Shown: positions 1 to 64,000 of the stretch, piece after piece | Layout: each line of letters begins with the position of its first letter | Position numbering within the stretch: position 1 is the stretch's first letter | NCBI GenBank assembly: GCA_016178595.1 | Contig: JACOSY010000013.1 | Coordinates: forward strand, 62,001-126,000 | Origin: Ignavibacteria bacterium | Lineage (GTDB): Bacteria > Bacteroidota > Ignavibacteria > UBA10030 > SZUA-254 | Direction of reading: 5' to 3' | DNA length: 64,000 nt | Program-made: the position numbers and the translations under genes | Notes under the pieces: generated by a model | Database searches by the model: none | Seen by the model: only the letters and a program-made list of their open reading frames with translations | What the model was told of the DNA's origin: nothing

Positions 1-26
1 GGTCATACATTTTTTGGGGGAATCCT

Positions 27-2486
27 ATGAGGCTTCTCGCTCTCACGACCTTCATGATACTCTCGCTGCACTTCGTCTCCGCTCAGGATGCATTTTCCCT
101 CAGCGAGAACGGCGAAGCGCCAAGCCGATCATACGACGTCCTCCATTACAAGCTTGTTATTTCTATCGATGAGCAGCACAAATCCATTGTGGGAACAACA
201 ACCATTACCCTTGTTCCCATTTTTCCGAAGCTTGATACCGTTATCCTCGATGCAAGTGACATGGCGATCAAGAGCGTCGCGCTCGGATCGACGCGAGAGC
301 TGCACTTCGAGACGACATCCAACAAGCTCGTCGTTCACCTTGACACCACGTACTCGTTCAACGATACATTGCGCATTGTCATTGCATATTCCTGCACACC
401 GAAGAAAGGAATAACGTTTACCGGACCGGACTCCGGCTATCCGCACAAACGCTGGCAGGTATGGTCGCAGGGTGAAGATACGACAAACCATTACTGGTTC
501 CCCTGCTACGACTTCCCGAACGACAAAGCTACGAGCGAGATCATCGCAACAGTGCGCAATAACTTCACCGTGCTTTCGAACGGCACGCTCGTGAGCATGA
601 AAGAGAATAAGAAAGCCGGAACGAAAACATTTCACTGGCTGGAAAGCAAGCCGCACGCATCGTACCTCATCATGTTTGCCGCCGGTGAATACTCCGTCTT
701 GCGAGATGCCATCGGAAAGCTGCCGCTCGAGTTCTACGTCTACCCGGACGATACGCTCAATGCACGCATTTGCTTCAAGCAAACCGCGGATATGATCGCG
801 TTCTTCAATATGAAGACCGGCTTCACATACCCGTGGGAGAAGTACGGGCAGATTATTCTTCAAGACCATTTCGGCGGGATGGAAAATACCAGCGCGACCA
901 CACTTGCCGATCTCGCAACTGTTTATGACGAGCGCGTTCGGATCGATAATTCTCCGACAAGCTTGATTGCACATGAACTTGCTCACCAGTGGTGGGGCGA
1001 CGTCGTCACATGCAAAGATTGGAGACACATCTGGCTCAACGAAAGTTTTGCCAGCTACTTCGATCCACTCTACCATGAATACTACCGCGGTCGCGACGAG
1101 TTCGATTACACCATGTACAACAGCCAGCAGGATGGAATTCGAGTGGACACTGCGCGTGGACGCCGTCCAATCGTGAGCGTTGAATCATACGGCGAAAATA
1201 TTTATCCGCGAGGCGCTGAAGTTCTTCACATGCTTCGTTTTCTCCTCGGCGACGAACTCTTCTTCCGCGCAATTGCTCACTACATTACAAAGTTCCAATT
1301 CCAGCCTGTCGAAACCAACGACCTCAAAGTTGCAATCGAGGAAGCAACGGGACAGAATCTCTACTGGTTCTTCGACCAGTGGGTGTACAAAGCAGGGCAT
1401 CCCATTTTCAACCTGTCTTACACCTGGTGCGGGGAAGAAAAATCTTTACTCCTCTCCGTTCGGCAAGTGCAGGCAATGGATAGTCTTACCGGCATCTTCC
1501 GTATGCCCGTCGATGTTGAGGTAACATCTTCTAACGGCACAACGACACAACGGGTCAACATCCTCAGCAAAGACACAACTTTTGCGATTCCATCAAATGA
1601 GCAGCCGCGACTTGTTATATTCGATAAAGGCAGCTGGCTCCTGAAGGAATTAAAGTGGACAAAGACACAAGAAGAGTGGGAATACCAGGCAGAGTTCGCT
1701 CGAAATCCGATTGACCGTATCCGCGCATTGCAAGAGTTGGTGAAGCTCGAACGAAATGCACAGTTCGTCGCGCTTTTTGCCCGCGTGATGGTGCAGGACA
1801 CCTTTTGGGCTCTGAGACGTGAAGCGATCACTCAGTCGGAGAAGCTCGACGTGAACAGCGATTCACTGAAAGCGCTGCTCAAAGATGCGCTCCTCATAGC
1901 AGCGAGGGAAGCGAAGCGATCTGCCGTTCGAGATGCGGCGACAGGGCAACTCAAGAGGTTTCGCGGAGACAGTACTGTCATCAGTGCACTCCAGGCAGCG
2001 CTGCAAGATTCAAGTTACAATGTTATGGCAAGCGCAATTCGTTCTCTCGCCAAAGTCGATTCGACTCACGTGCTACCGGTACTGAAACAGTATCTCGACT
2101 ATCCATCATTCCGGAATCGCATTCACAATGCCGCATTAAACACGCTTGCAACGATCGACTCTGTTCAGGCAATCGAGATCGCTCTTGGCGATGCGCAGTA
2201 CGGCCACGAGCTTACAACACGCAACGCTGCACTCGGCATTTTGCGCAAACATGCAAAACACAATGCTACCATTATGGCACTTTATCAATCTCTGTTGGTC
2301 GACAAGAACGAAGGAATTCGCTCAAATGCCGTACGCGCGCTTGGAGAGATCGGTGAAGAAGCGACAATTGCGGCGCTTGAAAAGATCGCGAGCGATAACG
2401 ACAACTCCGCATCCGATACAGCCAAGGAAAGTATTGAGAAGATCAAAAAGCGAATTGCCGAACAGACGAAACAGTCCGCCCACTGA
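27..2486 (+). CDS. M1 family zinc aminopeptidase with C-terminal HEAT-like repeats, exported
   Basis: Likely a secreted or periplasmic gluzincin aminopeptidase removing N-terminal residues from peptides. An N-terminal signal peptide ends near SAQ (residue 20). The exopeptidase motif GGMEN lies near residue 283 and the zinc site HELAHQWWGD at about 316, with the third ligand in NESFASY about 20 residues later. The last 250 residues look like HEAT/ARM-type helical repeats (ALQDSSYNVMASAIRSLAKV, IRSNAVRALGEIGEEATIAALEKI), as in the C-terminal region of larger M1 enzymes. A good ribosome site (GGGGGA) precedes the ATG. It converges with the Tat-exported gene, with a REP palindrome between them. 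Family call is sure; substrate is unknown. Confidence 0.95.
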   Translation: MRLLALTTFMILSLHFVSAQDAFSLSENGEAPSRSYDVLHYKLVISIDEQHKSIVGTTTITLVPIFPKLDTVILDASDMAIKSVALGSTRELHFETTSNKLVVHLDTTYSFNDTLRIVIAYSCTPKKGITFTGPDSGYPHKRWQVWSQGEDTTNHYWFPCYDFPNDKATSEIIATVRNNFTVLSNGTLVSMKENKKAGTKTFHWLESKPHASYLIMFAAGEYSVLRDAIGKLPLEFYVYPDDTLNARICFKQTADMIAFFNMKTGFTYPWEKYGQIILQDHFGGMENTSATTLADLATVYDERVRIDNSPTSLIAHELAHQWWGDVVTCKDWRHIWLNESFASYFDPLYHEYYRGRDEFDYTMYNSQQDGIRVDTARGRRPIVSVESYGENIYPRGAEVLHMLRFLLGDELFFRAIAHYITKFQFQPVETNDLKVAIEEATGQNLYWFFDQWVYKAGHPIFNLSYTWCGEEKSLLLSVRQVQAMDSLTGIFRMPVDVEVTSSNGTTTQRVNILSKDTTFAIPSNEQPRLVIFDKGSWLLKELKWTKTQEEWEYQAEFARNPIDRIRALQELVKLERNAQFVALFARVMVQDTFWALRREAITQSEKLDVNSDSLKALLKDALLIAAREAKRSAVRDAATGQLKRFRGDSTVISALQAALQDSSYNVMASAIRSLAKVDSTHVLPVLKQYLDYPSFRNRIHNAALNTLATIDSVQAIEIALGDAQYGHELTTRNAALGILRKHAKHNATIMALYQSLLVDKNEGIRSNAVRALGEIGEEATIAALEKIASDNDNSASDTAKESIEKIKKRIAEQTKQSAH

Positions 2487-2544
2487 GACAATCCGACGAC
2501 AGCGACGAGCAAAGGAAGTTGTGTAGTATCTCTTCATAAACAGA

Positions 2545-2572
2545 GAAGGCGACATCGTGTGACGTCGCCTTC
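2545..2572. repeat. REP-like 28-bp palindrome, copy 1 (intergenic)
   Basis: Nine-base arms GAAGGCGAC and GTCGCCTTC flank a 10-base centre. It sits between the convergent aminopeptidase and DsrE-like genes and could also act as a transcription-ending hairpin. It has the same length and arms as the copy inside the dehydrogenase gene at 37637-37664 and is related to the copies at 8094, 38105 and 38395. Confidence 0.8.
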
Positions 2573-2600
2573 AGTTGTGGATTGCTTTTTTCGGAACAGA

Positions 2601-3296
2601 TCAGCCGGCGTAACAGTAGGTACAGCCCGCTTTCTGCGCGCGATTGATTGCAAGAACTCCCGACGGCACAATCTGAATCCCCGGCAAGATTCCAGCGACC
2701 CAATCCTTCTTCACTTCAGCCGGATCTTTACCCATGTCCTTTCCGACGTGCATGCTGTAGAACGTGAGCGCCATATCGCACACGCCCATCAACACGCCGC
2801 TCTTCTGTAAATCTTCTATCGCCATTCCCGGCAACGGAAGCTCGCCCTCTTTAGGCTGGTAGAAAGGATTGCGGACTGCCGGCGCCTTCGTCGCATTGTC
2901 CGTCACCTTGAAGACTTCGCCGAACTTGTACTTCGGCCACAAGTCGTGTTGCATGGCAAGCGGGATTGCATCGTGACGTAACACAAGAACAGCGGTGACA
3001 TCGTCCGGTTTCGCGCCGAGTTGTTCGTTCGTCATGAGGAACACGCGCGACCATGCAAGCGGAAACCCGTTGTTTGCATCGGGCGCATCGAAGACCTGCC
3101 TGTACGTGCCTTTGATCTTGGCAAGCCATGCGTCGAATTCATCGCTGATGCCGGGCGAATAGGGAGTGATCTCCGGTGTGAGAAGAGCGGCCGGCGCTGC
3201 TTTCATGAAGCGTGTCAGGCCGATGGTTGCGGCTGCGCCTGCTGCCAGCGTTCCGAGGAATCGCCGGCGGTGTGTCGGTTGATTGAGACTGAACAT
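2601..3296 (-). CDS. Tat-exported DsrE-like protein
   Basis: Start chosen at 3296, where GGAGGG lies just upstream and the protein begins with a twin-arginine signal (HRRRFLG followed by an Ala-rich hydrophobic run). The mature part resembles the exported members of the DsrE/DsrF-like sulfur-relay fold: a conserved VLRHDAIPLAM stretch, RNPF, and a C-terminal PSGV...RAQKAGCTYCYAG ending with a CxxC. The pathway is unknown; a role in sulfur or redox chemistry at the cell envelope is inference from the fold. An upstream in-frame ATG at 3398 has no ribosome site and would bury the Tat signal. Converges with the M1 peptidase. Confidence 0.75.
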   Translation of the reverse strand: MFSLNQPTHRRRFLGTLAAGAAATIGLTRFMKAAPAALLTPEITPYSPGISDEFDAWLAKIKGTYRQVFDAPDANNGFPLAWSRVFLMTNEQLGAKPDDVTAVLVLRHDAIPLAMQHDLWPKYKFGEVFKVTDNATKAPAVRNPFYQPKEGELPLPGMAIEDLQKSGVLMGVCDMALTFYSMHVGKDMGKDPAEVKKDWVAGILPGIQIVPSGVLAINRAQKAGCTYCYAG

Positions 3297-3666
3297 ACTG
3301 GGAACCCTCCTTCCCTTTGTGTAATGAAAAACGAGTGAGTTATGATTTGAAGACGAAAAAGAATGCTGGAATTTACTGAATGGGTTGGAAGAATGCAAGT
3401 GCGACGCTTGATTCGCTGTTAGGAGTTTGGTACATTGGGCGCTAACCCTCTCCCCTGACTCCGACTACGTCGGTGCCATCCCCTCCTCACAATTTGGTCG
3501 ACGACTCGACTCATCGAGGAGAGGGGATTATAGGGGAGAGGGTTAATAGCGAAATGCTGTTGTAACTCCTTAGAAATGCGCACTATCGCTTGTTTGACTG
3601 TGAAGACTTTAATACATTGAGCGATGTAACTGGGGACAATTGCGAATATTTTTGGGAGAGTTTCTC
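3297..3666. other. intergenic region with palindromic repeat
   Basis: About 370 bases between the Tat gene start and the GIY-YIG gene. Apart from the leader of the Tat gene and the palindromic repeat at 3443-3545, I see no coding pattern in it. Confidence 0.5.
3443..3545. repeat. Long palindromic spacer repeat (CCCTCTCC family)
   Basis: Fourteen-base perfect outer arms (TAACCCTCTCCCCT at 3443-3456 and its complement at 3532-3545) enclose a second, imperfect inverted repeat (ATCCCCTC... against ...GAGGGGAT at 3513-3529). The inner part, with ACGTCGGTGCCATCCCCTCC, closely resembles a segment inside mfd at 19674-19701 (TTCGTCGGCGACATCCCCTC). It could fold into a long hairpin or cruciform. No transposase is linked to it. 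Confidence 0.75.
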
Positions 3667-4014
3667 ATGCCTAGGTGGACACAATGGCGCAAGATCGCGG
3701 ACAAAAGAAATTGGTATGACGACGACCTTGACTGGGATGGACCCGCATGCTACGAGTTAGGCATCGGTGGACCGAGGAGCAAGAACCCAAGAGTGGTCTA
3801 TGTGGGAGAGACTGGAAATGAGCAGAAGAGGATCAGTGCCTATGCTCGGAGTGGTTCACACCTTTCCCGGATTATTGATTGGCACCTTAAGCAAGGATGG
3901 CGTCTCTATTATCGTGCCCAGATCAAACAATCGAAGCGCGTTGCTATGACTACGGAATATAACCGGCTTGCGTCGTTCAAGTACGATTGGAATAGGAAGT
4001 TGAATTGGGAATGA
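3667..4014 (+). CDS. GIY-YIG nuclease domain-like protein
   Basis: 115 residues, almost entirely one domain with the GIY-YIG layout: CYELGI stands for GIY, VVYVGET for YIG, an Arg follows in QKRISAY, and a Glu and Asn close the domain in EYNRLASFKYDWNRKLN. All five expected catalytic positions therefore appear present. Such stand-alone domains cut DNA in repair, restriction or mobile-intron contexts; the role here is unknown. Start taken at 3667 because GGGAGAG lies six bases upstream; a TTG at 3640 is possible. It lies beside a deleted DNA methyltransferase, so a former restriction link is possible but not shown. Confidence 0.65.
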   Translation: MPRWTQWRKIADKRNWYDDDLDWDGPACYELGIGGPRSKNPRVVYVGETGNEQKRISAYARSGSHLSRIIDWHLKQGWRLYYRAQIKQSKRVAMTTEYNRLASFKYDWNRKLNWE

Positions 4015-4122
4015 CAACTGCTCCAAATATCCAAAAGAACGCCCACTCCTTCAGCTGTTACCCACATTGGCTCTCAGAGTGGATTCTTTGAGAGAAGACG
4101 GCGTGTATCGGAAGAAAGACAA

Positions 4123-4506
4123 ATGCTTAGCACATGTATTCAAGTGAGTGCAATTGTCTTAACTCTTGGATCTGCAATATTCCTAATTAGGGGCAGTCTC
4201 ACTCTAACTCCTACAACAATTGCTCGATTATCCTCAACTTATTTTGACGCCAATCCTGAAATTCCTAGAAACTTGTGTGATCAAAAAGCGGACACCATTG
4301 CCGGCTTTTCTTTTCCATTGTTTGCATTTCTCCTCCAACTGTCGAACTCGTTATGGCCAATGAGGTTCAAAGATTTTGATGTTCACATTACTGGCGTGCT
4401 ATTAGGGATAATCATTCCGGCAGTACTAATTTTTGCTGGCTTTATAATTTCAAATGCTCTGGGCAATTCTCTGTTTCAAGATGTCCAAAAGATTTTGGGT
4501 CTTTGA
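4123..4506 (+). CDS. Small hypothetical membrane protein
   Basis: 127 residues with three probable membrane segments (about residues 5-25, 60-78 and 88-112) and short polar links. I recognise no family. Base composition is AT-richer than the neighbouring housekeeping genes, fitting the accessory character of this patch. A weak purine run (GGAAGAAAG) precedes the ATG. It lies between the GIY-YIG-like gene and the methyltransferase remnant. Confidence 0.5.
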   Translation: MLSTCIQVSAIVLTLGSAIFLIRGSLTLTPTTIARLSSTYFDANPEIPRNLCDQKADTIAGFSFPLFAFLLQLSNSLWPMRFKDFDVHITGVLLGIIIPAVLIFAGFIISNALGNSLFQDVQKILGL

Positions 4507-4571
4507 ATCCTTCATTTAATAGTCATACCAACCACTTATTATGAACACCTTCTACCCCGGCGAGTGCAGGC

Positions 4572-4594
4572 GTCCTCTCCTCTTAGGAGAGGAC
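4572..4594. repeat. Short perfect hairpin (GTCCTCTCCT arms)
   Basis: Ten-base perfect arms with a three-base loop. It belongs with the neighbouring hairpin at 4637-4661 and resembles the CCCTCTCC-type spacer repeats elsewhere in the window. It may end transcription from the small membrane-protein gene. Confidence 0.7.
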
Positions 4595-4636
4595 GGGAGG
4601 TGAAGTCTCGTTGAGAAAAAGCAAGACCCCATCTAT

Positions 4637-4661
4637 CATCTTCCCCTAAGAGGGGAAGATG
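4637..4661. repeat. Short perfect hairpin (CATCTTCCCCT arms)
   Basis: Eleven-base perfect arms with a three-base loop, followed by an A-rich run. Lies just before the methyltransferase remnant. Confidence 0.7.
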
Positions 4662-4694
4662 AAAAAACATCACCCCTAATTTCATGCGACTACG

Positions 4695-5102
4695 ATGAAC
4701 ACACTCTGCCTCGGCGATTGCCTCTACGTTCTCCGCGAGAACATCCCGGACGAATCAGTCGATACGAAAGGCACAACGCTCCGCGCCGCGTTCCAGGTAA
4801 AGGGCGGCAAGACGGTGCAATCGAAAGACATCGATGCGCTCATGGGTGCAATGCAGAAGCACGAATGCGAGCTTAGCGTTTTCCTCATTGCTGCCGAGCC
4901 GACGAAACCGATGCTGCAAACGGTTGCTGCATCCGGCTACGTGAAAGTGCCGGGTTTCGAGTTTCCGAAAGTGCGGATCATTACGCTCGAAGAATATTTT
5001 GCAGGCAAACGTCCGAAGCTTCCGACGGAAAACATCACCTTCAAAGCCGCGCAGCACGCGGGGAAGAAAGCGAAAGGGCAGATACAGTTGGAGATGGAGT
5101 GA
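4695..5102 (+). pseudogene. Internally deleted N6/N4 DNA methyltransferase remnant
   Basis: The first 23 residues (MNTLCLGDCLYVLRENIPDESVD) match the start of Mod-type site-specific DNA methyltransferases, where the next residues normally form the catalytic DPPF/DPPY motif. Here the protein jumps after VD straight to a segment (VKGGKTVQSKDIDALMGAM, then EPTKPMLQTVAASG and FPKVRIITLEEYFAGKRP) that belongs to the far C-terminal part of the same family. The whole catalytic core and SAM site are missing, yet the frame is intact. At 135 residues against several hundred it cannot methylate DNA. Best read as a decayed gene from an in-frame deletion; residual expression is possible. Confidence 0.7.
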
Positions 5103-5281
5103 ACGAACGCTCGTCCCGCTCTTCTGCAGCATGATCATCTCTCCCGGAGTGAATATCAATAATCTTCGCGTCTTCTTGGGGAGACAGCATCCTGCGATAG
5201 GCAGTCGTAACTTCTGCTATACGGGCACGTATTTGTAAACACGGATAATCACAAGATGATTTTTTTTGAGAAGGAAATATT

Positions 5282-6184
5282 ATGATGCATGCACGTATTC
5301 TGATGACTTGTGTTCTCATCCTGTCAGTCGTTTTGACATTATGTGCCGATGAGAGCGCACCGGTTTTTGTTACAACTGCATGGCTCGCCGACCACCTCAA
5401 CGATCCCGATCTCATCATCCTCAACGTTGCGCAGAATAAACGTGACTATCGCAGGGGACACATCCCGGGCACGCGATTTCTATGGGTGACTTCGTTCGCA
5501 ACTCCGAATCCCGAATTGAGCTTCGAGCTTCCGGCGGTTGAGCACCTTGACACTCTGCTCGAAGGACTTGGCGTCTCGAACGATTCTCGTATCATCCTCT
5601 GCGGTGTCAACGGCAACGTGAGTCCGACGGCACGCATGTACATTACGCTCGAGTATCTTGGAATGGGTGATCGAACATCGATTCTCGATGGCGGCTTCGA
5701 TGCATGGAAAGCGGAAGGTCGACCGATCTCGAAAGATACCCCGACGTTCAAGCGCAGCTCCTTCACTCCTCATCTCCAGAAAGATGCGATTGTCGATGGT
5801 GAGTACGTGAAATCAAAACTCAACACTGCCGGCGTGACAATCGTCGATGCGCGCGCACCGCAGTTCTATAACGGCAACGGCGGCGGTTTTCCACGTGTAG
5901 GCCACATCCCCGGCGCAAAGAATCTCTACTTCGCGACACTCGTCGATACATCGAATAAGTATCTTCCGGATGATTCGCTCCGAGCAAAATTCTCTGCGGC
6001 AGGAATCCCGTCCGGTAACGACATCATTACCTATTGCCACGTCGGGCAGACGGCAAGCACGGTATTCGTTGCGGCAAAACGCCTCGGCTATCACGTGCAT
6101 CTCTACGATGGCTCATTCGAGGATTGGAGCGGGCGCGACGAGTTCCCCGTTGAGCTCCCTGCGAAGAAAGATTCCGTTCGATAG
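5282..6184 (+). CDS. Exported thiosulfate sulfurtransferase, two rhodanese domains
   Basis: 300 residues with an N-terminal signal peptide (hydrophobic run ending near LCADE) and two rhodanese modules. The first carries DYRRGHIPGTRF and ILCGVNGN, the second GHIPGAKNLYF and the active-site loop TYCHVGQTAST, whose Cys should hold the persulfide. Expected reaction is transfer of sulfane sulfur from thiosulfate or a mercaptan to a thiol or cyanide acceptor, probably in the periplasm. A second two-domain rhodanese lies at 48790-49635. Stands alone here. Confidence 0.88.
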   Translation: MMHARILMTCVLILSVVLTLCADESAPVFVTTAWLADHLNDPDLIILNVAQNKRDYRRGHIPGTRFLWVTSFATPNPELSFELPAVEHLDTLLEGLGVSNDSRIILCGVNGNVSPTARMYITLEYLGMGDRTSILDGGFDAWKAEGRPISKDTPTFKRSSFTPHLQKDAIVDGEYVKSKLNTAGVTIVDARAPQFYNGNGGGFPRVGHIPGAKNLYFATLVDTSNKYLPDDSLRAKFSAAGIPSGNDIITYCHVGQTASTVFVAAKRLGYHVHLYDGSFEDWSGRDEFPVELPAKKDSVR

Positions 6185-6205
6185 CATCTGTTTTTTCATC
6201 CACAC

Positions 6206-6346
6206 ATGTCCGATACCACTCTGAAATCCCGACGTAGAACCTCTGTCACCGAAGGGCTCTCACGATTACCCACACCCGACGGCAAGCGCTTCATCACTCT
6301 ACTTGAACACGGAAGTCTTGTGGTTGAACTCTATGAGCGGAAATGA
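6206..6346 (+). pseudogene. N-terminal fragment of a cupin protein
   Basis: A 46-codon frame directly after the rhodanese gene. Its second half, PTPDGKRFITLLEHGSLVVELY, reads like the first strand of small cupin proteins, which normally continue into a PHTRDEIY-type metal-binding motif. Here a TGA follows ELYERK and I see no continuation in any frame. Likely a truncated gene, although a small expressed protein cannot be excluded. Confidence 0.4.
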
Positions 6347-6506
6347 ATCTCACTTGCAAACATCTATGTTTTCCTGTACCTTATACGCACCACCGAGAAC
6401 GCTGACAGAATACCGTTCTTGGATCAACGGCGGTAACATACACTTGCGCGAGGGGACTGTGCGAGCATAGATAAACATTCGCGGTGGGAGCATTAACGAG
6501 GGGAAT

Positions 6507-6794
6507 ATGAACATCTACGTAGGTAACTTGCCACAAGGAACTACGGAGGCAGAGCTTGAAAGTCTCTTCACATCGTGTGGAAGTGTTCGGGGCGTTGACG
6601 TTGTTGTGAACTCTCGCTCAGGTGAACAGCTCGGATACGCATTCGTCATCATGAGCTCGGAGGAAGAGGGCGAGCGCGTCATTGAGACATTGAATGGGCG
6701 GGAGTGGAACGGGAAAACGCTTGCCATCTCGAAAGCCAACAGGCCTGGTGGACAACGGATCTCATCGCTCAAGAGACGACGAAAATTTCGGTAA
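6507..6794 (+). CDS. RRM-type RNA-binding protein
   Basis: 95 residues forming one RNA recognition motif: RNP2 is IYVGNL at the N-terminus and RNP1 is LGYAFVIM near residue 46, followed by a short basic tail (SSLKRRRKFR). Small bacterial proteins of this kind bind single-stranded RNA and are often cold induced. It faces a cold-shock protein gene across a shared terminator, which suggests parallel roles as RNA chaperones. ACGAGGGG supplies the ribosome site. Confidence 0.9.
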   Translation: MNIYVGNLPQGTTEAELESLFTSCGSVRGVDVVVNSRSGEQLGYAFVIMSSEEEGERVIETLNGREWNGKTLAISKANRPGGQRISSLKRRRKFR

Positions 6795-6815
6795 GAAATT
6801 ATGGTTGGACACAAA

Positions 6816-6851
6816 AAACCCCCGCCCCGAGATCATCCGGAGCGGGGGTTT
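6816..6851. terminator. Bidirectional terminator between RRM and csp genes
   Basis: Ten-base perfect arms AAACCCCCGC and GCGGGGGTTT, with A-rich and T-rich flanks on both sides, placed between convergent genes. Serves both strands. Confidence 0.9.
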
Positions 6852-6885
6852 GTCGTTAACGACCGTGTGGCCGTTCAGCTCAACG

Positions 6886-7086
6886 TTAGAGAATTGATAC
6901 GTTCACAGCCTGAAGACCCTTCGGGCCCTGCTCGACTTCGAACTCCACGTGATCGCCTTCATTCAACGACTTGAAGCCGTTGCCGCTGATCGCCTTGAAG
7001 TGCACGAATACGTCATCACCGCTCTCGCGCTTGATGAAGCCGTAGCCTTTGGCTCCGTTAAACCACTTGACTGTTCCTTTTTCCAT
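6886..7086 (-). CDS. csp: Cold-shock domain protein (CspA family)
   Basis: 66 residues with [16 protein letters not shown] (RNP1-like) and DVFVHFKAI (RNP2-like), the full single OB-fold of CspA proteins. It binds single-stranded nucleic acid and melts RNA structure. The ribosome site GAAAGGA lies upstream. The leader on the minus strand contains a small inverted repeat (GCACA...TGTGC, 7121-7134), and a long 5' leader would be usual for cold-regulated csp genes. Confidence 0.95.
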
Positions 7087-7608
7087 GGAACAAATCCTTT
7101 CTTGAATTGATGTTTGACCCGCACATATCTGTGCAGGCTGGTAAGTGTACGCCGTCCCAATGTATCGGGCTGAAGCTCTTAAAAGAACAACCGTACGATC
7201 GAAAGAAACCGATCATTCGATTGGTGTTGCTGGCGACTCTTACCGAGGATTGGTCGTGTGAAGGGTGCATCAGCAGATTCTAAAAGCGCAGCTATGTTGC
7301 CAATTGAGGCGATAAACCATCCCGAGATCCAAAATTTGACATCGAGATACCAACGGTGTACTGTTGTTTGCGCTGATAACTTACATATTTGTCCTGTCAA
7401 TAGCAAATCACCTCATTACATCTTTAAAACCCACAATTCTTGTATTTCCTTCCATCGTATTTTATCGCCGCCGGGATGCGCTCATCTTATTTGAGACATT
7501 CTTCTCCGATTTGACATTCACTAATATTCTTAATAGATTTATCCACCAAACGGGAGTACCCGTTCCAACCGCAACTATCTATAAATAATTTGAAGGAGGG
7601 TGTATATT
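7087..7608. other. intergenic region upstream of csp and the DUF1059-like gene
   Basis: About 520 bases between divergent genes. It must hold both promoters. The only clear structure is the inverted repeat at 7121-7134 in the csp leader. AT content rises towards 7400-7560. Short frames here look random. Confidence 0.5.
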
Positions 7609-7929
7609 ATGCGGAACCGTTTATTCATAGCGTTGCTTGCACTCGGCATTGCCTTCGCCTTCTCGACTCGTTCATTCGCGCAAGACAAGAAGATGGACGA
7701 TAAGAAAATGGACGATAAGATGGCGATGTCGAAGTCGGAGGAGAAGATGGGACCAATGAAGTCGCTTAGTTGTGATGACAAATGCGGCTTCATGATCCGC
7801 AGTCATGACGAGAAAGAAATCATGTCTGCAGGGATGGCGCACATGAAGAAGCATCATTCCGATATGAAGATGTCCAAGGCCGACATGATGAAGATGATCA
7901 AGACTGAGGGCGACGACGCCAAGAAGTAA
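7609..7929 (+). CDS. Met/Lys-rich exported DUF1059-like protein
   Basis: 106 residues: a signal peptide ending at SFAQ, a charged Met/Lys/Asp linker (KKMDDKKMDDKMAMSKSEEKM), then a domain resembling DUF1059 (KSLSCDDKCGFMIRSHDEKEIMSAGMAHMKKHH). Two Cys and many Met and His could bind metal such as copper, but that is only inference. The start at 7609 follows AAGGAGGG at a good distance; GTG at 7600 lies too close to it. A strong terminator follows, so it is a single-gene transcript. Confidence 0.7.
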   Translation: MRNRLFIALLALGIAFAFSTRSFAQDKKMDDKKMDDKMAMSKSEEKMGPMKSLSCDDKCGFMIRSHDEKEIMSAGMAHMKKHHSDMKMSKADMMKMIKTEGDDAKK

Positions 7930-7957
7930 CGCTCTCCGTCATCGTTTGTAGAAGTCC

Positions 7958-7988
7958 AAGCCCCGCATTATCGATCGCGGGGCTTTTC
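7958..7988 (+). terminator. Rho-independent terminator of the DUF1059-like gene
   Basis: Nine-base perfect arms AAGCCCCGC and GCGGGGCTT with a short loop, followed by TTTTCGTTT. Confidence 0.88.
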
Positions 7989-8093
7989 GTTTGGGGATGC
8001 GAAAACGCGCCCGAACGCTTTTGACTTTACGCTGGCTATCAAGTATCTTGCGCAAGGTTCGGGGAGAAAAAATGAAACCCAACAATAATCCTC

Positions 8094-8121
8094 GAAGGCG
8101 AGGTGACGTCACGTTACCTAC
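8094..8121. repeat. REP-like 28-bp palindrome, degenerate copy
   Basis: Shares the 28-base length and the centre GTGACGTCAC with the perfect copy at 38105-38132; the right arm has drifted (GTTACCTAC instead of GTCGCCTTC). Confidence 0.6.
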
Positions 8122-8185
8122 AGGATTCGGCACGTTCCCCGTGCGAGCGTTTGCAATCGTTCCTGATTAAGGACGAAAAAAAGGG

Positions 8186-8241
8186 TTCACAACGGATTAC
8201 AGGATTAAGGGACAATCTTTTCATCCGTTCATCTGCTGTGA
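8186..8241. repeat. Inverted repeat of the ATCCGTTGTGAA family
   Basis: TTCACAACGGAT at the left and ATCTGCTGTGAA at the right form an imperfect inverted repeat around an ATTAAGGGACAATC centre. The same unit recurs at 21575-21596 and 47469-47492. Confidence 0.55.
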
Positions 8242-8287
8242 AGTTCCCTCGTTTGCACGGCTCGGGAAAATTCCGTACCGTGTGCGC

Positions 8288-9502
8288 ATGTCAATACCAT
8301 CATCCGTTGCAAACGACAGTCGCCCATTCCGGATTCTTCCCGTCATCATTGTCTCGCAGTTTGCCGGAACATCGCTCTGGTTCGCAAGCAACGCCATCGT
8401 GCCCGATCTCCAGCGCGCATGGAACCTGCCTCCCGATGCCGTCGCAACAATGACATCGGCCGTTCAACTCGGCTTTATCCTTGGAACTCTTGCCTCTGCT
8501 TTCTTCACGATCTCCGATCGCTTTTCTCCACGACTGATTTTTTTCCTTTCCTCACTCCTTGGCGCGGGGTTCAATCTTCTCCTCGCCTTTTCTGCAGGCA
8601 AGTACTCGACGTTCCTTCTCCTGCGATTTCTCATCGGGATTTCTCTTGCAGGCATTTACCCGGTCGGGATGAAGATCGCTTCGGGTTGGTACCGGCTGGG
8701 GCTTGGCAACGCACTCGGGTTCCTCGTCGGCGCGCTTGTGCTCGGCACGTCGTTCCCGCATCTCATCCGAAGTCTGGGCGCTCACCTTGCATGGCAAGAC
8801 GTTCTTCTATCGGTTTCGGCGATCGCCGCCGCTGGCGGAGTGCTGATGGCACTTCTCGTACCAGATGGACCGCATCTCACCCGGGGGGTGCGATTCTCTG
8901 TGAAGGCGCTTCCGGCAATTTTCCGCTCGCGCGACCTGCGTGCGGCAGCGTTCGGCTACTTCGGACACATGTGGGAACTCTATACGTTCTATGCGTTCGT
9001 TCCTCTCCTTCTGAGCGTCTATGCATCTATGCACCCGCAAAGCGTCACCAACGTTTCGTTCTGGTCGTTCTGCACGATAGCCGCAGGAAGTATTGGATGT
9101 GTCGGCGGGGGAATTCTTTCCAACTTTTTTGGAAGCGCGCGAGTTGCGTGGACACAACTGTTTGCATCCGGACTTCTCTGTCTCTGCTCGCCGTTTCTTT
9201 TCGTGTTGCCGACGGAACTCTTTCTCCTGCTATTGCTCCTATGGGGTCTTGCGGTCGTCGGTGATTCGCCGCAGTTCTCGACACTCGTCGCGCGCTACGC
9301 TCCACCGGAGCTTGTCGGCTCAGCGCTGACGATCAGCAACAGCATCGGCTTTGCGATTACGATCGTCAGCATTTCAGTGATATCGTCGCTGTCGCAGACT
9401 ATCATGATACGATATCTCTTCGTGCTTCTGGCGCCCGGGCCAATACTTGGGTTGATTGCTTCATCTCGCCTCGTCTTTCGTCGAATGAAAAAACTTTCAT
9501 GA
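8288..9502 (+). CDS. Major facilitator superfamily transporter
   Basis: 404 residues with about twelve hydrophobic membrane segments and two six-helix halves joined near residue 200. The stretch RFLIGISLAGIYPVGMKIASGW resembles the helix 4-5 region of anion/cyanate-type MFS porters, and TSLWFASNAIVPDL lies in helix 1. Substrate cannot be named. Start at the ATG 8288; a GTG two codons upstream is possible. The downstream glycosyltransferase and DMT genes lie 55 and 63 bases apart in the same direction and may share its transcript. Confidence 0.85.
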   Translation: MSIPSSVANDSRPFRILPVIIVSQFAGTSLWFASNAIVPDLQRAWNLPPDAVATMTSAVQLGFILGTLASAFFTISDRFSPRLIFFLSSLLGAGFNLLLAFSAGKYSTFLLLRFLIGISLAGIYPVGMKIASGWYRLGLGNALGFLVGALVLGTSFPHLIRSLGAHLAWQDVLLSVSAIAAAGGVLMALLVPDGPHLTRGVRFSVKALPAIFRSRDLRAAAFGYFGHMWELYTFYAFVPLLLSVYASMHPQSVTNVSFWSFCTIAAGSIGCVGGGILSNFFGSARVAWTQLFASGLLCLCSPFLFVLPTELFLLLLLLWGLAVVGDSPQFSTLVARYAPPELVGSALTISNSIGFAITIVSISVISSLSQTIMIRYLFVLLAPGPILGLIASSRLVFRRMKKLS

Positions 9503-9557
9503 TCTCTCGCGTGTGCCCGCCTGATTTTTCACCGACAAATCTGTACATTGCATTTCA

Positions 9558-10898
9558 ATGGATGTAAAGAATAGCTCGAACGTGTGGCTTGTTGCCGCCG
9601 ATATGGGATACGGACATTTGCGGGCAGTTTATCCGTTGATGCATTTCGCAAAAGGAGGTATGATCACTGCCGGTGTGGATGATGGCGCCTCGGAAGCCGA
9701 GCAACGATTATGGTCGTGGGTGATGCGTATCTATGCCGCATTCTCCCGGGCGAGCAGCGTTCCGCTCATCGGCAGACAACTCTTCAGTCTGCTCGATCGA
9801 ATCCAGCGGATTCCACCGAACATTTCCGGACGGAATCTTTCCGAGCCGGCGTTTCAGATCTCTTTGTTGGAAAGGCTTATCTCACAAGGTCTATGCTCGG
9901 GAATACTGGAGAAGATTAACACGAACCGCCTGCCGTTGGTGACGTCTTTCTACGCTCCGGCCATTGCTGCCGATCTCGCCGGATACAATCCCGTCTACTG
10001 CATTATCTGCGATGCAGAGATACATCGCGTGTGGGTTGCACGCTCACCGAAACAGAGCCGCATCGTCTACTTCGTGCCGTGCGAGCGTGCCGCGGAACGG
10101 CTCCTGGCATACGGTGTTCCGTCAGAAAAAATCTTGCTTATCGGCTTCCCCCTCCCCCATGAACTCCTTGGTGGACAAAATCTATCAACATTACAGTCGG
10201 ATTTCGGACAACGGCTGCTGCATCTCGATCCGAACCGTATAGTTCTTACGGAACATCAAGCCTTGATCGAAGAACGAATCGGACGAGAGAGCCTTGCCGT
10301 GAAGAATGCCCGTCCACTCACCATCACGTATGCCGTTGGCGGCGCAGGCGCTCAGAAAGAAATTGGCGAGAAGATTGCACGAAGTCTCGCCGGAAAATTA
10401 GCCGACGGCTCCGTAAAACTCAGCCTCGTCGCCGGACTGCACGCGACTGCGCGCGACTTCTTCAATGCCGTGAAGAGTACCATCGCACCTCATTCCAACA
10501 ATATTGAGATCGTTTATGGAAAAACCTTCAACGAGTACGTCCACCACTTCAATAACATCCTTCATGAGACGGATATTCTCTGGACGAAGCCGAGCGAGCT
10601 GTCGTTCTACTCTGCGCTCGGCATTCCGATCATCATGTCGCCACCACTCGGCTCGCAGGAAGATTACAACCGACGCTGGTTGTTGGAGATCGGTGCCGGC
10701 ATAGATCAGCAGAATCCGCTGCACACTGACCGGTGGCTCTTCGAGATGATCACAAGCGGCGAGCTTGCCAAAGCCGCGTTGGCCGGATATTCGAAGGTAC
10801 GGAAACTCGGGACGTACGCCATTGCTGACGTTATTGCGAATGGAACTGTTTCGGCGGAGGAATCCTTGCCGCCACCACTTCCGTCTGTTGAGACTTGA
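9558..10898 (+). CDS. GT-B fold glycosyltransferase-like protein
   Basis: 446 residues. The N-terminus VWLVAADMGYGHLRA resembles the GGGHxxA loop of MGDG-synthase/MurG-type GT28 enzymes, and the C-terminal half carries the sugar-nucleotide-site pattern TKPSELSFYSALGIPIIMSPPLGSQEDYN, where these enzymes select a donor. TYAVGGAGAQKEIG marks the start of the second Rossmann domain. Probably a cytosolic, membrane-associated enzyme acting on a lipid or envelope precursor; the acceptor is unknown. Lies between two transporters in the same direction. Confidence 0.7.
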   Translation: MDVKNSSNVWLVAADMGYGHLRAVYPLMHFAKGGMITAGVDDGASEAEQRLWSWVMRIYAAFSRASSVPLIGRQLFSLLDRIQRIPPNISGRNLSEPAFQISLLERLISQGLCSGILEKINTNRLPLVTSFYAPAIAADLAGYNPVYCIICDAEIHRVWVARSPKQSRIVYFVPCERAAERLLAYGVPSEKILLIGFPLPHELLGGQNLSTLQSDFGQRLLHLDPNRIVLTEHQALIEERIGRESLAVKNARPLTITYAVGGAGAQKEIGEKIARSLAGKLADGSVKLSLVAGLHATARDFFNAVKSTIAPHSNNIEIVYGKTFNEYVHHFNNILHETDILWTKPSELSFYSALGIPIIMSPPLGSQEDYNRRWLLEIGAGIDQQNPLHTDRWLFEMITSGELAKAALAGYSKVRKLGTYAIADVIANGTVSAEESLPPPLPSVET

Positions 10899-10961
10899 CA
10901 CTCCCCACAGGTATGCTTAACTTCTTATCCTTGTATACTATTATGGAGCATTGATTCTATC

Positions 10962-12050
10962 ATGTGGAAAACAACCGAAGGCAGCACGGGGAGACTCATT
11001 CAGCTTTGTGTGGGATATTTTATTTTTTATGTCATCACCGGCATCAGCGCCAAATATTTTACGCCCAGCGGCGCTGCCGTCTGTTTGAACATGGAGCAGA
11101 TCGCCTACATGGCGTACAACACGCTTGGCGGTATGGTGACCGCCCTGCTCGTCGTGCTCGTGAAAGGATGGTACAAACTCCGATCGAATAGAATGATCAC
11201 GGTAGTCGGGCTTTCCCTTCCTGAAGAGATTTCCTACATCATTCCCTCGGGATTCATGACCGCAATAATCATTCCCGCCACCACGTTGATGTACACGTTC
11301 CGGGGAATGTCGGTGATGGTGGCAATGGTGATTATGCGTGCAAGCGTCATCGTGATCAGCCGGCTGGTGGATTCCGTTCAGGGTGCGCAAGGAATCTTAC
11401 AAAAGAAAGTGTACAAGGAAGAAAACATTGCCGTCGGCTTTGCGCTTCTTGCTGCGGGCGTCAATCTCTTCTGGGTGCAGCCGGGTGATTTCGATTTTCT
11501 ACAAAACACCGCCGCAGTTGTTATCCTGTCGAGCTACATCGTCGCGTACGCGATCCGCATCTACATCATGAACTATTTCAAGAACACGCGCGCGAAAGGC
11601 GTGCCGCTCGATAACAACGGATTCTTCGGCCTCGAACAGATATTTGCGTTCATTTCCGTCATGCTGTTGACGATTCTTTTCTTCAATGCGCAGGATTGGT
11701 TCGGCTGGAATGCGTCACAGGTTCTTCTTTTCAAAACGTCCATCGTTGAGCCGCAACCGCTGTGGGGATGGGCGGTTGTGAGTGGAACGGCGTTCGGGAT
11801 CGTCGCGTTCTTCTCGGTCTTTCTCTTCATGTTCAAAGGACGCACCGCGACGTTTGCCGGTCTGGTCAATCGCTTGACGTCGTTGGCGGCAGGAACTGTC
11901 GCTACGCTCTTCTCGGCGTTTCTGCTCGGCGCGAAGTTTCCGAAAGTGCACGAATGGATCGCGCTGGTATTTATACTTGTTGCCGTTGCGTTTCTTTCGA
12001 TTGCCGAGCGGAAGCGGACGGCGGAGCTTGCGAAGGCGAGCACGGCGTAG
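10962..12050 (+). CDS. DMT/EamA-like multi-spanning permease
   Basis: 362 residues with about ten membrane helices in two halves and a positively charged C-terminus (AERKRTAEL). The helix pattern and the repeated half structure suggest the drug/metabolite transporter superfamily, but no motif fixes the substrate. Follows the glycosyltransferase by 63 bases, so a joint envelope-related job is possible. Confidence 0.6.
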   Translation: MWKTTEGSTGRLIQLCVGYFIFYVITGISAKYFTPSGAAVCLNMEQIAYMAYNTLGGMVTALLVVLVKGWYKLRSNRMITVVGLSLPEEISYIIPSGFMTAIIIPATTLMYTFRGMSVMVAMVIMRASVIVISRLVDSVQGAQGILQKKVYKEENIAVGFALLAAGVNLFWVQPGDFDFLQNTAAVVILSSYIVAYAIRIYIMNYFKNTRAKGVPLDNNGFFGLEQIFAFISVMLLTILFFNAQDWFGWNASQVLLFKTSIVEPQPLWGWAVVSGTAFGIVAFFSVFLFMFKGRTATFAGLVNRLTSLAAGTVATLFSAFLLGAKFPKVHEWIALVFILVAVAFLSIAERKRTAELAKASTA

Positions 12051-12117
12051 AAATCCGAAGGATAGGACACGAGCATGTATGTTGTGCTAAGGGTTTCTGA
12101 TTGATTTGGAGGAATCA

Positions 12118-12960
12118 ATGAAGTATGATGAAATCGGTTGTTGGTCAGAGATTAAGCTCGACATAATTCGTGAGTATGCCGCAGCGTATTCCAGGATCCT
12201 CACGGTGCAAGACCATCCCCCTCTGAGGCACGTCTACATCGATGGATTCTCAGGTTCTGGATTTCACGTCGCAAAGGGCACAATGGATCTCATTTGGGGA
12301 TCACCCACAAGTGTCCTTCTGGTAAGTCCGCCCTTCAAGGAATATCACTTCATCGACCTCGACAAAGGAAACATTGAAATGCTTGAGGAACAGGTGCGCA
12401 GCCGAACGCAGGGTCATTACAACGCGGACTCGGTTCACTTCTACAATGCAGATTGCAACAAGGTTTTGCTCTCGACAGTGTTTCCGAAGGTGAGATATGA
12501 GGACTATGTACGTGCGCTTTGTCTCCTTGATCCCTACGGCCTACACCTTGATTGGCAGGTTATCAAAACGGCCGGTCGGATGAAGTCAGTTGAGATTTTT
12601 CTCAACTTTCCCATAATGGATATCAACCGCAACGTGCTTCGTCGCGATCCAACAACGGCCGATCAGAAACAGGTTGAGCGTCTCAATCGATACTGGGGAG
12701 ATGATTCTTGGAAACTGGTCGCCTATGACACCCACGAAAATCTCTTTGGGTTTCAGGAGAAAACTGACAACATTACCATCGCACGTGCATTTCAAGCAAG
12801 GCTAAAGGAAGTTGCAGGATTCAATTATGTTCCCGACCCTATTCCGATGCGGAACAGCAACTACGCTACTCTCTACTACCTTTTCTTTGCCTCGCAGAAG
12901 CCTGTCGCGGCTGAGATTGTAAGACAGATCTTCGACAAGTATCGTTATTGGAAGGGTTGA
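12118..12960 (+). CDS. tcmP: Three-Cys-motif partner protein (TcmP)
   Basis: 280 residues. Start at 12118, preceded by GGAGG; a TTG at 12106 would use the ribosome site as codons. Family hallmarks are YIDGFSGSG near residue 43, FIDLDKGNIEML, LCLLDPYGLHLDW and VEIFLNFPIMDINRN. The DGFSGSG loop and the acidic turn that follows resemble a class-I methyltransferase nucleotide site, so SAM binding is plausible but unproved. The gene ends one base before the Gp37/Gp68-family gene, the partner after which the family is named. Biochemical function of the pair is not established to my knowledge. Confidence 0.85.
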   Translation: MKYDEIGCWSEIKLDIIREYAAAYSRILTVQDHPPLRHVYIDGFSGSGFHVAKGTMDLIWGSPTSVLLVSPPFKEYHFIDLDKGNIEMLEEQVRSRTQGHYNADSVHFYNADCNKVLLSTVFPKVRYEDYVRALCLLDPYGLHLDWQVIKTAGRMKSVEIFLNFPIMDINRNVLRRDPTTADQKQVERLNRYWGDDSWKLVAYDTHENLFGFQEKTDNITIARAFQARLKEVAGFNYVPDPIPMRNSNYATLYYLFFASQKPVAAEIVRQIFDKYRYWKG

Positions 12961-12961
12961 C

Positions 12962-13717
12962 ATGGCGACAGTCTCTAACATCGAATGGACGGAAATGACC
13001 TGGAACCCAGTCACCGGTTGTTCCAAGGTCAGTGCAGGCTGCAAGCATTGTTACGCAGAGACAATGGCGAAGCGCTTGAAAGCCATGGGCGTGTATCGCT
13101 ACCGCAACGGCTTCAAGGTGACGCTGCAGCCGGACCTCATCGATGCACCGTTGAGATGGAGACAGCCGAGGATCGTGTTTGTCAACTCCATGAGCGACCT
13201 GTTCCATGAAGACGTCCCGCTCGAATACATTCAGCGCGTCTTCGAAACAATGGATCGGTGTCCGCAGCACACGTTCCAGATTCTCACAAAGAGAAGTGAA
13301 CGACTTCGTGCAGTCTCATCAAAACTTCCCTGGCCGGCAAATGTCTGGATGGGCGTGAGTGTCGAAGACCAGCGAGTACTTCATCGCATCTCAGACCTTG
13401 CGCAAGTGCCTGTTGCGGTGCGCTTCCTCTCATGCGAGCCGCTCATCGGCCCACTCGACGATTTACTGCTCGATGGAATTCATTGGGTGATCGTCGGCGG
13501 TGAATCCGGTCCGGGAGCCCGGCCTATGAAAAGAGAATGGGTAACGTCAATTCACCGACAGTGCCGCACTGCAAGAATTCCGTTCTTCTTCAAGCAATGG
13601 GGTGGAGTACGAAAAGACCTGACCGGTCGCGAACTCTACGGTCGAACCTACGATGGCATGCCTCCAATTATAATTCCAGCGACAGACATCTCCCAGCGGG
13701 AATTTGTTACTGCTTGA
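12962..13717 (+). CDS. Phage Gp37/Gp68 family (DUF5131) three-Cys-motif protein
   Basis: 251 residues. Near the N-terminus, TWNPVTGCSKVSAGCKHCYAE contains a Cx6Cx2C motif, reminiscent of but different from the Cx3Cx2C [4Fe-4S] site of radical SAM enzymes. Further family marks are VNSMSDLFHEDVP, FQILTKR, VWMGVSVE, RFLSCEPLIGPL, VIVGGESGPGARPM and FFFKQWGG. These proteins are common in phages and mobile regions. Cotranscribed with tcmP (one base apart). A radical-SAM-like modification enzyme is the leading guess. Confidence 0.88.
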   Translation: MATVSNIEWTEMTWNPVTGCSKVSAGCKHCYAETMAKRLKAMGVYRYRNGFKVTLQPDLIDAPLRWRQPRIVFVNSMSDLFHEDVPLEYIQRVFETMDRCPQHTFQILTKRSERLRAVSSKLPWPANVWMGVSVEDQRVLHRISDLAQVPVAVRFLSCEPLIGPLDDLLLDGIHWVIVGGESGPGARPMKREWVTSIHRQCRTARIPFFFKQWGGVRKDLTGRELYGRTYDGMPPIIIPATDISQREFVTA

Positions 13718-13950
13718 GAATTACCGTAGTACGCCCCCTGTCCACTCGTTTTCTTCTAGTCTCCTTTTTTGCCTCTCCATGCCCATTTCGTATATTCTCT
13801 CCGCCCACCACGGGCATTATCAACGATTCCGTTCTTCATCATGACTTTTCGTTCAAGCGGTTTTCCGATTCATCGTCAAACATTCGTTCTGCTGAACCGT
13901 ACATAACATATTCCTGAATCCACTCTACCTTCACACTACCGGAGTTTTCC

Positions 13951-16900
13951 ATGAAGATAGTTACTTTCGTCGCGTTACTCGCAATCATTCTCGCCGCAGG
14001 AATACATGCGCAGGAGGAATCGCGCCTTCTCCGCTTTCCCGCGATATCCGACAACCAGATCGTCTTCACGTACGCGGGCGACCTGTACACCGTCGCCTCG
14101 GCGGGCGGAGTCGCGCGTAAGATAACGAACCACGAAGGCTTCGAAATGTTCCCCCGTTTCTCTCCCGACGGGAAGTGGATCGCGTTCACCGGCCAGTACG
14201 ACGGCAACACCGAGGTCTACGTGATTCCATCGTCCGGCGGAGTGCCGCGCAGGCTCACATACACCGCAACGCTTGGCCGCGACGACGTTTCGGATCGCAT
14301 GGGTCCCAACAACATCGTGATGGGATGGAAGCACGACAACAAAACGATCGTCTTCCGCTCGCGCATGCGGGTGTTCAACGATTTCAAGGGACAACTTTTT
14401 ACGGTTACTCTTGACGGCGACATCCCGCAGCAGCTTCCGCTGCCGCGCGGCGGGTTCTGTTCCTACTCTCCCGACGATTCAAAGCTCGTGTACAATCGCA
14501 TCTTCCGCGAGTTCCGCACCTGGAAACGCTATCGCGGTGGATTAACGGACGACGTCTGGATCTACGACTTTGCGACGAAGACCACCGAGAACATCACCGA
14601 TAATTCCGCCGGCGACATCATCCCCATGTGGAGTGGCAACCGGATTTACTTCCTCTCCGACCGCGACTCGGTCAAGCGCTTCAATCTCTATGTCTACGAC
14701 CTGCAGACGAAACAGACCCGCCAGCTCACCACCTTCACCGAGTATGACTGCAAGTTTCCCTCGCTCGGGAACAATGCAATCGTTTTCGAAAACGGCGGAT
14801 ACATTTATAAATTCGACCTTGCGACCGAGCAGGCAGCCAATGTCCCGATTCAGGTTGAGGACGACCTGCTTGGCGGGCGGGGCGGCATTATCAAAGTCGG
14901 CGAGACGACAACGAATTATGAAATCTCGCCCGATGGCAAGCGAGCATTGTTCGGAGCGCGCGGAGATGTCTTTACTGTTCCCGCAAAGTTCGGTCCCACC
15001 CGCAACCTCACGGGAACGCCCGGCATTCACGAACGCAACTCAAAATGGTCTCCGGATGGCAAATGGATTTCCTACATCTCCGACGCTACGGGCGAGGATG
15101 AGATCTGGATCGTTCCGCAGGACGGCTCGGCAGCACCCACGCAGATTACGACGGGGGACGATACGTACATGTACCAGCCCAAGTGGTCGCCCGACAGCAA
15201 GAAACTCCTCTATGCCGACAAGAAGCTGAGGCTCCGGTATGTCGATGTATCGACGAAGACGATCACCGAAGTTGCAAAAGCGGAGGCATTCGAGTTCAAC
15301 GACTATGTCTGGTCCCCCGACAGCAAGTGGATCGCGTTCGTCAAACCCGAAGTCGAGGTGATGAATAAGGTCTATCTCTACTCGCTCGACAAGGTGGAGA
15401 CGATCGAGGCAACCGACGGATGGTACACCTCGTCGGATCCTGCATTCAGCTCCGATGGAAAATTCCTCTACTTCGTTTCCAGCCGTGACTTCAACCCGAC
15501 CTTCAGCCAGACGGAATTCGATCAGGCGTACATCGACATGTCGCGCATATACTTCGTCACGCTTGCAAAGTCAGTCGATTCTCCCTTCAAGCCGAAAAGC
15601 GACGAGGTATCGATAAAAGAAGAGGCGAAAAAATCGGACGAGTCTGATAAAAAGAAAGACGATAAGAAGGATGAAAAGAAAGAAGCTCCCGTCGTCGTCA
15701 AAGTCGACGCTGAAGGAATCAAGGGACGAATTGCAGCGTTACCGATTACTGCCGCAAACTACCGGGACGTTGTCTCCGTCGGCACCAATCTCTATTATAT
15801 CCGACAGGGAAGCAAGGACGAGAAATCTCAGCTCATGATGTACGACTTCGGCGAGCTGAAGGAAACAAACATCGGCGAAGTAGACGGCTTTGAGATCTCC
15901 ACCGATCAAAAAAAGATCCTTGTCGGAAAGGATCGCTCATACTACATCATGGACGTTCCGAAAGCGAAGGCGGAACTAAAGGATAAGCTGGATCTCTCCG
16001 GAATGGAAGTAACTCTCGATCGCCGGGCGGAGTGGACGCAGATTTACAACGAGTGCTGGCGCCAGATGAAGTACTTCTTCTACGCGCCGAACATGCACGG
16101 CGTCGACTGGGACGCTATGAAGCGCAAGTATGAACCGTTGGTCCCGTTCGTGAACAACCGCGCCGACCTCACGTACATCATCGGTGAAATGATCGGCGAG
16201 TTATCGATCGGCCACACCTACGTCGGAGGCGGCGACCTGCCGAAGCCGAAGCGACTCCAGACAGGATTGCTCGGTGCACAACTGGAGCGCGATCCGCAGT
16301 CGAAGTACTACACGATCGTCAAGATCCTGAAGGGCTACAACTGGGAGAAAGGCACACGCAGCCCGCTCACGGAGATCGGCGTCAATGCCAGCGAGGGAGA
16401 CTACATCATCGCCGTCAACGGCAAGCCGACCAGTGCGATGAAGAATATCTACGAGGCGCTGATCAATACAGTCGATAAGCAGGTGCGATTGACTCTGAAC
16501 TCGAAACCGCAAAAGGAAGGATCACGTGATGTCGTAGTCGTGCCCGTTGCCGACGAAGCAAATCTCTATTACCAGAACTGGGTTGAAGGAAATATCAGGA
16601 AGGTCGACGAAGCAACGAAAGGGAAAGTCGGTTACATCCACGTGCCCGACATGGGAGCGCACGGACTGGACGAATTCGTCCGCCGCTTCTATCCTCAGCT
16701 CCGCAAGAAAGCTCTTATCGTCGACGTGCGCGGCAATGGAGGAGGCTTCGTCTCGCAACTGTTGATCGAACGGCTGCGAAGGGAGATGCTGATGGTAACG
16801 ATGGCTCGCAACACCGTCCAGAGTCCCGACCCCAGCGATATGCTTCTTGGACCAAAAATCTGTCTCATCGATGAATTCTCTGCATCCGATGGCGATATCT

Positions 16901-17223
16901 TTCCCTATCGCTTTCGAAAGTCCGGGCTCGGCAAGCTCGTAGGCAAGCGCACGTGGGGCGGAGTGGTCGGCATCCGAGGCACCTTGCCGTTGTTGGATGG
17001 CGGTTTTCTGAATAGACCCGAATTCTCACGCTACGACGATGAGGGAAAGTGGGTCATTGAAGGACATGGTGTCGATCCCGACGTCGTCGTTGATAATGAT
17101 CCTGCCAAAGAGTTCGCCGGTACGGACGAACAGCTGAACAAAGGAATCGAGTTGATCATGGAAGAGCTGAATACAAAGGAGAAGTCGTTGCCGCCGATTC
17201 CTGAATTCCCGATCAAGCGATAG
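13951..17223 (+). CDS. Tricorn-type serine protease (S41B), exported
   Basis: 1090 residues, close to the 1071 of archaeal tricorn. A signal peptide ends near IHAQ. Then come WD40/TolB-like blades forming the beta-propellers (repeated SPDGKWI, SPDSKKL), a Lys/Asp/Glu-rich linker at about 550-590, a PDZ-like part (about 770-860) and the S41 core. The probable nucleophile is the second Ser of SASDGD at about 979 and the catalytic His is in NMHGVD at about 716. Unlike archaeal tricorn it is probably periplasmic. Likely role is degrading peptides released by other proteases. Ends at a strong bidirectional terminator facing mfd. Confidence 0.93.
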   Translation: MKIVTFVALLAIILAAGIHAQEESRLLRFPAISDNQIVFTYAGDLYTVASAGGVARKITNHEGFEMFPRFSPDGKWIAFTGQYDGNTEVYVIPSSGGVPRRLTYTATLGRDDVSDRMGPNNIVMGWKHDNKTIVFRSRMRVFNDFKGQLFTVTLDGDIPQQLPLPRGGFCSYSPDDSKLVYNRIFREFRTWKRYRGGLTDDVWIYDFATKTTENITDNSAGDIIPMWSGNRIYFLSDRDSVKRFNLYVYDLQTKQTRQLTTFTEYDCKFPSLGNNAIVFENGGYIYKFDLATEQAANVPIQVEDDLLGGRGGIIKVGETTTNYEISPDGKRALFGARGDVFTVPAKFGPTRNLTGTPGIHERNSKWSPDGKWISYISDATGEDEIWIVPQDGSAAPTQITTGDDTYMYQPKWSPDSKKLLYADKKLRLRYVDVSTKTITEVAKAEAFEFNDYVWSPDSKWIAFVKPEVEVMNKVYLYSLDKVETIEATDGWYTSSDPAFSSDGKFLYFVSSRDFNPTFSQTEFDQAYIDMSRIYFVTLAKSVDSPFKPKSDEVSIKEEAKKSDESDKKKDDKKDEKKEAPVVVKVDAEGIKGRIAALPITAANYRDVVSVGTNLYYIRQGSKDEKSQLMMYDFGELKETNIGEVDGFEISTDQKKILVGKDRSYYIMDVPKAKAELKDKLDLSGMEVTLDRRAEWTQIYNECWRQMKYFFYAPNMHGVDWDAMKRKYEPLVPFVNNRADLTYIIGEMIGELSIGHTYVGGGDLPKPKRLQTGLLGAQLERDPQSKYYTIVKILKGYNWEKGTRSPLTEIGVNASEGDYIIAVNGKPTSAMKNIYEALINTVDKQVRLTLNSKPQKEGSRDVVVVPVADEANLYYQNWVEGNIRKVDEATKGKVGYIHVPDMGAHGLDEFVRRFYPQLRKKALIVDVRGNGGGFVSQLLIERLRREMLMVTMARNTVQSPDPSDMLLGPKICLIDEFSASDGDIFPYRFRKSGLGKLVGKRTWGGVVGIRGTLPLLDGGFLNRPEFSRYDDEGKWVIEGHGVDPDVVVDNDPAKEFAGTDEQLNKGIELIMEELNTKEKSLPPIPEFPIKR

Positions 17224-17247
17224 AATATCTAATGAGCTGCTGACTCT

Positions 17248-17278
17248 ATGCCCCTCTCCGATTATTGGAGAGGGGCAT
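17248..17278. terminator. Bidirectional terminator between tricorn and mfd genes
   Basis: Twelve-base perfect arms ATGCCCCTCTCC and GGAGAGGGGCAT around a short AT loop, between convergent genes. The arm sequence belongs to the CCCTCTCC family seen in the spacer repeats. Confidence 0.8.
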
Positions 17279-17336
17279 TATGTTTCCAAAACGTCTCCAC
17301 TGTTCGCTTGCAGCGACAGTCTGTATGCCAGGAGCA

Positions 17337-20300
17337 TTACGCGATAGAAGAGGATACCCCTATCAGGCTCATCTCATCGATTCTCTTTCTCGCTTCCTCC
17401 AATCTCTTCTTTGTTCCATCTCCAGGCGGCTGCGTGAACTGCACCGTCAGCACCTTCCCCTCCTGCTTCAAGCGAATGTTTTTTGGATCCTTCTGTATCT
17501 TCTCGACAATTTTCTGGAATGGCGCCGTGCCGTCATCTCCATCTTTCCCATAAAACCACTCGTTCGTTTCGTCGGGAAGATTGACCGTCAGCATTTCGCC
17601 GCGGAGACTTACCTTCGGAAAGCCCATCTCCAAAACGACAAGCCGCAGCTCCACCAATCCAAAAAGATTCTCTACCTCCTCCGGGTACTCGCCGAAGCGG
17701 TCGGATAGCTCGTTGCGAATCTCTTGCAATTCACTCTCGTTGGTTGCACGGTAGATGCGGCGATAGACGTCGAGGCGCTCGGAATCGGATTGGATGTAAA
17801 CATCGGGGATGAGCGCTTCGATGTCGGACTCAATAACAGTCTCAACAGATGCGAGATGTGCGATACGGGATGCGGGTTGTTTTTGAAAAATGTCTTGGAA
17901 TTCTTCCTGCTTTAGCTCGTCGACGGCTTCACGCAACACACGCTCGTACATTTCGAATCCCATCTCCATGATGAAACCCGATTGCTCGGCGCCAAGTAAG
18001 TTTCCTGCGCCGCGGATCTCCAGGTCGCGCATTGAGAGGTTGAAGCCCGATCCAAGCTCGGTGAACTCTTCGATCGCCTGGAGCCTGCGCATCATCGCTT
18101 TCGGTATTGCGCTGAGCGGCGGCGTCAGGAGGTACGAGTAGGCTTGTACGTTCGAGCGGCCCACGCGACCGCGCAATTGATACAACTCTGCAAGGCCGAA
18201 ACGATCGGCGCGATTGACAACAATGGTATTGACATTGGGGATATCCAACCCCGATTCGATGATCTTTGTCGCCACAAGCACGTCATACTTCTTCTCCAGG
18301 AATTCCAGCATCGTTTTTTCCAGCTCGTGACCGTGCATCTGTCCGTGCGCGACGTGCACCCGCGCTTCGGGAACGTGTCGCCGGATCTCGTCGGCGATCG
18401 CTTCGATATTCTGCACACGGTCGTGCACGAAATAGACCTGTCCACTGCGATGAAGCTCTCTCACGATTGCTTCACGAGCTACGTGCCACTGCCGTAGCCG
18501 GCCTGTCGAATCAGCCGGAATGATTTCCGTAACGATCGGAAGCCTGTTGCGCGGCGGCGTGTTAATCAGCGACAAGTCGCGCGCGCCGATCAAGGAAAAA
18601 TGAAGAGTGCGCGGGATCGGCGTCGCCGTGAGTGAGAGCGTATCGACAGAAGCTTTGAGCTGCCGAAGCTTCTCCTTCGCAGCAACGCCGAAGCGGTGCT
18701 CTTCGTCGATGATGAGCAGACCTAAATCCTTAAATCCGACATCTTTCGAGATCAGGCGGTGCGTTCCAATCACGATGTCGACCTTTCCTTGCTTCATCTC
18801 TTCTATAATTCTTTTCTGATCTTTCGTCGACTTGAAGCGCGTGATGTTTTCGATGCGAACTGTGTACCGCGAGAGACGATCCTGAAACGTGTTGAAATGC
18901 TGGAGCGCGAGAATTGTCGTCGGCACGAGGACCGCAACTTGCTTTCCATCCATCACCGACTTAAAAGCAGCACGCACGGCAACTTCCGTTTTCCCGAATC
19001 CGACATCACCGCAAATCAAGCGATCCATCGGCGACGGACTTTCCATGTCGCGCTTCACGTCGAGTGTGGCAATTGCCTGATCGGGCGTATCGTCGTACAT
19101 GAACGACGCTTCCATTTCCTTTTGCCAGTGCGTGTCCGGCGAGAAGGCAAAGCCTTTTTCCTGCTTGCGGCGTGCGTAGAGCGCGATGATGTCGCGGGCA
19201 ATATCCTTAATGCGTTTCTTCGCGCGCGACTTGATGCGCTCCCACTCGGCCGCTCCTAACTTGGTGAGCTTCGGCGTGTGTCCTTCCTGCGATGAATACT
19301 TCTGGACACGGTTAATGAAGTTGAGGTTGACGTAGAGAACGTCCTCCTCAAGAAACTGCAGCTTCATCACTTCCTGCTCGGTTCCGCCGACATTGATTCT
19401 GGTCAGACCGTCGAAGACACCGATGCCGTAATCAACATGCACGACGTAATCGCCGGACTTGAGCTGCTGCAATTCCTTTTGTGAGAAACCCTTGAAGCGT
19501 CGTCGCTTGGCAAGTCCGCGCCGCCGCAATCGACCGAAGATCTCGTGCTCGGTGAAGACCGCAAGTTTCGCAGATGGAAGTGTGAAACCGGAGTGAATTG
19601 TCTCTGAGAGAAACTCTGGCTGGATGTGCGATGCGAGATGCGGGAGATGTGCTTGACCTTCACCTCTGTCCCCGGCTTCGTCGGCGACATCCCCTCTCCC
19701 AATGGGAAAGGGGAAAGAGGGGCGATGGTGTGCCCGCTCTTCCTCTGAATTCTCTGGCGACGTTACGACTTCTTCAATCAACTCCTTCAACCGCTGTGAT
19801 TCTTCCTTCGTATCACTCGTCAAATAGACGGTGTATCCTTCGCCCAAAAAGGCTTCGAGCGATGCGACCAAATTGTTGACGCTGCCGTTGAAACTGGGCT
19901 GCGATATGGAGCCGAAGTCGATTTGGGATTTAGGATTTGGGATTTCGGATCTGCCGGTACCAAAAACAGTATTGATGACGAGTGGATATTTCCCTGCACG
20001 ATTCCGGACATCGGCAAAGGAGAAGATGTTGCTCGCTCCTCCTTCGAGAAGCTCATCGATCTCCCTCTCGATTGCCGCCGGCTCGTCGAGAAGAACGATC
20101 GCATCCGGCTGGAGATAATCGAAAAGCGACGACGTGAGTGCTTCTCGCGCAGAACCGGAATCCGCTTCATCCACTTTACCTGCTGTGAATCCTTCTTCCA
20201 CAGTTAATGAAGGAACGATGCTCGCAGATTGCAGCTCCCGAATCGATCGCTGCGAGAGGACATCGAACTCACGGATCGATTCCACCGTATCTCCCCAGAA

Positions 20301-20903
20301 CTCACATCGGATCGGGTTATCACCCACGTACGGGAAGACGTCGAGAATCCCGCCCCGCACGGCAAAATCACCGTAGGTTTCGACAAAATTCTTGCGCCCG
20401 AATCCTATTTCTTGCAATCGGGTGATCAGATTTTGGAAGGCATATACCTTGTTCGTTTCCAGTTCGATAATGATTTGTCTGAATCGTTCCGGCGGCGGGA
20501 CTTTTTCGACGATCGACTGTGGAGAGGCAACGACAAGGAGTTGGGTTTCCGATACGAGTGCGCGGAGTGTTTCGATCTGCGCAATCGAGGAACTCATATC
20601 GAGCGTCCGTCCCGGATGTACGGGTCGCGCGCCGAAGATGCGCACATTCTGCTCGCCGAGCAACAACGCACAGTCATCGCGCAGTTTCTCTGCACAGTCT
20701 TCGTCCGCTGCGATCAGGAGAACTTGCTTCTGCCGTTCATCGAATACCGCTTCGGCAATGAAAGCAAGTAGCGATCCCGCAACACCACGCAGCACAACCG
20801 ATTCTCCGGCATTCAGTGCACCAACTTCCCGTTGAAGCTCCTCAAACTCTTTCGACCGCGCTACATGCGCTTGTATTTTTTTCATTCGACACTCAAGAAT
20901 CAT
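17337..20903 (-). CDS. mfd: Transcription-repair coupling factor Mfd
   Basis: Mfd removes RNA polymerase stalled at lesions and recruits UvrA. Visible parts: an N-terminal UvrB-like module, the RNA-polymerase interaction domain start ([20 protein letters not shown], about 480), helicase Walker [10 protein letters not shown], the DEEH box in [26 protein letters not shown], and the TRG motif region after [18 protein letters not shown]. At 1188 residues it is slightly longer than usual, partly because of three repeat-derived segments (about residues 320-329, 390-430 and 1009-1019). The start may be 20903 or the ATG at 20885 (MKKIQAHV); neither has a strong ribosome site. Confidence 0.96.
17849..17878. 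repeat. GATGCGAGATG... repeat inside mfd, copy 1
   Basis: A G-rich quasi-tandem of GATGCGAG, GATGTGCGATACGG and GATGCGGG. On the mfd strand it encodes [11 protein letters not shown] sister copy lies at 19623-19651. Short runs of this kind are typical of dispersed spacer repeats, here read as protein. Confidence 0.6.
19623..19651. repeat. GATGCGAGATG... repeat inside mfd, copy 2
   Basis: Same unit as at 17849-17878 (GATGTGCGATGCGAGATGCGG); encodes LPHLASHIQ in Mfd. Directly adjoins the palindromic insert at 19660-19727. Confidence 0.6.
19660..19727. repeat. Palindromic spacer repeat inserted in frame in mfd
   Basis: Contains TTCGTCGGCGACATCCCCTC followed by an imperfect inverted repeat (CCCCTCTCCC against GGGGAAAGAGGGG). 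Related to the intergenic element at 3443-3545. Encodes about residues 393-415 of Mfd ([19 protein letters not shown] and beyond), a Pro/Gly-rich stretch unlike the protein around it, in the link before the RNA-polymerase interaction domain. Confidence 0.7.
19919..19948. repeat. GGGATTTAGGATTT repeat inside mfd
   Basis: A near-tandem run of GGGATTT/AGGATTT heptamers, encoding [10 protein letters not shown] in Mfd. A looser relative (ATTTTAGATTTTAGTGTTTAG) sits between genes at 24541-24565. Confidence 0.6.
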
Positions 20904-21114
20904 TATTCCACATTTACATCAAGCCGTATCTACCCGGCAGAAAACACTCCACCCCTACCACCCCGCCTCCGGCAGGACAGTAAGGGTACTTGTTCAACTT
21001 AGCGAAGAAGGAGTGAAAATGCAAGGCAATGTGCGATGCACTTAACGCGAAGAATACGTCTGAGCCAGGCGCGTCGCACTTCACCTGCCAATTTTGTATC
21101 TTGCACGCAGATTT

Positions 21115-21552
21115 ATGTCCGACGATCTCCACATCAATAATCATCTCACCATTCCTCGATCGGGATTGCATTTCAAGTTCGCACGGGGCGGCGGGCCCGG
21201 CGGACAGAACGTCAACAAAGTCGAGACCCGCGTTGAGCTGCTTTTCGACGTGAAGCATTCTCATACTCTGACCGAAGCCCGGCGCGAACAGATCATCAAG
21301 CATCTTCACTCGCGCATTACCAATGACGGTATCTTGCACATCGTTGTTGGAGAATCCCGGAGTCAATGGCAGAACAGAGAGCGGGCGATCGAGCGGTTCG
21401 TCGAACTGTTACGGAAGGCGCTGAAACCGAAGCTGAAGCGGATCAAGACGCGCGTGCCAAAGATAGTGAAGCAAAAAAGATTGGAAAAGAAAAAAAGGAG
21501 GGGCGACGCGAAAAGGCTGCGAGGGAAAATTTCACAGCAGATGAATGAATAA
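21115..21552 (+). CDS. arfB: Peptidyl-tRNA hydrolase / ribosome rescue factor ArfB
   Basis: 145 residues with the GGQ motif in FARGGGPGGQNVNKVETRVELLFD and a long basic C-terminal tail (KRLEKKKRRGDAKRLRGKI), the layout of ArfB/YaeJ proteins. These free stalled ribosomes: the tail occupies the empty mRNA channel and the GGQ loop hydrolyses peptidyl-tRNA. No codon-recognition domain is present, which separates it from RF1 and RF2. Start set at ATG 21115; a TTG at 21094 is possible. Confidence 0.92.
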   Translation: MSDDLHINNHLTIPRSGLHFKFARGGGPGGQNVNKVETRVELLFDVKHSHTLTEARREQIIKHLHSRITNDGILHIVVGESRSQWQNRERAIERFVELLRKALKPKLKRIKTRVPKIVKQKRLEKKKRRGDAKRLRGKISQQMNE

Positions 21553-21560
21553 AAGAATTG

Positions 21561-21596
21561 CTCCTCATCCCTTCATCCTTTCATCTGTTGTGAATC
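21561..21596. repeat. ATCCGTTGTGAA-family repeat overlapping the thyX stop
   Basis: CATCCCTTCATCCTTTCATCT runs into GTTGTGAATCC. Read on the minus strand it supplies the last codons of thyX (R-I-H-N-R-stop). Similar units occur at 8186-8241 and 47469-47492. Confidence 0.5.
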
Positions 21597-22441
21597 CTCC
21601 CCAGCTTCTCCAAGAACTCTTCCGCCTCACGTTTCCCCAATCCTTTCGACTCAAGATACTCTTTCGTGAAGTCTGATGTTTCGAGGTGTTCAGCCAAAAC
21701 CTTCAACTCAAGGCGAGAGAATTTTTCCGAGTGCAGGATGTAATCTTCGAATGCTTCCCACGCCATCGGTGCGACGCGCTTCGTAATCTCTGCCATCGCT
21801 TCTGCGTAGACGCGAATTTCGTACTGTGCATGGTCGTCCATCCGCAACCGCAGGAAGTGGAAGAGGTTGTGGAGATCGATCTTCCAGTACCATTCGGTGT
21901 AGAGCGACAGGGGAAGATTGATGCGCGCAAGCTCGCGGGCGATGTCGGATTCCAGAAGCTGTTCGTATTCTGTGTAGAGCTGCTTCTGTGAGTTTGTGAG
22001 GATGTCGAGAACTTTCCGGCGAAGCTCCGGCGGCACATCTTCTTCACGCCTTCCCTGTTTGTTCCGCAAGTTTTGGAAGTGAATGGCTTGATGCTCGGGC
22101 ACGTAGAACTCATCCTTCATCACCGAGTAGCGGCCGGAGTACTCGTTCACGTTTGCCGTGCGATGCCTGATCCACTGCCGCGCGACGAAGATGGGAAGCT
22201 TCACGTGAAATTTCAGCTCCACCATCTCGAAGGGCGTCGTGTGCAAGTGCCGCATCAGGTAGCGGATAAGCCCGTGGTCTTCGTTGACGGTCTTTGTCCC
22301 TTTGCCGTAGGAGACCCTGGCAGCCTGTACGATCGATTCGTCACCGCCCATGTAATCGACAAGCCGGACAAAGCCGGCGTTCAAGCACGGGAACTCTTTG
22401 TCGAGGATTTCTTCTGCGTGTGGATTGGTTGCGTGTGCCAT
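21581..22441 (-). CDS. thyX: FAD-dependent thymidylate synthase ThyX
   Basis: 286 residues. Makes dTMP from dUMP using methylenetetrahydrofolate with FAD/NADPH. The ThyX signature RHRTANVNEYSGRYS is near residue 92, and the nucleotide/FAD-binding region includes RINLPLSLYTEWYWKIDLHNLFHFLRLR. Somewhat longer than many ThyX proteins, with an extended N-terminus and a C-terminal end (RIHNR) formed by a dispersed repeat. Divergent from the 8-oxoguanine repair operon. Confidence 0.96.
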   Translation of the reverse strand: MAHATNPHAEEILDKEFPCLNAGFVRLVDYMGGDESIVQAARVSYGKGTKTVNEDHGLIRYLMRHLHTTPFEMVELKFHVKLPIFVARQWIRHRTANVNEYSGRYSVMKDEFYVPEHQAIHFQNLRNKQGRREEDVPPELRRKVLDILTNSQKQLYTEYEQLLESDIARELARINLPLSLYTEWYWKIDLHNLFHFLRLRMDDHAQYEIRVYAEAMAEITKRVAPMAWEAFEDYILHSEKFSRLELKVLAEHLETSDFTKEYLESKGLGKREAEEFLEKLGRIHNR

Positions 22442-22570
22442 GACTTAGATGATCAATATGAATGCGAACCAATGTACGGATTGCATAAGAAAAAATCCAT
22501 CATTCGAATAAAAATGATATTCTTTTTTTTGCTTTGTTTTTCCCTCCCGCTTTCTGTATCTTTTCACCAC

Positions 22571-22993
22571 ATGATTCACGTTGCAGTCGGTATCATCATC
22601 CAGTACGACGGTACATCGCCTCACGTTCTTCTTTGCCAGCGCAAGCGCACTGCGCGCTACGGCTTGAAGTGGGAATTTCCCGGCGGAAAAGTCGAAGAGG
22701 CAGAGAGTACCGTAGACGGTCTCCGGCGAGAACTCTTCGAGGAGCTCGGAATCGAAGCCAAGATCGGTAGGCTTTTTCACCGGCAGTCGACTACCTATGC
22801 CGATGGCGGAACATTCGGCGTCTCTTACTATCTTGTTCCAACATTCACCGGCGAGATTGCAAACCGTGCATTTGAAACGATCCGGTGGGTGCCGGTTGCC
22901 GAGATCGCAACATACGACATCCTGGAAGGCAACCGCGAGGTTGTCCAACAGTTAGTGAGTTCCTATGCTCAAGCCTCGTCCATCCAGAGTTAA
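22571..22993 (+). CDS. NUDIX hydrolase, MutT-like (8-oxo-dGTP diphosphatase)
   Basis: 140 residues. The NUDIX box GGKVEEAESTVDGLRRELFEELGI is complete. EFPGGKVE and the length match MutT-type pool sanitisers that turn 8-oxo-dGTP into 8-oxo-dGMP. The start is the ATG at 22571, after an AT-rich leader; upstream extension in frame runs antisense through thyX and is not credible. The 3' end overlaps mutY by 29 bases, so the two are cotranscribed, supporting an 8-oxoguanine role. Confidence 0.88.
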   Translation: MIHVAVGIIIQYDGTSPHVLLCQRKRTARYGLKWEFPGGKVEEAESTVDGLRRELFEELGIEAKIGRLFHRQSTTYADGGTFGVSYYLVPTFTGEIANRAFETIRWVPVAEIATYDILEGNREVVQQLVSSYAQASSIQS

Positions 22994-23906
22994 CGCTCTT
23001 CAGAAGAACATCCTCCGTTGGTACGGGAAAAATTCCAGGCAACTTCCATGGCGGAAGACGAACGATCCTTACAGGGTCCTCGTCTCTGAAATCATGCTGC
23101 AGCAAACGCAGGTGAGCCGGGTCGAACAAAAGTTCCATCATTTTATCAAACAGTATCCGACGCTTCGTGCCCTGGCTCGTACTTCGCGAGCAGACGTAGT
23201 CCGGGCGTGGCAGGGAATGGGCTATAATAATAGGGCGATTCGCCTGCGAGATGCGGCGCGTATCGTTATGGAAGAACGCGATGGACGCTTGCCTTCGGAT
23301 ACGGCGCAACTTGAAAAACTGCCGGGGATCGGACGGTACACTGCACACGCGATCGCGTGCTTCGCGTATGGGCAGAAGGTCCCGGTCGTCGACGTCAACA
23401 TCCGGCGCGTGCTCTCGCGAATCTTCCGGAAGATGAACAATGTCTTCGATCTGAAACCTGCCGACGAGATCTGGGAGCTTGCCGCGCGGATTCTTCCAGA
23501 AAATGTTTACATGTGGAACCAGGCATTGATGGACCTCGGTGCAGCGATCTGCACGGCACAGAAGCCGCTCTGCGAAAGTTGTCCGGCATCGAACCTCTGT
23601 TCGTCGCGTACTCTATACAAAAATCGAGCACCGGGCAATGCACGCATTCGACGCTCCAAGAAAAGCGAGCCGATGTATGCCGGAATCCCGCAGCGCTTCT
23701 GGCGCGGACGAATCGTTGAGGCGTTACGCAAGGTGAATGGTGAAGACTCTATTTCTCTCACAAAGGTCGGTAGAACGATCAAGCCGGACTTCGCCGCACA
23801 CGAACTTCCCTGGCTTAAGCGATTGGCACAGTCGCTCATCCGCGACGGTGTAGTGGAGCGCGTGAAAGCCTCTCGCACAACGAAGATCATGCTTGCCAAA
23901 GGATGA
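22965..23906 (+). CDS. mutY: A/G-specific adenine glycosylase MutY, C-terminally variant
   Basis: 313 residues. Removes adenine mispaired with 8-oxoguanine. Catalytic Glu in SEIMLQQTQ, helix-hairpin-helix LEKLPGIGRYTA, catalytic Asp in VVDVNIRRVLSR, and a Cx6Cx2Cx5C iron-sulfur site (CTAQKPLCESCPASNLC). The usual C-terminal MutT-like 8-oxoG recognition domain is absent; the last 85 residues instead look like a winged-helix module (GRIVEALRKVNG...LKRLAQSLIRDGVVERVK). Overlaps the NUDIX gene by 29 bases and the next lyase gene by 4 (ATGA). Confidence 0.93.
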   Translation: MLKPRPSRVNALQKNILRWYGKNSRQLPWRKTNDPYRVLVSEIMLQQTQVSRVEQKFHHFIKQYPTLRALARTSRADVVRAWQGMGYNNRAIRLRDAARIVMEERDGRLPSDTAQLEKLPGIGRYTAHAIACFAYGQKVPVVDVNIRRVLSRIFRKMNNVFDLKPADEIWELAARILPENVYMWNQALMDLGAAICTAQKPLCESCPASNLCSSRTLYKNRAPGNARIRRSKKSEPMYAGIPQRFWRGRIVEALRKVNGEDSISLTKVGRTIKPDFAAHELPWLKRLAQSLIRDGVVERVKASRTTKIMLAKG

Positions 23907-24541
23907 AAAAACCTCTCGCACCGATCACGATTGATGAACTCCGGTTTCTGTATGAGACAAAGCGATCAGCGATTCAATCGCGTCTGAGTGATTTTGCCCG
24001 CGTTGCACCGGAAGACTATTTCTACGAGCTTGCTTACTGTCTCTTGACGCCGCAATCGAGCGCGTTTGCTGCCGACAAGGCGATCCGCCTTTTGCGGCAA
24101 CACGATTTCCTTCATCGCGATCTCAACCCCGAGCCGCTGCTCCATCAAACGGAATTCTATATCCGCTTCCATAAGACAAAGTCACAACATCTCCTCGCAC
24201 TGAAAGAACATTTTCCACTCATCTTCGAAGAATTGACAAACAGTTCATCCAGCCAGGAACTCCGCGAATGGCTTGTGAAGCATGTGAAGGGATTGGGGTG
24301 GAAGGAGTCTTCTCACTTCCTGCGCAATATCGGCCGCAAAGACATGGCTATTCTTGACCGGCACATTCTTAAGAATCTCCTTCGCGTCGGCGTCATCAGG
24401 CAACTCCCAAAGACGCTCACACCGAAGCGTTACAAACAACTTGAGAAAAAATTTCATACATTTGCACTGCACGTCGGTATACCGATGGACGAGCTCGATC
24501 TCCTGTTCTGGAGTATGGAGACGGGGGAAATCTTCAAATGA
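23903..24541 (+). CDS. ogg: 8-oxoguanine DNA glycosylase/AP lyase (Ogg2 type)
   Basis: 212 residues. Excises 8-oxoguanine opposite cytosine and nicks the abasic site. The helix-hairpin-helix KGLGWKESSHFLRNIG carries the family's Lys nucleophile, and the activating Asp is in MAILDRHILKNL; LTPQSSAFAADKA is another family block. This archaeal/thermophile-type Ogg2 differs from Fpg. Overlaps mutY by four bases, so mutT-like, mutY and ogg form one operon covering the three classic steps of 8-oxoguanine defence. Confidence 0.9.
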   Translation: MKKPLAPITIDELRFLYETKRSAIQSRLSDFARVAPEDYFYELAYCLLTPQSSAFAADKAIRLLRQHDFLHRDLNPEPLLHQTEFYIRFHKTKSQHLLALKEHFPLIFEELTNSSSSQELREWLVKHVKGLGWKESSHFLRNIGRKDMAILDRHILKNLLRVGVIRQLPKTLTPKRYKQLEKKFHTFALHVGIPMDELDLLFWSMETGEIFK

Positions 24542-24643
24542 TTTTAGATTTTAGTGTTTAGATTTTGGAATAAAAGAAGTTGACTCGATATTCTACACCC
24601 AAAGGAAAAATGAAAGACTTTTTGAATTTTTAATTTTGAATTG

Positions 24644-25786
24644 ATGAAGGCTCTTGTTATCGGGGCGGGAATGATGGGAAGTGCGATGGCGTACGACCTT
24701 GCGCATTCCGACGGCGTTGAGCGCGTCACGATTGCGGATATCGACGGGTCACGTGCACAATCTGTCGCCCGTTCGATTGGTTCGAAGGCAGACGCGACGA
24801 AGCTGGATGTGAACGATAGGAAGAGCGTTGTCGCGCTCATGCGAACAGTCGACGTTGCAATCGGCGCAACGACATACACGCACAATGTTCAGCTCACGAA
24901 TGCGGCGATTGGGGCGAGAATCCACTTTTGTGATCTTGGTGGAAATATGGACGTTGTCTACAGCCAGATGGCGACGGATGCGCAAGCGAAAGAAGCCGGC
25001 ATTTGTGTTCTTCCCAACTGCGGACTTGCTCCGGGAATGGCGTGCGTCATTGCGGCGGGCACAGCACGCAAGTTTTCGTCAGTCGATGAGATCCACATCC
25101 GTGTCGGTGGATTGCCTCAGCATCCGATGCCGCCGCTCAACTACCAGCTTGTGTTCTCTGCAGAGGGGCTTATCAATGAATATCTTGAACAAGCAGAAGT
25201 CATTCGTGGTGGTGAAGTAACGCGCGTTGAATCGATGATCGATCTTGAAGAGCTGGAGTTCCCACAGCCCTTCGGGAAGCTTGAAGCGTTCAACACTTCC
25301 GGCGGTGTCTCCACGCTCACGCGCATGTTTCAGGGAAAAGCACACTCGCTCGATTACAAGACGATACGCTACAAAGGACACTGCGAAAAATTCAAGACGC
25401 TCCTCGACCTTGGCTTTGCCAGTTCAGAACCGATCATGGCCGGCAATTCCGTTCGGACTGCGCGTGAGTTCTTCGAAGAACTCCTCCGCAAAAAGCTTCC
25501 CGCGAACGGACCCGATGTCGTGCTGATGCGGGTAACGGTTTCGGGAATGCTTGATGGTTCTCATCGAGCACTTGCGTATGAGATGATAGATTATTATGAT
25601 ACGCAGTTGAACATGACATCAATGATGCGAACGACTGCCTTCCCGACATCGATCATTGCACAGATGGTTGCAAAGGGCGTGATCGCTGAGCGCGGCGTGC
25701 TGCCGCCGGAGCAGTGCGTGCCGCTGGAGCCTTTCATCGAAGAGTTGAAGAAAAGAAATATTATCATTAAGGAAACTAGTTGGTAG
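24644..25786 (+). CDS. Saccharopine dehydrogenase-like NAD(P) oxidoreductase
   Basis: 380 residues. N-terminal Rossmann fold with VIGAGMMGSAMAYDLA, an acidic residue after the second strand (TIADIDGSRA), then NCGLAPGMACVIAAG and the saccharopine dehydrogenase C-terminal domain. Family members include lysine 6-dehydrogenase and carboxyspermidine-type enzymes, so the substrate is open. Start at ATG 24644. The stop codon (25784-25786) lies inside a compound palindrome. Preceded by AT-rich repeat-like sequence at 24541-24635. Confidence 0.8.
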   Translation: MKALVIGAGMMGSAMAYDLAHSDGVERVTIADIDGSRAQSVARSIGSKADATKLDVNDRKSVVALMRTVDVAIGATTYTHNVQLTNAAIGARIHFCDLGGNMDVVYSQMATDAQAKEAGICVLPNCGLAPGMACVIAAGTARKFSSVDEIHIRVGGLPQHPMPPLNYQLVFSAEGLINEYLEQAEVIRGGEVTRVESMIDLEELEFPQPFGKLEAFNTSGGVSTLTRMFQGKAHSLDYKTIRYKGHCEKFKTLLDLGFASSEPIMAGNSVRTAREFFEELLRKKLPANGPDVVLMRVTVSGMLDGSHRALAYEMIDYYDTQLNMTSMMRTTAFPTSIIAQMVAKGVIAERGVLPPEQCVPLEPFIEELKKRNIIIKETSW

Positions 25787-25843
25787 GACAGGACTCTGTC
25801 CTGTCCGGGGTGTAGCTGGACAGGAAGGGATTCCTGTCCTACC
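25782..25843. repeat. Compound palindrome with nested GGACAGGA hairpins
   Basis: Outer 12-base perfect arms GGTAGGACAGGA and TCCTGTCCTACC (25782-25793, 25832-25843). Inside are two separate perfect hairpins, 25786-25806 (arms GGACAGGAC) and 25818-25839 (arms GGACAGGAA). The unit GGACAGGA therefore occurs four times in alternating orientation. Probably a mobile spacer repeat that also ends transcription; a short relative is at 33041-33058. Confidence 0.75.
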
Positions 25844-25858
25844 GAAGGAAGAACAATT

Positions 25859-25999
25859 ATGAAACGACCGCTTTCCGTCATCATCATCACAAAAGATCCC
25901 AAGACATTGCAGGAAATACACACGCGCTTCGATGTCCAGACGGGATTCCCACGGCTGAAACTGATTTCCATCTTTCTCAAAGCAATATTCTCGGTGTAA
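25859..25999 (+). CDS. Short ORF, possibly a glycosyltransferase N-terminal stump
   Basis: 46 codons with a good ribosome site (GAAGGAAG, eight bases upstream). The start PLSVIIITKD resembles the first strand of family 2 glycosyltransferases, but the rest (HTRFDVQTGFPRLKLISIFLKAIFSV) does not continue that fold. It follows the compound palindrome directly. Either a small protein or a truncated gene. Confidence 0.35.
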   Translation: MKRPLSVIIITKDPKTLQEIHTRFDVQTGFPRLKLISIFLKAIFSV

Positions 26000-26026
26000 C
26001 ACGGACATTGTCTTGAAATAATAGTT

Positions 26027-26524
26027 ATGGCAGATAATCATTCATTCGATATCGTTTCCAAAGTCGACATGCAGGAAGTCGATAACGCACTCAACCAGGC
26101 GCGCAAAGAGATCATCCAGCGCTACGACTTCAAAGGCACGAAGACCTCTATCGATCTGCAACAGAAAGAGAATCAGATCGTCGTTATTTCGGATGATGAG
26201 TTCAAGATGAAAGCCGTTATCGATATCATCCAGTCGAAGCTGGTCAAGCGCAGCGTACCGCTGAAAGCACTGTCATACGGAACGGTCGAGCCGGCAGCCG
26301 GTGGAACCGTACGGCAGGTCATCACGCTTCAAAACGGCATCGACAAGGAAAACGCAAAACACTTGACGAAGATGATCAAAGAGAGCAGGCTCAAAGTACA
26401 GGCGCAGATCATGGAAGATCAAGTCCGTGTAAGCAGCAAAAGTAAAGACGATCTGCAATCGGTGATGGCGATGGTGCGTGCGGCAGATCTTCCCTTCGCC
26501 ATTCAGTTCGTAAATTACCGGTAG
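26027..26524 (+). CDS. yajQ: YajQ family nucleotide-binding protein
   Basis: 165 residues, the usual family length. Typical start [21 protein letters not shown] and the signature [13 protein letters not shown]; the end [21 protein letters not shown] is also characteristic. Members bind cyclic di-GMP or other nucleotides and act as cytosolic effectors with transcription-factor partners in some species. Six bases separate it from the amidase gene, so they are probably cotranscribed. Confidence 0.95.
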
Positions 26525-26530
26525 AGAGTA

Positions 26531-28120
26531 ATGCACCGAAGCGTTTTTCTCGCCTTCTTTCTCGCGCTCGTTCTTGCGAACTCGCTCCTGGCGCAGAACA
26601 CTCTCCCGCTGGTTTTTCGCAACGAGCCTTTGCGTAATACCGCCATCGGCTCATTCATTCGGGAAGGCGTTGTGTACGCGTCGCTGACCGATCTCGCCGC
26701 CACGTTCCATCTGAAGACGTTCCGGAGTCCCGAGACGCAGAAACTCGATGTCACGACAAAAGACTACACGCTGCGGGCGGCGGCAGGGAATCCCTTCATC
26801 GTCATCTTCGATCAAAACCGGAACGGCAACGTCGTCCAGCTTCAACATCCCGTCCTTTTTGCGGCAAGTGCGTTCTTCGTGCCGGTTGAAGAATTTGCCA
26901 TGGTCTTTGATGACGCAATGCCGGAAGAAATCTCCTTTGACCGGGTTAGCCTGTCACTCGTTGTCGGACGAATGGCCCCGGCACACTCCGCCTACGATGT
27001 TACCGGACTTTCATTCGATGAGAAGGCCAACGGCTATCTCGTCCGCATTCAATGCTCGAAGCGACTGATGGATTATGAGTGTTGGAAAAAACCCATCGGC
27101 GATTACACGTGGATTTACATGACACTCTCCGATGCGAGGGCGGATGTTGGAACGATCAACAAGGTCAAGGTAAATGATTTTGTCAGGCAGGTTCTTGTTT
27201 TCCAATCACCCAAGTCTGTGCAACTGACCTTGAAAGTAAAAGGAGAAATCAGCAGCACCGAGCCGATGCAAGCCGAGGGAAGCAACGACATTCTTCTTGC
27301 CATCCACAAGCCGAGCGAGGAGCAGCTTGCCGCTCGCAGGGCACGCGACTACGGCCGGTCACTCGACCGTGGCCACGATCGCTGGAAGCTCGATGTGGTT
27401 GTCATCGATGCCGGTCATGGCGGCGACGATCCCGGAACAATCGGCGCCGCGAAGACAAAAGAAAAAAACGTCACGCTCGGTATCGCACTCAAGCTCGGCA
27501 AACTGATCGAAAAGCAGATGCCAAGCGTGAAGGTTGTGTACACGCGGAAGACCGACGAGTTCATTGAGTTGTATCGTCGCGGGCAAATTGCCAATCAGGC
27601 TGGTGGAAAACTCTTCATCAGCATCCATTGCAACGCGATGCCGCGCAAGCAGAATTCCACCAATGGTTTCGAGATTTATCTGCTGAGACCCGGAAAAACC
27701 GAAAATGCCATCCGCATTTCCGAGCGCGAGAACTCGGTTGTACAATATGAACAAGGCTATGAGAAGCGCTATCAGGAATTGACGGAAGAAAATTTCATTC
27801 TCCTCACGATGGCGCAAAATGCCTACGTGAAGTACAGCGAGAAGTTTGCCGATCTTCTCCAGCAGGAAATGGGGAAGCACACGGGGTTTGAGAACAACGG
27901 AGTCAAGCAGGCAGGCTTCTACGTTCTGGTTGGTGCATCGATGCCGAACGTGCTCATCGAGACGGCATATCTTTCAAACAAGCGAGACGAAAAGATTCTC
28001 AAAAGCGCCGCGGGCCAGCAGCGGATCGCTGAATCGATCTGCAGCGCCATTAAACGCTACAAACACGAGTACGAGAAATCTCTTCAGGAGGGAAAAGACC
28101 TGGGGTCAGAATCACATTAG
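26531..28120 (+). CDS. N-acetylmuramoyl-L-alanine amidase with AMIN-like domain
   Basis: 529 residues. Signal peptide ending LLAQ, a beta-rich AMIN-type septum/peptidoglycan targeting region (about 150-250), then an Amidase_3 zinc domain: DAGHGGDDPG (first His ligand), the SIHCNAM His ligand and the C-terminal catalytic Glu in VLIETAYLSN. It would split cell-wall amide bonds during cell separation. An EnvC-like activator with missing zinc ligands is encoded at 61901-63127 and is a natural candidate partner. Followed 11 bases later by a sensor kinase. Confidence 0.92.
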   Translation: MHRSVFLAFFLALVLANSLLAQNTLPLVFRNEPLRNTAIGSFIREGVVYASLTDLAATFHLKTFRSPETQKLDVTTKDYTLRAAAGNPFIVIFDQNRNGNVVQLQHPVLFAASAFFVPVEEFAMVFDDAMPEEISFDRVSLSLVVGRMAPAHSAYDVTGLSFDEKANGYLVRIQCSKRLMDYECWKKPIGDYTWIYMTLSDARADVGTINKVKVNDFVRQVLVFQSPKSVQLTLKVKGEISSTEPMQAEGSNDILLAIHKPSEEQLAARRARDYGRSLDRGHDRWKLDVVVIDAGHGGDDPGTIGAAKTKEKNVTLGIALKLGKLIEKQMPSVKVVYTRKTDEFIELYRRGQIANQAGGKLFISIHCNAMPRKQNSTNGFEIYLLRPGKTENAIRISERENSVVQYEQGYEKRYQELTEENFILLTMAQNAYVKYSEKFADLLQQEMGKHTGFENNGVKQAGFYVLVGASMPNVLIETAYLSNKRDEKILKSAAGQQRIAESICSAIKRYKHEYEKSLQEGKDLGSESH

Positions 28121-28131
28121 GAGCAACGACC

Positions 28132-29595
28132 ATGTTTCGGAATTTGCGTATCTCCACGAAACTTCTGTTCACGATTCTCCCGCTGGTGCTGTTTGCCATC
28201 GGTCTCAGCGCCTACCTCAATAATCACTACCAGGAACAGGAGATGCTGAACCAGGCACAAGCCTCGGCACGAACCTATGCCGATATCATCAGGGAGTCTC
28301 TTGTCAACATGATGGTGACGCGTGAGAAGATCGACGACAAGTACCTCGAGCAAATCCGGAATCTTCCGGACATCCAGGATCTCCACATCCATTTCACTAT
28401 TGACGGACTTCGGCTCCGTACGATCTATACGAGTGATGAGACCCGTATGTCGCGTCTTCAGAAACGCGAACACGAGGCGGCAATACTCACATCCGAAGAG
28501 CAAGAAGTTTTTCGTACCGGCCAGACGACATGGAAGCGAAGTGAGGGAATGTACAACGCCATCATTCCTTTCAGAGCAACCGAGAAGTGCCAAAACTGCC
28601 ATAGCGTTCCCGTCGGTCACGTCCTTGGCGCTGCCGAGATGGACATTTCCCTGGAACGCATTGAAGCCTCCATTAACAACAACTGGATGCGTTCGGTACT
28701 GATCGCTCTCATCTTTACGCTCATTGCCATCGCGTTCGGTATTCTCTCCTATCGCATGTTCGTTGCAAAGCGGCTGGAAAAACTCATCGTGGCAACGCAC
28801 GTGATTGGCGGGGGCAATCTCGATCACCCCATCGAGATCGACGGTAGCAAGGATGAGCTTGGTGAACTCGGCGCCGCGTTCGATGGAATGCGACAGAAGC
28901 TGAAGAAGACACAGGAGGAATTGATTCACTCCGAGCGGCTCTCAATGGTTGGGCAAATGGCAAGCTCCATCGTGCACGATTTTCGCACGCCGATGAGCAC
29001 GATCAACCTCGCAATCGAATCGCTTGAGCGTGGAGAAGGATTTACGCCGGAAAAAACACAGCAATGGTATCGGATTATCCATCAAGCAGTCCGCCGCATG
29101 GTGACAATGGCACAAGAGCTGTTGGATTTTTCCCGGGGCGACATCCGACTTGAAAAGACCGATTATTCGGTAGACGAGTTCACCCGCCAACTTACTCAAA
29201 GCGTTGCCTCAAACCTCCAACAAGCCAAAGTGCAGTTCCGAGTCCAACAAGAATATTCCGGGAAAGCGTCTATTGACGCAGATAGACTCCACCGTGCGCT
29301 TGTCAATATTATCAATAACGCGCAAGACGCAATGCCGAATGGCGGCCGGCTTGATCTCACCGTCTCGCGGCACGATCATACTATTGTCTTTTCCATTGCC
29401 GATACGGGCATCGGAATTCCGGAGGAAATTCGCGACAAGATGTTTGATGCATTCGTAACGGCAGGAAAGAAAAAGGGAACGGGACTGGGACTCGCAATCA
29501 CGAAGCGCATCATTGACCAGCATGGCGGAACAATCGAAGTGGAAAGCGAGCGGGGGAAGGGGACGACGTTTACAGTAAGCATCCCGCTAAATTAA
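28132..29595 (+). CDS. Membrane sensor histidine kinase with a CxxCH haem-type motif
   Basis: 487 residues: TM1 (about 12-30), a periplasmic sensor of roughly 150 residues containing EKCQNCHS (C153-H157), TM2 (about 185-205), HAMP, then HisKA with the phospho-acceptor in SSIVHDFRTP (about 281) and a HATPase domain (NIINNAQDAMPNGG, DTGIGIPEE, GTGLGLAI). The single CxxCH suggests covalent c-type haem and redox, NO or oxygen sensing; this is inference. No response regulator is adjacent, so it is an orphan kinase. Nearly abuts the convergent transporter gene. Confidence 0.88.
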   Translation: MFRNLRISTKLLFTILPLVLFAIGLSAYLNNHYQEQEMLNQAQASARTYADIIRESLVNMMVTREKIDDKYLEQIRNLPDIQDLHIHFTIDGLRLRTIYTSDETRMSRLQKREHEAAILTSEEQEVFRTGQTTWKRSEGMYNAIIPFRATEKCQNCHSVPVGHVLGAAEMDISLERIEASINNNWMRSVLIALIFTLIAIAFGILSYRMFVAKRLEKLIVATHVIGGGNLDHPIEIDGSKDELGELGAAFDGMRQKLKKTQEELIHSERLSMVGQMASSIVHDFRTPMSTINLAIESLERGEGFTPEKTQQWYRIIHQAVRRMVTMAQELLDFSRGDIRLEKTDYSVDEFTRQLTQSVASNLQQAKVQFRVQQEYSGKASIDADRLHRALVNIINNAQDAMPNGGRLDLTVSRHDHTIVFSIADTGIGIPEEIRDKMFDAFVTAGKKKGTGLGLAITKRIIDQHGGTIEVESERGKGTTFTVSIPLN

Positions 29596-29612
29596 AATCC
29601 TTCCGTGCGCTC

Positions 29613-31478
29613 CTACTGCACTACCAGCACCGGAATCGAAAGCTTGTGCCGTACCTCGGAGATCGAGGCGCCGAAGATAATGTCTTTCAATCCGCGATGG
29701 CGGTGTCCTCCCATGACAAGAATATCCACTTTCGTTTCTCCGGCAAGTTTCACAATTTGATCGGGCACGCGACCAAACCCCAGCATCGGATGCACGACAA
29801 GCCCTTGTGAACGGAGGTGTTGAGCAATGCTTTCGAGGTGATCGTTATCGCTGCGAGCCTCGTCGTCGTAGGCTTCCTTGCCGTAGAGCTGGCCGCTCAC
29901 ACCTTCAACAATGTGGAAAAGATAGATCGAGGCACGATGCTGTGTGGCAAGCGTCTGTGCGTGGGAGAGCACTTTTTCATCCATCACACCGTAATCGAGC
30001 GCGACACCGACGCGTGCAAAGTGCTGCATCTGGAACTTGAATGGCGCCGCTTCCTTCCGAATAACTTTTCGCCGCTTGAGCCATGATTTCGGGATTGCAA
30101 TGTACAGCAAGAATATTGCACAACCAACGGCAATCGGGATGACGGTCAACCACAGCCATAGCGCATTGCTTCCTGCTGCTTCAATCCATTCAGAGAGAGT
30201 ACCGATAACCAGCCGTGCATTTAATCCAACAATAACAGCCGCTGAAATCCACGCGAGCAATTGTACCCACACCTTGTTGGCAAATTTCCCCATCCGTCCT
30301 TTTTCGCTTGTGAACTGGATCAGTGGAATAACGGCAAACGGAAGCTGCAAACTCAAGATCACCTGGCTAAGAATAAGAAGTCCATACGAACCACCCTCTC
30401 CTCGTAAACCGATAACAAGAATAGCGGGAATGATCGCTATCGATCGCGTAATCAACCGCCGAAGAACCGGTCGTATTTTAAATTGCAAAAAACCTTCCAT
30501 CACGATCTGGCCGGCGAGTGTCCCTGTCAGCGTCGAGCTTTGCCCTGCAGAAAGGAGTGCGACGGCAAAGAGTGTGCTCGCGATAGTTGTGCCGAGAAAC
30601 GGTGTGAGAAGCTGATGCGCTTGTTGTATTTCCGTAACAACGACGCCATTTTTGAAAAAAACGGCTGCCGAAACAATCAAGATTGCGGCATTGACAAAGA
30701 ATGCGGCATTCAGTGCGATGGATGTATCAATGAGATTCCACTTCGATGCTTGTTGCTTTCCAGCTTCCGATTGTTCGACCGCGCGAGTTTGCACAAGCGC
30801 TGAGTGAAGATAGAGATTATGCGGCATGACCGTTGCGCCGAGAATGCCGATTGCAACATACAGACTGTCGGATGTGAGATGAGGTACAAAACCTTTCGTG
30901 ACATCGGTCCAAACCGGTTGCGAAAGAAACACTTCGATCGCAAAGCAGGTGCCGATGGTCGAGATGAGCATCAGAATAAACGCCTCCATCTTCCGTATTC
31001 CGAGCTGTTGGATAACGAGAAACAACATCGTATCAAAGCCGGTGATGATGACACCGTACAGAAGCGGAACGTTAAACAACAAGTTGAGTCCGATTGCTGT
31101 TCCGAGTACTTCAGCAAGATCGCACGCAGCAATTGCTACTTCACAGAGAATCCAAAGCGTGAACGCTATGGGTTTGGGATAGTGTTCGCGACATGCCTGA
31201 GCGAGGTCTCGTCCCGTGACGATGCCAAGCCGCGCAGACAGAGTCTGCAGAAGAATTGCCATCAAATTCGACATGAGCAGCACCCAGATAAGTTGATACC
31301 CGAAGCGCGCACCGCCTTCGAGGTCCGTTGCCCAGTTCCCCGGATCCATGTACCCGACACTCACCAGATATGCCGGACCTGCAAATGCAAGCATGCGCTT
31401 GATAATGCTCGCATGTTTTGGAATGAGCACCGTGCGATGAACTTCAGATAACGATACCGTTGTGCTTTCAGTTTTCAT
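29613..31478 (-). CDS. mntH: NRAMP Mn/Fe transporter fused to a UspA domain
   Basis: 621 residues. The first 460 form an NRAMP permease: DPGNWATD in helix 1 and MPHNLYLHS in helix 6, the metal-binding pair, with proton-coupled Mn2+/Fe2+ import expected. Residues 480-621 form a universal-stress domain ending GGHRHRGLKDIIFGASISEVRHKLSIPVLVVQ, with a complete nucleotide-binding glycine pattern. The fusion suggests ATP- or stress-linked control of metal uptake. A 24-bp palindrome 77-100 bases upstream is a likely metalloregulator operator. Confidence 0.92.
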   Translation of the reverse strand: MKTESTTVSLSEVHRTVLIPKHASIIKRMLAFAGPAYLVSVGYMDPGNWATDLEGGARFGYQLIWVLLMSNLMAILLQTLSARLGIVTGRDLAQACREHYPKPIAFTLWILCEVAIAACDLAEVLGTAIGLNLLFNVPLLYGVIITGFDTMLFLVIQQLGIRKMEAFILMLISTIGTCFAIEVFLSQPVWTDVTKGFVPHLTSDSLYVAIGILGATVMPHNLYLHSALVQTRAVEQSEAGKQQASKWNLIDTSIALNAAFFVNAAILIVSAAVFFKNGVVVTEIQQAHQLLTPFLGTTIASTLFAVALLSAGQSSTLTGTLAGQIVMEGFLQFKIRPVLRRLITRSIAIIPAILVIGLRGEGGSYGLLILSQVILSLQLPFAVIPLIQFTSEKGRMGKFANKVWVQLLAWISAAVIVGLNARLVIGTLSEWIEAAGSNALWLWLTVIPIAVGCAIFLLYIAIPKSWLKRRKVIRKEAAPFKFQMQHFARVGVALDYGVMDEKVLSHAQTLATQHRASIYLFHIVEGVSGQLYGKEAYDDEARSDNDHLESIAQHLRSQGLVVHPMLGFGRVPDQIVKLAGETKVDILVMGGHRHRGLKDIIFGASISEVRHKLSIPVLVVQ

Positions 31479-31554
31479 GCTGAACCATTTTCACGAATAT
31501 TGCTTCCGCGAGTAGATTGATTCTTCGTCATCGTATTCAAAAAGATTTCTTGGC

Positions 31555-31578
31555 ATGCCTAAATATATGTTTAGGTAT
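31555..31578. promoter_or_regulatory. Candidate metalloregulator (MntR/DtxR-type) operator
   Basis: Nine-base arms ATGCCTAAA and TTTAGGTAT (one mismatch) around a six-base AT centre, 77-100 bases upstream of the NRAMP-UspA start. The CCTAA/TTAGG half-sites recall DtxR-family boxes, but their orientation is outward, so the regulator type is uncertain. Confidence 0.5.
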
Positions 31579-31743
31579 CCAAAAGATCAAGTTCGTGAAG
31601 CGTTTTATGAAATTGAATGTAATTGAGATTGTTCGAGATTGTCGCTATCCAACTCGCCAGCCTGCAACGTCGTTATGGGATTGTGGGTGTCGTGCTCATC
31701 TCGGTGAAGAGGTTTCAAAGGCTTGTAAATAATTCTCAGAAAA

Positions 31744-31781
31744 AAAATCCCGAATCGTGATAGGAACCGATTCGGGATTTT
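31744..31781. terminator. Strong orphan terminator hairpin
   Basis: Fourteen-base perfect arms (AAAATCCCGAATCG and its complement) with a ten-base loop, A-run before and T-run after, so it can work on both strands. No recognisable gene ends at it on either side. Confidence 0.85.
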
Positions 31782-32179
31782 CTCTAACCACCCGTGAATT
31801 GTTGGTGGACTATTGCGAGACGGGAGGTATCTCGCACAAAATTCTACACATTCCGTGCGAGAAAGTCAAGCGAACCTCGTGATGCCTAGCACAACTCACG
31901 ATGCGGAGTCTTACTATAAAGCGTGCGTCAGTTTATCTTCTCCAATTGACATGCTTTTCGTGTACGACCTCCACAACAGGAAGTCCGGCGTCTCACTCCA
32001 ATACTGCACCTTCTATCTTTCTAACTTTCGTCAATTGGCTGTCTTGTGGAGTATTTTTTTTCTCCAAGAAGCATAACTTACCGCTGCCCTCTTAAGAAAG
32101 GAGATTAGAGGCTTCTAAGTAATAGTCCGGCATGTACGATCAGATAATCCATAAATTATGTATTTATTAGAAATGCGTT

Positions 32180-32195
32180 TGGCACGCCTGTTGTA
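32180..32195 (+). promoter_or_regulatory. Sigma-54-type promoter of the pilin-like gene
   Basis: TGGCACGCCTGTTGTA matches the consensus TGGCACG-N4-TTGCW except for T in place of C at the -12 element, with correct spacing. Transcription would start near 32206, leaving a 50-base leader ending in AAAGGAG before the ATG at 32256. Confidence 0.6.
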
Positions 32196-32255
32196 GTTTC
32201 TATTATCAGAATGAAACTAACTCAATCAATCATAACAGATTAAAGGAGAAGTACA

Positions 32256-32633
32256 ATGGGACAACAGCAATTGCTTCTGATCATCTTAGGCGTTATCATC
32301 GTCGGTATCGCCATAGCCGTGGGTATTTCACAGTTCGGTGCCCATAGCACACAGGCCAACAAGGACGGCGTTACGTCAAGCCTGGTCAATATTGCAGCCA
32401 ACGCCTATCAGTTCAAGATTCGCCCGACCACGATGGGCGGCGGCGGCGGTAAATATACTGGCTACACCGTTCCGAGCAAGATGGCGAAGGACGATAATGG
32501 AAGCTATGCCGCCGGAACAGTCGGCACAGCCACGGTTACCCTTACGGGTACGTCGACCATCAACACTGCGTGGGTGGCAACCTGCACGTCTGATGATACT
32601 GGTAAGACCACAGTTACGTACGCCGGCTGGTAA
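32256..32633 (+). CDS. Small pilin-like secreted protein
   Basis: 125 residues. MGQQQ is followed at once by a long hydrophobic helix (LLLIILGVIIVGIAIAVGISQF), then a polar region with a GGGGG run and a beta-rich, Thr-rich end. This recalls type IV pilins or archaeal-type class III signal proteins, with possible cleavage after Gly2, but the Glu5 of classical type IVa pilins is missing. It has its own sigma-54-like promoter, a strong ribosome site and a following hairpin, fitting a highly expressed single-gene surface filament subunit. No assembly genes are near. Confidence 0.55.
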   Translation: MGQQQLLLIILGVIIVGIAIAVGISQFGAHSTQANKDGVTSSLVNIAANAYQFKIRPTTMGGGGGKYTGYTVPSKMAKDDNGSYAAGTVGTATVTLTGTSTINTAWVATCTSDDTGKTTVTYAGW

Positions 32634-32715
32634 ACATTCGGATATTCTGTAAAGATCTGAACAAAAGAGATATTACCTCTTCATCGGTGCTTGTAGTATA
32701 TCTCCTCCGAAAACG

Positions 32716-32742
32716 ATGCCCGGTTCGTCTCGAGCCGGGCAT
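32716..32742. terminator. Hairpin downstream of the pilin-like gene
   Basis: Eight-base arms ATGCCCGG and CCGGGCAT with an 11-base loop, about 85 bases beyond the stop. A modest T-containing tail follows, so it is a plausible but not textbook terminator. Confidence 0.55.
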
Positions 32743-33180
32743 TGTGCTTTCCCCCGTGACACCTATAGAGAGTTGAGCTACCCAGACCACAATGAACATA
32801 ATCCTACAAAAAATCAATGTATACAAGCCAGATCACCGAACTACTCATAAACCAGGGAACGAAGGGAGATAGAAGATCGAAGTATGTTTCTATTCTGAAA
32901 AAAGCTTACACACATGGTAATGCTCGCATCCTTCGAAAGATGTGGACATCATCACGCCGCTTAGCTGAACATAGAGTCAAGAAAAACGTTCTTGGAAGTT
33001 TGCCATGCGCTGGCATAGTTGCCGGCCCAAAAATTATGTCACAGGACGCGCTTCCTGTCCAGCGACAAATTTGTTGTAGAGTGCCATAAGAATTGTTGCC
33101 AATACACCAACACTGAAAAGTGCAACGCACTTCAGAAGGCAAGAAGTCAGCAAATTGCATCGCACGTTGCGAAGAACGAT
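32743..33180. other. intergenic region, no gene seen
   Basis: About 440 bases between the pilin-like gene and the convergent POT transporter. A frame at 32817-33089 has no recognisable pattern. Contains a short ACAGGA...TCCTGT inverted repeat (33041-33058) related to the 25782 palindrome. Confidence 0.4.
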
Positions 33181-34527
33181 TTAATGCACTCCACCCATCA
33201 ACTTCCGTATCGGTTTCACGACGAGGAACATCAGTGCGGCGGTTACAAGAAGCACGGCGGCAACCTCGCCGAAGAGCCGATCAAGCGGCATTGTACCGAA
33301 GAAGCCTGCTGCCCAACCTGCCAACTTGTTCCCGAACGCGTTCGATAAGAACCACACACCCATCATCAAACCGACGATGCGGGCTGGCGAAAGCTTAGTC
33401 ACAGCGCTGAGCCCTACGGGATAGAGACAGAGTTCGCCGAGTTCCGAGATGCCGTATGAAAGAACCAACCACCATGGGCTGACACGGACGCCAGGCGCGC
33501 TCTGTGCAAACAAGCCTGCCGGTACGAGCACCAGAAAAGCGATGCCCATAAACAGGACACCGATTGCAAGCTTCGCGGGCACCGACGGTTCGCGCTTCCC
33601 AAGTCGTACCCACATCCATGCGAATATCGGCGCGAGCATGATAACGAAGATCGGCTGCACCGATTGAAACCAGGACGATGGGAAGGAGAAACCGAAGACC
33701 TCAAGACGTGTGAATCGATCCGCGAACAGATTCAGTGTCGAGCCCGCCTGCTCATAAGCACCCCAGAAGAGAATCGCGACGAAAAAGAAAATGAAAATTG
33801 CGCCCATGCGCTTCCATTCAGTAGCTGTAAACCTTCCGCCTCCTGTAGGTGCTGTTTGAGTGCTGCTAACCTTTGTTTGCGATTCCTGAATCCGTCCGAC
33901 TGCTGCCTGCAAACGATTCCTTCCGACAACATACTGCGTCAAGCCGAGTACCATTCCAACACCAGCGCAAGCGAAACCGATGTGCCAATCGACGCGCTGA
34001 GCGAGATAGCCGGCAATGAGTGGACCGAAAAGTGCGCCGAGATTGATACCCATATAGAAGATCGAGAATCCGGCGTCGCGACGAGCGTCCTCTCGCTCGT
34101 ACAATGAACCAACAAGCGTGCTCACGTTGGGTTTAAGCAGCCCGGTGCCGATCACGATCATAACGAGCCCGGTGTAGAACATCGGCAGCGCCTTGAATGC
34201 CAGTGTGAAATGACCGAGGGCAATGATGATGCCACCGATCAGTACACTCCGGTATTGCCCGAGAAACCGGTCGGCAACAAGTCCCCCGAGAATCGACGCG
34301 CCCCACACGCTGCCTGTGTACGTTCCATAGATAGAGCCCGCGTCCGCATCAGCGAAGCCGAGACCACCGGCTGCGACTGGTGCCGTCATGTAGAGGATGA
34401 GGAATGCCCGCATGCCGTAGTAGCTGAATCGCTCCCACATCTCTGTGAAGAAGAGCGTCGAAAGACCACGCGGATGACCCCAGAATGTTTTTTCGTGCGC
34501 CGCGATCGTACCGATTTGGTCCGCCAT
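33181..34527 (-). CDS. Proton-dependent oligopeptide transporter (POT family)
   Basis: 448 residues with about 14 membrane helices. EMWERFSYYGMRAFL carries the ExxER motif of helix 1 that couples protons, followed by GASILGGLVADRFLG and FSIFYMGINLGALFGP (PTR2 signature). Imports di- and tripeptides. The start at 34527 follows AAGGAAT; an upstream in-frame extension lacks any membrane or ribosome signal. Fits with the exported M1 and tricorn proteases that would produce short peptides. Confidence 0.93.
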   Translation of the reverse strand: MADQIGTIAAHEKTFWGHPRGLSTLFFTEMWERFSYYGMRAFLILYMTAPVAAGGLGFADADAGSIYGTYTGSVWGASILGGLVADRFLGQYRSVLIGGIIIALGHFTLAFKALPMFYTGLVMIVIGTGLLKPNVSTLVGSLYEREDARRDAGFSIFYMGINLGALFGPLIAGYLAQRVDWHIGFACAGVGMVLGLTQYVVGRNRLQAAVGRIQESQTKVSSTQTAPTGGGRFTATEWKRMGAIFIFFFVAILFWGAYEQAGSTLNLFADRFTRLEVFGFSFPSSWFQSVQPIFVIMLAPIFAWMWVRLGKREPSVPAKLAIGVLFMGIAFLVLVPAGLFAQSAPGVRVSPWWLVLSYGISELGELCLYPVGLSAVTKLSPARIVGLMMGVWFLSNAFGNKLAGWAAGFFGTMPLDRLFGEVAAVLLVTAALMFLVVKPIRKLMGGVH

Positions 34528-34827
34528 AAACAATTCCTTTGATAATTTTGACTTTGATAAAGTACTGAAAGGGGGAGAGAGAAGCAAGAGACCCCGACAG
34601 TGAAGCCGGTGTGGATGTTCGATATGGAATGTGGAAGGGATATTAAGGGTCATTGGCAATTGCCAAATGGCAATTTGCAATTGTGGAGGAAATGTTCTTT
34701 GCTCATATCCCAAACCATCTATCTTCATCCCTCCCCTTTTGTTCGTGTCGCAATTTTTCCTTATCTTGGAATCGCTTTTGTCGGTAGAAATTTGTCTTTC
34801 CAGATATCAATCGAACAACATCGCAGA
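34528..34827. other. divergent promoter region of POT and pckG genes
   Basis: Three hundred bases holding both promoters. A perfect 14-base palindrome TTGGCAATTGCCAA lies at 34653-34666, followed by a partial repeat (GGCAATTTGCAATT); it may be an operator or a spacer repeat. Confidence 0.4.
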
Positions 34828-36657
34828 ATGCTATCTCCAGATTACATCAAGAACGGAAAACTGCTCAGTTGGGTTGAGGAGGTTTCGCGCCTCTGTCAAC
34901 CCGGGCGCATCCACTGGTGCGACGGCTCGGATGAAGAATACCGGGACATTTGCAATGAGCTAGTCGCGTCCGGAACATTCATCAAGCTTAATGCGGAGAA
35001 GCGCCCCAATAGCTTCCTCGCCCGTTCGGATCCCGGCGATGTCGCACGTGTTGAGGACCGCACATTCATTTGCTGCATGCGTAAGGAAGATGCGGGACCT
35101 ACCAACAACTGGATCCATCCGAAGGAAATGAAGCAAACATTGTCCAATCTCTTTCATGGCTGCATGCGTGGTCGGACGATGTACGTCATTCCCTTCAGCA
35201 TGGGACCATTGGGCTCGCCAATTTCTCACATCGGTGTGCAGCTCACCGATTCCCCCTATGTCGTGGTGAGCATGAAAATTATGACACGCATGGGGAAGAA
35301 GGTGCTGGACATCCTGGATGCCGGAGAGTTCGTGCCATGTCTCCACACTGTGGGCGCGCCGCTTCTGCCCGGCCGGAAGGATGTTCCTTGGCCCTGCAAT
35401 AAAGACTACAAATACATCGTTCACTTTCCCGAGGAGCGTGCTATCTGGTCGTTCGGAAGCGGTTACGGTGGAAATGCCCTTCTGGGCAAGAAGTGCTTTG
35501 CACTCCGCATCGCATCAGCAATGGCGAGAGACGAAGGTTGGCTTGCCGAGCACATGCTCATCCTCGGCTGTCAGTCGCCCGACGGCGAAAAGACCTACGT
35601 TGCAGCCGCCTTCCCGAGCGCTTGTGGAAAAACAAATTTCGCGATGCTCATCCCGCCAAAAACATTCAGTGGATGGAAGGTAACGACCGTTGGCGACGAC
35701 ATTGCCTGGATCAAGCAAGGTTCCGACGGACGATTATACGCCATTAATCCGGAAGCCGGATATTTCGGCGTTGCACCCGGCACTTCCTTCAAGACAAACC
35801 CCAACGCGATGGAATGTATCCGGGCAAATACGATCTTCACCAATGTTGCCATGACGCCCGATGGCGATGTCTGGTGGGAAGGAATGACCGACACAATCCC
35901 CAAAAAACTCATTGACTGGCGCGGTCAGGAATGGACGCCCAACACGGGACGTGCGGCCGCGCACCCGAACGCACGCTTCACGGCACCTGCACACCAGAAT
36001 CCGATCATCGATCCATCATGGGAAGATCCGAACGGCGTTCCAATAAGCGCATTTATCTTCGGTGGCCGGCGCAGCACGGCAGTGCCGCTGGTCTACCAGT
36101 CGGTGAATTGGAATTTCGGTGTGTACGTCGCGGCCACGATGGGCTCTGAGACAACGGCTGCGGCAACTGGCGAAGTCGGCAAGGTGCGCCGCGATCCGAT
36201 GGCAATGCTTCCATTCTGCGGCTACCACATGGCCGATTACTTCAACCACTGGCTGCAATTTGGCCGGAAGCTCCCCGCGGCGCCGCGCATTTTTTCGGTT
36301 AATTGGTTCCGGAAAGATGAGACCGGCAAATTCCTATGGCCCGGCTACAGCGAAAACATGCGCGTCCTGAAATGGATTGTTGATCGCGCACGCGGTCACG
36401 GTTACGCGATTGAAAGCCCGTTGGGGTGGATGCCCCGCTATGAAGATCTCTCCTGGGAAGGTTTGAATTTCTCACGCGAAGATTTCAATCGACTTATGGC
36501 TATCGAAAGCGAGGAGTGGAAGAACGAGCTTCTGTCGCAGCAGGAACTCTTCTCGAAGTTGTACGATAAGCTTCCGAAGGAGTTCATCTTCATGCGCGAA
36601 CTGATCCTCTCGGGTCTGTGGCGCTCGCCGGCACGATGGGAAATCGCCAACGAATGA
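34828..36657 (+). CDS. pckG: Phosphoenolpyruvate carboxykinase (GTP)
   Basis: 609 residues, the usual length of the GTP-dependent enzyme. Converts oxaloacetate and GTP to PEP, CO2 and GDP at the entry to gluconeogenesis. The kinase P-loop [12 protein letters not shown] is near residue 270, with GDDIAWI and the conserved [13 protein letters not shown] further on. Start at 34828 because the family begins with a short leader before [11 protein letters not shown]; the frame is open upstream. A REP-like terminator follows. Confidence 0.97.
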
Positions 36658-36671
36658 CAAGCAGATGCTGT

Positions 36672-36703
36672 AAGCGACGTCTAACGGGACATCGCTTTTT
36701 TAT
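36672..36703 (+). terminator. REP-like terminator of pckG
   Basis: Ten-base arms AAGCGACGTC and GACATCGCTT (one mismatch) followed by TTTTTTAT. The arms resemble the 28-bp REP family (GGCGACGTC...GACATCGCC), suggesting a REP unit recruited as terminator. Confidence 0.75.
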
Positions 36704-36718
36704 CTCGCATTGATAACC

Positions 36719-37768
36719 ATGAAAGCAATTCGTTTCCACGAATTCGGCGATGCACACATCCTTCGCTACGAAGAAGCGCCGACACCGACAATAGGACCGA
36801 ATGACGTCCTCCTTCAATTGAAAGCCGCTGCACTCAATCACCTCGACGTCTTTGCCCGCAGTGGCGCTCGCGAGAAGAACATTCCTTTACCGCACATTCC
36901 CGGCTCCGACGGATCTGGGGTTATTGCCGAAGTCGGAAGTACCGTTGAGCTCGTCAGGCGCGGGGACAAGGTTCTCATCTCTCCGGGAATTTCTTGCGGC
37001 AATTGTCCGGAATGCTTAAGCAAACGAGATAATCTTTGCCGCAGTTATCGCGTCCTCGGAACGAAGGAAGATGGAACGTATGCCGAGTATGTCCGGCTTC
37101 CGTCCGCGAACGTTGTTCCGATTCCGGAAGGTTTGACTTTTGAAGAAGCCGCGGCTATTCCATTGGTATTTCTGACTGCGTGGCACATGCTTGTAACATT
37201 GGCAAAAGTGCATCCGGGAGAAATCGTCCTCGTTCATGGCGCCGGGAGCGGCGTCGGATCCGCCGGAATTCAGATCGCAAAGCTCTTCGGAGCGCGCGTA
37301 ATCACGACCGCGGGATCGAACGATAAACTTGTGAAAGCGAAAGCGCTTGGCGCTGATGAACTGATCAATTATCAGGAGAACGATTTTGCTGAGGAAGTAA
37401 AACGAATCACAGGCAAGCGTGGCGTCGATATCGTATTCGAACACATTGGCGGCGAAGTCTTCCGGAAGAGTCTCACCGTTGTTGCAAAGGGAGGAAGACT
37501 CGTCACGTGCGGCTCAACGACGGATTTCAACACGAACATCGACCTCCGGTACATTTATTCCCGCCATCAAACCATTTATGGTTCGTGGATGGGAAGCAAG
37601 AACGAGATGTTCGACGTGATGAAGTTCTTTTCTGCTGAAGGCGACGTCGCGCGACGGCGCCTTCGTCCGGTGATTGACAGTGTATTTCCTCTCGCCCAGG
37701 CAGCCAATGCACAACTGTGGATGGAGGAGCGGAGGAATTTTGGGAAGATCGTGTTGAAGATTTCTTGA
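36719..37768 (+). CDS. Zinc-type MDR alcohol dehydrogenase/quinone oxidoreductase
   Basis: 349 residues, medium-chain reductase. LPHIPGSDGSGVIAEVG is the catalytic-domain core, CGNCPECLSKRDNLC gives four Cys for the structural zinc, and VHGAGSGVGSAGIQIAK the NAD(P) Rossmann turn. Start at ATG 36719. A 28-bp REP palindrome lies inside the gene (37637-37664) and encodes residues 307-316 (EGDVARRRLR), near the C-terminus. The last codons contain one copy of a 21-bp repeat found again after the RAYT gene. Substrate unknown. Confidence 0.9.
   Translation: MKAIRFHEFGDAHILRYEEAPTPTIGPNDVLLQLKAAALNHLDVFARSGAREKNIPLPHIPGSDGSGVIAEVGSTVELVRRGDKVLISPGISCGNCPECLSKRDNLCRSYRVLGTKEDGTYAEYVRLPSANVVPIPEGLTFEEAAAIPLVFLTAWHMLVTLAKVHPGEIVLVHGAGSGVGSAGIQIAKLFGARVITTAGSNDKLVKAKALGADELINYQENDFAEEVKRITGKRGVDIVFEHIGGEVFRKSLTVVAKGGRLVTCGSTTDFNTNIDLRYIYSRHQTIYGSWMGSKNEMFDVMKFFSAEGDVARRRLRPVIDSVFPLAQAANAQLWMEERRNFGKIVLKIS
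37637..37664. repeat. REP-like 28-bp palindrome inside the dehydrogenase gene
   Basis: Arms GAAGGCGACGTCG and CGACGGCGCCTTC (one mismatch). Read in frame as E-G-D-V-A-R-R-R-L-R, the same frame as the copy inside the RAYT gene. Same outer arms as the intergenic copy at 2545-2572. Confidence 0.85.
37738..37758 (+). repeat. 21-bp direct repeat, left copy
   Basis: Lies at the 3' end of the dehydrogenase gene, starting TTTTGGGAAGATCG. The identical 21 bases occur at 38427-38447, just before the threonine dehydratase start. The two copies bracket the RAYT gene and its palindromes. Confidence 0.9.
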
Positions 37769-37789
37769 CGAGAATTATGGGGAGGCAAA

Positions 37790-38410
37790 ATGAGGCACAA
37801 AGATTCTCAGCGTCGCATGTCCACCGACGGGCGCGCAGTGTTTGTCACAACGGCAACCTACGAGCGATACCCATATTTCCATAACGAGATTCTTTCCGAG
37901 TTATTCGTCCATGATCTTTACTTCACGGCAGAGATCAAGGAAGTCGAGCTGTATGGATACGCCGTGCTGCCCGATCATGCGCATTTATTGTTTCGGCCGA
38001 TACACGAGGTTTGTTATTCGGAAGTTGTCCGCTCGCTCAAGACGAATTTTTCCCGGAATGCAAATGATATCGTCATGGATCGTCTTCATCGCCCTGCCAT
38101 CACCGCAGGCGACGTGACGTCACGTCGCCTGCAGAGATACGAGAAATATTTGCGCGAGACCCTGCCGCGGCTTCGTCAAAAATTGATTGAAACCTACGGT
38201 GAAATTCATTGCATTCCACGTTTCCGCTGGCAAAAATCTTTCCGCGACCACATTATCCGCAGTGAAGAGGATTTTCATAAACATTTGAATTATATTTATG
38301 GCAACGCCGTCAAGCATGAATTGGCCAGCGAACCCGAAGATTGGAAATGGATGTGGGTGATGGGGATGGATGAACCCACATCACGCATCAATGGAGGCGA
38401 TGTCACGTGA
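37790..38410 (+). CDS. REP-associated tyrosine transposase (RAYT, Y1 HUH family)
   Basis: 206 residues. The HUH motif is LPDHAHLLF (HxH near 65) and the likely catalytic Tyr lies in HLNYIYGNAVKHELA near 170, as in IS200/IS605-related RAYT enzymes, which cut single-stranded REP hairpins. A perfect 28-bp palindrome at 38105-38132 is read through as AGDVTSRRLQ (residues 106-115), in the variable middle of the family, and a second palindrome spans the stop codon (G-G-D-V-T-stop). GGGGAGG gives the ribosome site. The reading frame seems intact. Likely source of the REP family in this genome. Confidence 0.9.
   Translation: MRHKDSQRRMSTDGRAVFVTTATYERYPYFHNEILSELFVHDLYFTAEIKEVELYGYAVLPDHAHLLFRPIHEVCYSEVVRSLKTNFSRNANDIVMDRLHRPAITAGDVTSRRLQRYEKYLRETLPRLRQKLIETYGEIHCIPRFRWQKSFRDHIIRSEEDFHKHLNYIYGNAVKHELASEPEDWKWMWVMGMDEPTSRINGGDVT
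38105..38132. repeat. Perfect 28-bp REP palindrome inside the RAYT gene
   Basis: Both halves are exact reverse complements (left half GCAGGCGACGTGAC). Coded in frame within the transposase. Confidence 0.95.
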
Positions 38411-38418
38411 CATCGCCT
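38395..38418. repeat. Perfect 24-bp REP palindrome across the RAYT stop codon
   Basis: Left half AGGCGATGTCAC, right half its exact complement. The RAYT TGA (38408-38410) lies within the right half, so this copy may act both as substrate hairpin and as a structure at the transcript end. Confidence 0.95.
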
Positions 38419-38426
38419 GGAAAAAT

Positions 38427-38447
38427 TTTTGGGAAGATCGTGTTGAA
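38427..38447 (+). repeat. 21-bp direct repeat, right copy
   Basis: Identical to 37738-37758; with it brackets a 689-base module. It forms the leader of the threonine dehydratase gene and ends four bases before its ATG. Confidence 0.9.
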
Positions 38448-38450
38448 AAT

Positions 38451-39398
38451 ATGATCTCTTTCTCCGACATCGAACACGCTTACTCCGTTCTCAAGCCCCT
38501 CGTTCATAAGACGCCGCTGCTGTCATCTCGGACGTTCAATAGCATAACAGGCAACGAGGTCTACTTCAAGGCGGAAAATTTCCAGCGGATCGGTGCGTTC
38601 AAGTTCCGCGGTGCTTACAATAAAATTGCGTCGCTCACCGACGCGCAACGACGCGCAGGAGTCGTCGCACATTCTTCCGGCAATCATGCGCAGGGCGTAG
38701 CGCTTGCGGCAAAACTCTTCGGTATCAAGGCAACGATTGTCATGCCGCATGATTCGGTTTCAAGCAAAGTCGAGGGAACGAAAGGCTACGGCGCCGAGGT
38801 CGTCTTTTGCGGCACCACGATCGATGAACGTGAGAAGAAAACGGACGAGCTTATCCGGCAGTATGGCTACACGCTCATCCACCCCTACAACGATCCGCAG
38901 CTGATCGCGGGGCAGGGAACTGTTGTACTCGAAATTTTTCACGACACGAAAGACCTCGATTACCTTTTCGTTCCCATCGGCGGCGGCGGACTCGTCTCGG
39001 GCTGCGCCGTTGCGGCAAAAAATCTTTTCCCAAACGTTCGCGTGATCGGCGTTGAAACGGAAGGAGCCAATGATGCATACCAATCCTTCCGCGAGAAACG
39101 CATCGTCAAACTGACGAAGGTGAATACGATTGCCGACGGCATGAGAACCTCCTCTGTCGGCCCTCTCAACTTCGAGATCATCATGAAGTATGTCGACGAT
39201 GTTATCACGATTTCCGACGATGACATTCTTCCCATGATGAAATTCTTTTTCGAACGGATGAAGATTGTGGTCGAGCCGACCGGAGCCGTTGCTCCGGCGG
39301 CGGTGATGAAAAATTCTCTTCGCATGCAGGGAAAGAAGATCTGTGCAGTTATTAGCGGAGGAAACATCGATCCGGCACTGTTACGACAGATTGCTTGA
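38451..39398 (+). CDS. Threonine/serine dehydratase, short form (PLP)
   Basis: 315 residues, lacking the C-terminal ACT control domain of biosynthetic IlvA, so like catabolic TdcB or serine racemase. PLP Lys in FKFRGAYNKI, phosphate-binding loop GGGGLVSG, and SSGNHAQGVALAAKL. Converts threonine to 2-oxobutyrate and ammonia. Start at 38451; upstream is the duplicated dehydrogenase tail and no clear ribosome site, so expression signals may have been changed by the insertion event. Confidence 0.92.
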   Translation: MISFSDIEHAYSVLKPLVHKTPLLSSRTFNSITGNEVYFKAENFQRIGAFKFRGAYNKIASLTDAQRRAGVVAHSSGNHAQGVALAAKLFGIKATIVMPHDSVSSKVEGTKGYGAEVVFCGTTIDEREKKTDELIRQYGYTLIHPYNDPQLIAGQGTVVLEIFHDTKDLDYLFVPIGGGGLVSGCAVAAKNLFPNVRVIGVETEGANDAYQSFREKRIVKLTKVNTIADGMRTSSVGPLNFEIIMKYVDDVITISDDDILPMMKFFFERMKIVVEPTGAVAPAAVMKNSLRMQGKKICAVISGGNIDPALLRQIA

Positions 39399-39776
39399 TT
39401 GCCAAAAGTTTCCTGTTATCACGCGTGAAGACCGTTCGTCGTGAATTTATTAGAATTCAGATTCGCGGTATTGACATTCATTATTAATCCCGATATATTA
39501 ATTTCGTAGGGACTACAGAAGAGTACAATCCGCTGGAAGATTGCTTCAGACCTTATGCATCGGGGGATGCGTACAGACTTTTCATAATTCACTTCTTTGT
39601 CGCACGTTGCGTTAGCCACCCGCTTCGCACAGAGGTATCATTTTCTCCTCACGATAATAATTTCGTGATAAAGAGTTGTTCTTAAACGTAGACGAAAAAT
39701 CAGCACGCCACGGATTCTTTATGTGGCGAAAACACAGGAGTCAATCAACATACATTCACCAGTCATAGGAGAATCT
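39399..39776. other. intergenic region before the T9SS protein gene
   Basis: About 380 bases, AT-rich, presumably the promoter of the secreted protein. A small hairpin (CACGA...TCGTG, 39650-39667) is the only structure seen. Confidence 0.4.
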
Positions 39777-42700
39777 ATGAGAGTCTGTACTACATTTGTT
39801 GTGTTCTGCGGCGCCATGTTGATATTTGCGCAATCAAAAACACTGTGTGGGGTAAACAATACAAAGACACCTGTCGCACAGAATCTTTTTGAGCAACCGT
39901 TGCTCTTCGAGCGGAACATCGGACAATCCGGGACAAACGTACAATACTTCGCGCGATCAGCCGGTGCTACCACATACTTCTTTACAGAGCAAGGGGTTTC
40001 GATTCTCTTGACGAAACAAATTCCTCGACCCGTTTCGTTAAGCGGGTTGCCGCCTTTACCTCGGAATGAATCGGCAATGCACGCACACAGCTTGAAAGTC
40101 GCCTTTGTGGGAGCGAATCCCTCTCCCGTGATCACGTCGGAGGAGGAGACTGGTACGACATCAAATTATTTTGTCGGTTACGATCCATCGCGCTGGCGTT
40201 CAGACGTTTCTCTGTATAGACGAATACGCTGCCACGATTTATACAAGGGCATTGACCTCGTTTACTATGGAAATGGAATGCAGTTGGAGTATGATTTTAT
40301 AGTTAGTCCTGGGGCTGATCCGAAGATCATTAAAATCCGGTGCGATGGTGCAGATGAAGCGCTTCGCCTGGCAAAGGATGGCAGCGTTAGCATTGTGACA
40401 AGCGTTGGAGTATTGACACAGAAGAATCCGGTTATTTACCAAACGCAAGAAGGAAATCTACAGAAGGTCAAGATTGCAGGAGAGTGGAAGATAGTCGGTT
40501 CGAACGAGCTTCAGTTTGCAGTGGGCACATATGATCGTACCAAAACGCTTTGCATCGATCCGCTCCTTTACAGTACATATCTTGGCGGATCGAGCTCCGA
40601 TGAAGCGAGGGCGATTGCCGTCGATGGCTCCGGTAATGTGTATGTTGCGGGAATGACATCCTCGACCGACTTTCCCACTCGCGTTGGAGCGTATAGCCAA
40701 AGCCTGGTAGGCGCTACCGATATATTCGTCACAAAGTTCGGCGCAGATGGAGAGTGCATTGTTTATAGTACCTATATTGGACCAGCAAGCTCTTATGCGG
40801 TTGGTTTAGCCGTCGATGCAAACGGCGATGCAGTTGTGGCTGGCTCGAGCTCCGGAGGAATTCCGACAACCCCGGGGGCGTATCAGACCGGAATTGCTGG
40901 CAGTGACGATGCCTTCGTTCTTAAGCTCAATCCAACCGGTTCGTCCCTCGTATATAGTACATATCTCGGAGGAACGAATGGAGATAATGGGACATGCGTT
41001 GCTGTGGATGGAAATGGCGATATCCTTATCACCGGCTCTACCCAGTCCTCCACATTTCCCACAACCGCAGGCGCATACGATGTATCACTCGATGGCGTCA
41101 CCGATGTTTTCGTGTCCAAGATTCGACCGGATGCATCGATTGTTCCCGCTTCAAGTCAACTTCTCTATAGCACTTTTCTCGGCGGGACTGGACCAGATCT
41201 GGGTGGTTACTTTGAGGATAACTCGTTTAGTATCACAGTTGACGGAAGCGGCAATGCATACGTTGTCGGGTTTACATCCAGCGCAGATTTTCCAACAACG
41301 GGAGGTGCGTTTGATCAAACGCTTTTCGGGCTTTATGATTGTTTTGTTACAAAGTTGATTCCCAATACAGCCATCGTTCCTGCCACCGGTCAACTTGTGT
41401 ATAGTACTTTTCTAGGTGGGGCAGGCACTGCATATGCTCAAGGCGTAGCAGTGGATGCAAGCGGGAATGCGTATGTAACGGGAAAGAGTGGCGGAGGTTT
41501 TCCAACAGTTTCAGGAGCGTATTCTCCAGCATCAGACGGTGCATTTGTCGTGAAAATGATTCCGAACTCGTCGATTGTTCCTGCAAGCGATCAACTTGTT
41601 TATAGTTCGGTCTTGGGAGGGAGTACAGGAATAACATTAGGACGCGGGATTGCAGTTGATGAGGGCGGTATGGTGTATGTTGCAGGAACAACGAACGCAA
41701 CGGATTTTCCAACAACAACGGATGCCTACGATGCTACATATAATGGAGGAGAGAGCGACATTTTTATAGCGAAATTGAATCCCAATGCATCCATAGCACC
41801 TGCATCCAATCAACTGCTCTATAGTTCGTACCTGGGCGGCAATGGCTCGGAGGGAGATCTCAGCACTCTCGAAGGTGGCGTCGTCGCTGTCAATCAGAAC
41901 CATGAAATTTACGTCGGCGGGTTGACCGAATCAAGCGATTTTCCTGTTACGACGCGCGCATTTGATCCGTCCCTCGGCGATGTTCGTGATGGATTTCTGG
42001 CGAAGCTTTCAACGACGTCTGTCGCTTGTCCATCATGGACTCAACGATATGAAAATGTTAATCCGACATTTGAGCAGATGGGTTTTTCGATTCCCACCGT
42101 TGCGAAGAAAATGGCACATGCTTTAGCGATCGATGCCAGTGGGAATGCTTACGTCGCGGGATACAGGACGGGCACCACGAACTTTGATTACCTCACGCTA
42201 AAGTATGACGCGAGCGGAACTCTCCTCTGGAATCCCCCTCCCCAGTATAACAATCCGGCCGTCAATAGCATCGACAAAGCGTACGCAGTATGCGTTGATA
42301 AGGCGGGCAATGTGTATGTCACCGGCGAAAGCAAGGTGAGTGGCTCTAACTATGACATCATCACGATCAAATATGATCCAAGCGGCACACCGTCATCGAC
42401 CTGGGGCACCGTTGGAGCCGATGGCGTAGGTATTCGTCGATACGCAGGACCGGCGAATGGACGCGATGCAGGTTATGCGATCGCCCTTAGTCCGGATGAA
42501 TCGGTTGTCTACGTCACCGGTGAAAGCAAGCAAACGACAAGTCCCGACGTTGTGACGATCGCTTACAACACATCCGATGGGTCGAGCGCATGGAGCGGCA
42601 CTGCAAGAGTATATAATGGGCCCGGAAACGGCGTCGACAAAGGATATGCCATTGCTGTTGATCACTGTACGGGTGACATCGTCGTCGTGGGTGAAAGCAA

Positions 42701-43757
42701 GGGAGCAAATGCAGACTACATAACCCTGCGATACCGACCCGACGGAACCAACGCACCGGGATGGCCGCAGCGATATGATAATAGCAAAGGCTCGAAGAAG
42801 GATTATGCATTTGCCGTAGCTCTCGATCCCGACGGAAATGTGTACGTTGCCGGTGCGGTCGATAATGGACCTCCGACAAGTTTTGACTATGGCGTTCTCA
42901 AGTATTCGCCGGCAGGTTCGTTGACAAAACAGATTTACGATGCAGGCAAAAGCAAGAAAGACTATGCCTATGCGATTGCCCTCGATGCGCAGAGAAACGT
43001 TTATGTGACAGGCGCGAGTAACGGCGGATCGGCGACACGATATGATTACGCTACGGTTAAGCTCAATTCTTCTCTGACAAAAGTCTGGGAAAGTCGTTAT
43101 GATGCCGGCGTCAAACATGATGATATCGGACGTTCGATTGCCGTTTGCGACCGCGGATACGTCTACGTTACCGGGAACAGCTATTTTTCCAAGAATGATT
43201 ACGTTACGCTCCGTTATCCAACCGGCGGTTCCGGAATAGTCTCTTATGACCAAATCGGACGCTATCATTTTGTTAAAGACGACATCGCTTACAATATAGC
43301 GCTTCGCGAAGAAGGAGCGTGCTGTTGCGTGGTTCTGACCGGCGAAAGCCAGAACGCAAAGACCGATATTGCCACGATTCAAGGTACCGGATGTTCGGCT
43401 CTTCCTGCCGGCATCGTTTCCGGTAGTTATGAAAGCGACGGAACAGAAAATGAATCACCTTATACATTTGCACTTAACGATAACTATCCCAATCCCTTTA
43501 ACCCGACCACGACGATCCAATTCACGCTGCCTCAATATGCCACGGTCACGCTCAAGGTTTTCAATATTCTCGGGCAAGAGGTTGCAACGCTGCTCGATCG
43601 TGAGCTTTTGGATGAAGGTGTACAGGAGGTAGACTTTGAAGGAGGAAGCCTCTCTTCCGGCGTGTATTTTTACAAACTCGTTGCCGAGACGAGTGAAGAT
43701 AATGGAGAGCCCGGAACGACCTATACCGCAGTGAAGAAAATGATGCTATTGAAGTAA
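39777..43757 (+). CDS. Giant T9SS-secreted SBBP-repeat beta-propeller protein
   Basis: 1326 residues. Signal peptide at the start, an N-terminal domain (LLFERNIGQSGTNVQYFARS...), then many SBBP propeller units of the form YSTYLGG...AVDGSGNVYVAGMTSSTDFPT (about residues 260-750), a second set of diverged units (YVTGESK..., 770-1210), and a C-terminal type A sorting domain (NYPNPFNPTTTIQFTLPQ...VFNILGQEVATLLD...GVYFYKL). It should cross the outer membrane by the type IX system and remain on or leave the surface. Start at 39777 after AGGAG. A textbook terminator follows. Confidence 0.92.
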   Translation: MRVCTTFVVFCGAMLIFAQSKTLCGVNNTKTPVAQNLFEQPLLFERNIGQSGTNVQYFARSAGATTYFFTEQGVSILLTKQIPRPVSLSGLPPLPRNESAMHAHSLKVAFVGANPSPVITSEEETGTTSNYFVGYDPSRWRSDVSLYRRIRCHDLYKGIDLVYYGNGMQLEYDFIVSPGADPKIIKIRCDGADEALRLAKDGSVSIVTSVGVLTQKNPVIYQTQEGNLQKVKIAGEWKIVGSNELQFAVGTYDRTKTLCIDPLLYSTYLGGSSSDEARAIAVDGSGNVYVAGMTSSTDFPTRVGAYSQSLVGATDIFVTKFGADGECIVYSTYIGPASSYAVGLAVDANGDAVVAGSSSGGIPTTPGAYQTGIAGSDDAFVLKLNPTGSSLVYSTYLGGTNGDNGTCVAVDGNGDILITGSTQSSTFPTTAGAYDVSLDGVTDVFVSKIRPDASIVPASSQLLYSTFLGGTGPDLGGYFEDNSFSITVDGSGNAYVVGFTSSADFPTTGGAFDQTLFGLYDCFVTKLIPNTAIVPATGQLVYSTFLGGAGTAYAQGVAVDASGNAYVTGKSGGGFPTVSGAYSPASDGAFVVKMIPNSSIVPASDQLVYSSVLGGSTGITLGRGIAVDEGGMVYVAGTTNATDFPTTTDAYDATYNGGESDIFIAKLNPNASIAPASNQLLYSSYLGGNGSEGDLSTLEGGVVAVNQNHEIYVGGLTESSDFPVTTRAFDPSLGDVRDGFLAKLSTTSVACPSWTQRYENVNPTFEQMGFSIPTVAKKMAHALAIDASGNAYVAGYRTGTTNFDYLTLKYDASGTLLWNPPPQYNNPAVNSIDKAYAVCVDKAGNVYVTGESKVSGSNYDIITIKYDPSGTPSSTWGTVGADGVGIRRYAGPANGRDAGYAIALSPDESVVYVTGESKQTTSPDVVTIAYNTSDGSSAWSGTARVYNGPGNGVDKGYAIAVDHCTGDIVVVGESKGANADYITLRYRPDGTNAPGWPQRYDNSKGSKKDYAFAVALDPDGNVYVAGAVDNGPPTSFDYGVLKYSPAGSLTKQIYDAGKSKKDYAYAIALDAQRNVYVTGASNGGSATRYDYATVKLNSSLTKVWESRYDAGVKHDDIGRSIAVCDRGYVYVTGNSYFSKNDYVTLRYPTGGSGIVSYDQIGRYHFVKDDIAYNIALREEGACCCVVLTGESQNAKTDIATIQGTGCSALPAGIVSGSYESDGTENESPYTFALNDNYPNPFNPTTTIQFTLPQYATVTLKVFNILGQEVATLLDRELLDEGVQEVDFEGGSLSSGVYFYKLVAETSEDNGEPGTTYTAVKKMMLLK

Positions 43758-43778
43758 CATGATGATTGAACGAAAGCG

Positions 43779-43812
43779 TAGCCCGCACCTTCACAGTGCG
43801 GGCTATTTTTTT
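43779..43812 (+). terminator. Rho-independent terminator of the T9SS protein gene
   Basis: Ten-base perfect arms TAGCCCGCAC and GTGCGGGCTA, seven-base loop, then seven T residues. Confidence 0.95.
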
Positions 43813-44045
43813 GCCGGAAGCAAATTCAGTTCTGTTATAACTTGAATATTGTATTGCGGTCGTGTCACATTCCTTGGTTGTTGCGGAGTTTGTGTCATGG
43901 TGTGAACCATGATACCTGAAATTATGGCAATACCGAAAATTTATGGATTTTGCCATTCATCTTCCATTTCCGTACATTTCTTCACTCCACACCGGCGAGT
44001 TAATTAATTTCCATATCAATTATACCATCATGAAAGGATGTTCTT
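43813..44045. other. intergenic region with one hairpin
   Basis: About 230 bases; the only structure is TCATGGT-gtga-ACCATGA at 43895-43912. Holds the promoter of the next gene. Confidence 0.4.
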
Positions 44046-44345
44046 ATGTATCTCATCAGAGATATCATGTATTGTAAACCCGGCCAGGTCCGGGCGATGG
44101 TCGATAAGTTCAAACAGCTTTCGAAACTTTCGAAGAAAATGGGCTTGGGCACAATGCGCATCATGACCGACATCTCCGCGGAGCGATACTGGACGGTTGT
44201 TTCCGAGACGGAAACAAAAAGTCTGGAGGAGTATTCGGAGTTGTCGCGAAAATCGATGAGCGACAAGAATTTCCAGAAGTCAATGAAGGGGTACCACGAC
44301 CTCATCGACCACGGACGGCGGGAAATTTATATGATCGAGAAGTGA
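44046..44345 (+). CDS. Hypothetical small alpha/beta protein (dimeric-barrel-like)
   Basis: 99 residues, no signal peptide or membrane segment. The pattern MYLIRDIMYCKPGQVRAMVDKFKQLSKL...RYWTVVSETETKSLEEYSE resembles small dimeric alpha/beta-barrel (ABM/NIPSNAP-like) domains, with a first strand, a long helix and a central strand, but I cannot name the family. AAGGATG provides the ribosome site. Ends at a perfect hairpin. Confidence 0.65.
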   Translation: MYLIRDIMYCKPGQVRAMVDKFKQLSKLSKKMGLGTMRIMTDISAERYWTVVSETETKSLEEYSELSRKSMSDKNFQKSMKGYHDLIDHGRREIYMIEK

Positions 44346-44355
44346 GTGTTTGGTG

Positions 44356-44388
44356 AACCTTGCGAAGGTTAATAGCCTTCGCAAGGTT
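44356..44388. terminator. Bidirectional hairpin between convergent genes
   Basis: Thirteen-base perfect arms AACCTTGCGAAGG and CCTTCGCAAGGTT with a seven-base loop, directly between the hypothetical gene and the PLP enzyme gene. Confidence 0.8.
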
Positions 44389-44390
44389 GT

Positions 44391-45596
44391 CTATAGCTTC
44401 CGCAGCGCTTGCCGGAAGTCTTCGATCAAATCATCGATTCCTTCCACTCCGACTGAGATACGGATCATCCCAGGCGTAACACCGTGTGTGGCAAGTTCAT
44501 CCTTCGTCATATTGATGTGCGATGAATAGACGGGGATACTCACGAGCGTCTCCACGCCGCCAAGCGACATGGCATTCACGGCGACGCGAAGATGGTCGCA
44601 CACCCTCACTGCGGCTTTGACGCCACCTTTTACTTCAATGGTTACCATCGCACCGAACTTCCGCATCTGCCGCTTCGCAAGTTTATGTTGTGGATGAGAG
44701 GGAAGACCGGGGTAGAGCACGCACGAAATCTTCGGGTGCTTCGAGAGTGCACGGGCAAGTGCCATCGCGTTATCGTTCTGGCGTTCAACACGCAGCTCGA
44801 ACGTCTTCAGGCTTCGATCAAGAAGGAACGCGGCAAACGGATCCATACATCCGCCTAAATGCTTCGCCAAATTCTTCACACGCTTCACGTTACGCTTTGT
44901 GCCGATGATGACGCCTCCCATAATGTCGGCGTGCCCTCCGAGATACTTTGTCGTACTTTCCATAATGATATCCACGCCGAGGTTGAATGGTTTCTGGTTG
45001 AGGATGGTCGCGAAGGTATTGTCGATGATGACGGTGATGGGCGCTCGAAATTCTTTTTGCACGCGACGCGTGTTCCGGACCAGCTTTTCGATATCGACCA
45101 ATGTCAATGTTGGATTCGTTGGGGTCTCGAAGTACACGACTTTCGTCTTCGGTGTAATAAGATAGAGGAGGTCTTCCAGTGAATGCGGGTCGACATACTT
45201 CACGTTGATGCCGTAGTCGGGGAGCGTATCGCGAAAGAATCTGTACGTACCGCCGTAGAGCGCCGGCGTGCTTACGATTTCATCTCCCGACTTGCAGAGA
45301 CTCAAAATCGCCGTCGATATCGCCGCCATGCCGGATGAGAAGAGCGCCGCCGCTTCGCCATCTTCTATGAGTGCAATACGATCTTCGGCTTCGTTGACTG
45401 TTGGATTGTGATATCGCGTATAGACGAGAACGTTGGGATCTCCCTTGGAGTAACGGATCGCATCGGAGGAATCCTGCAATCGATAGGTGCTTGTTTGGTA
45501 GATCGGCGTGGTGACTGGCCCGCGCACGCCTGGATGATGTTTTCCGTGGATGGCACGCGTGGCAAGAGAGAGATGTTTGAGATTTTGCTTGGTCAT
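44391..45596 (-). CDS. Cys/Met metabolism PLP enzyme (cystathionine/methionine gamma-lyase family)
   Basis: 401 residues. The PLP Lys lies in MESTTKYLGGHAD, phosphate contacts in ALFSSGMAAIS, and YTRYHNPTVNEAE is conserved. The family includes cystathionine gamma-synthase, cystathionine beta- and gamma-lyase, and methionine gamma-lyase; I cannot separate these by eye. Could produce H2S or 2-oxobutyrate, relevant to the persulfide genes a few kilobases away. Confidence 0.9.
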   Translation of the reverse strand: MTKQNLKHLSLATRAIHGKHHPGVRGPVTTPIYQTSTYRLQDSSDAIRYSKGDPNVLVYTRYHNPTVNEAEDRIALIEDGEAAALFSSGMAAISTAILSLCKSGDEIVSTPALYGGTYRFFRDTLPDYGINVKYVDPHSLEDLLYLITPKTKVVYFETPTNPTLTLVDIEKLVRNTRRVQKEFRAPITVIIDNTFATILNQKPFNLGVDIIMESTTKYLGGHADIMGGVIIGTKRNVKRVKNLAKHLGGCMDPFAAFLLDRSLKTFELRVERQNDNAMALARALSKHPKISCVLYPGLPSHPQHKLAKRQMRKFGAMVTIEVKGGVKAAVRVCDHLRVAVNAMSLGGVETLVSIPVYSSHINMTKDELATHGVTPGMIRISVGVEGIDDLIEDFRQALRKL

Positions 45597-45681
45597 AGTA
45601 TGAACTTTTGATGGTTGAAATTATTGAACACAAAACCGTTACATCAAATTTTATCGATCATTTCCTGAATTTGAGTGATTC

Positions 45682-46452
45682 TTATCTCGCACACGTCTGC
45701 GCTCTTCCTCCATCGATCGAGAAGCTGGCACCAGTTATCCATCCCGCGCGGTCTGAAGCAAGGAAGAGAATCAGCTCCGCCACTTCTTCCGGCTTTCCCG
45801 CGCGACCGATCGGGTGCGTTGTCTTGCTGTGTTCGAGAAACTTTTGATACGTCTCCTCCGGCATTCCGCTCGAGCGATGGAGATTTGTCACAACGACGCC
45901 CGGATTAACGGCGTTCACGCGGACGCCTTTCGGTCCAAGCTCAAGCGAAGTACAACGCGTCAATTGATCCACTCCTGCTTTGCTCACACAATAGGCAAGC
46001 ACATTCGGGAATGCCCGGATGCCGGTAACACTTGAAACGTTCACGATATTTCCCTTCCGCTCAATCATGGAAGGAAGCGCAAGCTGTGTAAGCCGGAAGA
46101 GCGAGCGGAGGTTGATGTCGAACATCGTGTCCCACTGCTCGAGCGTGGTATTCTCGATCGTTCCGTTAGCGATGATGCCGGCGGCGTTTACGAGCACGTC
46201 GATCCCACCGAAGCGGGAGAGCGTTCGATCGACTACCCGCTTCCGATCATCTTCCTTCGTGATGTCGGCGGGAATGACTTCAACATGATCTGCCGGGAGC
46301 GAAGAGCAGAGAGCGGAGAGTTTCTTTTCTTGTCGCGCGACAAATGCGACATTCGCCCCTTGCTCGACTGCCAGAAGCGCGGTCGCTTCCCCGATGCCAC
46401 TTGATGCGCCGGTGATAATGAAGACTTTTTCTTCAAATTCTTTTGCCGCCAT
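45682..46452 (-). CDS. Short-chain dehydrogenase/reductase (SDR)
   Basis: 256 residues, classical SDR: cofactor loop TGASSGIG, NAAG, catalytic Ser in NVSSVTG and YCVSK (YxxxK). Ends SFSIDGGRAQTCAR. Substrate unknown. The start at 46452 (MAAKEFEEK) has GAGAAAG upstream; a further in-frame ATG at 46482 would add ten residues encoded by the UUCG-hairpin repeat and is less likely. Confidence 0.9.
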   Translation of the reverse strand: MAAKEFEEKVFIITGASSGIGEATALLAVEQGANVAFVARQEKKLSALCSSLPADHVEVIPADITKEDDRKRVVDRTLSRFGGIDVLVNAAGIIANGTIENTTLEQWDTMFDINLRSLFRLTQLALPSMIERKGNIVNVSSVTGIRAFPNVLAYCVSKAGVDQLTRCTSLELGPKGVRVNAVNPGVVVTNLHRSSGMPEETYQKFLEHSKTTHPIGRAGKPEEVAELILFLASDRAGWITGASFSIDGGRAQTCAR

Positions 46453-46472
46453 TTTTACTTTCTCATTTTTTG

Positions 46473-46530
46473 CCGAAGGCATCTTCCGAAGGAATCTGCC
46501 AAAGGCATCGCTTCCCCGAAGGGATACTTC
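46473..46530 (-). repeat. Tandem array of C(UUCG)G-type mini-hairpins
   Basis: Read on the minus strand the leader of the SDR gene contains TCCCTTCGGGGA, TGCCTTTGGCA, TTCCTTCGGAA and TGCCTTCGGCA in a row. Three have an exact CTTCGG tetraloop core closed by three to four complementary bases; the other has TTTG. Confidence 0.7.
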
Positions 46531-46560
46531 GGACGCGACCTTTGGGAGAATTTTTCCTTT

Positions 46561-47280
46561 TTACTTTGACGAGTCATTCGAATCAAGCAGCTTCCGTGCG
46601 CGTCGGAAGACTGCATCAAACATCTTCTCCGTCAGTTTTCCGGTGAATGTATTCTGCTGGCTTGGGTGAAATGACGCAATGAGCGTCTGTCGATCGTTCA
46701 GAGTATATTCTCCCCCATGTCCAAATGCCGGTCGCCTGGGCAATGACGTTATTTCAAGTGTCCGAAATGAATCAAAGATTGTATCGAAACCGATTTTACC
46801 GAGAGCGACGATTACACGTATATTCTTCAAGAGTTGAAGTTCCTTCAGTAAGTACGGACGACAGTTCCGGATTTCTTCCGGAAGGAGTTTGTTCTGTGGC
46901 GGAGCGCAGCGTGCTGTTGCCGTAATGTAGCAATCCATAAGTTGTAATCCATCATCCGTCGAAATTGATTGCGGCTGGTTGGCGAATCCGAATTTGTAGA
47001 GCGCACGGTAAAGCCAGTCGCCGCTGCGGTCGCCGGTAAACATTCTGCCCGTTCGATTGCCGCCGTGCGCCGCCGGCGCAAGCCCGACAAGAAGCAGCCG
47101 CGCATCCGGATCGCCGAAGCTTGGGATTGGTTTCCCCCAATATTCCCAGTCGTTGTATCGGGCAACTTTTTCCTCCGCGACTTTTTCCCTCCACGAAACG
47201 AGACGCGGGCAACGTTTGCACCGGATGATTTTCGACTGGAGCCGTTGGAGTTCGGTATGACCGGGCTTTGATTCTTTCAT
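46561..47280 (-). CDS. Family 5 uracil-DNA glycosylase (UDGb-like)
   Basis: 239 residues. CKRCPRLVSWR near the N-terminus and later Cys give the [4Fe-4S] site of family 4/5 enzymes. GLAPAAHGGNRTGRMFTGD is the family 5 water-activating motif region (no catalytic Asn/Asp as in family 1) and ASFHPSQQNTFTG is the minor-groove motif. Removes uracil and other deaminated bases. Start at 47280; the longer upstream frame lacks support. Same strand as the SDR gene, 108 bases apart. Confidence 0.88.
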   Translation of the reverse strand: MKESKPGHTELQRLQSKIIRCKRCPRLVSWREKVAEEKVARYNDWEYWGKPIPSFGDPDARLLLVGLAPAAHGGNRTGRMFTGDRSGDWLYRALYKFGFANQPQSISTDDGLQLMDCYITATARCAPPQNKLLPEEIRNCRPYLLKELQLLKNIRVIVALGKIGFDTIFDSFRTLEITSLPRRPAFGHGGEYTLNDRQTLIASFHPSQQNTFTGKLTEKMFDAVFRRARKLLDSNDSSK

Positions 47281-47434
47281 GATTTGGGAGACAATCGGAA
47301 AGTAAACAAAATTTCCGGCCAATTCAAATGAACGCTTTGCGATATTGACAGGCGAAGAAATATTTGATACGTTCAGATGTCTGTGTAGATGGTTGGAAGA
47401 GCGCGACGGAGAAATGAAACCGTGTGAAAACACA

Positions 47435-47464
47435 AAAGCCCGATCCTTTCTTAGGATGGGCTTT
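47435..47464. terminator. Terminator-like hairpin between UDG and persulfide genes
   Basis: Arms AAAGCCCgATCCT and AGGATGGGCTTT (one bulge) between two minus-strand genes. On the minus strand it would end the persulfide operon before the UDG gene. Confidence 0.75.
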
Positions 47465-47468
47465 CGTG

Positions 47469-47492
47469 TAATCCATTAATCCGTTGTGAATG
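47469..47492. repeat. ATCCGTTGTGAA-family repeat
   Basis: TAATCCATTAATCCGTTGTG next to the terminator; same unit as at 8186-8241 and 21561-21596. Confidence 0.5.
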
Positions 47493-47496
47493 ATTC

Positions 47497-48564
47497 CTAA
47501 TACCGCGGCACCTTCGGATCGATCCGCTGAGACCACGCGTCTATTCCTCCTACAAGATTCTTCACGTTCGCGAAGCCTTTTTCATACAGAAATTCCACCG
47601 CGCGCTGGCTTCTGCCGCCGTGATGGCAGTGGACAACGATCTCCTGCTTCGGGTCAAGCTCGGTGTATCGCTTCGGGATTTCACCAAGTGGAATGAGCTT
47701 CGCGCCGATGTTCGCCGTTTTGTATTCGGACGGCTCGCGCACGTCGACGATGACCGGTTTCTCGCCCTTATCCAGCTTCGCTTTCAATTGTTCGACCGTT
47801 ATCTGTAGTTCGTTCATATTGTAAGTTTTTTCGATTGGTGGATCCTTGATGACGCCAAGATTATACTGCCTGACTTTCTGGAATCTCGGCGGCTGCACCG
47901 GCAAATCCGCCATGACAAAATCGACGAATTCCTTTTTCGATTTTACCTGCAGTGCCGGATTGAATCGACGCTCGAAGCCGATCGTCGAGCTTGGCTTCGG
48001 GCTGATCGCTTTGCCGCACGATGAGCCGGCGAAGTGCGTCGGGTAAATTTCCACGCTGTCGCTCAGGGCCAGGAGTTTTCCGAAGATGCTATCATACAGC
48101 TTCTCCGCACTGCCGTCGAGATCGGGCCTGCCGGTGTCGCCGACGAAGAGCGTGTCGCCCGTGAGCACAAGCCACGGATCGTTACTTCGCGTCGTATCGC
48201 TTACCAGAAGGCTGACGCTGTCAGCGGTGTGGCCGGGCGTGTGCAGCACTTTCAGCCTGACATTACCGACCATGAATTCATCGCCGTCCTTCACCTTCTT
48301 GACGGGAAACGATGCATGAGCTGACTCGTGATAGTAGACCGACGCGCCAATTTTTTCGAAGAGTGCTCTTGCACCGGAAAGATGATCGGCTTGTGCATGA
48401 GTCTCGAAGATATGCGTGATCTTCATGTTGTGAGACCCGGCGAATGCCGTGTACTGCTCGATCGCAAGCTGCGGATCGATCACCGCACAGACATTTCGCT
48501 GCGTACAGCCGATAATGTAAGAAAGGCATCCCCCTTCTTCATGTCGAAACTGTTGGAAGATCAT
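47497..48564 (-). CDS. MBL-fold persulfide dioxygenase-like/rhodanese fusion
   Basis: 355 residues. The N-terminal metallo-beta-lactamase part resembles ETHE1/CstB persulfide dioxygenases; the metal motif reads THAQADH, with Gln where the second His of HxHxDH usually stands. GHTADS, LTGDTLF and PTHFAGSSCG follow. The C-terminal rhodanese (about 255-355) has its active Cys in VVHCHHGGRSQ. Expected role: oxidising glutathione or low-molecular persulfide to sulfite and passing sulfur on. Last gene of a three-gene operon. Confidence 0.87.
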   Translation of the reverse strand: MIFQQFRHEEGGCLSYIIGCTQRNVCAVIDPQLAIEQYTAFAGSHNMKITHIFETHAQADHLSGARALFEKIGASVYYHESAHASFPVKKVKDGDEFMVGNVRLKVLHTPGHTADSVSLLVSDTTRSNDPWLVLTGDTLFVGDTGRPDLDGSAEKLYDSIFGKLLALSDSVEIYPTHFAGSSCGKAISPKPSSTIGFERRFNPALQVKSKKEFVDFVMADLPVQPPRFQKVRQYNLGVIKDPPIEKTYNMNELQITVEQLKAKLDKGEKPVIVDVREPSEYKTANIGAKLIPLGEIPKRYTELDPKQEIVVHCHHGGRSQRAVEFLYEKGFANVKNLVGGIDAWSQRIDPKVPRY

Positions 48565-48571
48565 GGGTCCA

Positions 48572-48787
48572 CTATCTCACTTTCGGTTTGAGCCGCTCCA
48601 TCGCTCTTGCCATCGTCGCTTGAATCACTTCCTCATGCGACTCTCCTTCCGAGCGCGCAATGACAGCACCGGGATCCACATTATCGATATGGCAGTAGTA
48701 TGTGGAGCCGATGCGGTACGAGGTGATGTTGACTTTGAGGCCATCAATTTCTTTCAGATCGACACGGTAGTCTTCTGCTTTCAACAT
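48572..48787 (-). CDS. Small conserved hypothetical protein
   Basis: 71 residues between the sulfurtransferase and the MBL-rhodanese gene, with gaps of 2 and 7 bases, so cotranscribed. Contains STYYCHIDNVDPGAVIARSEGESHEEVIQATMARAMERL, a beta-rich start and an amphipathic helix at the end. One Cys and one His. No family recognised; context suggests a part in sulfur detoxification. Confidence 0.7.
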   Translation of the reverse strand: MLKAEDYRVDLKEIDGLKVNITSYRIGSTYYCHIDNVDPGAVIARSEGESHEEVIQATMARAMERLKPKVR

Positions 48788-48789
48788 TG

Positions 48790-49635
48790 TTATGCTCCTT
48801 TCTCAACTGGTGCACCAACCATATTTCCCCATTCGGTCCACGAGCCGTCGTAGTTGCTCACGTTTTTGAATCCCAGCAAGTACTTCAGCACAAACCACGT
48901 GTGACTGGAACGCTCGCCGATGCGGCAATAGGCAATCACATTCTTGTCGGGCGTTACTCCTTTCTCTTCGTAGAGCGCCTTCAATTCCTCCTGGCTTTTG
49001 AACGTACCGTCGTTGTTGCACGCAAGTCCCCACGGAATGTTTTTTGCACCGGGAATGTGACCACCGCGTTGACACGTTTCCGGAAGGCCCGGCGGTGAGA
49101 GAATCTTGCCGGTGAATTCATCGTTTGAGCGCACGTCGACAAGTACACTGCCGTTTCCATGCAATGCTTCCTCGACCTGGGGACGAAGCGCACGGAAATT
49201 CTTGTGAAAGTCGGAAATCTTATAGTGTTCGGTTTTGCGCTGTGGGGCATCCTTTGTTATTCCACGGCCTTCGGCAAGCCACTTCTTACGACCGCCATTC
49301 ATGATTCGGACATTGTTGTGCCCGTACATTTTCAATTGCCAAAACGCCCACGCGGCAAACCAGTTATTGTTATCGCCATAGAGCACGATCATTGTATCGT
49401 TGCTAACACCACCCAGGCTGAGGAGCTTTTCGAGATCTTCTTTGCTGATGATATCGCGGCGAACGACATCGCAAAGTTGCGTTTGCCAATTCCAACCAAT
49501 TGCGCCCGGGACGTGTCCCTCGTTGTATGCATTGGTGTCAACGTCGACTTCGGCAATGACGACGCCCGGATCGGCCCTGTGTTGATCGACCCAGTCGGTT
49601 GAAACGAGCACTTCGGGATTTGCGTATAACTGCAT
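48790..49635 (-). CDS. Cytosolic thiosulfate sulfurtransferase (rhodanese, two-domain)
   Basis: 281 residues, no signal peptide. Two rhodanese domains; the active loop is AYCRIGERSSHTW, the CRxGxR-type of thiosulfate sulfurtransferases. HVPGAIGWNWQTQL and GHIPGAKNIPWG mark the two domain starts. First gene of the operon with the small protein and the MBL-rhodanese fusion, so sulfane sulfur can be passed between them. Differs from the exported homologue at 5282-6184. Confidence 0.93.
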   Translation of the reverse strand: MQLYANPEVLVSTDWVDQHRADPGVVIAEVDVDTNAYNEGHVPGAIGWNWQTQLCDVVRRDIISKEDLEKLLSLGGVSNDTMIVLYGDNNNWFAAWAFWQLKMYGHNNVRIMNGGRKKWLAEGRGITKDAPQRKTEHYKISDFHKNFRALRPQVEEALHGNGSVLVDVRSNDEFTGKILSPPGLPETCQRGGHIPGAKNIPWGLACNNDGTFKSQEELKALYEEKGVTPDKNVIAYCRIGERSSHTWFVLKYLLGFKNVSNYDGSWTEWGNMVGAPVEKGA

Positions 49636-49911
49636 AGCGGTTTATTCCTCCTTTCATAACGAGTTGTGAATACCGTGAACTGTCCCCGCGAATGGCTGCC
49701 GTGAGATGGGGCTGTGTGTCGAGCAATCTCAAGCAGTAGAATTACATAGATGCGGAACAACCTGTATAATAAACAAAGTTGAGCGGAAAAATGCAATTCA
49801 TGGAGTTCGTTCCGGGAAGCCTGAAGCTTCCAGTAAGTATAGCAAGACAGGAAGTTGCATCCAAGAAGTTTTTTTTGTTTATATTGATTGAGGTTTGAGT
49901 AATCATGATTT
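49636..49911. other. divergent promoter region
   Basis: About 275 bases between the sulfur operon and the TPR gene. No structure beyond weak dyads; contains promoters for both directions. Confidence 0.4.
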
Positions 49912-51825
49912 ATGTGGAATATGCTTCGTAAACACGCGCTACGCGCAACTCTTCTGTTCCTTGTTTCCTGTCTCACTGTCTGTTCACCCTTCACTGCGAC
50001 GGCGCAGCCGCCAAAACGTGGGGCCATTGATGTGCGGCTCCGCCTTGCCCAGAGCTACGAGCGCACGGGCGATTTCGAGGCGGCGCTGAAACTTTACCAG
50101 GAACTCTACAAACAGGACTCGACGAATTATCTTGTCGGGGACGCTTTACGCCGAACGTATCTGCAGCTTAAACGCTACGATGACGCCATCGCTCTCCTTG
50201 AGAAGATCATCCGCTTCTCACCGAACGATGTCAATATGATCGCACAGCTTGGCGCGATGCATTACTTAAAATCGGATGAACAAAAAGCGGCGGAGACGTG
50301 GGAGCGCGCCATCGCTCTTAGCCCGAAGCAGCCAAGTACGTACACGCTTGTTGCATCGTCGGTGACACAGAGCCGGCTCTTCGACCGTGCAATCGCAATT
50401 TACCATCGCGGACGCGCGGCGTGCAGCGATCCAACGCTTTTCACCGTCGATATTGCGTATCTCTACTCCATCACCTTAAAATATCCCGAGGCGACAAAAG
50501 AGTACATGAGCTACGTTCGCCAAAACCCGGCTCAACTTGGCTACGTGCAATCACGCATCGGCATGTATACGGGCAAGCAGGAGGGTCTCGCGGCAGCGAC
50601 CAAGATCATTGAAGAGGGCGTTCAGTCAGAGTCAAACAATCTTCCATTCCAGTATCTCCTCGCCTGGGTGTATATGGAAGGGAAGAAATTCGACCGGGCA
50701 TATGACGTCTACCGCAGCATTGATGAGAATACGAAGGCTGGAGGACACGAGATTTATAATTTTGCTCAGCGCGCACTTCATGAACGCGCCTACACTGTTT
50801 CATCGCGCGCCTTTCAGGATATCGTTGCCCGCTACTCATCGTTCGATCGACTTGCCGAAACGAAATTCGGCTATGCCCAGTCTCTCGAAGCATCAGACGA
50901 TGAAAGCGATACGCTGAAACTGTTCGGCTCAACAAATCCGTTTCCTCCCAAAGAACGCACGGAAGCTGATCCGCGCCCGTTGTATACCGGAGCTATCGCC
51001 GCATATGATCGAGTCGTGACGGAATTCCCGAAAACCGAGCTTGCCGCACGGGCGCTTTTTCGCACAGGCATCATCAAGCAAGAAAAATTCTTTGACCTCG
51101 ATGGCGCACGCTCGACCTTTGAGGCGCTTACCAAACGATACCCCATGTTTGCTCAGATATACATGGAAGGAACGCTCCGCCTTGGAGACGTCTACCTTGC
51201 CATTGGGGCACTCGACAAGGCGCAGGCAGAGTACCAGGCTGTAGCAGGCCACGGTCTCTTGACAAACCCGCTGCAAGAGCAGGCAGCGCTGCACCTGGCC
51301 GAGATTCTCTATTTCCAGGCAAACTTTAAAGACGCTCTTGAGAAGCTCAAGTCGCTTGCCGGCAATGCGATTTCCGACGCCACAAACGACGCTCTTAGCT
51401 TGCAAATTTTCATCCAGGATAACTTGAAGCAGGATGTGGCTGTTCTCAAAGAATTTGCGAAAGGAGATCTGCTGCGGCGACAGCGAAAACTTCCCGAGGC
51501 ACTGACGATCTTCGAATCCATTGTCCAGAACTATCCAAAGTCAGACCTTATGGATGAAGCTCTCATCAACATCGGCGACTTGTTGACTCACATGACGCGT
51601 TATCCCGATGCAATCGGAACCTATGAGCGCTTGCTGAAAGATTTCCCGGAAAGTATTTCGCTTGACCGCACGCTGATGAAGCTGGCGAATGTGTACGAAC
51701 GCGGGCTGAGAGATTCGCCGAAGGCAATCGCTACGTACCAGAAATTGCTGGAACAATACCCGAACTCGATTTATGTCAGCGAGGCACGAAAGAGAATTCG
51801 TGAGCTGAGGGGAGATAATATATGA
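49912..51825 (+). CDS. Exported tetratricopeptide-repeat protein
   Basis: 637 residues. Signal peptide to about TATAQ, then TPR units along almost the whole length (for example RLAQSYERTGDFEAALKLYQELYKQD and ALINIGDLLTHMTRYPDAIGTYERLLKDFPES). Such envelope TPR proteins serve as scaffolds for secretion or outer-membrane complexes. Start 49912, or the internal ATG at 49921. Its TGA overlaps the next ATG (ATGA), so it works in one transcript with the amidotransferase-like gene. Confidence 0.88.
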   Translation: MWNMLRKHALRATLLFLVSCLTVCSPFTATAQPPKRGAIDVRLRLAQSYERTGDFEAALKLYQELYKQDSTNYLVGDALRRTYLQLKRYDDAIALLEKIIRFSPNDVNMIAQLGAMHYLKSDEQKAAETWERAIALSPKQPSTYTLVASSVTQSRLFDRAIAIYHRGRAACSDPTLFTVDIAYLYSITLKYPEATKEYMSYVRQNPAQLGYVQSRIGMYTGKQEGLAAATKIIEEGVQSESNNLPFQYLLAWVYMEGKKFDRAYDVYRSIDENTKAGGHEIYNFAQRALHERAYTVSSRAFQDIVARYSSFDRLAETKFGYAQSLEASDDESDTLKLFGSTNPFPPKERTEADPRPLYTGAIAAYDRVVTEFPKTELAARALFRTGIIKQEKFFDLDGARSTFEALTKRYPMFAQIYMEGTLRLGDVYLAIGALDKAQAEYQAVAGHGLLTNPLQEQAALHLAEILYFQANFKDALEKLKSLAGNAISDATNDALSLQIFIQDNLKQDVAVLKEFAKGDLLRRQRKLPEALTIFESIVQNYPKSDLMDEALINIGDLLTHMTRYPDAIGTYERLLKDFPESISLDRTLMKLANVYERGLRDSPKAIATYQKLLEQYPNSIYVSEARKRIRELRGDNI

Positions 51826-53141
51826 TTGCGGATTCGAAAAGAAAGACAGGCGATATTGTTCGATATGTCCGCGACCTGGCCCTCATTGTTCTAGGCTCGC
51901 TGCTTTTTTCTCTCTGCTCTGCGCTCTACGCCCAGAAGATTCTCATCCCAATGGATTTGAAACAAGCCGATCACCTGAAAGCCTACGGCATTGCATACTG
52001 GGCGCTCACAAAGAATATCGAAGTCGATTGGCTGCTGAACTACCGGGGAGGCTCGTTCATGCTTGATGGTGTTGCGCTTCTTGCGACCGAGTGCCGGGTG
52101 CGCGGCGTAACGTTCGAGGAGATCAGTGGAGCCGAAGCTGCTCAGATTTACTCCGAAGTAGGGGCGGAGAACACAAACATGGACGCAGTCCGCCTGGAGA
52201 AGGCGCCGAAGATCGCGGTATATGTTCCTCCCAATTTCCTGCCGTGGGATGATGCGGTCACGCTCGCGATGGAGTACGCGGAGATTCCCTATGACAAGGT
52301 ATGGGATGATGAAGTCATGCAGGACAAGCTCCTGAAGTATGATTGGATTCATCTGCATCATGAAGACTTCACCGGTCAGTATGGGAAGTTTTATGCAACG
52401 TACGGCACGGCCCCCTGGTACATCGAGCAGCAAGTAATGTATGAGAAGAAAGCGAAGGAATTGGGCTTCAAGAAAGTATCGGAACTGAAACGGGTCGTTG
52501 CCCACAAGATCAAAGAGTATATCGCCTCCGGTGGCTTCATGTTCGCCATGTGTTCCGCCACCGACACATACGATATTGCGCTCGCCTCCGAGAATACGGA
52601 TATCTGCGACGTCATGTACGATGGCGATCCGCCCGACCCCGGTGCGCAGAAGAAGCTTGACTTTTCACAGTGTCTGGCATTTGAAAACTTCACACTCGAG
52701 ATGAACCCCTTGCGCTACGAATATTCCGACATCGACATACCGCCAAGCGACATGGTTGCCACACTCGATCCCGAAACAGACTACTTCACACTCTTCGAGT
52801 TCTCGGCCAAATACGATCCTGTACCGACGATGCTTACACAGAACCACGCGAATATTATCCGTGGCTTTTTAGGTCAGACGACCAACTTCAAGAAGAGCTT
52901 GATCAAGAAGACCATGACCATTTTAGCAGAAAAGGAAGGTACGGAAGAAGTTCGCTACATCCACGGCAACCTGGGACGCGGCACATTTACTTTTTATGGC
53001 GGTCACGATCCTGAAGATTATCAACACCAAGTAGGAGATCCTCCCACGGATCTGAAGCTGCACAAGAACTCGCCCGGCTACCGCTTGATCTTGAATAATA
53101 TTCTCTTTCCCGCCGCAAAAAAGAAGCAACAAAAAACATAG
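51822..53141 (+). CDS. Exported 'asparagine synthetase B'-like protein of unknown function
   Basis: 439 residues with one N-terminal hydrophobic anchor (about 20-40, ending YAQK). The start of the mature part, PMDLKQADHLKAYGIAYWAL...VDWLLNYRGGSF, and the IASGGFMFAMCSATDTYDIAL region are marks of a Bacteroidota family commonly labelled asparagine synthetase B, although the synthetase layout is not evident. A class-I amidotransferase-like fold around FAMCSATD is possible. Overlaps the TPR gene by four bases. Ends near a GGGGAC-c-GTCCCC dyad (53142-53154). Confidence 0.65.
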   Translation: MIADSKRKTGDIVRYVRDLALIVLGSLLFSLCSALYAQKILIPMDLKQADHLKAYGIAYWALTKNIEVDWLLNYRGGSFMLDGVALLATECRVRGVTFEEISGAEAAQIYSEVGAENTNMDAVRLEKAPKIAVYVPPNFLPWDDAVTLAMEYAEIPYDKVWDDEVMQDKLLKYDWIHLHHEDFTGQYGKFYATYGTAPWYIEQQVMYEKKAKELGFKKVSELKRVVAHKIKEYIASGGFMFAMCSATDTYDIALASENTDICDVMYDGDPPDPGAQKKLDFSQCLAFENFTLEMNPLRYEYSDIDIPPSDMVATLDPETDYFTLFEFSAKYDPVPTMLTQNHANIIRGFLGQTTNFKKSLIKKTMTILAEKEGTEEVRYIHGNLGRGTFTFYGGHDPEDYQHQVGDPPTDLKLHKNSPGYRLILNNILFPAAKKKQQKT

Positions 53142-53232
53142 GGGGACCGTCCCCGTTCGTCAATTGAAACGGGCAGCGCTCGAACACGAGTATTGCAATC
53201 CCTCAATTATTTTCCTACATTATCTTCCTCTC

Positions 53233-53934
53233 ATGCGGATCGCAATCATTTCAGACATTCATGGAAACCTCGAAGCGCTGGAGACTGCTCTTCACGTGAT
53301 TCGGGAGGAACAGGCAGATAAAATTGTCTGTCTGGGAGACATTGTCGGTTACGGCGCAAGCCCGAACGAATGCATCGACGTCATCCAATCAACGACGAAC
53401 CACGTCCTCTTGGGGAATCACGACGAAGCGGCAATCCATCTTGAAAAAACAGAATACTTCAACCCGTACGCACGAATTGCTGCAGAGTGGACCCACGGCG
53501 CGCTCACTGCTGAAAAGAAAATATTTATCGGGCAGCTTCCCTTCACGTTCGATCTCGATGGGATTTTCTTTGTCCACGCTTCACCCTATGAACCAGAAGA
53601 ATGGCACTATGTTCTCTCGCCTGCCGATGCGCAATTCAACTTTTCATATTTTCAAGAGCCTCTTTGTTTCGTCGGGCACTCACATGTACCGGGAGTTTTT
53701 TGCGAGGATATCTGGACAAGGGAAGTGGAGCACGGAAAGAAGTTCATCGTGAATGTGGGAAGCATTGGGCAGCCGCGCGATAACGACTGGCGATTGAGCT
53801 TCGGCATTTTTGACACCGATGGCTGGACCTATCGCAATATCCGCTGTGAGTACGATGTGAAGAAGGCTGCTGACAAAATCCGTAGGGCCGGCTTACCGAA
53901 AGCGCTTGCTGAACGACTTCTGGTCGGACGATAG
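53233..53934 (+). CDS. Metallophosphoesterase, YfcE/calcineurin-like
   Basis: 233 residues. Metal ligands in SDIHGN, LGDIVGYG, GNHDEA, VHAS and GHSHVP form the di-metal phosphoesterase site; the length fits the small phosphodiesterase subfamily. Substrate unknown (cyclic nucleotide or nucleotide phosphates are possible). Start 53233, since MRIAIISDIHG is the canonical N-terminus. Converges with the FecR-like gene 11 bases away, with no terminator between them. Confidence 0.9.
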   Translation: MRIAIISDIHGNLEALETALHVIREEQADKIVCLGDIVGYGASPNECIDVIQSTTNHVLLGNHDEAAIHLEKTEYFNPYARIAAEWTHGALTAEKKIFIGQLPFTFDLDGIFFVHASPYEPEEWHYVLSPADAQFNFSYFQEPLCFVGHSHVPGVFCEDIWTREVEHGKKFIVNVGSIGQPRDNDWRLSFGIFDTDGWTYRNIRCEYDVKKAADKIRRAGLPKALAERLLVGR

Positions 53935-53945
53935 GATTACTCTCT

Positions 53946-54644
53946 TTACATTTTTTTCTGCAATTGCTTAATCTTTGAGCCGACTACAACTTTCTGGTTC
54001 GGCGTTAGTTTTTCCTTTTGGATCGAACGATATTCGTCCAGCGCTTCACTGCGGAGGTTCATCTTTTCAAGTCCGCTTGCAACCATCATCCGGTCATCGA
54101 TTCTTCCAACGAGTGACGGATTGCGTCGAAAAATTTGTTTTGCGCGCAGCACGCAAGTCGCATAGAAGCTATTGTTGTAGAGTACTTTAATGCCGTTGAG
54201 CTGCAGAGTGCTGAGCGCAGGATCAACAGCTCGTGCTTCATTATATGCTTCGCGGGAAGCGCCATGAATGGTCGTCGTTCGTGGAATATTCAAGTCGTTT
54301 TCATGCTTTGTGTCTTGTGGAATGGCACGCATGTCCTCCATCGCGAGCTTGAGCAAGAGCTCTTCCTGAGTCAGCGAACGAATGTCTGATAAATCCAGCA
54401 CTACGAGTGCAGGCACGACAATCTTTTTCGCTCCGTCTACGAGGAGTACGATGGATGACTTGTTTCCGGTTTTAACGGCGTCTTCCGCATGTACAATATC
54501 CCCTTTAGATAGCGTTGTCCACTCTTCCTGCACATTATGCCGAACTGCAACGTCGCCTTTAGCGTTCACAATCTTGATGTCGGCACGTGCGACTATGGCG
54601 GAGAGGAGGAGGCAAAAGAAAAGATATGTACGTACGTTTTTCAT
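53946..54644 (-). CDS. Exported FecR-like domain protein
   Basis: 232 residues. Signal peptide ending ARAD, a FecR-type beta domain (IVNAKGDVAVR...WTTLSKGDIVHAEDAVKTGNKSSIVLLVDGAKKIVV), then a helical C-terminal half with TPR-like character (CVLRAKQIFRR, LRSEALDEYRSIQ). Probably periplasmic. Third gene of a group with a lipoprotein and a barrel/transglutaminase protein (gap 18 bases). Confidence 0.72.
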   Translation of the reverse strand: MKNVRTYLFFCLLLSAIVARADIKIVNAKGDVAVRHNVQEEWTTLSKGDIVHAEDAVKTGNKSSIVLLVDGAKKIVVPALVVLDLSDIRSLTQEELLLKLAMEDMRAIPQDTKHENDLNIPRTTTIHGASREAYNEARAVDPALSTLQLNGIKVLYNNSFYATCVLRAKQIFRRNPSLVGRIDDRMMVASGLEKMNLRSEALDEYRSIQKEKLTPNQKVVVGSKIKQLQKKM

Positions 54645-54662
54645 GATACTTCCCTTCGTAAG

Positions 54663-56702
54663 TTAGAATATCGTTTCAAAATCGATGACGTGAACCCAGC
54701 CTTTCACAAGGCCGAGTTTCAGCTCAACATCAGAAAAATACTCTTGTGCTCCTATCGACCAAGCTTCTGCAAACCCTTGCTTGAGCGCCGTTGTCTCCAC
54801 CGGTATCCATACTGACTCTGCCCCTTTACTGTTCTGACGAATAATGTAGCGCTTGGGATTATCGCTTACAAGTTGCGCGCGCGCGGGATTGATGCCCGTA
54901 TCGAACAAGAGATAGACGTGTGAATCTTCAGGATGATCGGGCGGCACGACATCTACAAAAGCCGCCGGTATACCGATACTCGTGAGCAGGGATGTAAAGC
55001 AAACGCTCATGTCGTCGCAATCACCGCCGTGCAGTGTTAGAGTTTCGGCAGGATATTGCACGTAATCGGCGCTTGCCTTGGGATCGCTAACGTAGACCGT
55101 CCGGCTGGTGAATTCATCGAACAGTATCTTGGCTTTCCAAAAATCTTGCAGCGGGCCGGGGACGGTGTCGAGGAGTGACTTTGTGGAAGAAAGAACAGTG
55201 CGAGTAAACTTCACGATGTCAGGATCTTCCGGTGTAACGAAGTATTTCAATTGTGTAACGTCGCCATTCCAATCATTCTTACCGCGCACCAAAAGGCGTG
55301 CTTGATAGCGATCGTCATAATCCTGGTGCGGCGCTGCATTCACAAAAACATTTCCTTCTTCCACAATGAGCGAGCGAACAGCGTGCAGGGCAGTATTGAA
55401 GACGGCAAAGAATGGTATCTCCTTCACTTCACCGGGGAGAATTGTATACGGCTTGCTCTCTGTCGGCACGTCCATGATATGATCCGCATAGAAACTTACT
55501 TTCGCATCTATCGGATGCGGCGAGGTGTTTCGCACGCGGGCTTTCCCGATCGGTCGAAAAGCATACACATTTTTCGACACGGGAAAGACCTCGCTCAACA
55601 TCTCAACGTACTCAATCCGAGCGAGCGATTCGCGTGTTCGACCGATGTGCACACACGCAGTCAGCGAGACGCGATCGCTCGTGAACCGATTATACTCGAT
55701 GTCGTTGATTGGTGAACGCTGGAATTCTAAGATGTCGGCTTCCCCCCGACGATTCGTCTGCGTAAGGAACGCAAGGTAACCGAGAGCAATCTGCACGTTC
55801 TGGTACTGCGTGCCGATACCGAACGAGAGGGCATTCGCAGTCGCACCTGAAGAACCGTCCAAGTACAGGCCGGCTTGTAGAGAAAGCGCGTCAAGTGGAT
55901 TCAATTCAAAGCCGAATCGATAACGTTGTTCTGTATCGCCGTCAACACTTAACGTCGCATTCCTTACTCCCCCAAAACTTGCGCCGATACGCATCAGCTT
56001 TGGCGGGTTCATGTTGTATTGCCTGACTTCTTCGGCTATCGGATTCTCCGTGATGTAGAAGAGGTTCTTTGCTACAATGCCAATCTTCCATGATTCATCG
56101 GGCACCCATTGAATTCCCCAGTCCAGCGACCATGCGGACCCGGCATAATTCAGAATCGTCGAATGGACAATGGAATTGGTATCCAGTTCATAGCGTGTAT
56201 CGTTCACTTCTTCCGCGATGTAATGTGCGCTGACGCCGAGTGAGACACGATCGTTAAGTCTCAGTGCATAGCCAAGCGCGTAACGTTCACTATACGTGAT
56301 CTTCTTATCGAATTCCGTCTTGAGCTCCGCGCCCGAATCCTGAATGATGAATGTTGTTGGAACAATGAATTCAAGCTCGGTTCCCGGCGAAAGTCGAAAT
56401 GCCGCGGCATGATCAACAGAGAACCGTTTCCCGATGCTGGCAAGTTGAAATGTCGCTGAATGGCCTGTGCCTCTGGGTAAAACAAACGACGTTGTGCTTA
56501 CCTCCCAATCGCGCAGAGACACAAGTCCTGCCGGGTTCCAGTCGAGTGCGCTCACATCGGCAACGGAAGCCGTGTAGGCGCCAAGCGCCATACCACGAGC
56601 AGAGCTCAGGTGCTGTGCACGCGACAATGTGGTGGAAAGAATCATTGTAGATCCTATCAGAAGCAGTGCCATCCATATGCGGGTAGGAGGCAAATGAAGC
56701 AT
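54663..56702 (-). CDS. PorV/PorQ-like outer-membrane barrel fused to a transglutaminase-like domain
   Basis: 679 residues. Signal peptide, then a barrel like PorV/PorQ/FadL-type proteins (GMALGAYTASVADVSALDWNPAGL near the start, alternating beta strands to about 330), a beta-sandwich linker, and a C-terminal transglutaminase-like core with Cys562 in LHGGDCDDMSV and His in DSHVYLLFD. The C-terminal part could cut or cross-link peptides outside the barrel. Preceded by a lipoprotein gene (13 bases) and followed by the FecR-like gene. Confidence 0.78.
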   Translation of the reverse strand: MLHLPPTRIWMALLLIGSTMILSTTLSRAQHLSSARGMALGAYTASVADVSALDWNPAGLVSLRDWEVSTTSFVLPRGTGHSATFQLASIGKRFSVDHAAAFRLSPGTELEFIVPTTFIIQDSGAELKTEFDKKITYSERYALGYALRLNDRVSLGVSAHYIAEEVNDTRYELDTNSIVHSTILNYAGSAWSLDWGIQWVPDESWKIGIVAKNLFYITENPIAEEVRQYNMNPPKLMRIGASFGGVRNATLSVDGDTEQRYRFGFELNPLDALSLQAGLYLDGSSGATANALSFGIGTQYQNVQIALGYLAFLTQTNRRGEADILEFQRSPINDIEYNRFTSDRVSLTACVHIGRTRESLARIEYVEMLSEVFPVSKNVYAFRPIGKARVRNTSPHPIDAKVSFYADHIMDVPTESKPYTILPGEVKEIPFFAVFNTALHAVRSLIVEEGNVFVNAAPHQDYDDRYQARLLVRGKNDWNGDVTQLKYFVTPEDPDIVKFTRTVLSSTKSLLDTVPGPLQDFWKAKILFDEFTSRTVYVSDPKASADYVQYPAETLTLHGGDCDDMSVCFTSLLTSIGIPAAFVDVVPPDHPEDSHVYLLFDTGINPARAQLVSDNPKRYIIRQNSKGAESVWIPVETTALKQGFAEAWSIGAQEYFSDVELKLGLVKGWVHVIDFETIF

Positions 56703-56715
56703 ACCGTATTATCAG

Positions 56716-57624
56716 TTACCGACGGACATTGAGAAGAAGAGTATGACTGGTGATCGCGCGCGTACAAATCGTGCCGTTGTAGCCATCGATGAGGAGAGTT
56801 TGTCGGCTCTCCGACGTAAACGTAAACAAGAATCGCGACTGCGCCGTCGGAAGAAGCTGTAAGATTCTCTTAGGAATGACAACACCGCCATTGTTGTGTT
56901 TCACTTCCAACTGCAGCAATGGGCGCTGCGAAGCGTCGGCGCTGCTGATAATGATGCTCACTTTTTGTCCGCCGCCTATCCATCGCACTATGAGGCTTCG
57001 CCCGGGCGAAAGAACATCGTGCGTCGTCGGCGTCGTAACGTGGATTGCGGAAGGGGAAGTAATCGTTGCGGCAAAAGACGGAATACTGGGAGAACCTGAG
57101 ATCGACCACTGATATGCGTGATTGCCGCTATATTGGAAGCCGCGTCCACCAACACCATCTCTGTTCATGAGCACGTAGCGAAAACCGATCGTATCAATAG
57201 AGATTCTTGGGTCGATCAATCTCTCGGCGTAACTTTGCAATGGGATATCATCGATCGTAACCGCACCGAGGTCGAAGGTGCGATACCCGAGGGTATCACT
57301 GTTATTATTGATGGTAATGGGAGATGATTTATCAACAAGAATGGCGCGTGCAAGCGAGGCTTCTCGATGCGATTCGGGACCGTCATACACGATACCCGCT
57401 ATTGTTAATCGCCCATCGAATCCGGATGCAGCGGTAATGAAGAATCCGGTTGAATCTTGCGCATAAGGATCGATTGGCTCTTTGACGATGGCAGCATTTT
57501 CAACATTCAAATCCGTTGACCGACTACCTCCATCTTCTGTTAATTCGACCGGTCCATTCTTCTCGCATCCGGCAAGAAACAGGATAAGGAGCGCGAGAAT
57601 ACCATATGTGTAGAAAGCTTTCAC
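56716..57624 (-). CDS. Lipoprotein of unknown function
   Basis: 302 residues. Signal peptide with lipobox LAGC (Cys20). The rest is a beta-rich, Ser/Thr/Ile-rich extracellular-type domain (ITSPSAIHVTTPTTHDVLSPGRSLIVRW) with no recognised family. First gene of the lipoprotein, barrel/transglutaminase and FecR-like operon. Probably anchored in the outer membrane. Confidence 0.72.
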   Translation of the reverse strand: MKAFYTYGILALLILFLAGCEKNGPVELTEDGGSRSTDLNVENAAIVKEPIDPYAQDSTGFFITAASGFDGRLTIAGIVYDGPESHREASLARAILVDKSSPITINNNSDTLGYRTFDLGAVTIDDIPLQSYAERLIDPRISIDTIGFRYVLMNRDGVGGRGFQYSGNHAYQWSISGSPSIPSFAATITSPSAIHVTTPTTHDVLSPGRSLIVRWIGGGQKVSIIISSADASQRPLLQLEVKHNNGGVVIPKRILQLLPTAQSRFLFTFTSESRQTLLIDGYNGTICTRAITSHTLLLNVRR

Positions 57625-57699
57625 CGTATCTTATGAACAGTGTATAAGGGTAATCTACAAGATTTCTGCTCACAATCAATCTCTCGCCAGGAAAAATAC

Positions 57700-57777
57700 G
57701 ACTCCCCGCCTGCGTCCCTAGCTCTCTTCACATCCATCACTTCACAATAGGAGTTGAATCCTTGCAGGCGAGGAGTC
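57700..57777. repeat. Long-loop inverted repeat between two lipoprotein genes
   Basis: Fourteen-base arms GACTCCCCGCCTGC and GCAGGCGAGGAGTC with one mismatch, separated by 50 bases. Could fold as a terminator for the upstream lipoprotein gene or be a spacer repeat. Confidence 0.6.
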
Positions 57778-57796
57778 ATCGTGCAAACAATCGCTG

Positions 57797-58831
57797 TTAG
57801 TAGGCAACGATATACGGCATGCCCCAAAATTCATTCACGAACGGCGCTGTATCGACATAAATTGAGCTTCGCGATATCACGTCAACTACCGCGTTGAGCC
57901 TGGCAGCAAAGATACTCCTCCAGGGTAGCGCGGCACGGAAAGTTCGTTCGTACACACGGGTATAATTACCTGCGCTGCCCGACACTGAGACTAAACGCAT
58001 GCGCGTTCGACCGCGAAGCAGGCTGGTTCCAGCAATTCCGTGTCGGAGAACTACCACTTCGTTCGAATCGTCACCGCTCATGATCGTCACACGGACCTTC
58101 ACCGAATCGCCGACATCGAAGATTGGAATTGTCCCATGGCGCCAACCAAGTTGGAACCACGTATTCAACGGATCGGTAATGTCGGACTGGACGGGTAATG
58201 GTCCATCTATGTGCTGAACGAAAATGCTCAACGATGAGATCGAGAAGCCGGCTGTTCCCTGAGTCTTCCCCTGGACAAGTGTAATGGCAACAGGAACCCA
58301 ATTTCTTCGTGGATCGTCTGTGCGAGCGATGCGCTTGAACTGAACTTTGCGGGTCACGATTTCGGTAAACGGCTTTCGGATGATGGTATCAATAACAACA
58401 GTGTCGCGTCCACGATAGCCCAAACCGACCCAAAATTCTCCGGGCATGGTCTTCACTATCGTAACGAGTGCCCCGGTGTCGCCAAGCATCACGACGTTGT
58501 AATCGCGTACAACCTGATCCCATTTAATGTGCCTACCCCACCTGACGGGATAAATAGAATCACCCGCAACCGAACGGATTGAACCTATGTCTATGCTCGC
58601 TTCTTTTGCCAGTCCTTCGTAATCAGGATCTCTCAAGCCATTATCGTCAATGGTTGCTTCATCGGATGACGAGAATTCTGCAACAGAGTCTACTGATGTG
58701 ACCTGTTGCGTGAGTGCCTGTTCATCATTCATCTGACCCGGGGTATTAACCGGATTATCCTTGGTACAACCAAGAAATACGATCGTCATCCCGATAGCAA
58801 GGAGAACGACGAGTGACTGAATGCGAACCAT
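57797..58831 (-). CDS. Lipoprotein of unknown function
   Basis: 344 residues with lipobox FLGC (Cys22) and an acidic, Ser/Thr-rich N-terminal linker, then a beta-rich body (VRDYNVVMLGDTGALVTIVKTMPGEF). Its first 20 mature residues resemble the linker of the lipoprotein at 56716-57624, but overall similarity is low. A weak sigma-54-like site lies about 255 bases upstream. Confidence 0.7.
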   Translation of the reverse strand: MVRIQSLVVLLAIGMTIVFLGCTKDNPVNTPGQMNDEQALTQQVTSVDSVAEFSSSDEATIDDNGLRDPDYEGLAKEASIDIGSIRSVAGDSIYPVRWGRHIKWDQVVRDYNVVMLGDTGALVTIVKTMPGEFWVGLGYRGRDTVVIDTIIRKPFTEIVTRKVQFKRIARTDDPRRNWVPVAITLVQGKTQGTAGFSISSLSIFVQHIDGPLPVQSDITDPLNTWFQLGWRHGTIPIFDVGDSVKVRVTIMSGDDSNEVVVLRHGIAGTSLLRGRTRMRLVSVSGSAGNYTRVYERTFRAALPWRSIFAARLNAVVDVISRSSIYVDTAPFVNEFWGMPYIVAY

Positions 58832-59086
58832 ACAAATATCCTTATTATTATTGTTTATGTGGGGCGCTATGAACGCCCGACATATACGATTGCCCCGCTA
58901 CTCTTTCCCACACGCCCGCACGTGATTTATGGATACTGCTATAGAGCAGCGGGACATCGTATATGTTCATTTACTCATAAGATACTTGGCATCGCACGTG
59001 AGATTAAATCCTCACACGAAATCATACCGTGCGTACATTACCAACCTCTCTTCCACTGTAACTCGCGTACCACCATTTGTAATGAG

Positions 59087-59101
59087 TCAACTTCTGTGCC
59101 A
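59087..59101 (-). promoter_or_regulatory. Weak sigma-54-like promoter upstream of the lipoprotein gene
   Basis: On the minus strand TGGCACAGAAGTTGA fits TGGCACG-N4-TTGC with A for G and A for C at the -12 end. Spacing is correct. Lies downstream of the sigma-54 activator gene. Confidence 0.35.
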
Positions 59102-59115
59102 GTTGGTTGTTGTGT

Positions 59116-59144
59116 ACACTATTGCTCGAAACCAACAATAGTGT
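59116..59144. promoter_or_regulatory. Inverted repeat, candidate activator-binding site
   Basis: Nine-base perfect arms ACACTATTG and CAATAGTGT with an 11-base spacer, 15-43 bases upstream (minus strand) of the sigma-54-like site. Could instead be a hairpin after the activator gene. Confidence 0.4.
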
Positions 59145-59215
59145 CCGTTTGAGTCTAATGCGAAGTGCGGGAATTTGTTGAGAAAACTGCGGGAATGGCG
59201 CGCTCCCAGCAGTCG

Positions 59216-61885
59216 TCAGCCTTGGGATGGCGTTTGTTGTACGTCGAGAGAGTATTCGTGGTGGTATGATGACGTGACGATCTGCTCGAGGTATGAGTGA
59301 TACCGCCGGGGAAGGTTTTTGAACTTGGGGCGCGATGTTGTCAGCACCTGCTCGAGCGGGCTGGACGCATCAATAAACTCGACTGCATTCCGAAGATACT
59401 CGATCAATTTCTTGGCCACTCTCTCTTGCACCGTCGTATCGGGAGTTTCTGCTATTCGCTCGACAGCAGCGTTAATATTCAGTTTACTTTCCACAAAGAT
59501 TTTGAAGCAATAACCTCGGAAGTACTCGGCGACGGTGCCGCGATTGAGTCCCCCGAGTTCATCGGCAGTGTCGGAGATTGCACTCCGGGAGAATTGCTTC
59601 TCGCGAAGCGAGCATATGATCTGCTCCTCGAAATCACGTATGGGCTTGACCGATGAAGCGATCTCCTCGGGTAAATCTTTGACGCGAATCATTGTCCGTC
59701 CTTCAGCCCGAGCAAGAAGCACGGCGCGCATGATCGTACTCTGCAGTTCGCGAACGTTTCCTCTCCAGCTATAGCGCCGCAAGACATCCATAACATTCGC
59801 ACTACAGGTTATTCCTTCCTGCTCCTTGTTCATGAAATATTCTATCAACAGTGGAATGTCCGCCTGCCGCTCCCGCAAAGGCGGCAATGGAACGGCAAGA
59901 ACGTTCAATCGGTAAAAGAGGTCTTCTCTGAATGCCTTCTCGGCGACAGCGCGTTTAATGTCGCGGTTCGTCGCGGCAATCACTCTGGCGCTGCTGCGCT
60001 TTATCTCGGTACCACCCACACGTTCGAATGTTTTATCTTGAAGTACGCGTAACAATCGAATCTGGAACGCTTCGCTTGTTTCCGCAATCTCATCGAGGAA
60101 GATTGTCCCGTCGGCAGCGAGCTCAAACCGACCGGGCTTTTCCTTGATTGCGCCGGTAAAAGCACCCCGTTCATGTCCAAAGAGTTCACTCTCGAGAAGT
60201 GTCTCTGTCAATGCGCCGCAATTTACGGCAACAAACGGCTTATCACGGCGGCGCGAACGCTGGTGAAGAGCGCGTGCAACAAGCTCTTTTCCCACTCCAC
60301 TTTCTCCGAGAACGAGCACCGTCGCATCGCTGTCGGCAATCTTCTCGATGAAGTCAATAATCCCTGGCATCGGACCCGCGGCACTATATACAATGCCGTG
60401 GAATTCCTGCCGCTGATTTTCCTCCAATGTGGAGAATGGATGCAGGTCCGTCGCCTGTGCTCTGAGTTGAGTAATTTCCATTTCATACTTTTGGATTTCG
60501 TCGCGGAGCGTTGCGCTCTCGATTGTTTCCTGCTGCAGCGCACTGACTCTTTCCTCCAGCGACGAGAGTATGCGTTCCTTGTCCCGCAGATGTGTCGAGA
60601 TTGTTTCCTTCTCCTGGAGAAGGGCACGTACGTCTCTGCGAATAGCTACATGGCTGTAGGCCGTGGTTCCAATAAAAACCAACAAAACTGTAATGCACGG
60701 TGCCGTCACTGACAGATCATACGACTTTGCTGAGAAGAGGATGAGTGACACCGCCATCAAAGCAATGAGAAGAAGAAGCGTCGCAAGTAATGCGCGCAAT
60801 TCGCGCATAAAGATATTTGCTGCAACAGAGAGAATCCCGACCACCAGAACCATGGCGTACTCAAGCCACGGTGGAGCAATACGAAGAAAATTCTGATGCA
60901 ACGCGTTGTGGAGAAACATGGCATGGACGCCAATCGATGGAAACTGCAGCTCGAATGGTGTATTGACGAAGGTGCTCCTCCCCTCTGCAACGATGCCAAC
61001 GAGAATAATCTTTCCTTTCATTGTTTCAATGGGCAATGATGGCGTACCCCTTGTTTTCCACGCTGCATATGCATTCAAGAATTCACCGGCGTGAAGAATG
61101 TTTAGTGAACCGGTACCTCCGGTATAATTGATTGCCACATCGCCGTTGGGTGCCCCCGGGATTGGAGGGAGGGTTTTTGCCGGGTTCTCGTTTCGGGAGA
61201 AGGAATCCACGTTGGAAGAAGAGCATGCATTGATGAGTATTGCATATGCAAACGCAGGAACGAAGCGCCCCGTGCTGGTGCGAAGGGCGATAGGAATGTT
61301 TGCTTCTTCCGAAAGGATCGTATGGCCGAAACCGGCAGCGGCATCCAGTAATTTGGGAATCGGGAGTATCGGCTGCCTCCCTGTCCGCAGCTTCGTCCGC
61401 ATCTCAAATGACCCACATGTTTCCAGCGTGAAACGTTCGGGTATCGTGTCATCCCCCAATGCATACGAGGTGTCGGTTCTTCCATCGCTTATGGAATGAA
61501 AGTATCCTCCCAGCACGACATTTCCCGACTGTTTTATGACAGACGCGAGCAGATCGTCGTACTCGTCGCCGTGGATATCGGGCTCCACAAAGGCGATATC
61601 GATTCCAACCGTTCTCGCTCTGAGCTCGTGGAGCGCTTCGATGAGGAGGGCGTAATAGTTTCGCCTGAGCGGAAGCCCTCCTAACGATGTGATGTCGTCG
61701 TTGCCAAAATACAGAACGACAATCGAAGAATCGATCTTTGATTCACCACGGATAGAGTACTCGACATTGAGAACGCTCCGGTCAAATGCGCGAAAGGCTT
61801 TTGGAAAAATTGCCAGAAGCGCCAGTACAAGGATTGTCATTCCAGTACCAAGAAGGAAAGGATTTCGGTGAAGCTTCCATTTCAT
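59216..61885 (-). CDS. CHASE2 sensor-sigma-54 activator fusion, membrane bound
   Basis: 889 residues: TM helix at the N-terminus, an extracytoplasmic CHASE2 domain (about 40-330, with [10 protein letters not shown]), three further TM helices (about 335-410), a coiled coil (about 420-480), then a sigma-54 AAA+ domain with Walker A GESGVGKE (about 530), GAFTGA (about 573), Walker B GTIFLDEI and RERQADIP. A helix-turn-helix-like segment ([21 protein letters not shown]) lies in the C-terminal 200 residues. It would read an envelope signal and open sigma-54 promoters directly. Last gene of the envelope operon starting beyond 64 kb. Confidence 0.88.
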
Positions 61886-61900
61886 CGGTGTTCGTACTCC

Positions 61901-63127
61901 TCAGTGCTGTGCAACGCCTCGCGGCGAAAGCCATTGTTCGGGATCCTGTTTCTCGCGGTCTTTCCAGATTTCAAAGTGAAGCCTTGCGCCCGAAAGCGCT
62001 TCACCGCTTCGGCCTACCTGTCCACCTTCACCGACAGGCTCTCCTTCGCTCACCGTAATATCGGAGAGATGGGCATACACGCTGCGGTAGCCATTCTTAT
62101 GATTGACGATCACAAGATTGCCAAACGACGGGAGCCACCAGATTGCAGAAACTTCGCCATCGGCAATGCTCATGACTGATGTCCCGACCGGAACCGAAAT
62201 GTCTATACCGGGATTTTGTGTGACCGTGTGGAGAACCGGGTGCTCTTGGGCACCAAAGCGAGCGACAATTCTTCCTCCGGCAACCGGCCAGCGAAGCCGC
62301 CCGCGCCTGCTTTCAAAGCCAGTGCCGGTAGCTGCCATCTTTTCATGATCGGCAGATTTCCCGGTCTTTTCCTTTGCTTCACGCTCTCGCCGGGCGCGAT
62401 CTTGATCGACGAGCCTGGCAATGAGCTGCTCCATTTCTTTTGCGGCCGAAAGCTTGCGCGTCATCTCACGCTGATAATTCTTCTTGTCCTTCCGGATATC
62501 CGTCAGCATCCGTTTGCGCTTTTTTGCCTGTGCGGCAAGCCTCGATTCTTCCTTCGCTTTTTCATCAATCAATTTGCGTTGTTGCATCAGTTGTGACTGA
62601 AGTTTTTCGCTCTCTTGTTCCATCTGGCTTTTCCGCGTGTCAAGCTTGTCGAGATCCCGCTTTCGTTGCTCGGAGAATCGCTTGAGGTACTCTGCGCGGA
62701 CGAGCATCTGGTTGAACGACTTTGATGCGAGCAGAAGTTCAAGGTCGTACGTGCGACCAAACTTGTACGCAGCAGTGACGTATTGAGCATAATGACGCTT
62801 GAGAAAGGAGGCCTGGCTATTCAGCTCATCGATGGTATTTCTCGTCTCATTAATGTCTTTCTCAATAGATTGCTCTTCGTCATGGAGTTTGCCGATGAGT
62901 TTCCGCAGAAGCGTTGCCTGACGGTCATACGTATCGAGAAGATCGAGGGTCGCATGTTCTTTCTTCTCTCTCTCCTTAATGCGCTCCTCATACTTGTTGA
63001 TCTCAGTACGAAGTTTTTCAAGCTGCGAGCGTTTTCTCTTCAGCTCGTCTTGCTGTGGTCGGACGATAGTTGCTCCGAACGCAAGGAGAATAAGCGTAAG
63101 AACAAGAGCGGGGGGGCGTCTCATCAC
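61901..63127 (-). CDS. EnvC-like murein hydrolase activator (LytM domain, degenerate)
   Basis: 408 residues. Signal peptide ending near RPQQ, a long coiled coil (about 25-250), then an M23/LytM domain (about 285-400). The usual zinc HxGxD is N-P-G-I-D here and the HxH pair reads R-L-H, so two ligands are missing and the protein should activate an amidase rather than cut murein, as EnvC does. The amidase at 26531-28120 is a candidate partner. Overlaps the DUF4292 gene by four bases. Confidence 0.85.
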   Translation of the reverse strand: MMRRPPALVLTLILLAFGATIVRPQQDELKRKRSQLEKLRTEINKYEERIKEREKKEHATLDLLDTYDRQATLLRKLIGKLHDEEQSIEKDINETRNTIDELNSQASFLKRHYAQYVTAAYKFGRTYDLELLLASKSFNQMLVRAEYLKRFSEQRKRDLDKLDTRKSQMEQESEKLQSQLMQQRKLIDEKAKEESRLAAQAKKRKRMLTDIRKDKKNYQREMTRKLSAAKEMEQLIARLVDQDRARREREAKEKTGKSADHEKMAATGTGFESRRGRLRWPVAGGRIVARFGAQEHPVLHTVTQNPGIDISVPVGTSVMSIADGEVSAIWWLPSFGNLVIVNHKNGYRSVYAHLSDITVSEGEPVGEGGQVGRSGEALSGARLHFEIWKDREKQDPEQWLSPRGVAQH

Positions 63128-63906
63128 TGTTGGATGATCTCCGCCTGTTTCGGAATGCTAAAACTGCACTCGACGGCCTCATTCACGGCGACATCGTCGT
63201 AGGCGATCGTTACGCTTCGGTGCTCACGCGGAAAAATGATGCGCAAGAATCGCGGCACGGGAATCGCGTCACCTTCGTCGACATTCCCCGCCGATGCGTT
63301 GACGACGGCCTTTCCCTCCCGATCGAACACGCGGTAACTTGTCACGATAAATGCATCTCCATCGATTCGGTACTCCTTCTTTCCGTCGGCCGTGTGATAT
63401 ATCAAAACGTAGAACCCTTCATCGTTGACCGAAAAGCGTTCAAGTGAATCGCTCTTGGAAACGGTTGGAAATTCTCCCGTGAAGGCATCGATCACCTCAT
63501 CGAACTGCATTTTCAGTTTGAACATCGAGCGTAGCGTCTTGCCGTCCGGTTTTCCAACCACCGCCGTATTCTCAAACCGGTTGTAGAAGATGAACTGTTC
63601 GCGCGACAAAAAGAGCGAGCCAACGTGAATCCCAAATGGTCCATTCAGCTCCACGCACAGCGAATCAGGTTTTTTCAGCATCGCATCGAATGAGCCGTTG
63701 TTCGATCCTTCCGGGCTTTCAATCGTTATCGATCCATCGCCCTTCAGCGTTGTTACTTTCTCGTTCCGTTCCCGTACCAGCATCAACACCTTGTCCGCGG
63801 AGAGCGTTCGTTCGTGTCGCACAAGTTTCTTCGCAGGCGCACAGCCTTCAACAGCAATAAGCATGACGATGAGCGCCGACAGCGCACTCCACCACCATCG
63901 ACTCAC
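63124..63906 (-). CDS. DUF4292-like (LolB-type) lipoprotein
   Basis: 260 residues. GTG start at 63906 overlapping the TGA of the upstream gene (GTGA). Lipobox VEGC (Cys22), then a beta-rich domain with GDGSITIESPEGSNNGSFDAMLKKPDSLCVEL, typical of the DUF4292/LolA-LolB-like fold that carries or inserts lipoproteins. Overlaps the EnvC-like gene by four bases. Confidence 0.8.
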   Translation of the reverse strand: MSRWWWSALSALIVMLIAVEGCAPAKKLVRHERTLSADKVLMLVRERNEKVTTLKGDGSITIESPEGSNNGSFDAMLKKPDSLCVELNGPFGIHVGSLFLSREQFIFYNRFENTAVVGKPDGKTLRSMFKLKMQFDEVIDAFTGEFPTVSKSDSLERFSVNDEGFYVLIYHTADGKKEYRIDGDAFIVTSYRVFDREGKAVVNASAGNVDEGDAIPVPRFLRIIFPREHRSVTIAYDDVAVNEAVECSFSIPKQAEIIQQ

Positions 63907-64000
63907 AAGCTTCCCCGTTGGATCTTTTCCTTCAGCGCTGCGTTCGACGAATCGAGATCAAGCGCCTTTTGCCAGTACTCTATCGCCTTGTCTTTGTGCA
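63903..64000 (-). CDS. C-terminal end of a TPR protein (partial)
   Basis: The last 32 codons of a minus-strand gene running off the window: HKDKAIEYWQKALDLDSSNAALKEK is a TPR helix pair, ending IQRGSL. Its stop overlaps the DUF4292 start (GTGA), so it belongs to the same envelope operon. Confidence 0.8.
   Translation of the reverse strand, partial: HKDKAIEYWQKALDLDSSNAALKEKIQRGSL

Follow-up and report, generated by a model that had tools for sequence, protein, structure and literature searches.

Two things about RAYT genes have been unclear: the reason for their persistence and the way in which each remains matched to its own family of REP palindromes. The locus described here raises both questions directly, since its RAYT gene carries a REP palindrome in frame, and one may ask what is kept at that site, the peptide or the hairpin. 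In the window, by which we mean the whole 64-kb stretch of DNA analysed, a gene for a zinc-binding dehydrogenase (ADH_N and ADH_zinc_N; 36719-37768, plus strand) is followed by a RAYT (TnpA_REP) gene of 206 aa (37790-38410, plus strand). Three REP palindromes, none of them assigned to a strand, are found in this region. The first (37637-37664; 28 bp with one mismatched pair) lies inside the dehydrogenase ORF, where it falls in a loop whose length varies. The second (38105-38132; GCAGGCGACGTGACGTCACGTCGCCTGC) is a perfect 28-bp palindrome inside the RAYT ORF and encodes AGDVTSRRLQ (aa 106-115), and the third (38395-38418) is a perfect 24-bp palindrome at the RAYT 3' end. Re-examination of the letters confirmed what a sequence-only reading had claimed, namely that the three share one codon phase (E-G-D-V-A, A-G-D-V-T, and G-G-D-V-T, respectively) and that none breaks its gene. 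The third moreover supplies the RAYT stop codon, its GTCACGTGAC centre reading TGA in phase (GGC GAT GTC ACG TGA). The single mismatch in the dehydrogenase palindrome (CGT to CGG, Arg) is synonymous. The motif is also more frequent than expected by chance: five matches with up to 3 mismatches were found in the 64 kb, against 0.00 expected from shuffles. Dispersed copies in the window, likewise unstranded, lie at 2547-2570 (intergenic) and 8096-8119 (diverged).

Judged by sequence and model comparison, the gene is a RAYT with its own cognate REP resident in the coding sequence, and cleavage of the hairpin is a putative activity. The protein has a HUH motif (D62-H63-A-H65), a single catalytic-core tyrosine (Tyr168), and the residues W147-Q148...D153-H154..R157. 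It matches the Y1_Tnp domain and scores 99.3 bits against the REP-associated tyrosine transposase profile NF047646 (REP_Tyr_transpos; cut-off 80), a profile matched by all 24 aligned members. Cognate REPs occur both beside the gene and dispersed (22 in the genome, three at the locus, 18 intergenic). The best PDB match of the AF2 model (mean pLDDT 87) is 4er8, the E. coli TnpA_REP with bound REP hairpin (E 1.1e-7, TM-score 0.69 by target), which has the same fold and whose W94/Q95/E100/H101/R104 correspond to W147/Q148/D153/H154/R157. The palindrome-encoded residues form the lowest-confidence loop of the model, predicted to be disordered. The insert that holds them is placed by the model between alphaC (76-95) and an extra helix preceding beta4 (147-155), and by profile alignment to 4er8 entirely between alphaC and W94. 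Unlike the window RAYT, the E. coli protein has no insert between alphaC and beta4, and E. coli REPs are bulged, whereas those of the window are perfect palindromes.

A search of genome contigs with the single protein found no relative; an alignment of three RAYTs used as query retrieved relatives from many phyla. A palindrome in the alphaC-beta4 loop is present in 22 RAYTs, that of the window included. These come from Ignavibacteriae, Bacteroidetes, Cloacimonadota, Patescibacteria-type phyla, and Caenarcanales, stand at 30-45% protein identity, and form one clade with a single label change on the tree, at a moderate SH-aLRT support of 93 in a quick tree that held no named 2.4 or 2.6 reference proteins. 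Among 395 genomes of the host's own phylum, with at most 8 candidates per genome taken at first look, the clade was seen only in the genome of the window, and a scan of viral contigs gave no match. The residues that read GTAG (W, Q, D/E, H, and R; roles from PMC6006769) are conserved in the clade, and its palindromes retain a G-x-A-G/A foot. Two members, L071 and L076, have multiple in-gene copies. In L144 (genome G091), the in-gene REP has grown to a tandem array inside the RAYT gene that encodes CNDISRDLA/P about five times over.

When synonymous codons were shuffled, at most 2 of 1000 shuffles reached the observed palindrome in 20 of the 22 members, and none did for the window RAYT (0/1000); the results were weaker for L067 (26/1000) and L074 (23/1000). 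As these shuffles lose the palindrome, we conclude that the signal sits in the nucleotides. Folded as DNA, the RAYT-internal palindrome forms a hairpin of -16.4 kcal/mol (z -6.1). Synonymous shuffles detected no palindrome beyond chance in the three-member sister group of the clade, nor any ORF palindrome in ten other RAYT/Y1 genes of the same genome, where 251-990 of 1000 shuffles reached the observed value. In five RAYT/Y1 genes of this genome, the ORF itself is free of palindromes, and palindromes of other families lie beside or around it.

Among clade members, the palindrome letters vary widely while the pairing holds. The covariation count is descriptive, the rows having been chosen as palindromes, and we do not use it as proof. 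Since the letters differ from member to member and resemble the other REPs of their genome, it is the hairpin that is conserved. Retention at the level of the peptide, as has been proposed for Rickettsia palindromic elements, with G-D-V itself being of use or unusually well tolerated, would fit the fact that one phase, counted from the 28-bp frame of each palindrome, is common to 20 of the 22 RAYTs and recurs in the dehydrogenase. However, the two exceptions, the sister taxa L062 and L144, read the palindrome in another phase as an unrelated peptide, the centre residues vary freely, and the peptide lies in a low-confidence loop. The loss of the signal upon synonymous shuffling and the deviating phase of a copy in a methylase gene (below) also speak against this explanation, which we regard as very improbable. 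The deviating phase of the sister pair suggests that the peptide is a passenger, and the best account of the phase shared among the RAYTs is that one site was inherited from a common ancestor.

The sequence-only reading had gone further, inferring that REPs here enter genes and persist there as peptides, with G-D-V as their common core. As a general process, this is not supported by pattern searches across the 3.1 Mb (61 contigs) of the genome that the window comes from. They found 22 palindromes of the REP family. A mechanical ORF test classed 18 as intergenic, three of which overlap only short ORFs of 94-141 aa. The other four touch real genes: one lies in the dehydrogenase, two in the RAYT, and one in an Eco57I-type restriction-modification methylase. 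The methylase copy (contig C15, 219679-219702) is in frame and is the only in-gene copy away from the RAYT locus; its phase differs from G-D-V and reads R-R-R-F-E-S-S-P. With 18 of 22 copies intergenic and the methylase phase deviating, these counts show no general tendency of REPs to enter genes as G-D-V peptides; the genome-wide phase tally itself comprises four in-gene copies, of which the RAYT holds two. Rickettsia palindromic elements are likewise palindromes inside ORFs that are read as peptides; here, in contrast, the copies are mostly intergenic, a likely mobilising enzyme is present, and genes entered in frame outside the RAYT are limited to the dehydrogenase and one methylase instead of many unrelated genes. 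The same methylase protein also has other repeat-like inserts (HPLLLGEGRGEV and similar). Elsewhere in the genome (contig C12, 64333-64393), two different REP palindromes lie 13 bp apart in a doublet-like arrangement. What did hold was the proposal that the RAYT is a host of its own REP in frame, which proved to be a conserved trait of its clade.

We compared in-gene copies with the dispersed REPs of ten genomes, leaving out known copies at RAYT loci. The in-gene copy differed from REPs of its own genome by a mean of 4.06 mismatches and from those of other genomes by 7.38, a difference reached in 0 of 20000 permutations. An exception is G476, whose in-gene copy is 8 mismatches from the nearest dispersed REP, so the tracking of dispersed REPs is not universal. 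In G043 and G076, a search allowing up to 3 mismatches found the in-gene core nowhere else, and the in-gene copy of these genomes thus has no dispersed family that it could track.

One explanation for a hairpin that stays perfect is selfish renewal without function. In a loop that would tolerate any in-frame insert, the hairpin would be restored through conversion by dispersed REPs, through re-insertion, or when template switching corrects a quasi-palindrome. Palindromes can stay perfect without selection through template switching during replication or through conversion, and in E. coli template switching is well established as a source of mutations (PMC7202029). The tracking of dispersed REPs, the predicted disorder of the loop, the tandem array in L144, and the multiple copies in L071 and L076 are all in line with this explanation. 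G043 and G076, however, have no other core copy as a source of renewal, and in the window's genome conversion by the commonest REP form would bring in a stop. The centre of the RAYT-internal copy is GTGACGTCAC and that of the commonest genomic form GTCACGTGAC; they are one base pair apart, both partners being swapped (positions 10 and 15). The commonest form at the RAYT-internal site would read as an in-frame TGA, which the swapped pair removes. Overall, we see the chances of such renewal as close to even.

The same base swap, which retains the hairpin while removing the TGA, can also be taken as a sign that the hairpin is a functional cis element, selected because the RAYT would bind it in the gene or mRNA and so limit expression or copy number, or because it would hold enzyme and target together. 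This would agree with the fact that 20 of 22 members, at protein identities of 30-45%, have a hairpin that is near-perfect, and with its retention in G043 and G076, where no other core copy was found within 3 mismatches. On the other hand, the signal is weak in L067 and L074 and does not exceed chance in the sister group, and self-correction could give the same pattern. A selected cis element therefore seems to us possible but on the less probable side. A stronger version, in which the in-gene hairpin would be an obligate cis element of the clade, selected as a hairpin, so that specificity, self-control, and REP family evolve as a unit and travel together by horizontal transfer, is a tentative proposal that we rather doubt.

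The flanks of the RAYT bear traces of its arrival. The gene is bracketed by imperfect direct repeats of the dehydrogenase 3' end of about 30 bp (24 bp at 96%, then extended). Copy 1 (37733-37761, plus strand) is the present 3' end of the dehydrogenase, and copy 2 (38419-38450, plus strand) is a relic of the old one, which preserves the old reading frame, GKIFGKIVLKI-stop, into the ATG of the downstream gene. The latter encodes a PLP-dependent, threonine dehydratase-like enzyme (38451-39398, plus strand) that adjoins the dehydrogenase in relatives. One relative represents the empty site, with the dehydrogenase stop overlapping the start of the next gene and no RAYT in between. A duplication of about 30 bp around a RAYT cassette is unexpected for a Y1 enzyme, and IS200/IS605-type enzymes are not known to produce target duplications.

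The origin of the dehydrogenase palindrome is a separate question. As had been predicted, dehydrogenase orthologues lack the peptide. A clean 28-bp insertion, however, is not evident from the comparison, as orthologues differ in the length of this loop and the dehydrogenase here exceeds the nearest of them by a net 2-6 codons only. Because other clade members have a palindrome upstream of the gene, the dehydrogenase copy is most simply, and probably, the upstream REP of the same REPtron. In five clade members, the upstream palindrome lies about 40-110 bp before the matched region, and the dehydrogenase copy is merely 126 bp upstream of the RAYT start. An insertion independent of the RAYT arrival is possible since the centre of this copy (GTCGCGCGAC) differs from that of the RAYT copies and equals that of two intergenic copies, and the palindrome sits in a loop whose length differs among orthologues. 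Weighing this against the short distance to the RAYT and the upstream palindromes of other members, we hold an independent insertion to be the less likely origin, though a credible one.

Considering one site in 22 members of one clade, a signal at the nucleotide level, likeness to REPs of the same genome, and direct repeats with a matching empty site, we favour a common reading of clade and locus and consider it probable: the RAYT carries its cognate REP, which would go back to a single entry into the alphaC-beta4 loop in the clade's ancestor. The RAYT gene would then have spread across phyla, the site retaining a near-perfect 28-bp hairpin whose letters turned over along with the REP family of each host genome, and the encoded peptide would be a tolerated passenger in a predicted disordered loop. 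In the window, the palindromes at the stop codon and in the dehydrogenase would be flanking REPs of the same REPtron, and the cassette would have landed at the dehydrogenase 3' end, leaving the duplication of about 30 bp. The RAYT may act on the in-gene hairpin as single-stranded DNA, and such contact, be it copying, conversion, or control of its own gene, may be the reason why the hairpin persists. A clade with the target inside the enzyme gene, where synonymous recoding can alter it and leave the protein as it is, renders the question of persistence and matching directly testable.

In-gene REPs as such are known. Di Nocera et al. (2013; PMC3733652) described GTAG/CGTC REPs in frame in unrelated genes, e.g., recB and uvrA, and suggested loops and linkers as tolerant sites; RAYT genes are described there as REP-flanked, not REP-carrying. 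Within tnpA_REP genes themselves, in-frame REPs were described by Quentin et al. (2018; PMC6006769), who considered them unique to subclass 2.4, where they lie in a beta3-alphaC insert; we therefore dropped in-gene REPs in RAYTs as a novelty. A word search of Corneloup et al. (2021; PMC8266576), a study of recognition, turned up no in-gene REP. We also dropped the use of other RAYTs as clean negatives, several from other clades having in-gene palindromes at other loops. Eight of the other RAYTs, outside the present clade, have the palindrome directly after the HuH strand, as in 2.4. Eight Clostridia RAYTs have in-frame GGGCG...CGCCC palindromes in an N-terminal loop, a third in-gene site, and in a RAYT of genome G016 short palindromes encode repeated in-frame units (VTRTSVREDVTRTLVRED) after the HuH motif.

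Like subclass 2.4, the present RAYTs carry a REP in frame between HuH and Y. Subclass 2.4 is further characterised by REPs of the "double foot" type and a WQ motif (PMC6006769). Its insert, however, lies between beta3 and alphaC, while here model and 4er8 profile alignment place it between alphaC and beta4. Its NH[IFV]H and YIxNNP motifs contrast with DHAH and YIYGNA in the window RAYT, and across the clade HuH is usually DHxH, the Y motif mostly lacks NP, and the foot is mostly GAAG or GCAG. RAYTs with beta3-alphaC in-gene REPs branch apart (98) from the alphaC-beta4 clade (93) in our tree, from which named 2.4 references are absent. Subclass 2.6, found in the Bacteroidetes group, has the alphaC-beta4 insertion site and WQ in common with the present RAYTs, but its NH[LIV]H and YIH[QN]NP motifs are not those of the clade, it has atypical flanking structures without GT[AG]G, and no in-gene REPs are reported for it (PMC6006769). 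By sequence features, the clade is thus distinct from 2.4 in insert site, motifs, and position in a tree without named 2.4 or 2.6 references; what sets it apart from 2.6 is the motifs. At least two RAYT branches acquired in-gene REPs, at different loops, and the feature is therefore not a peculiarity of one subclass. What is new here is the extension of a known feature, the in-gene REP, to a separate RAYT branch and a different loop.
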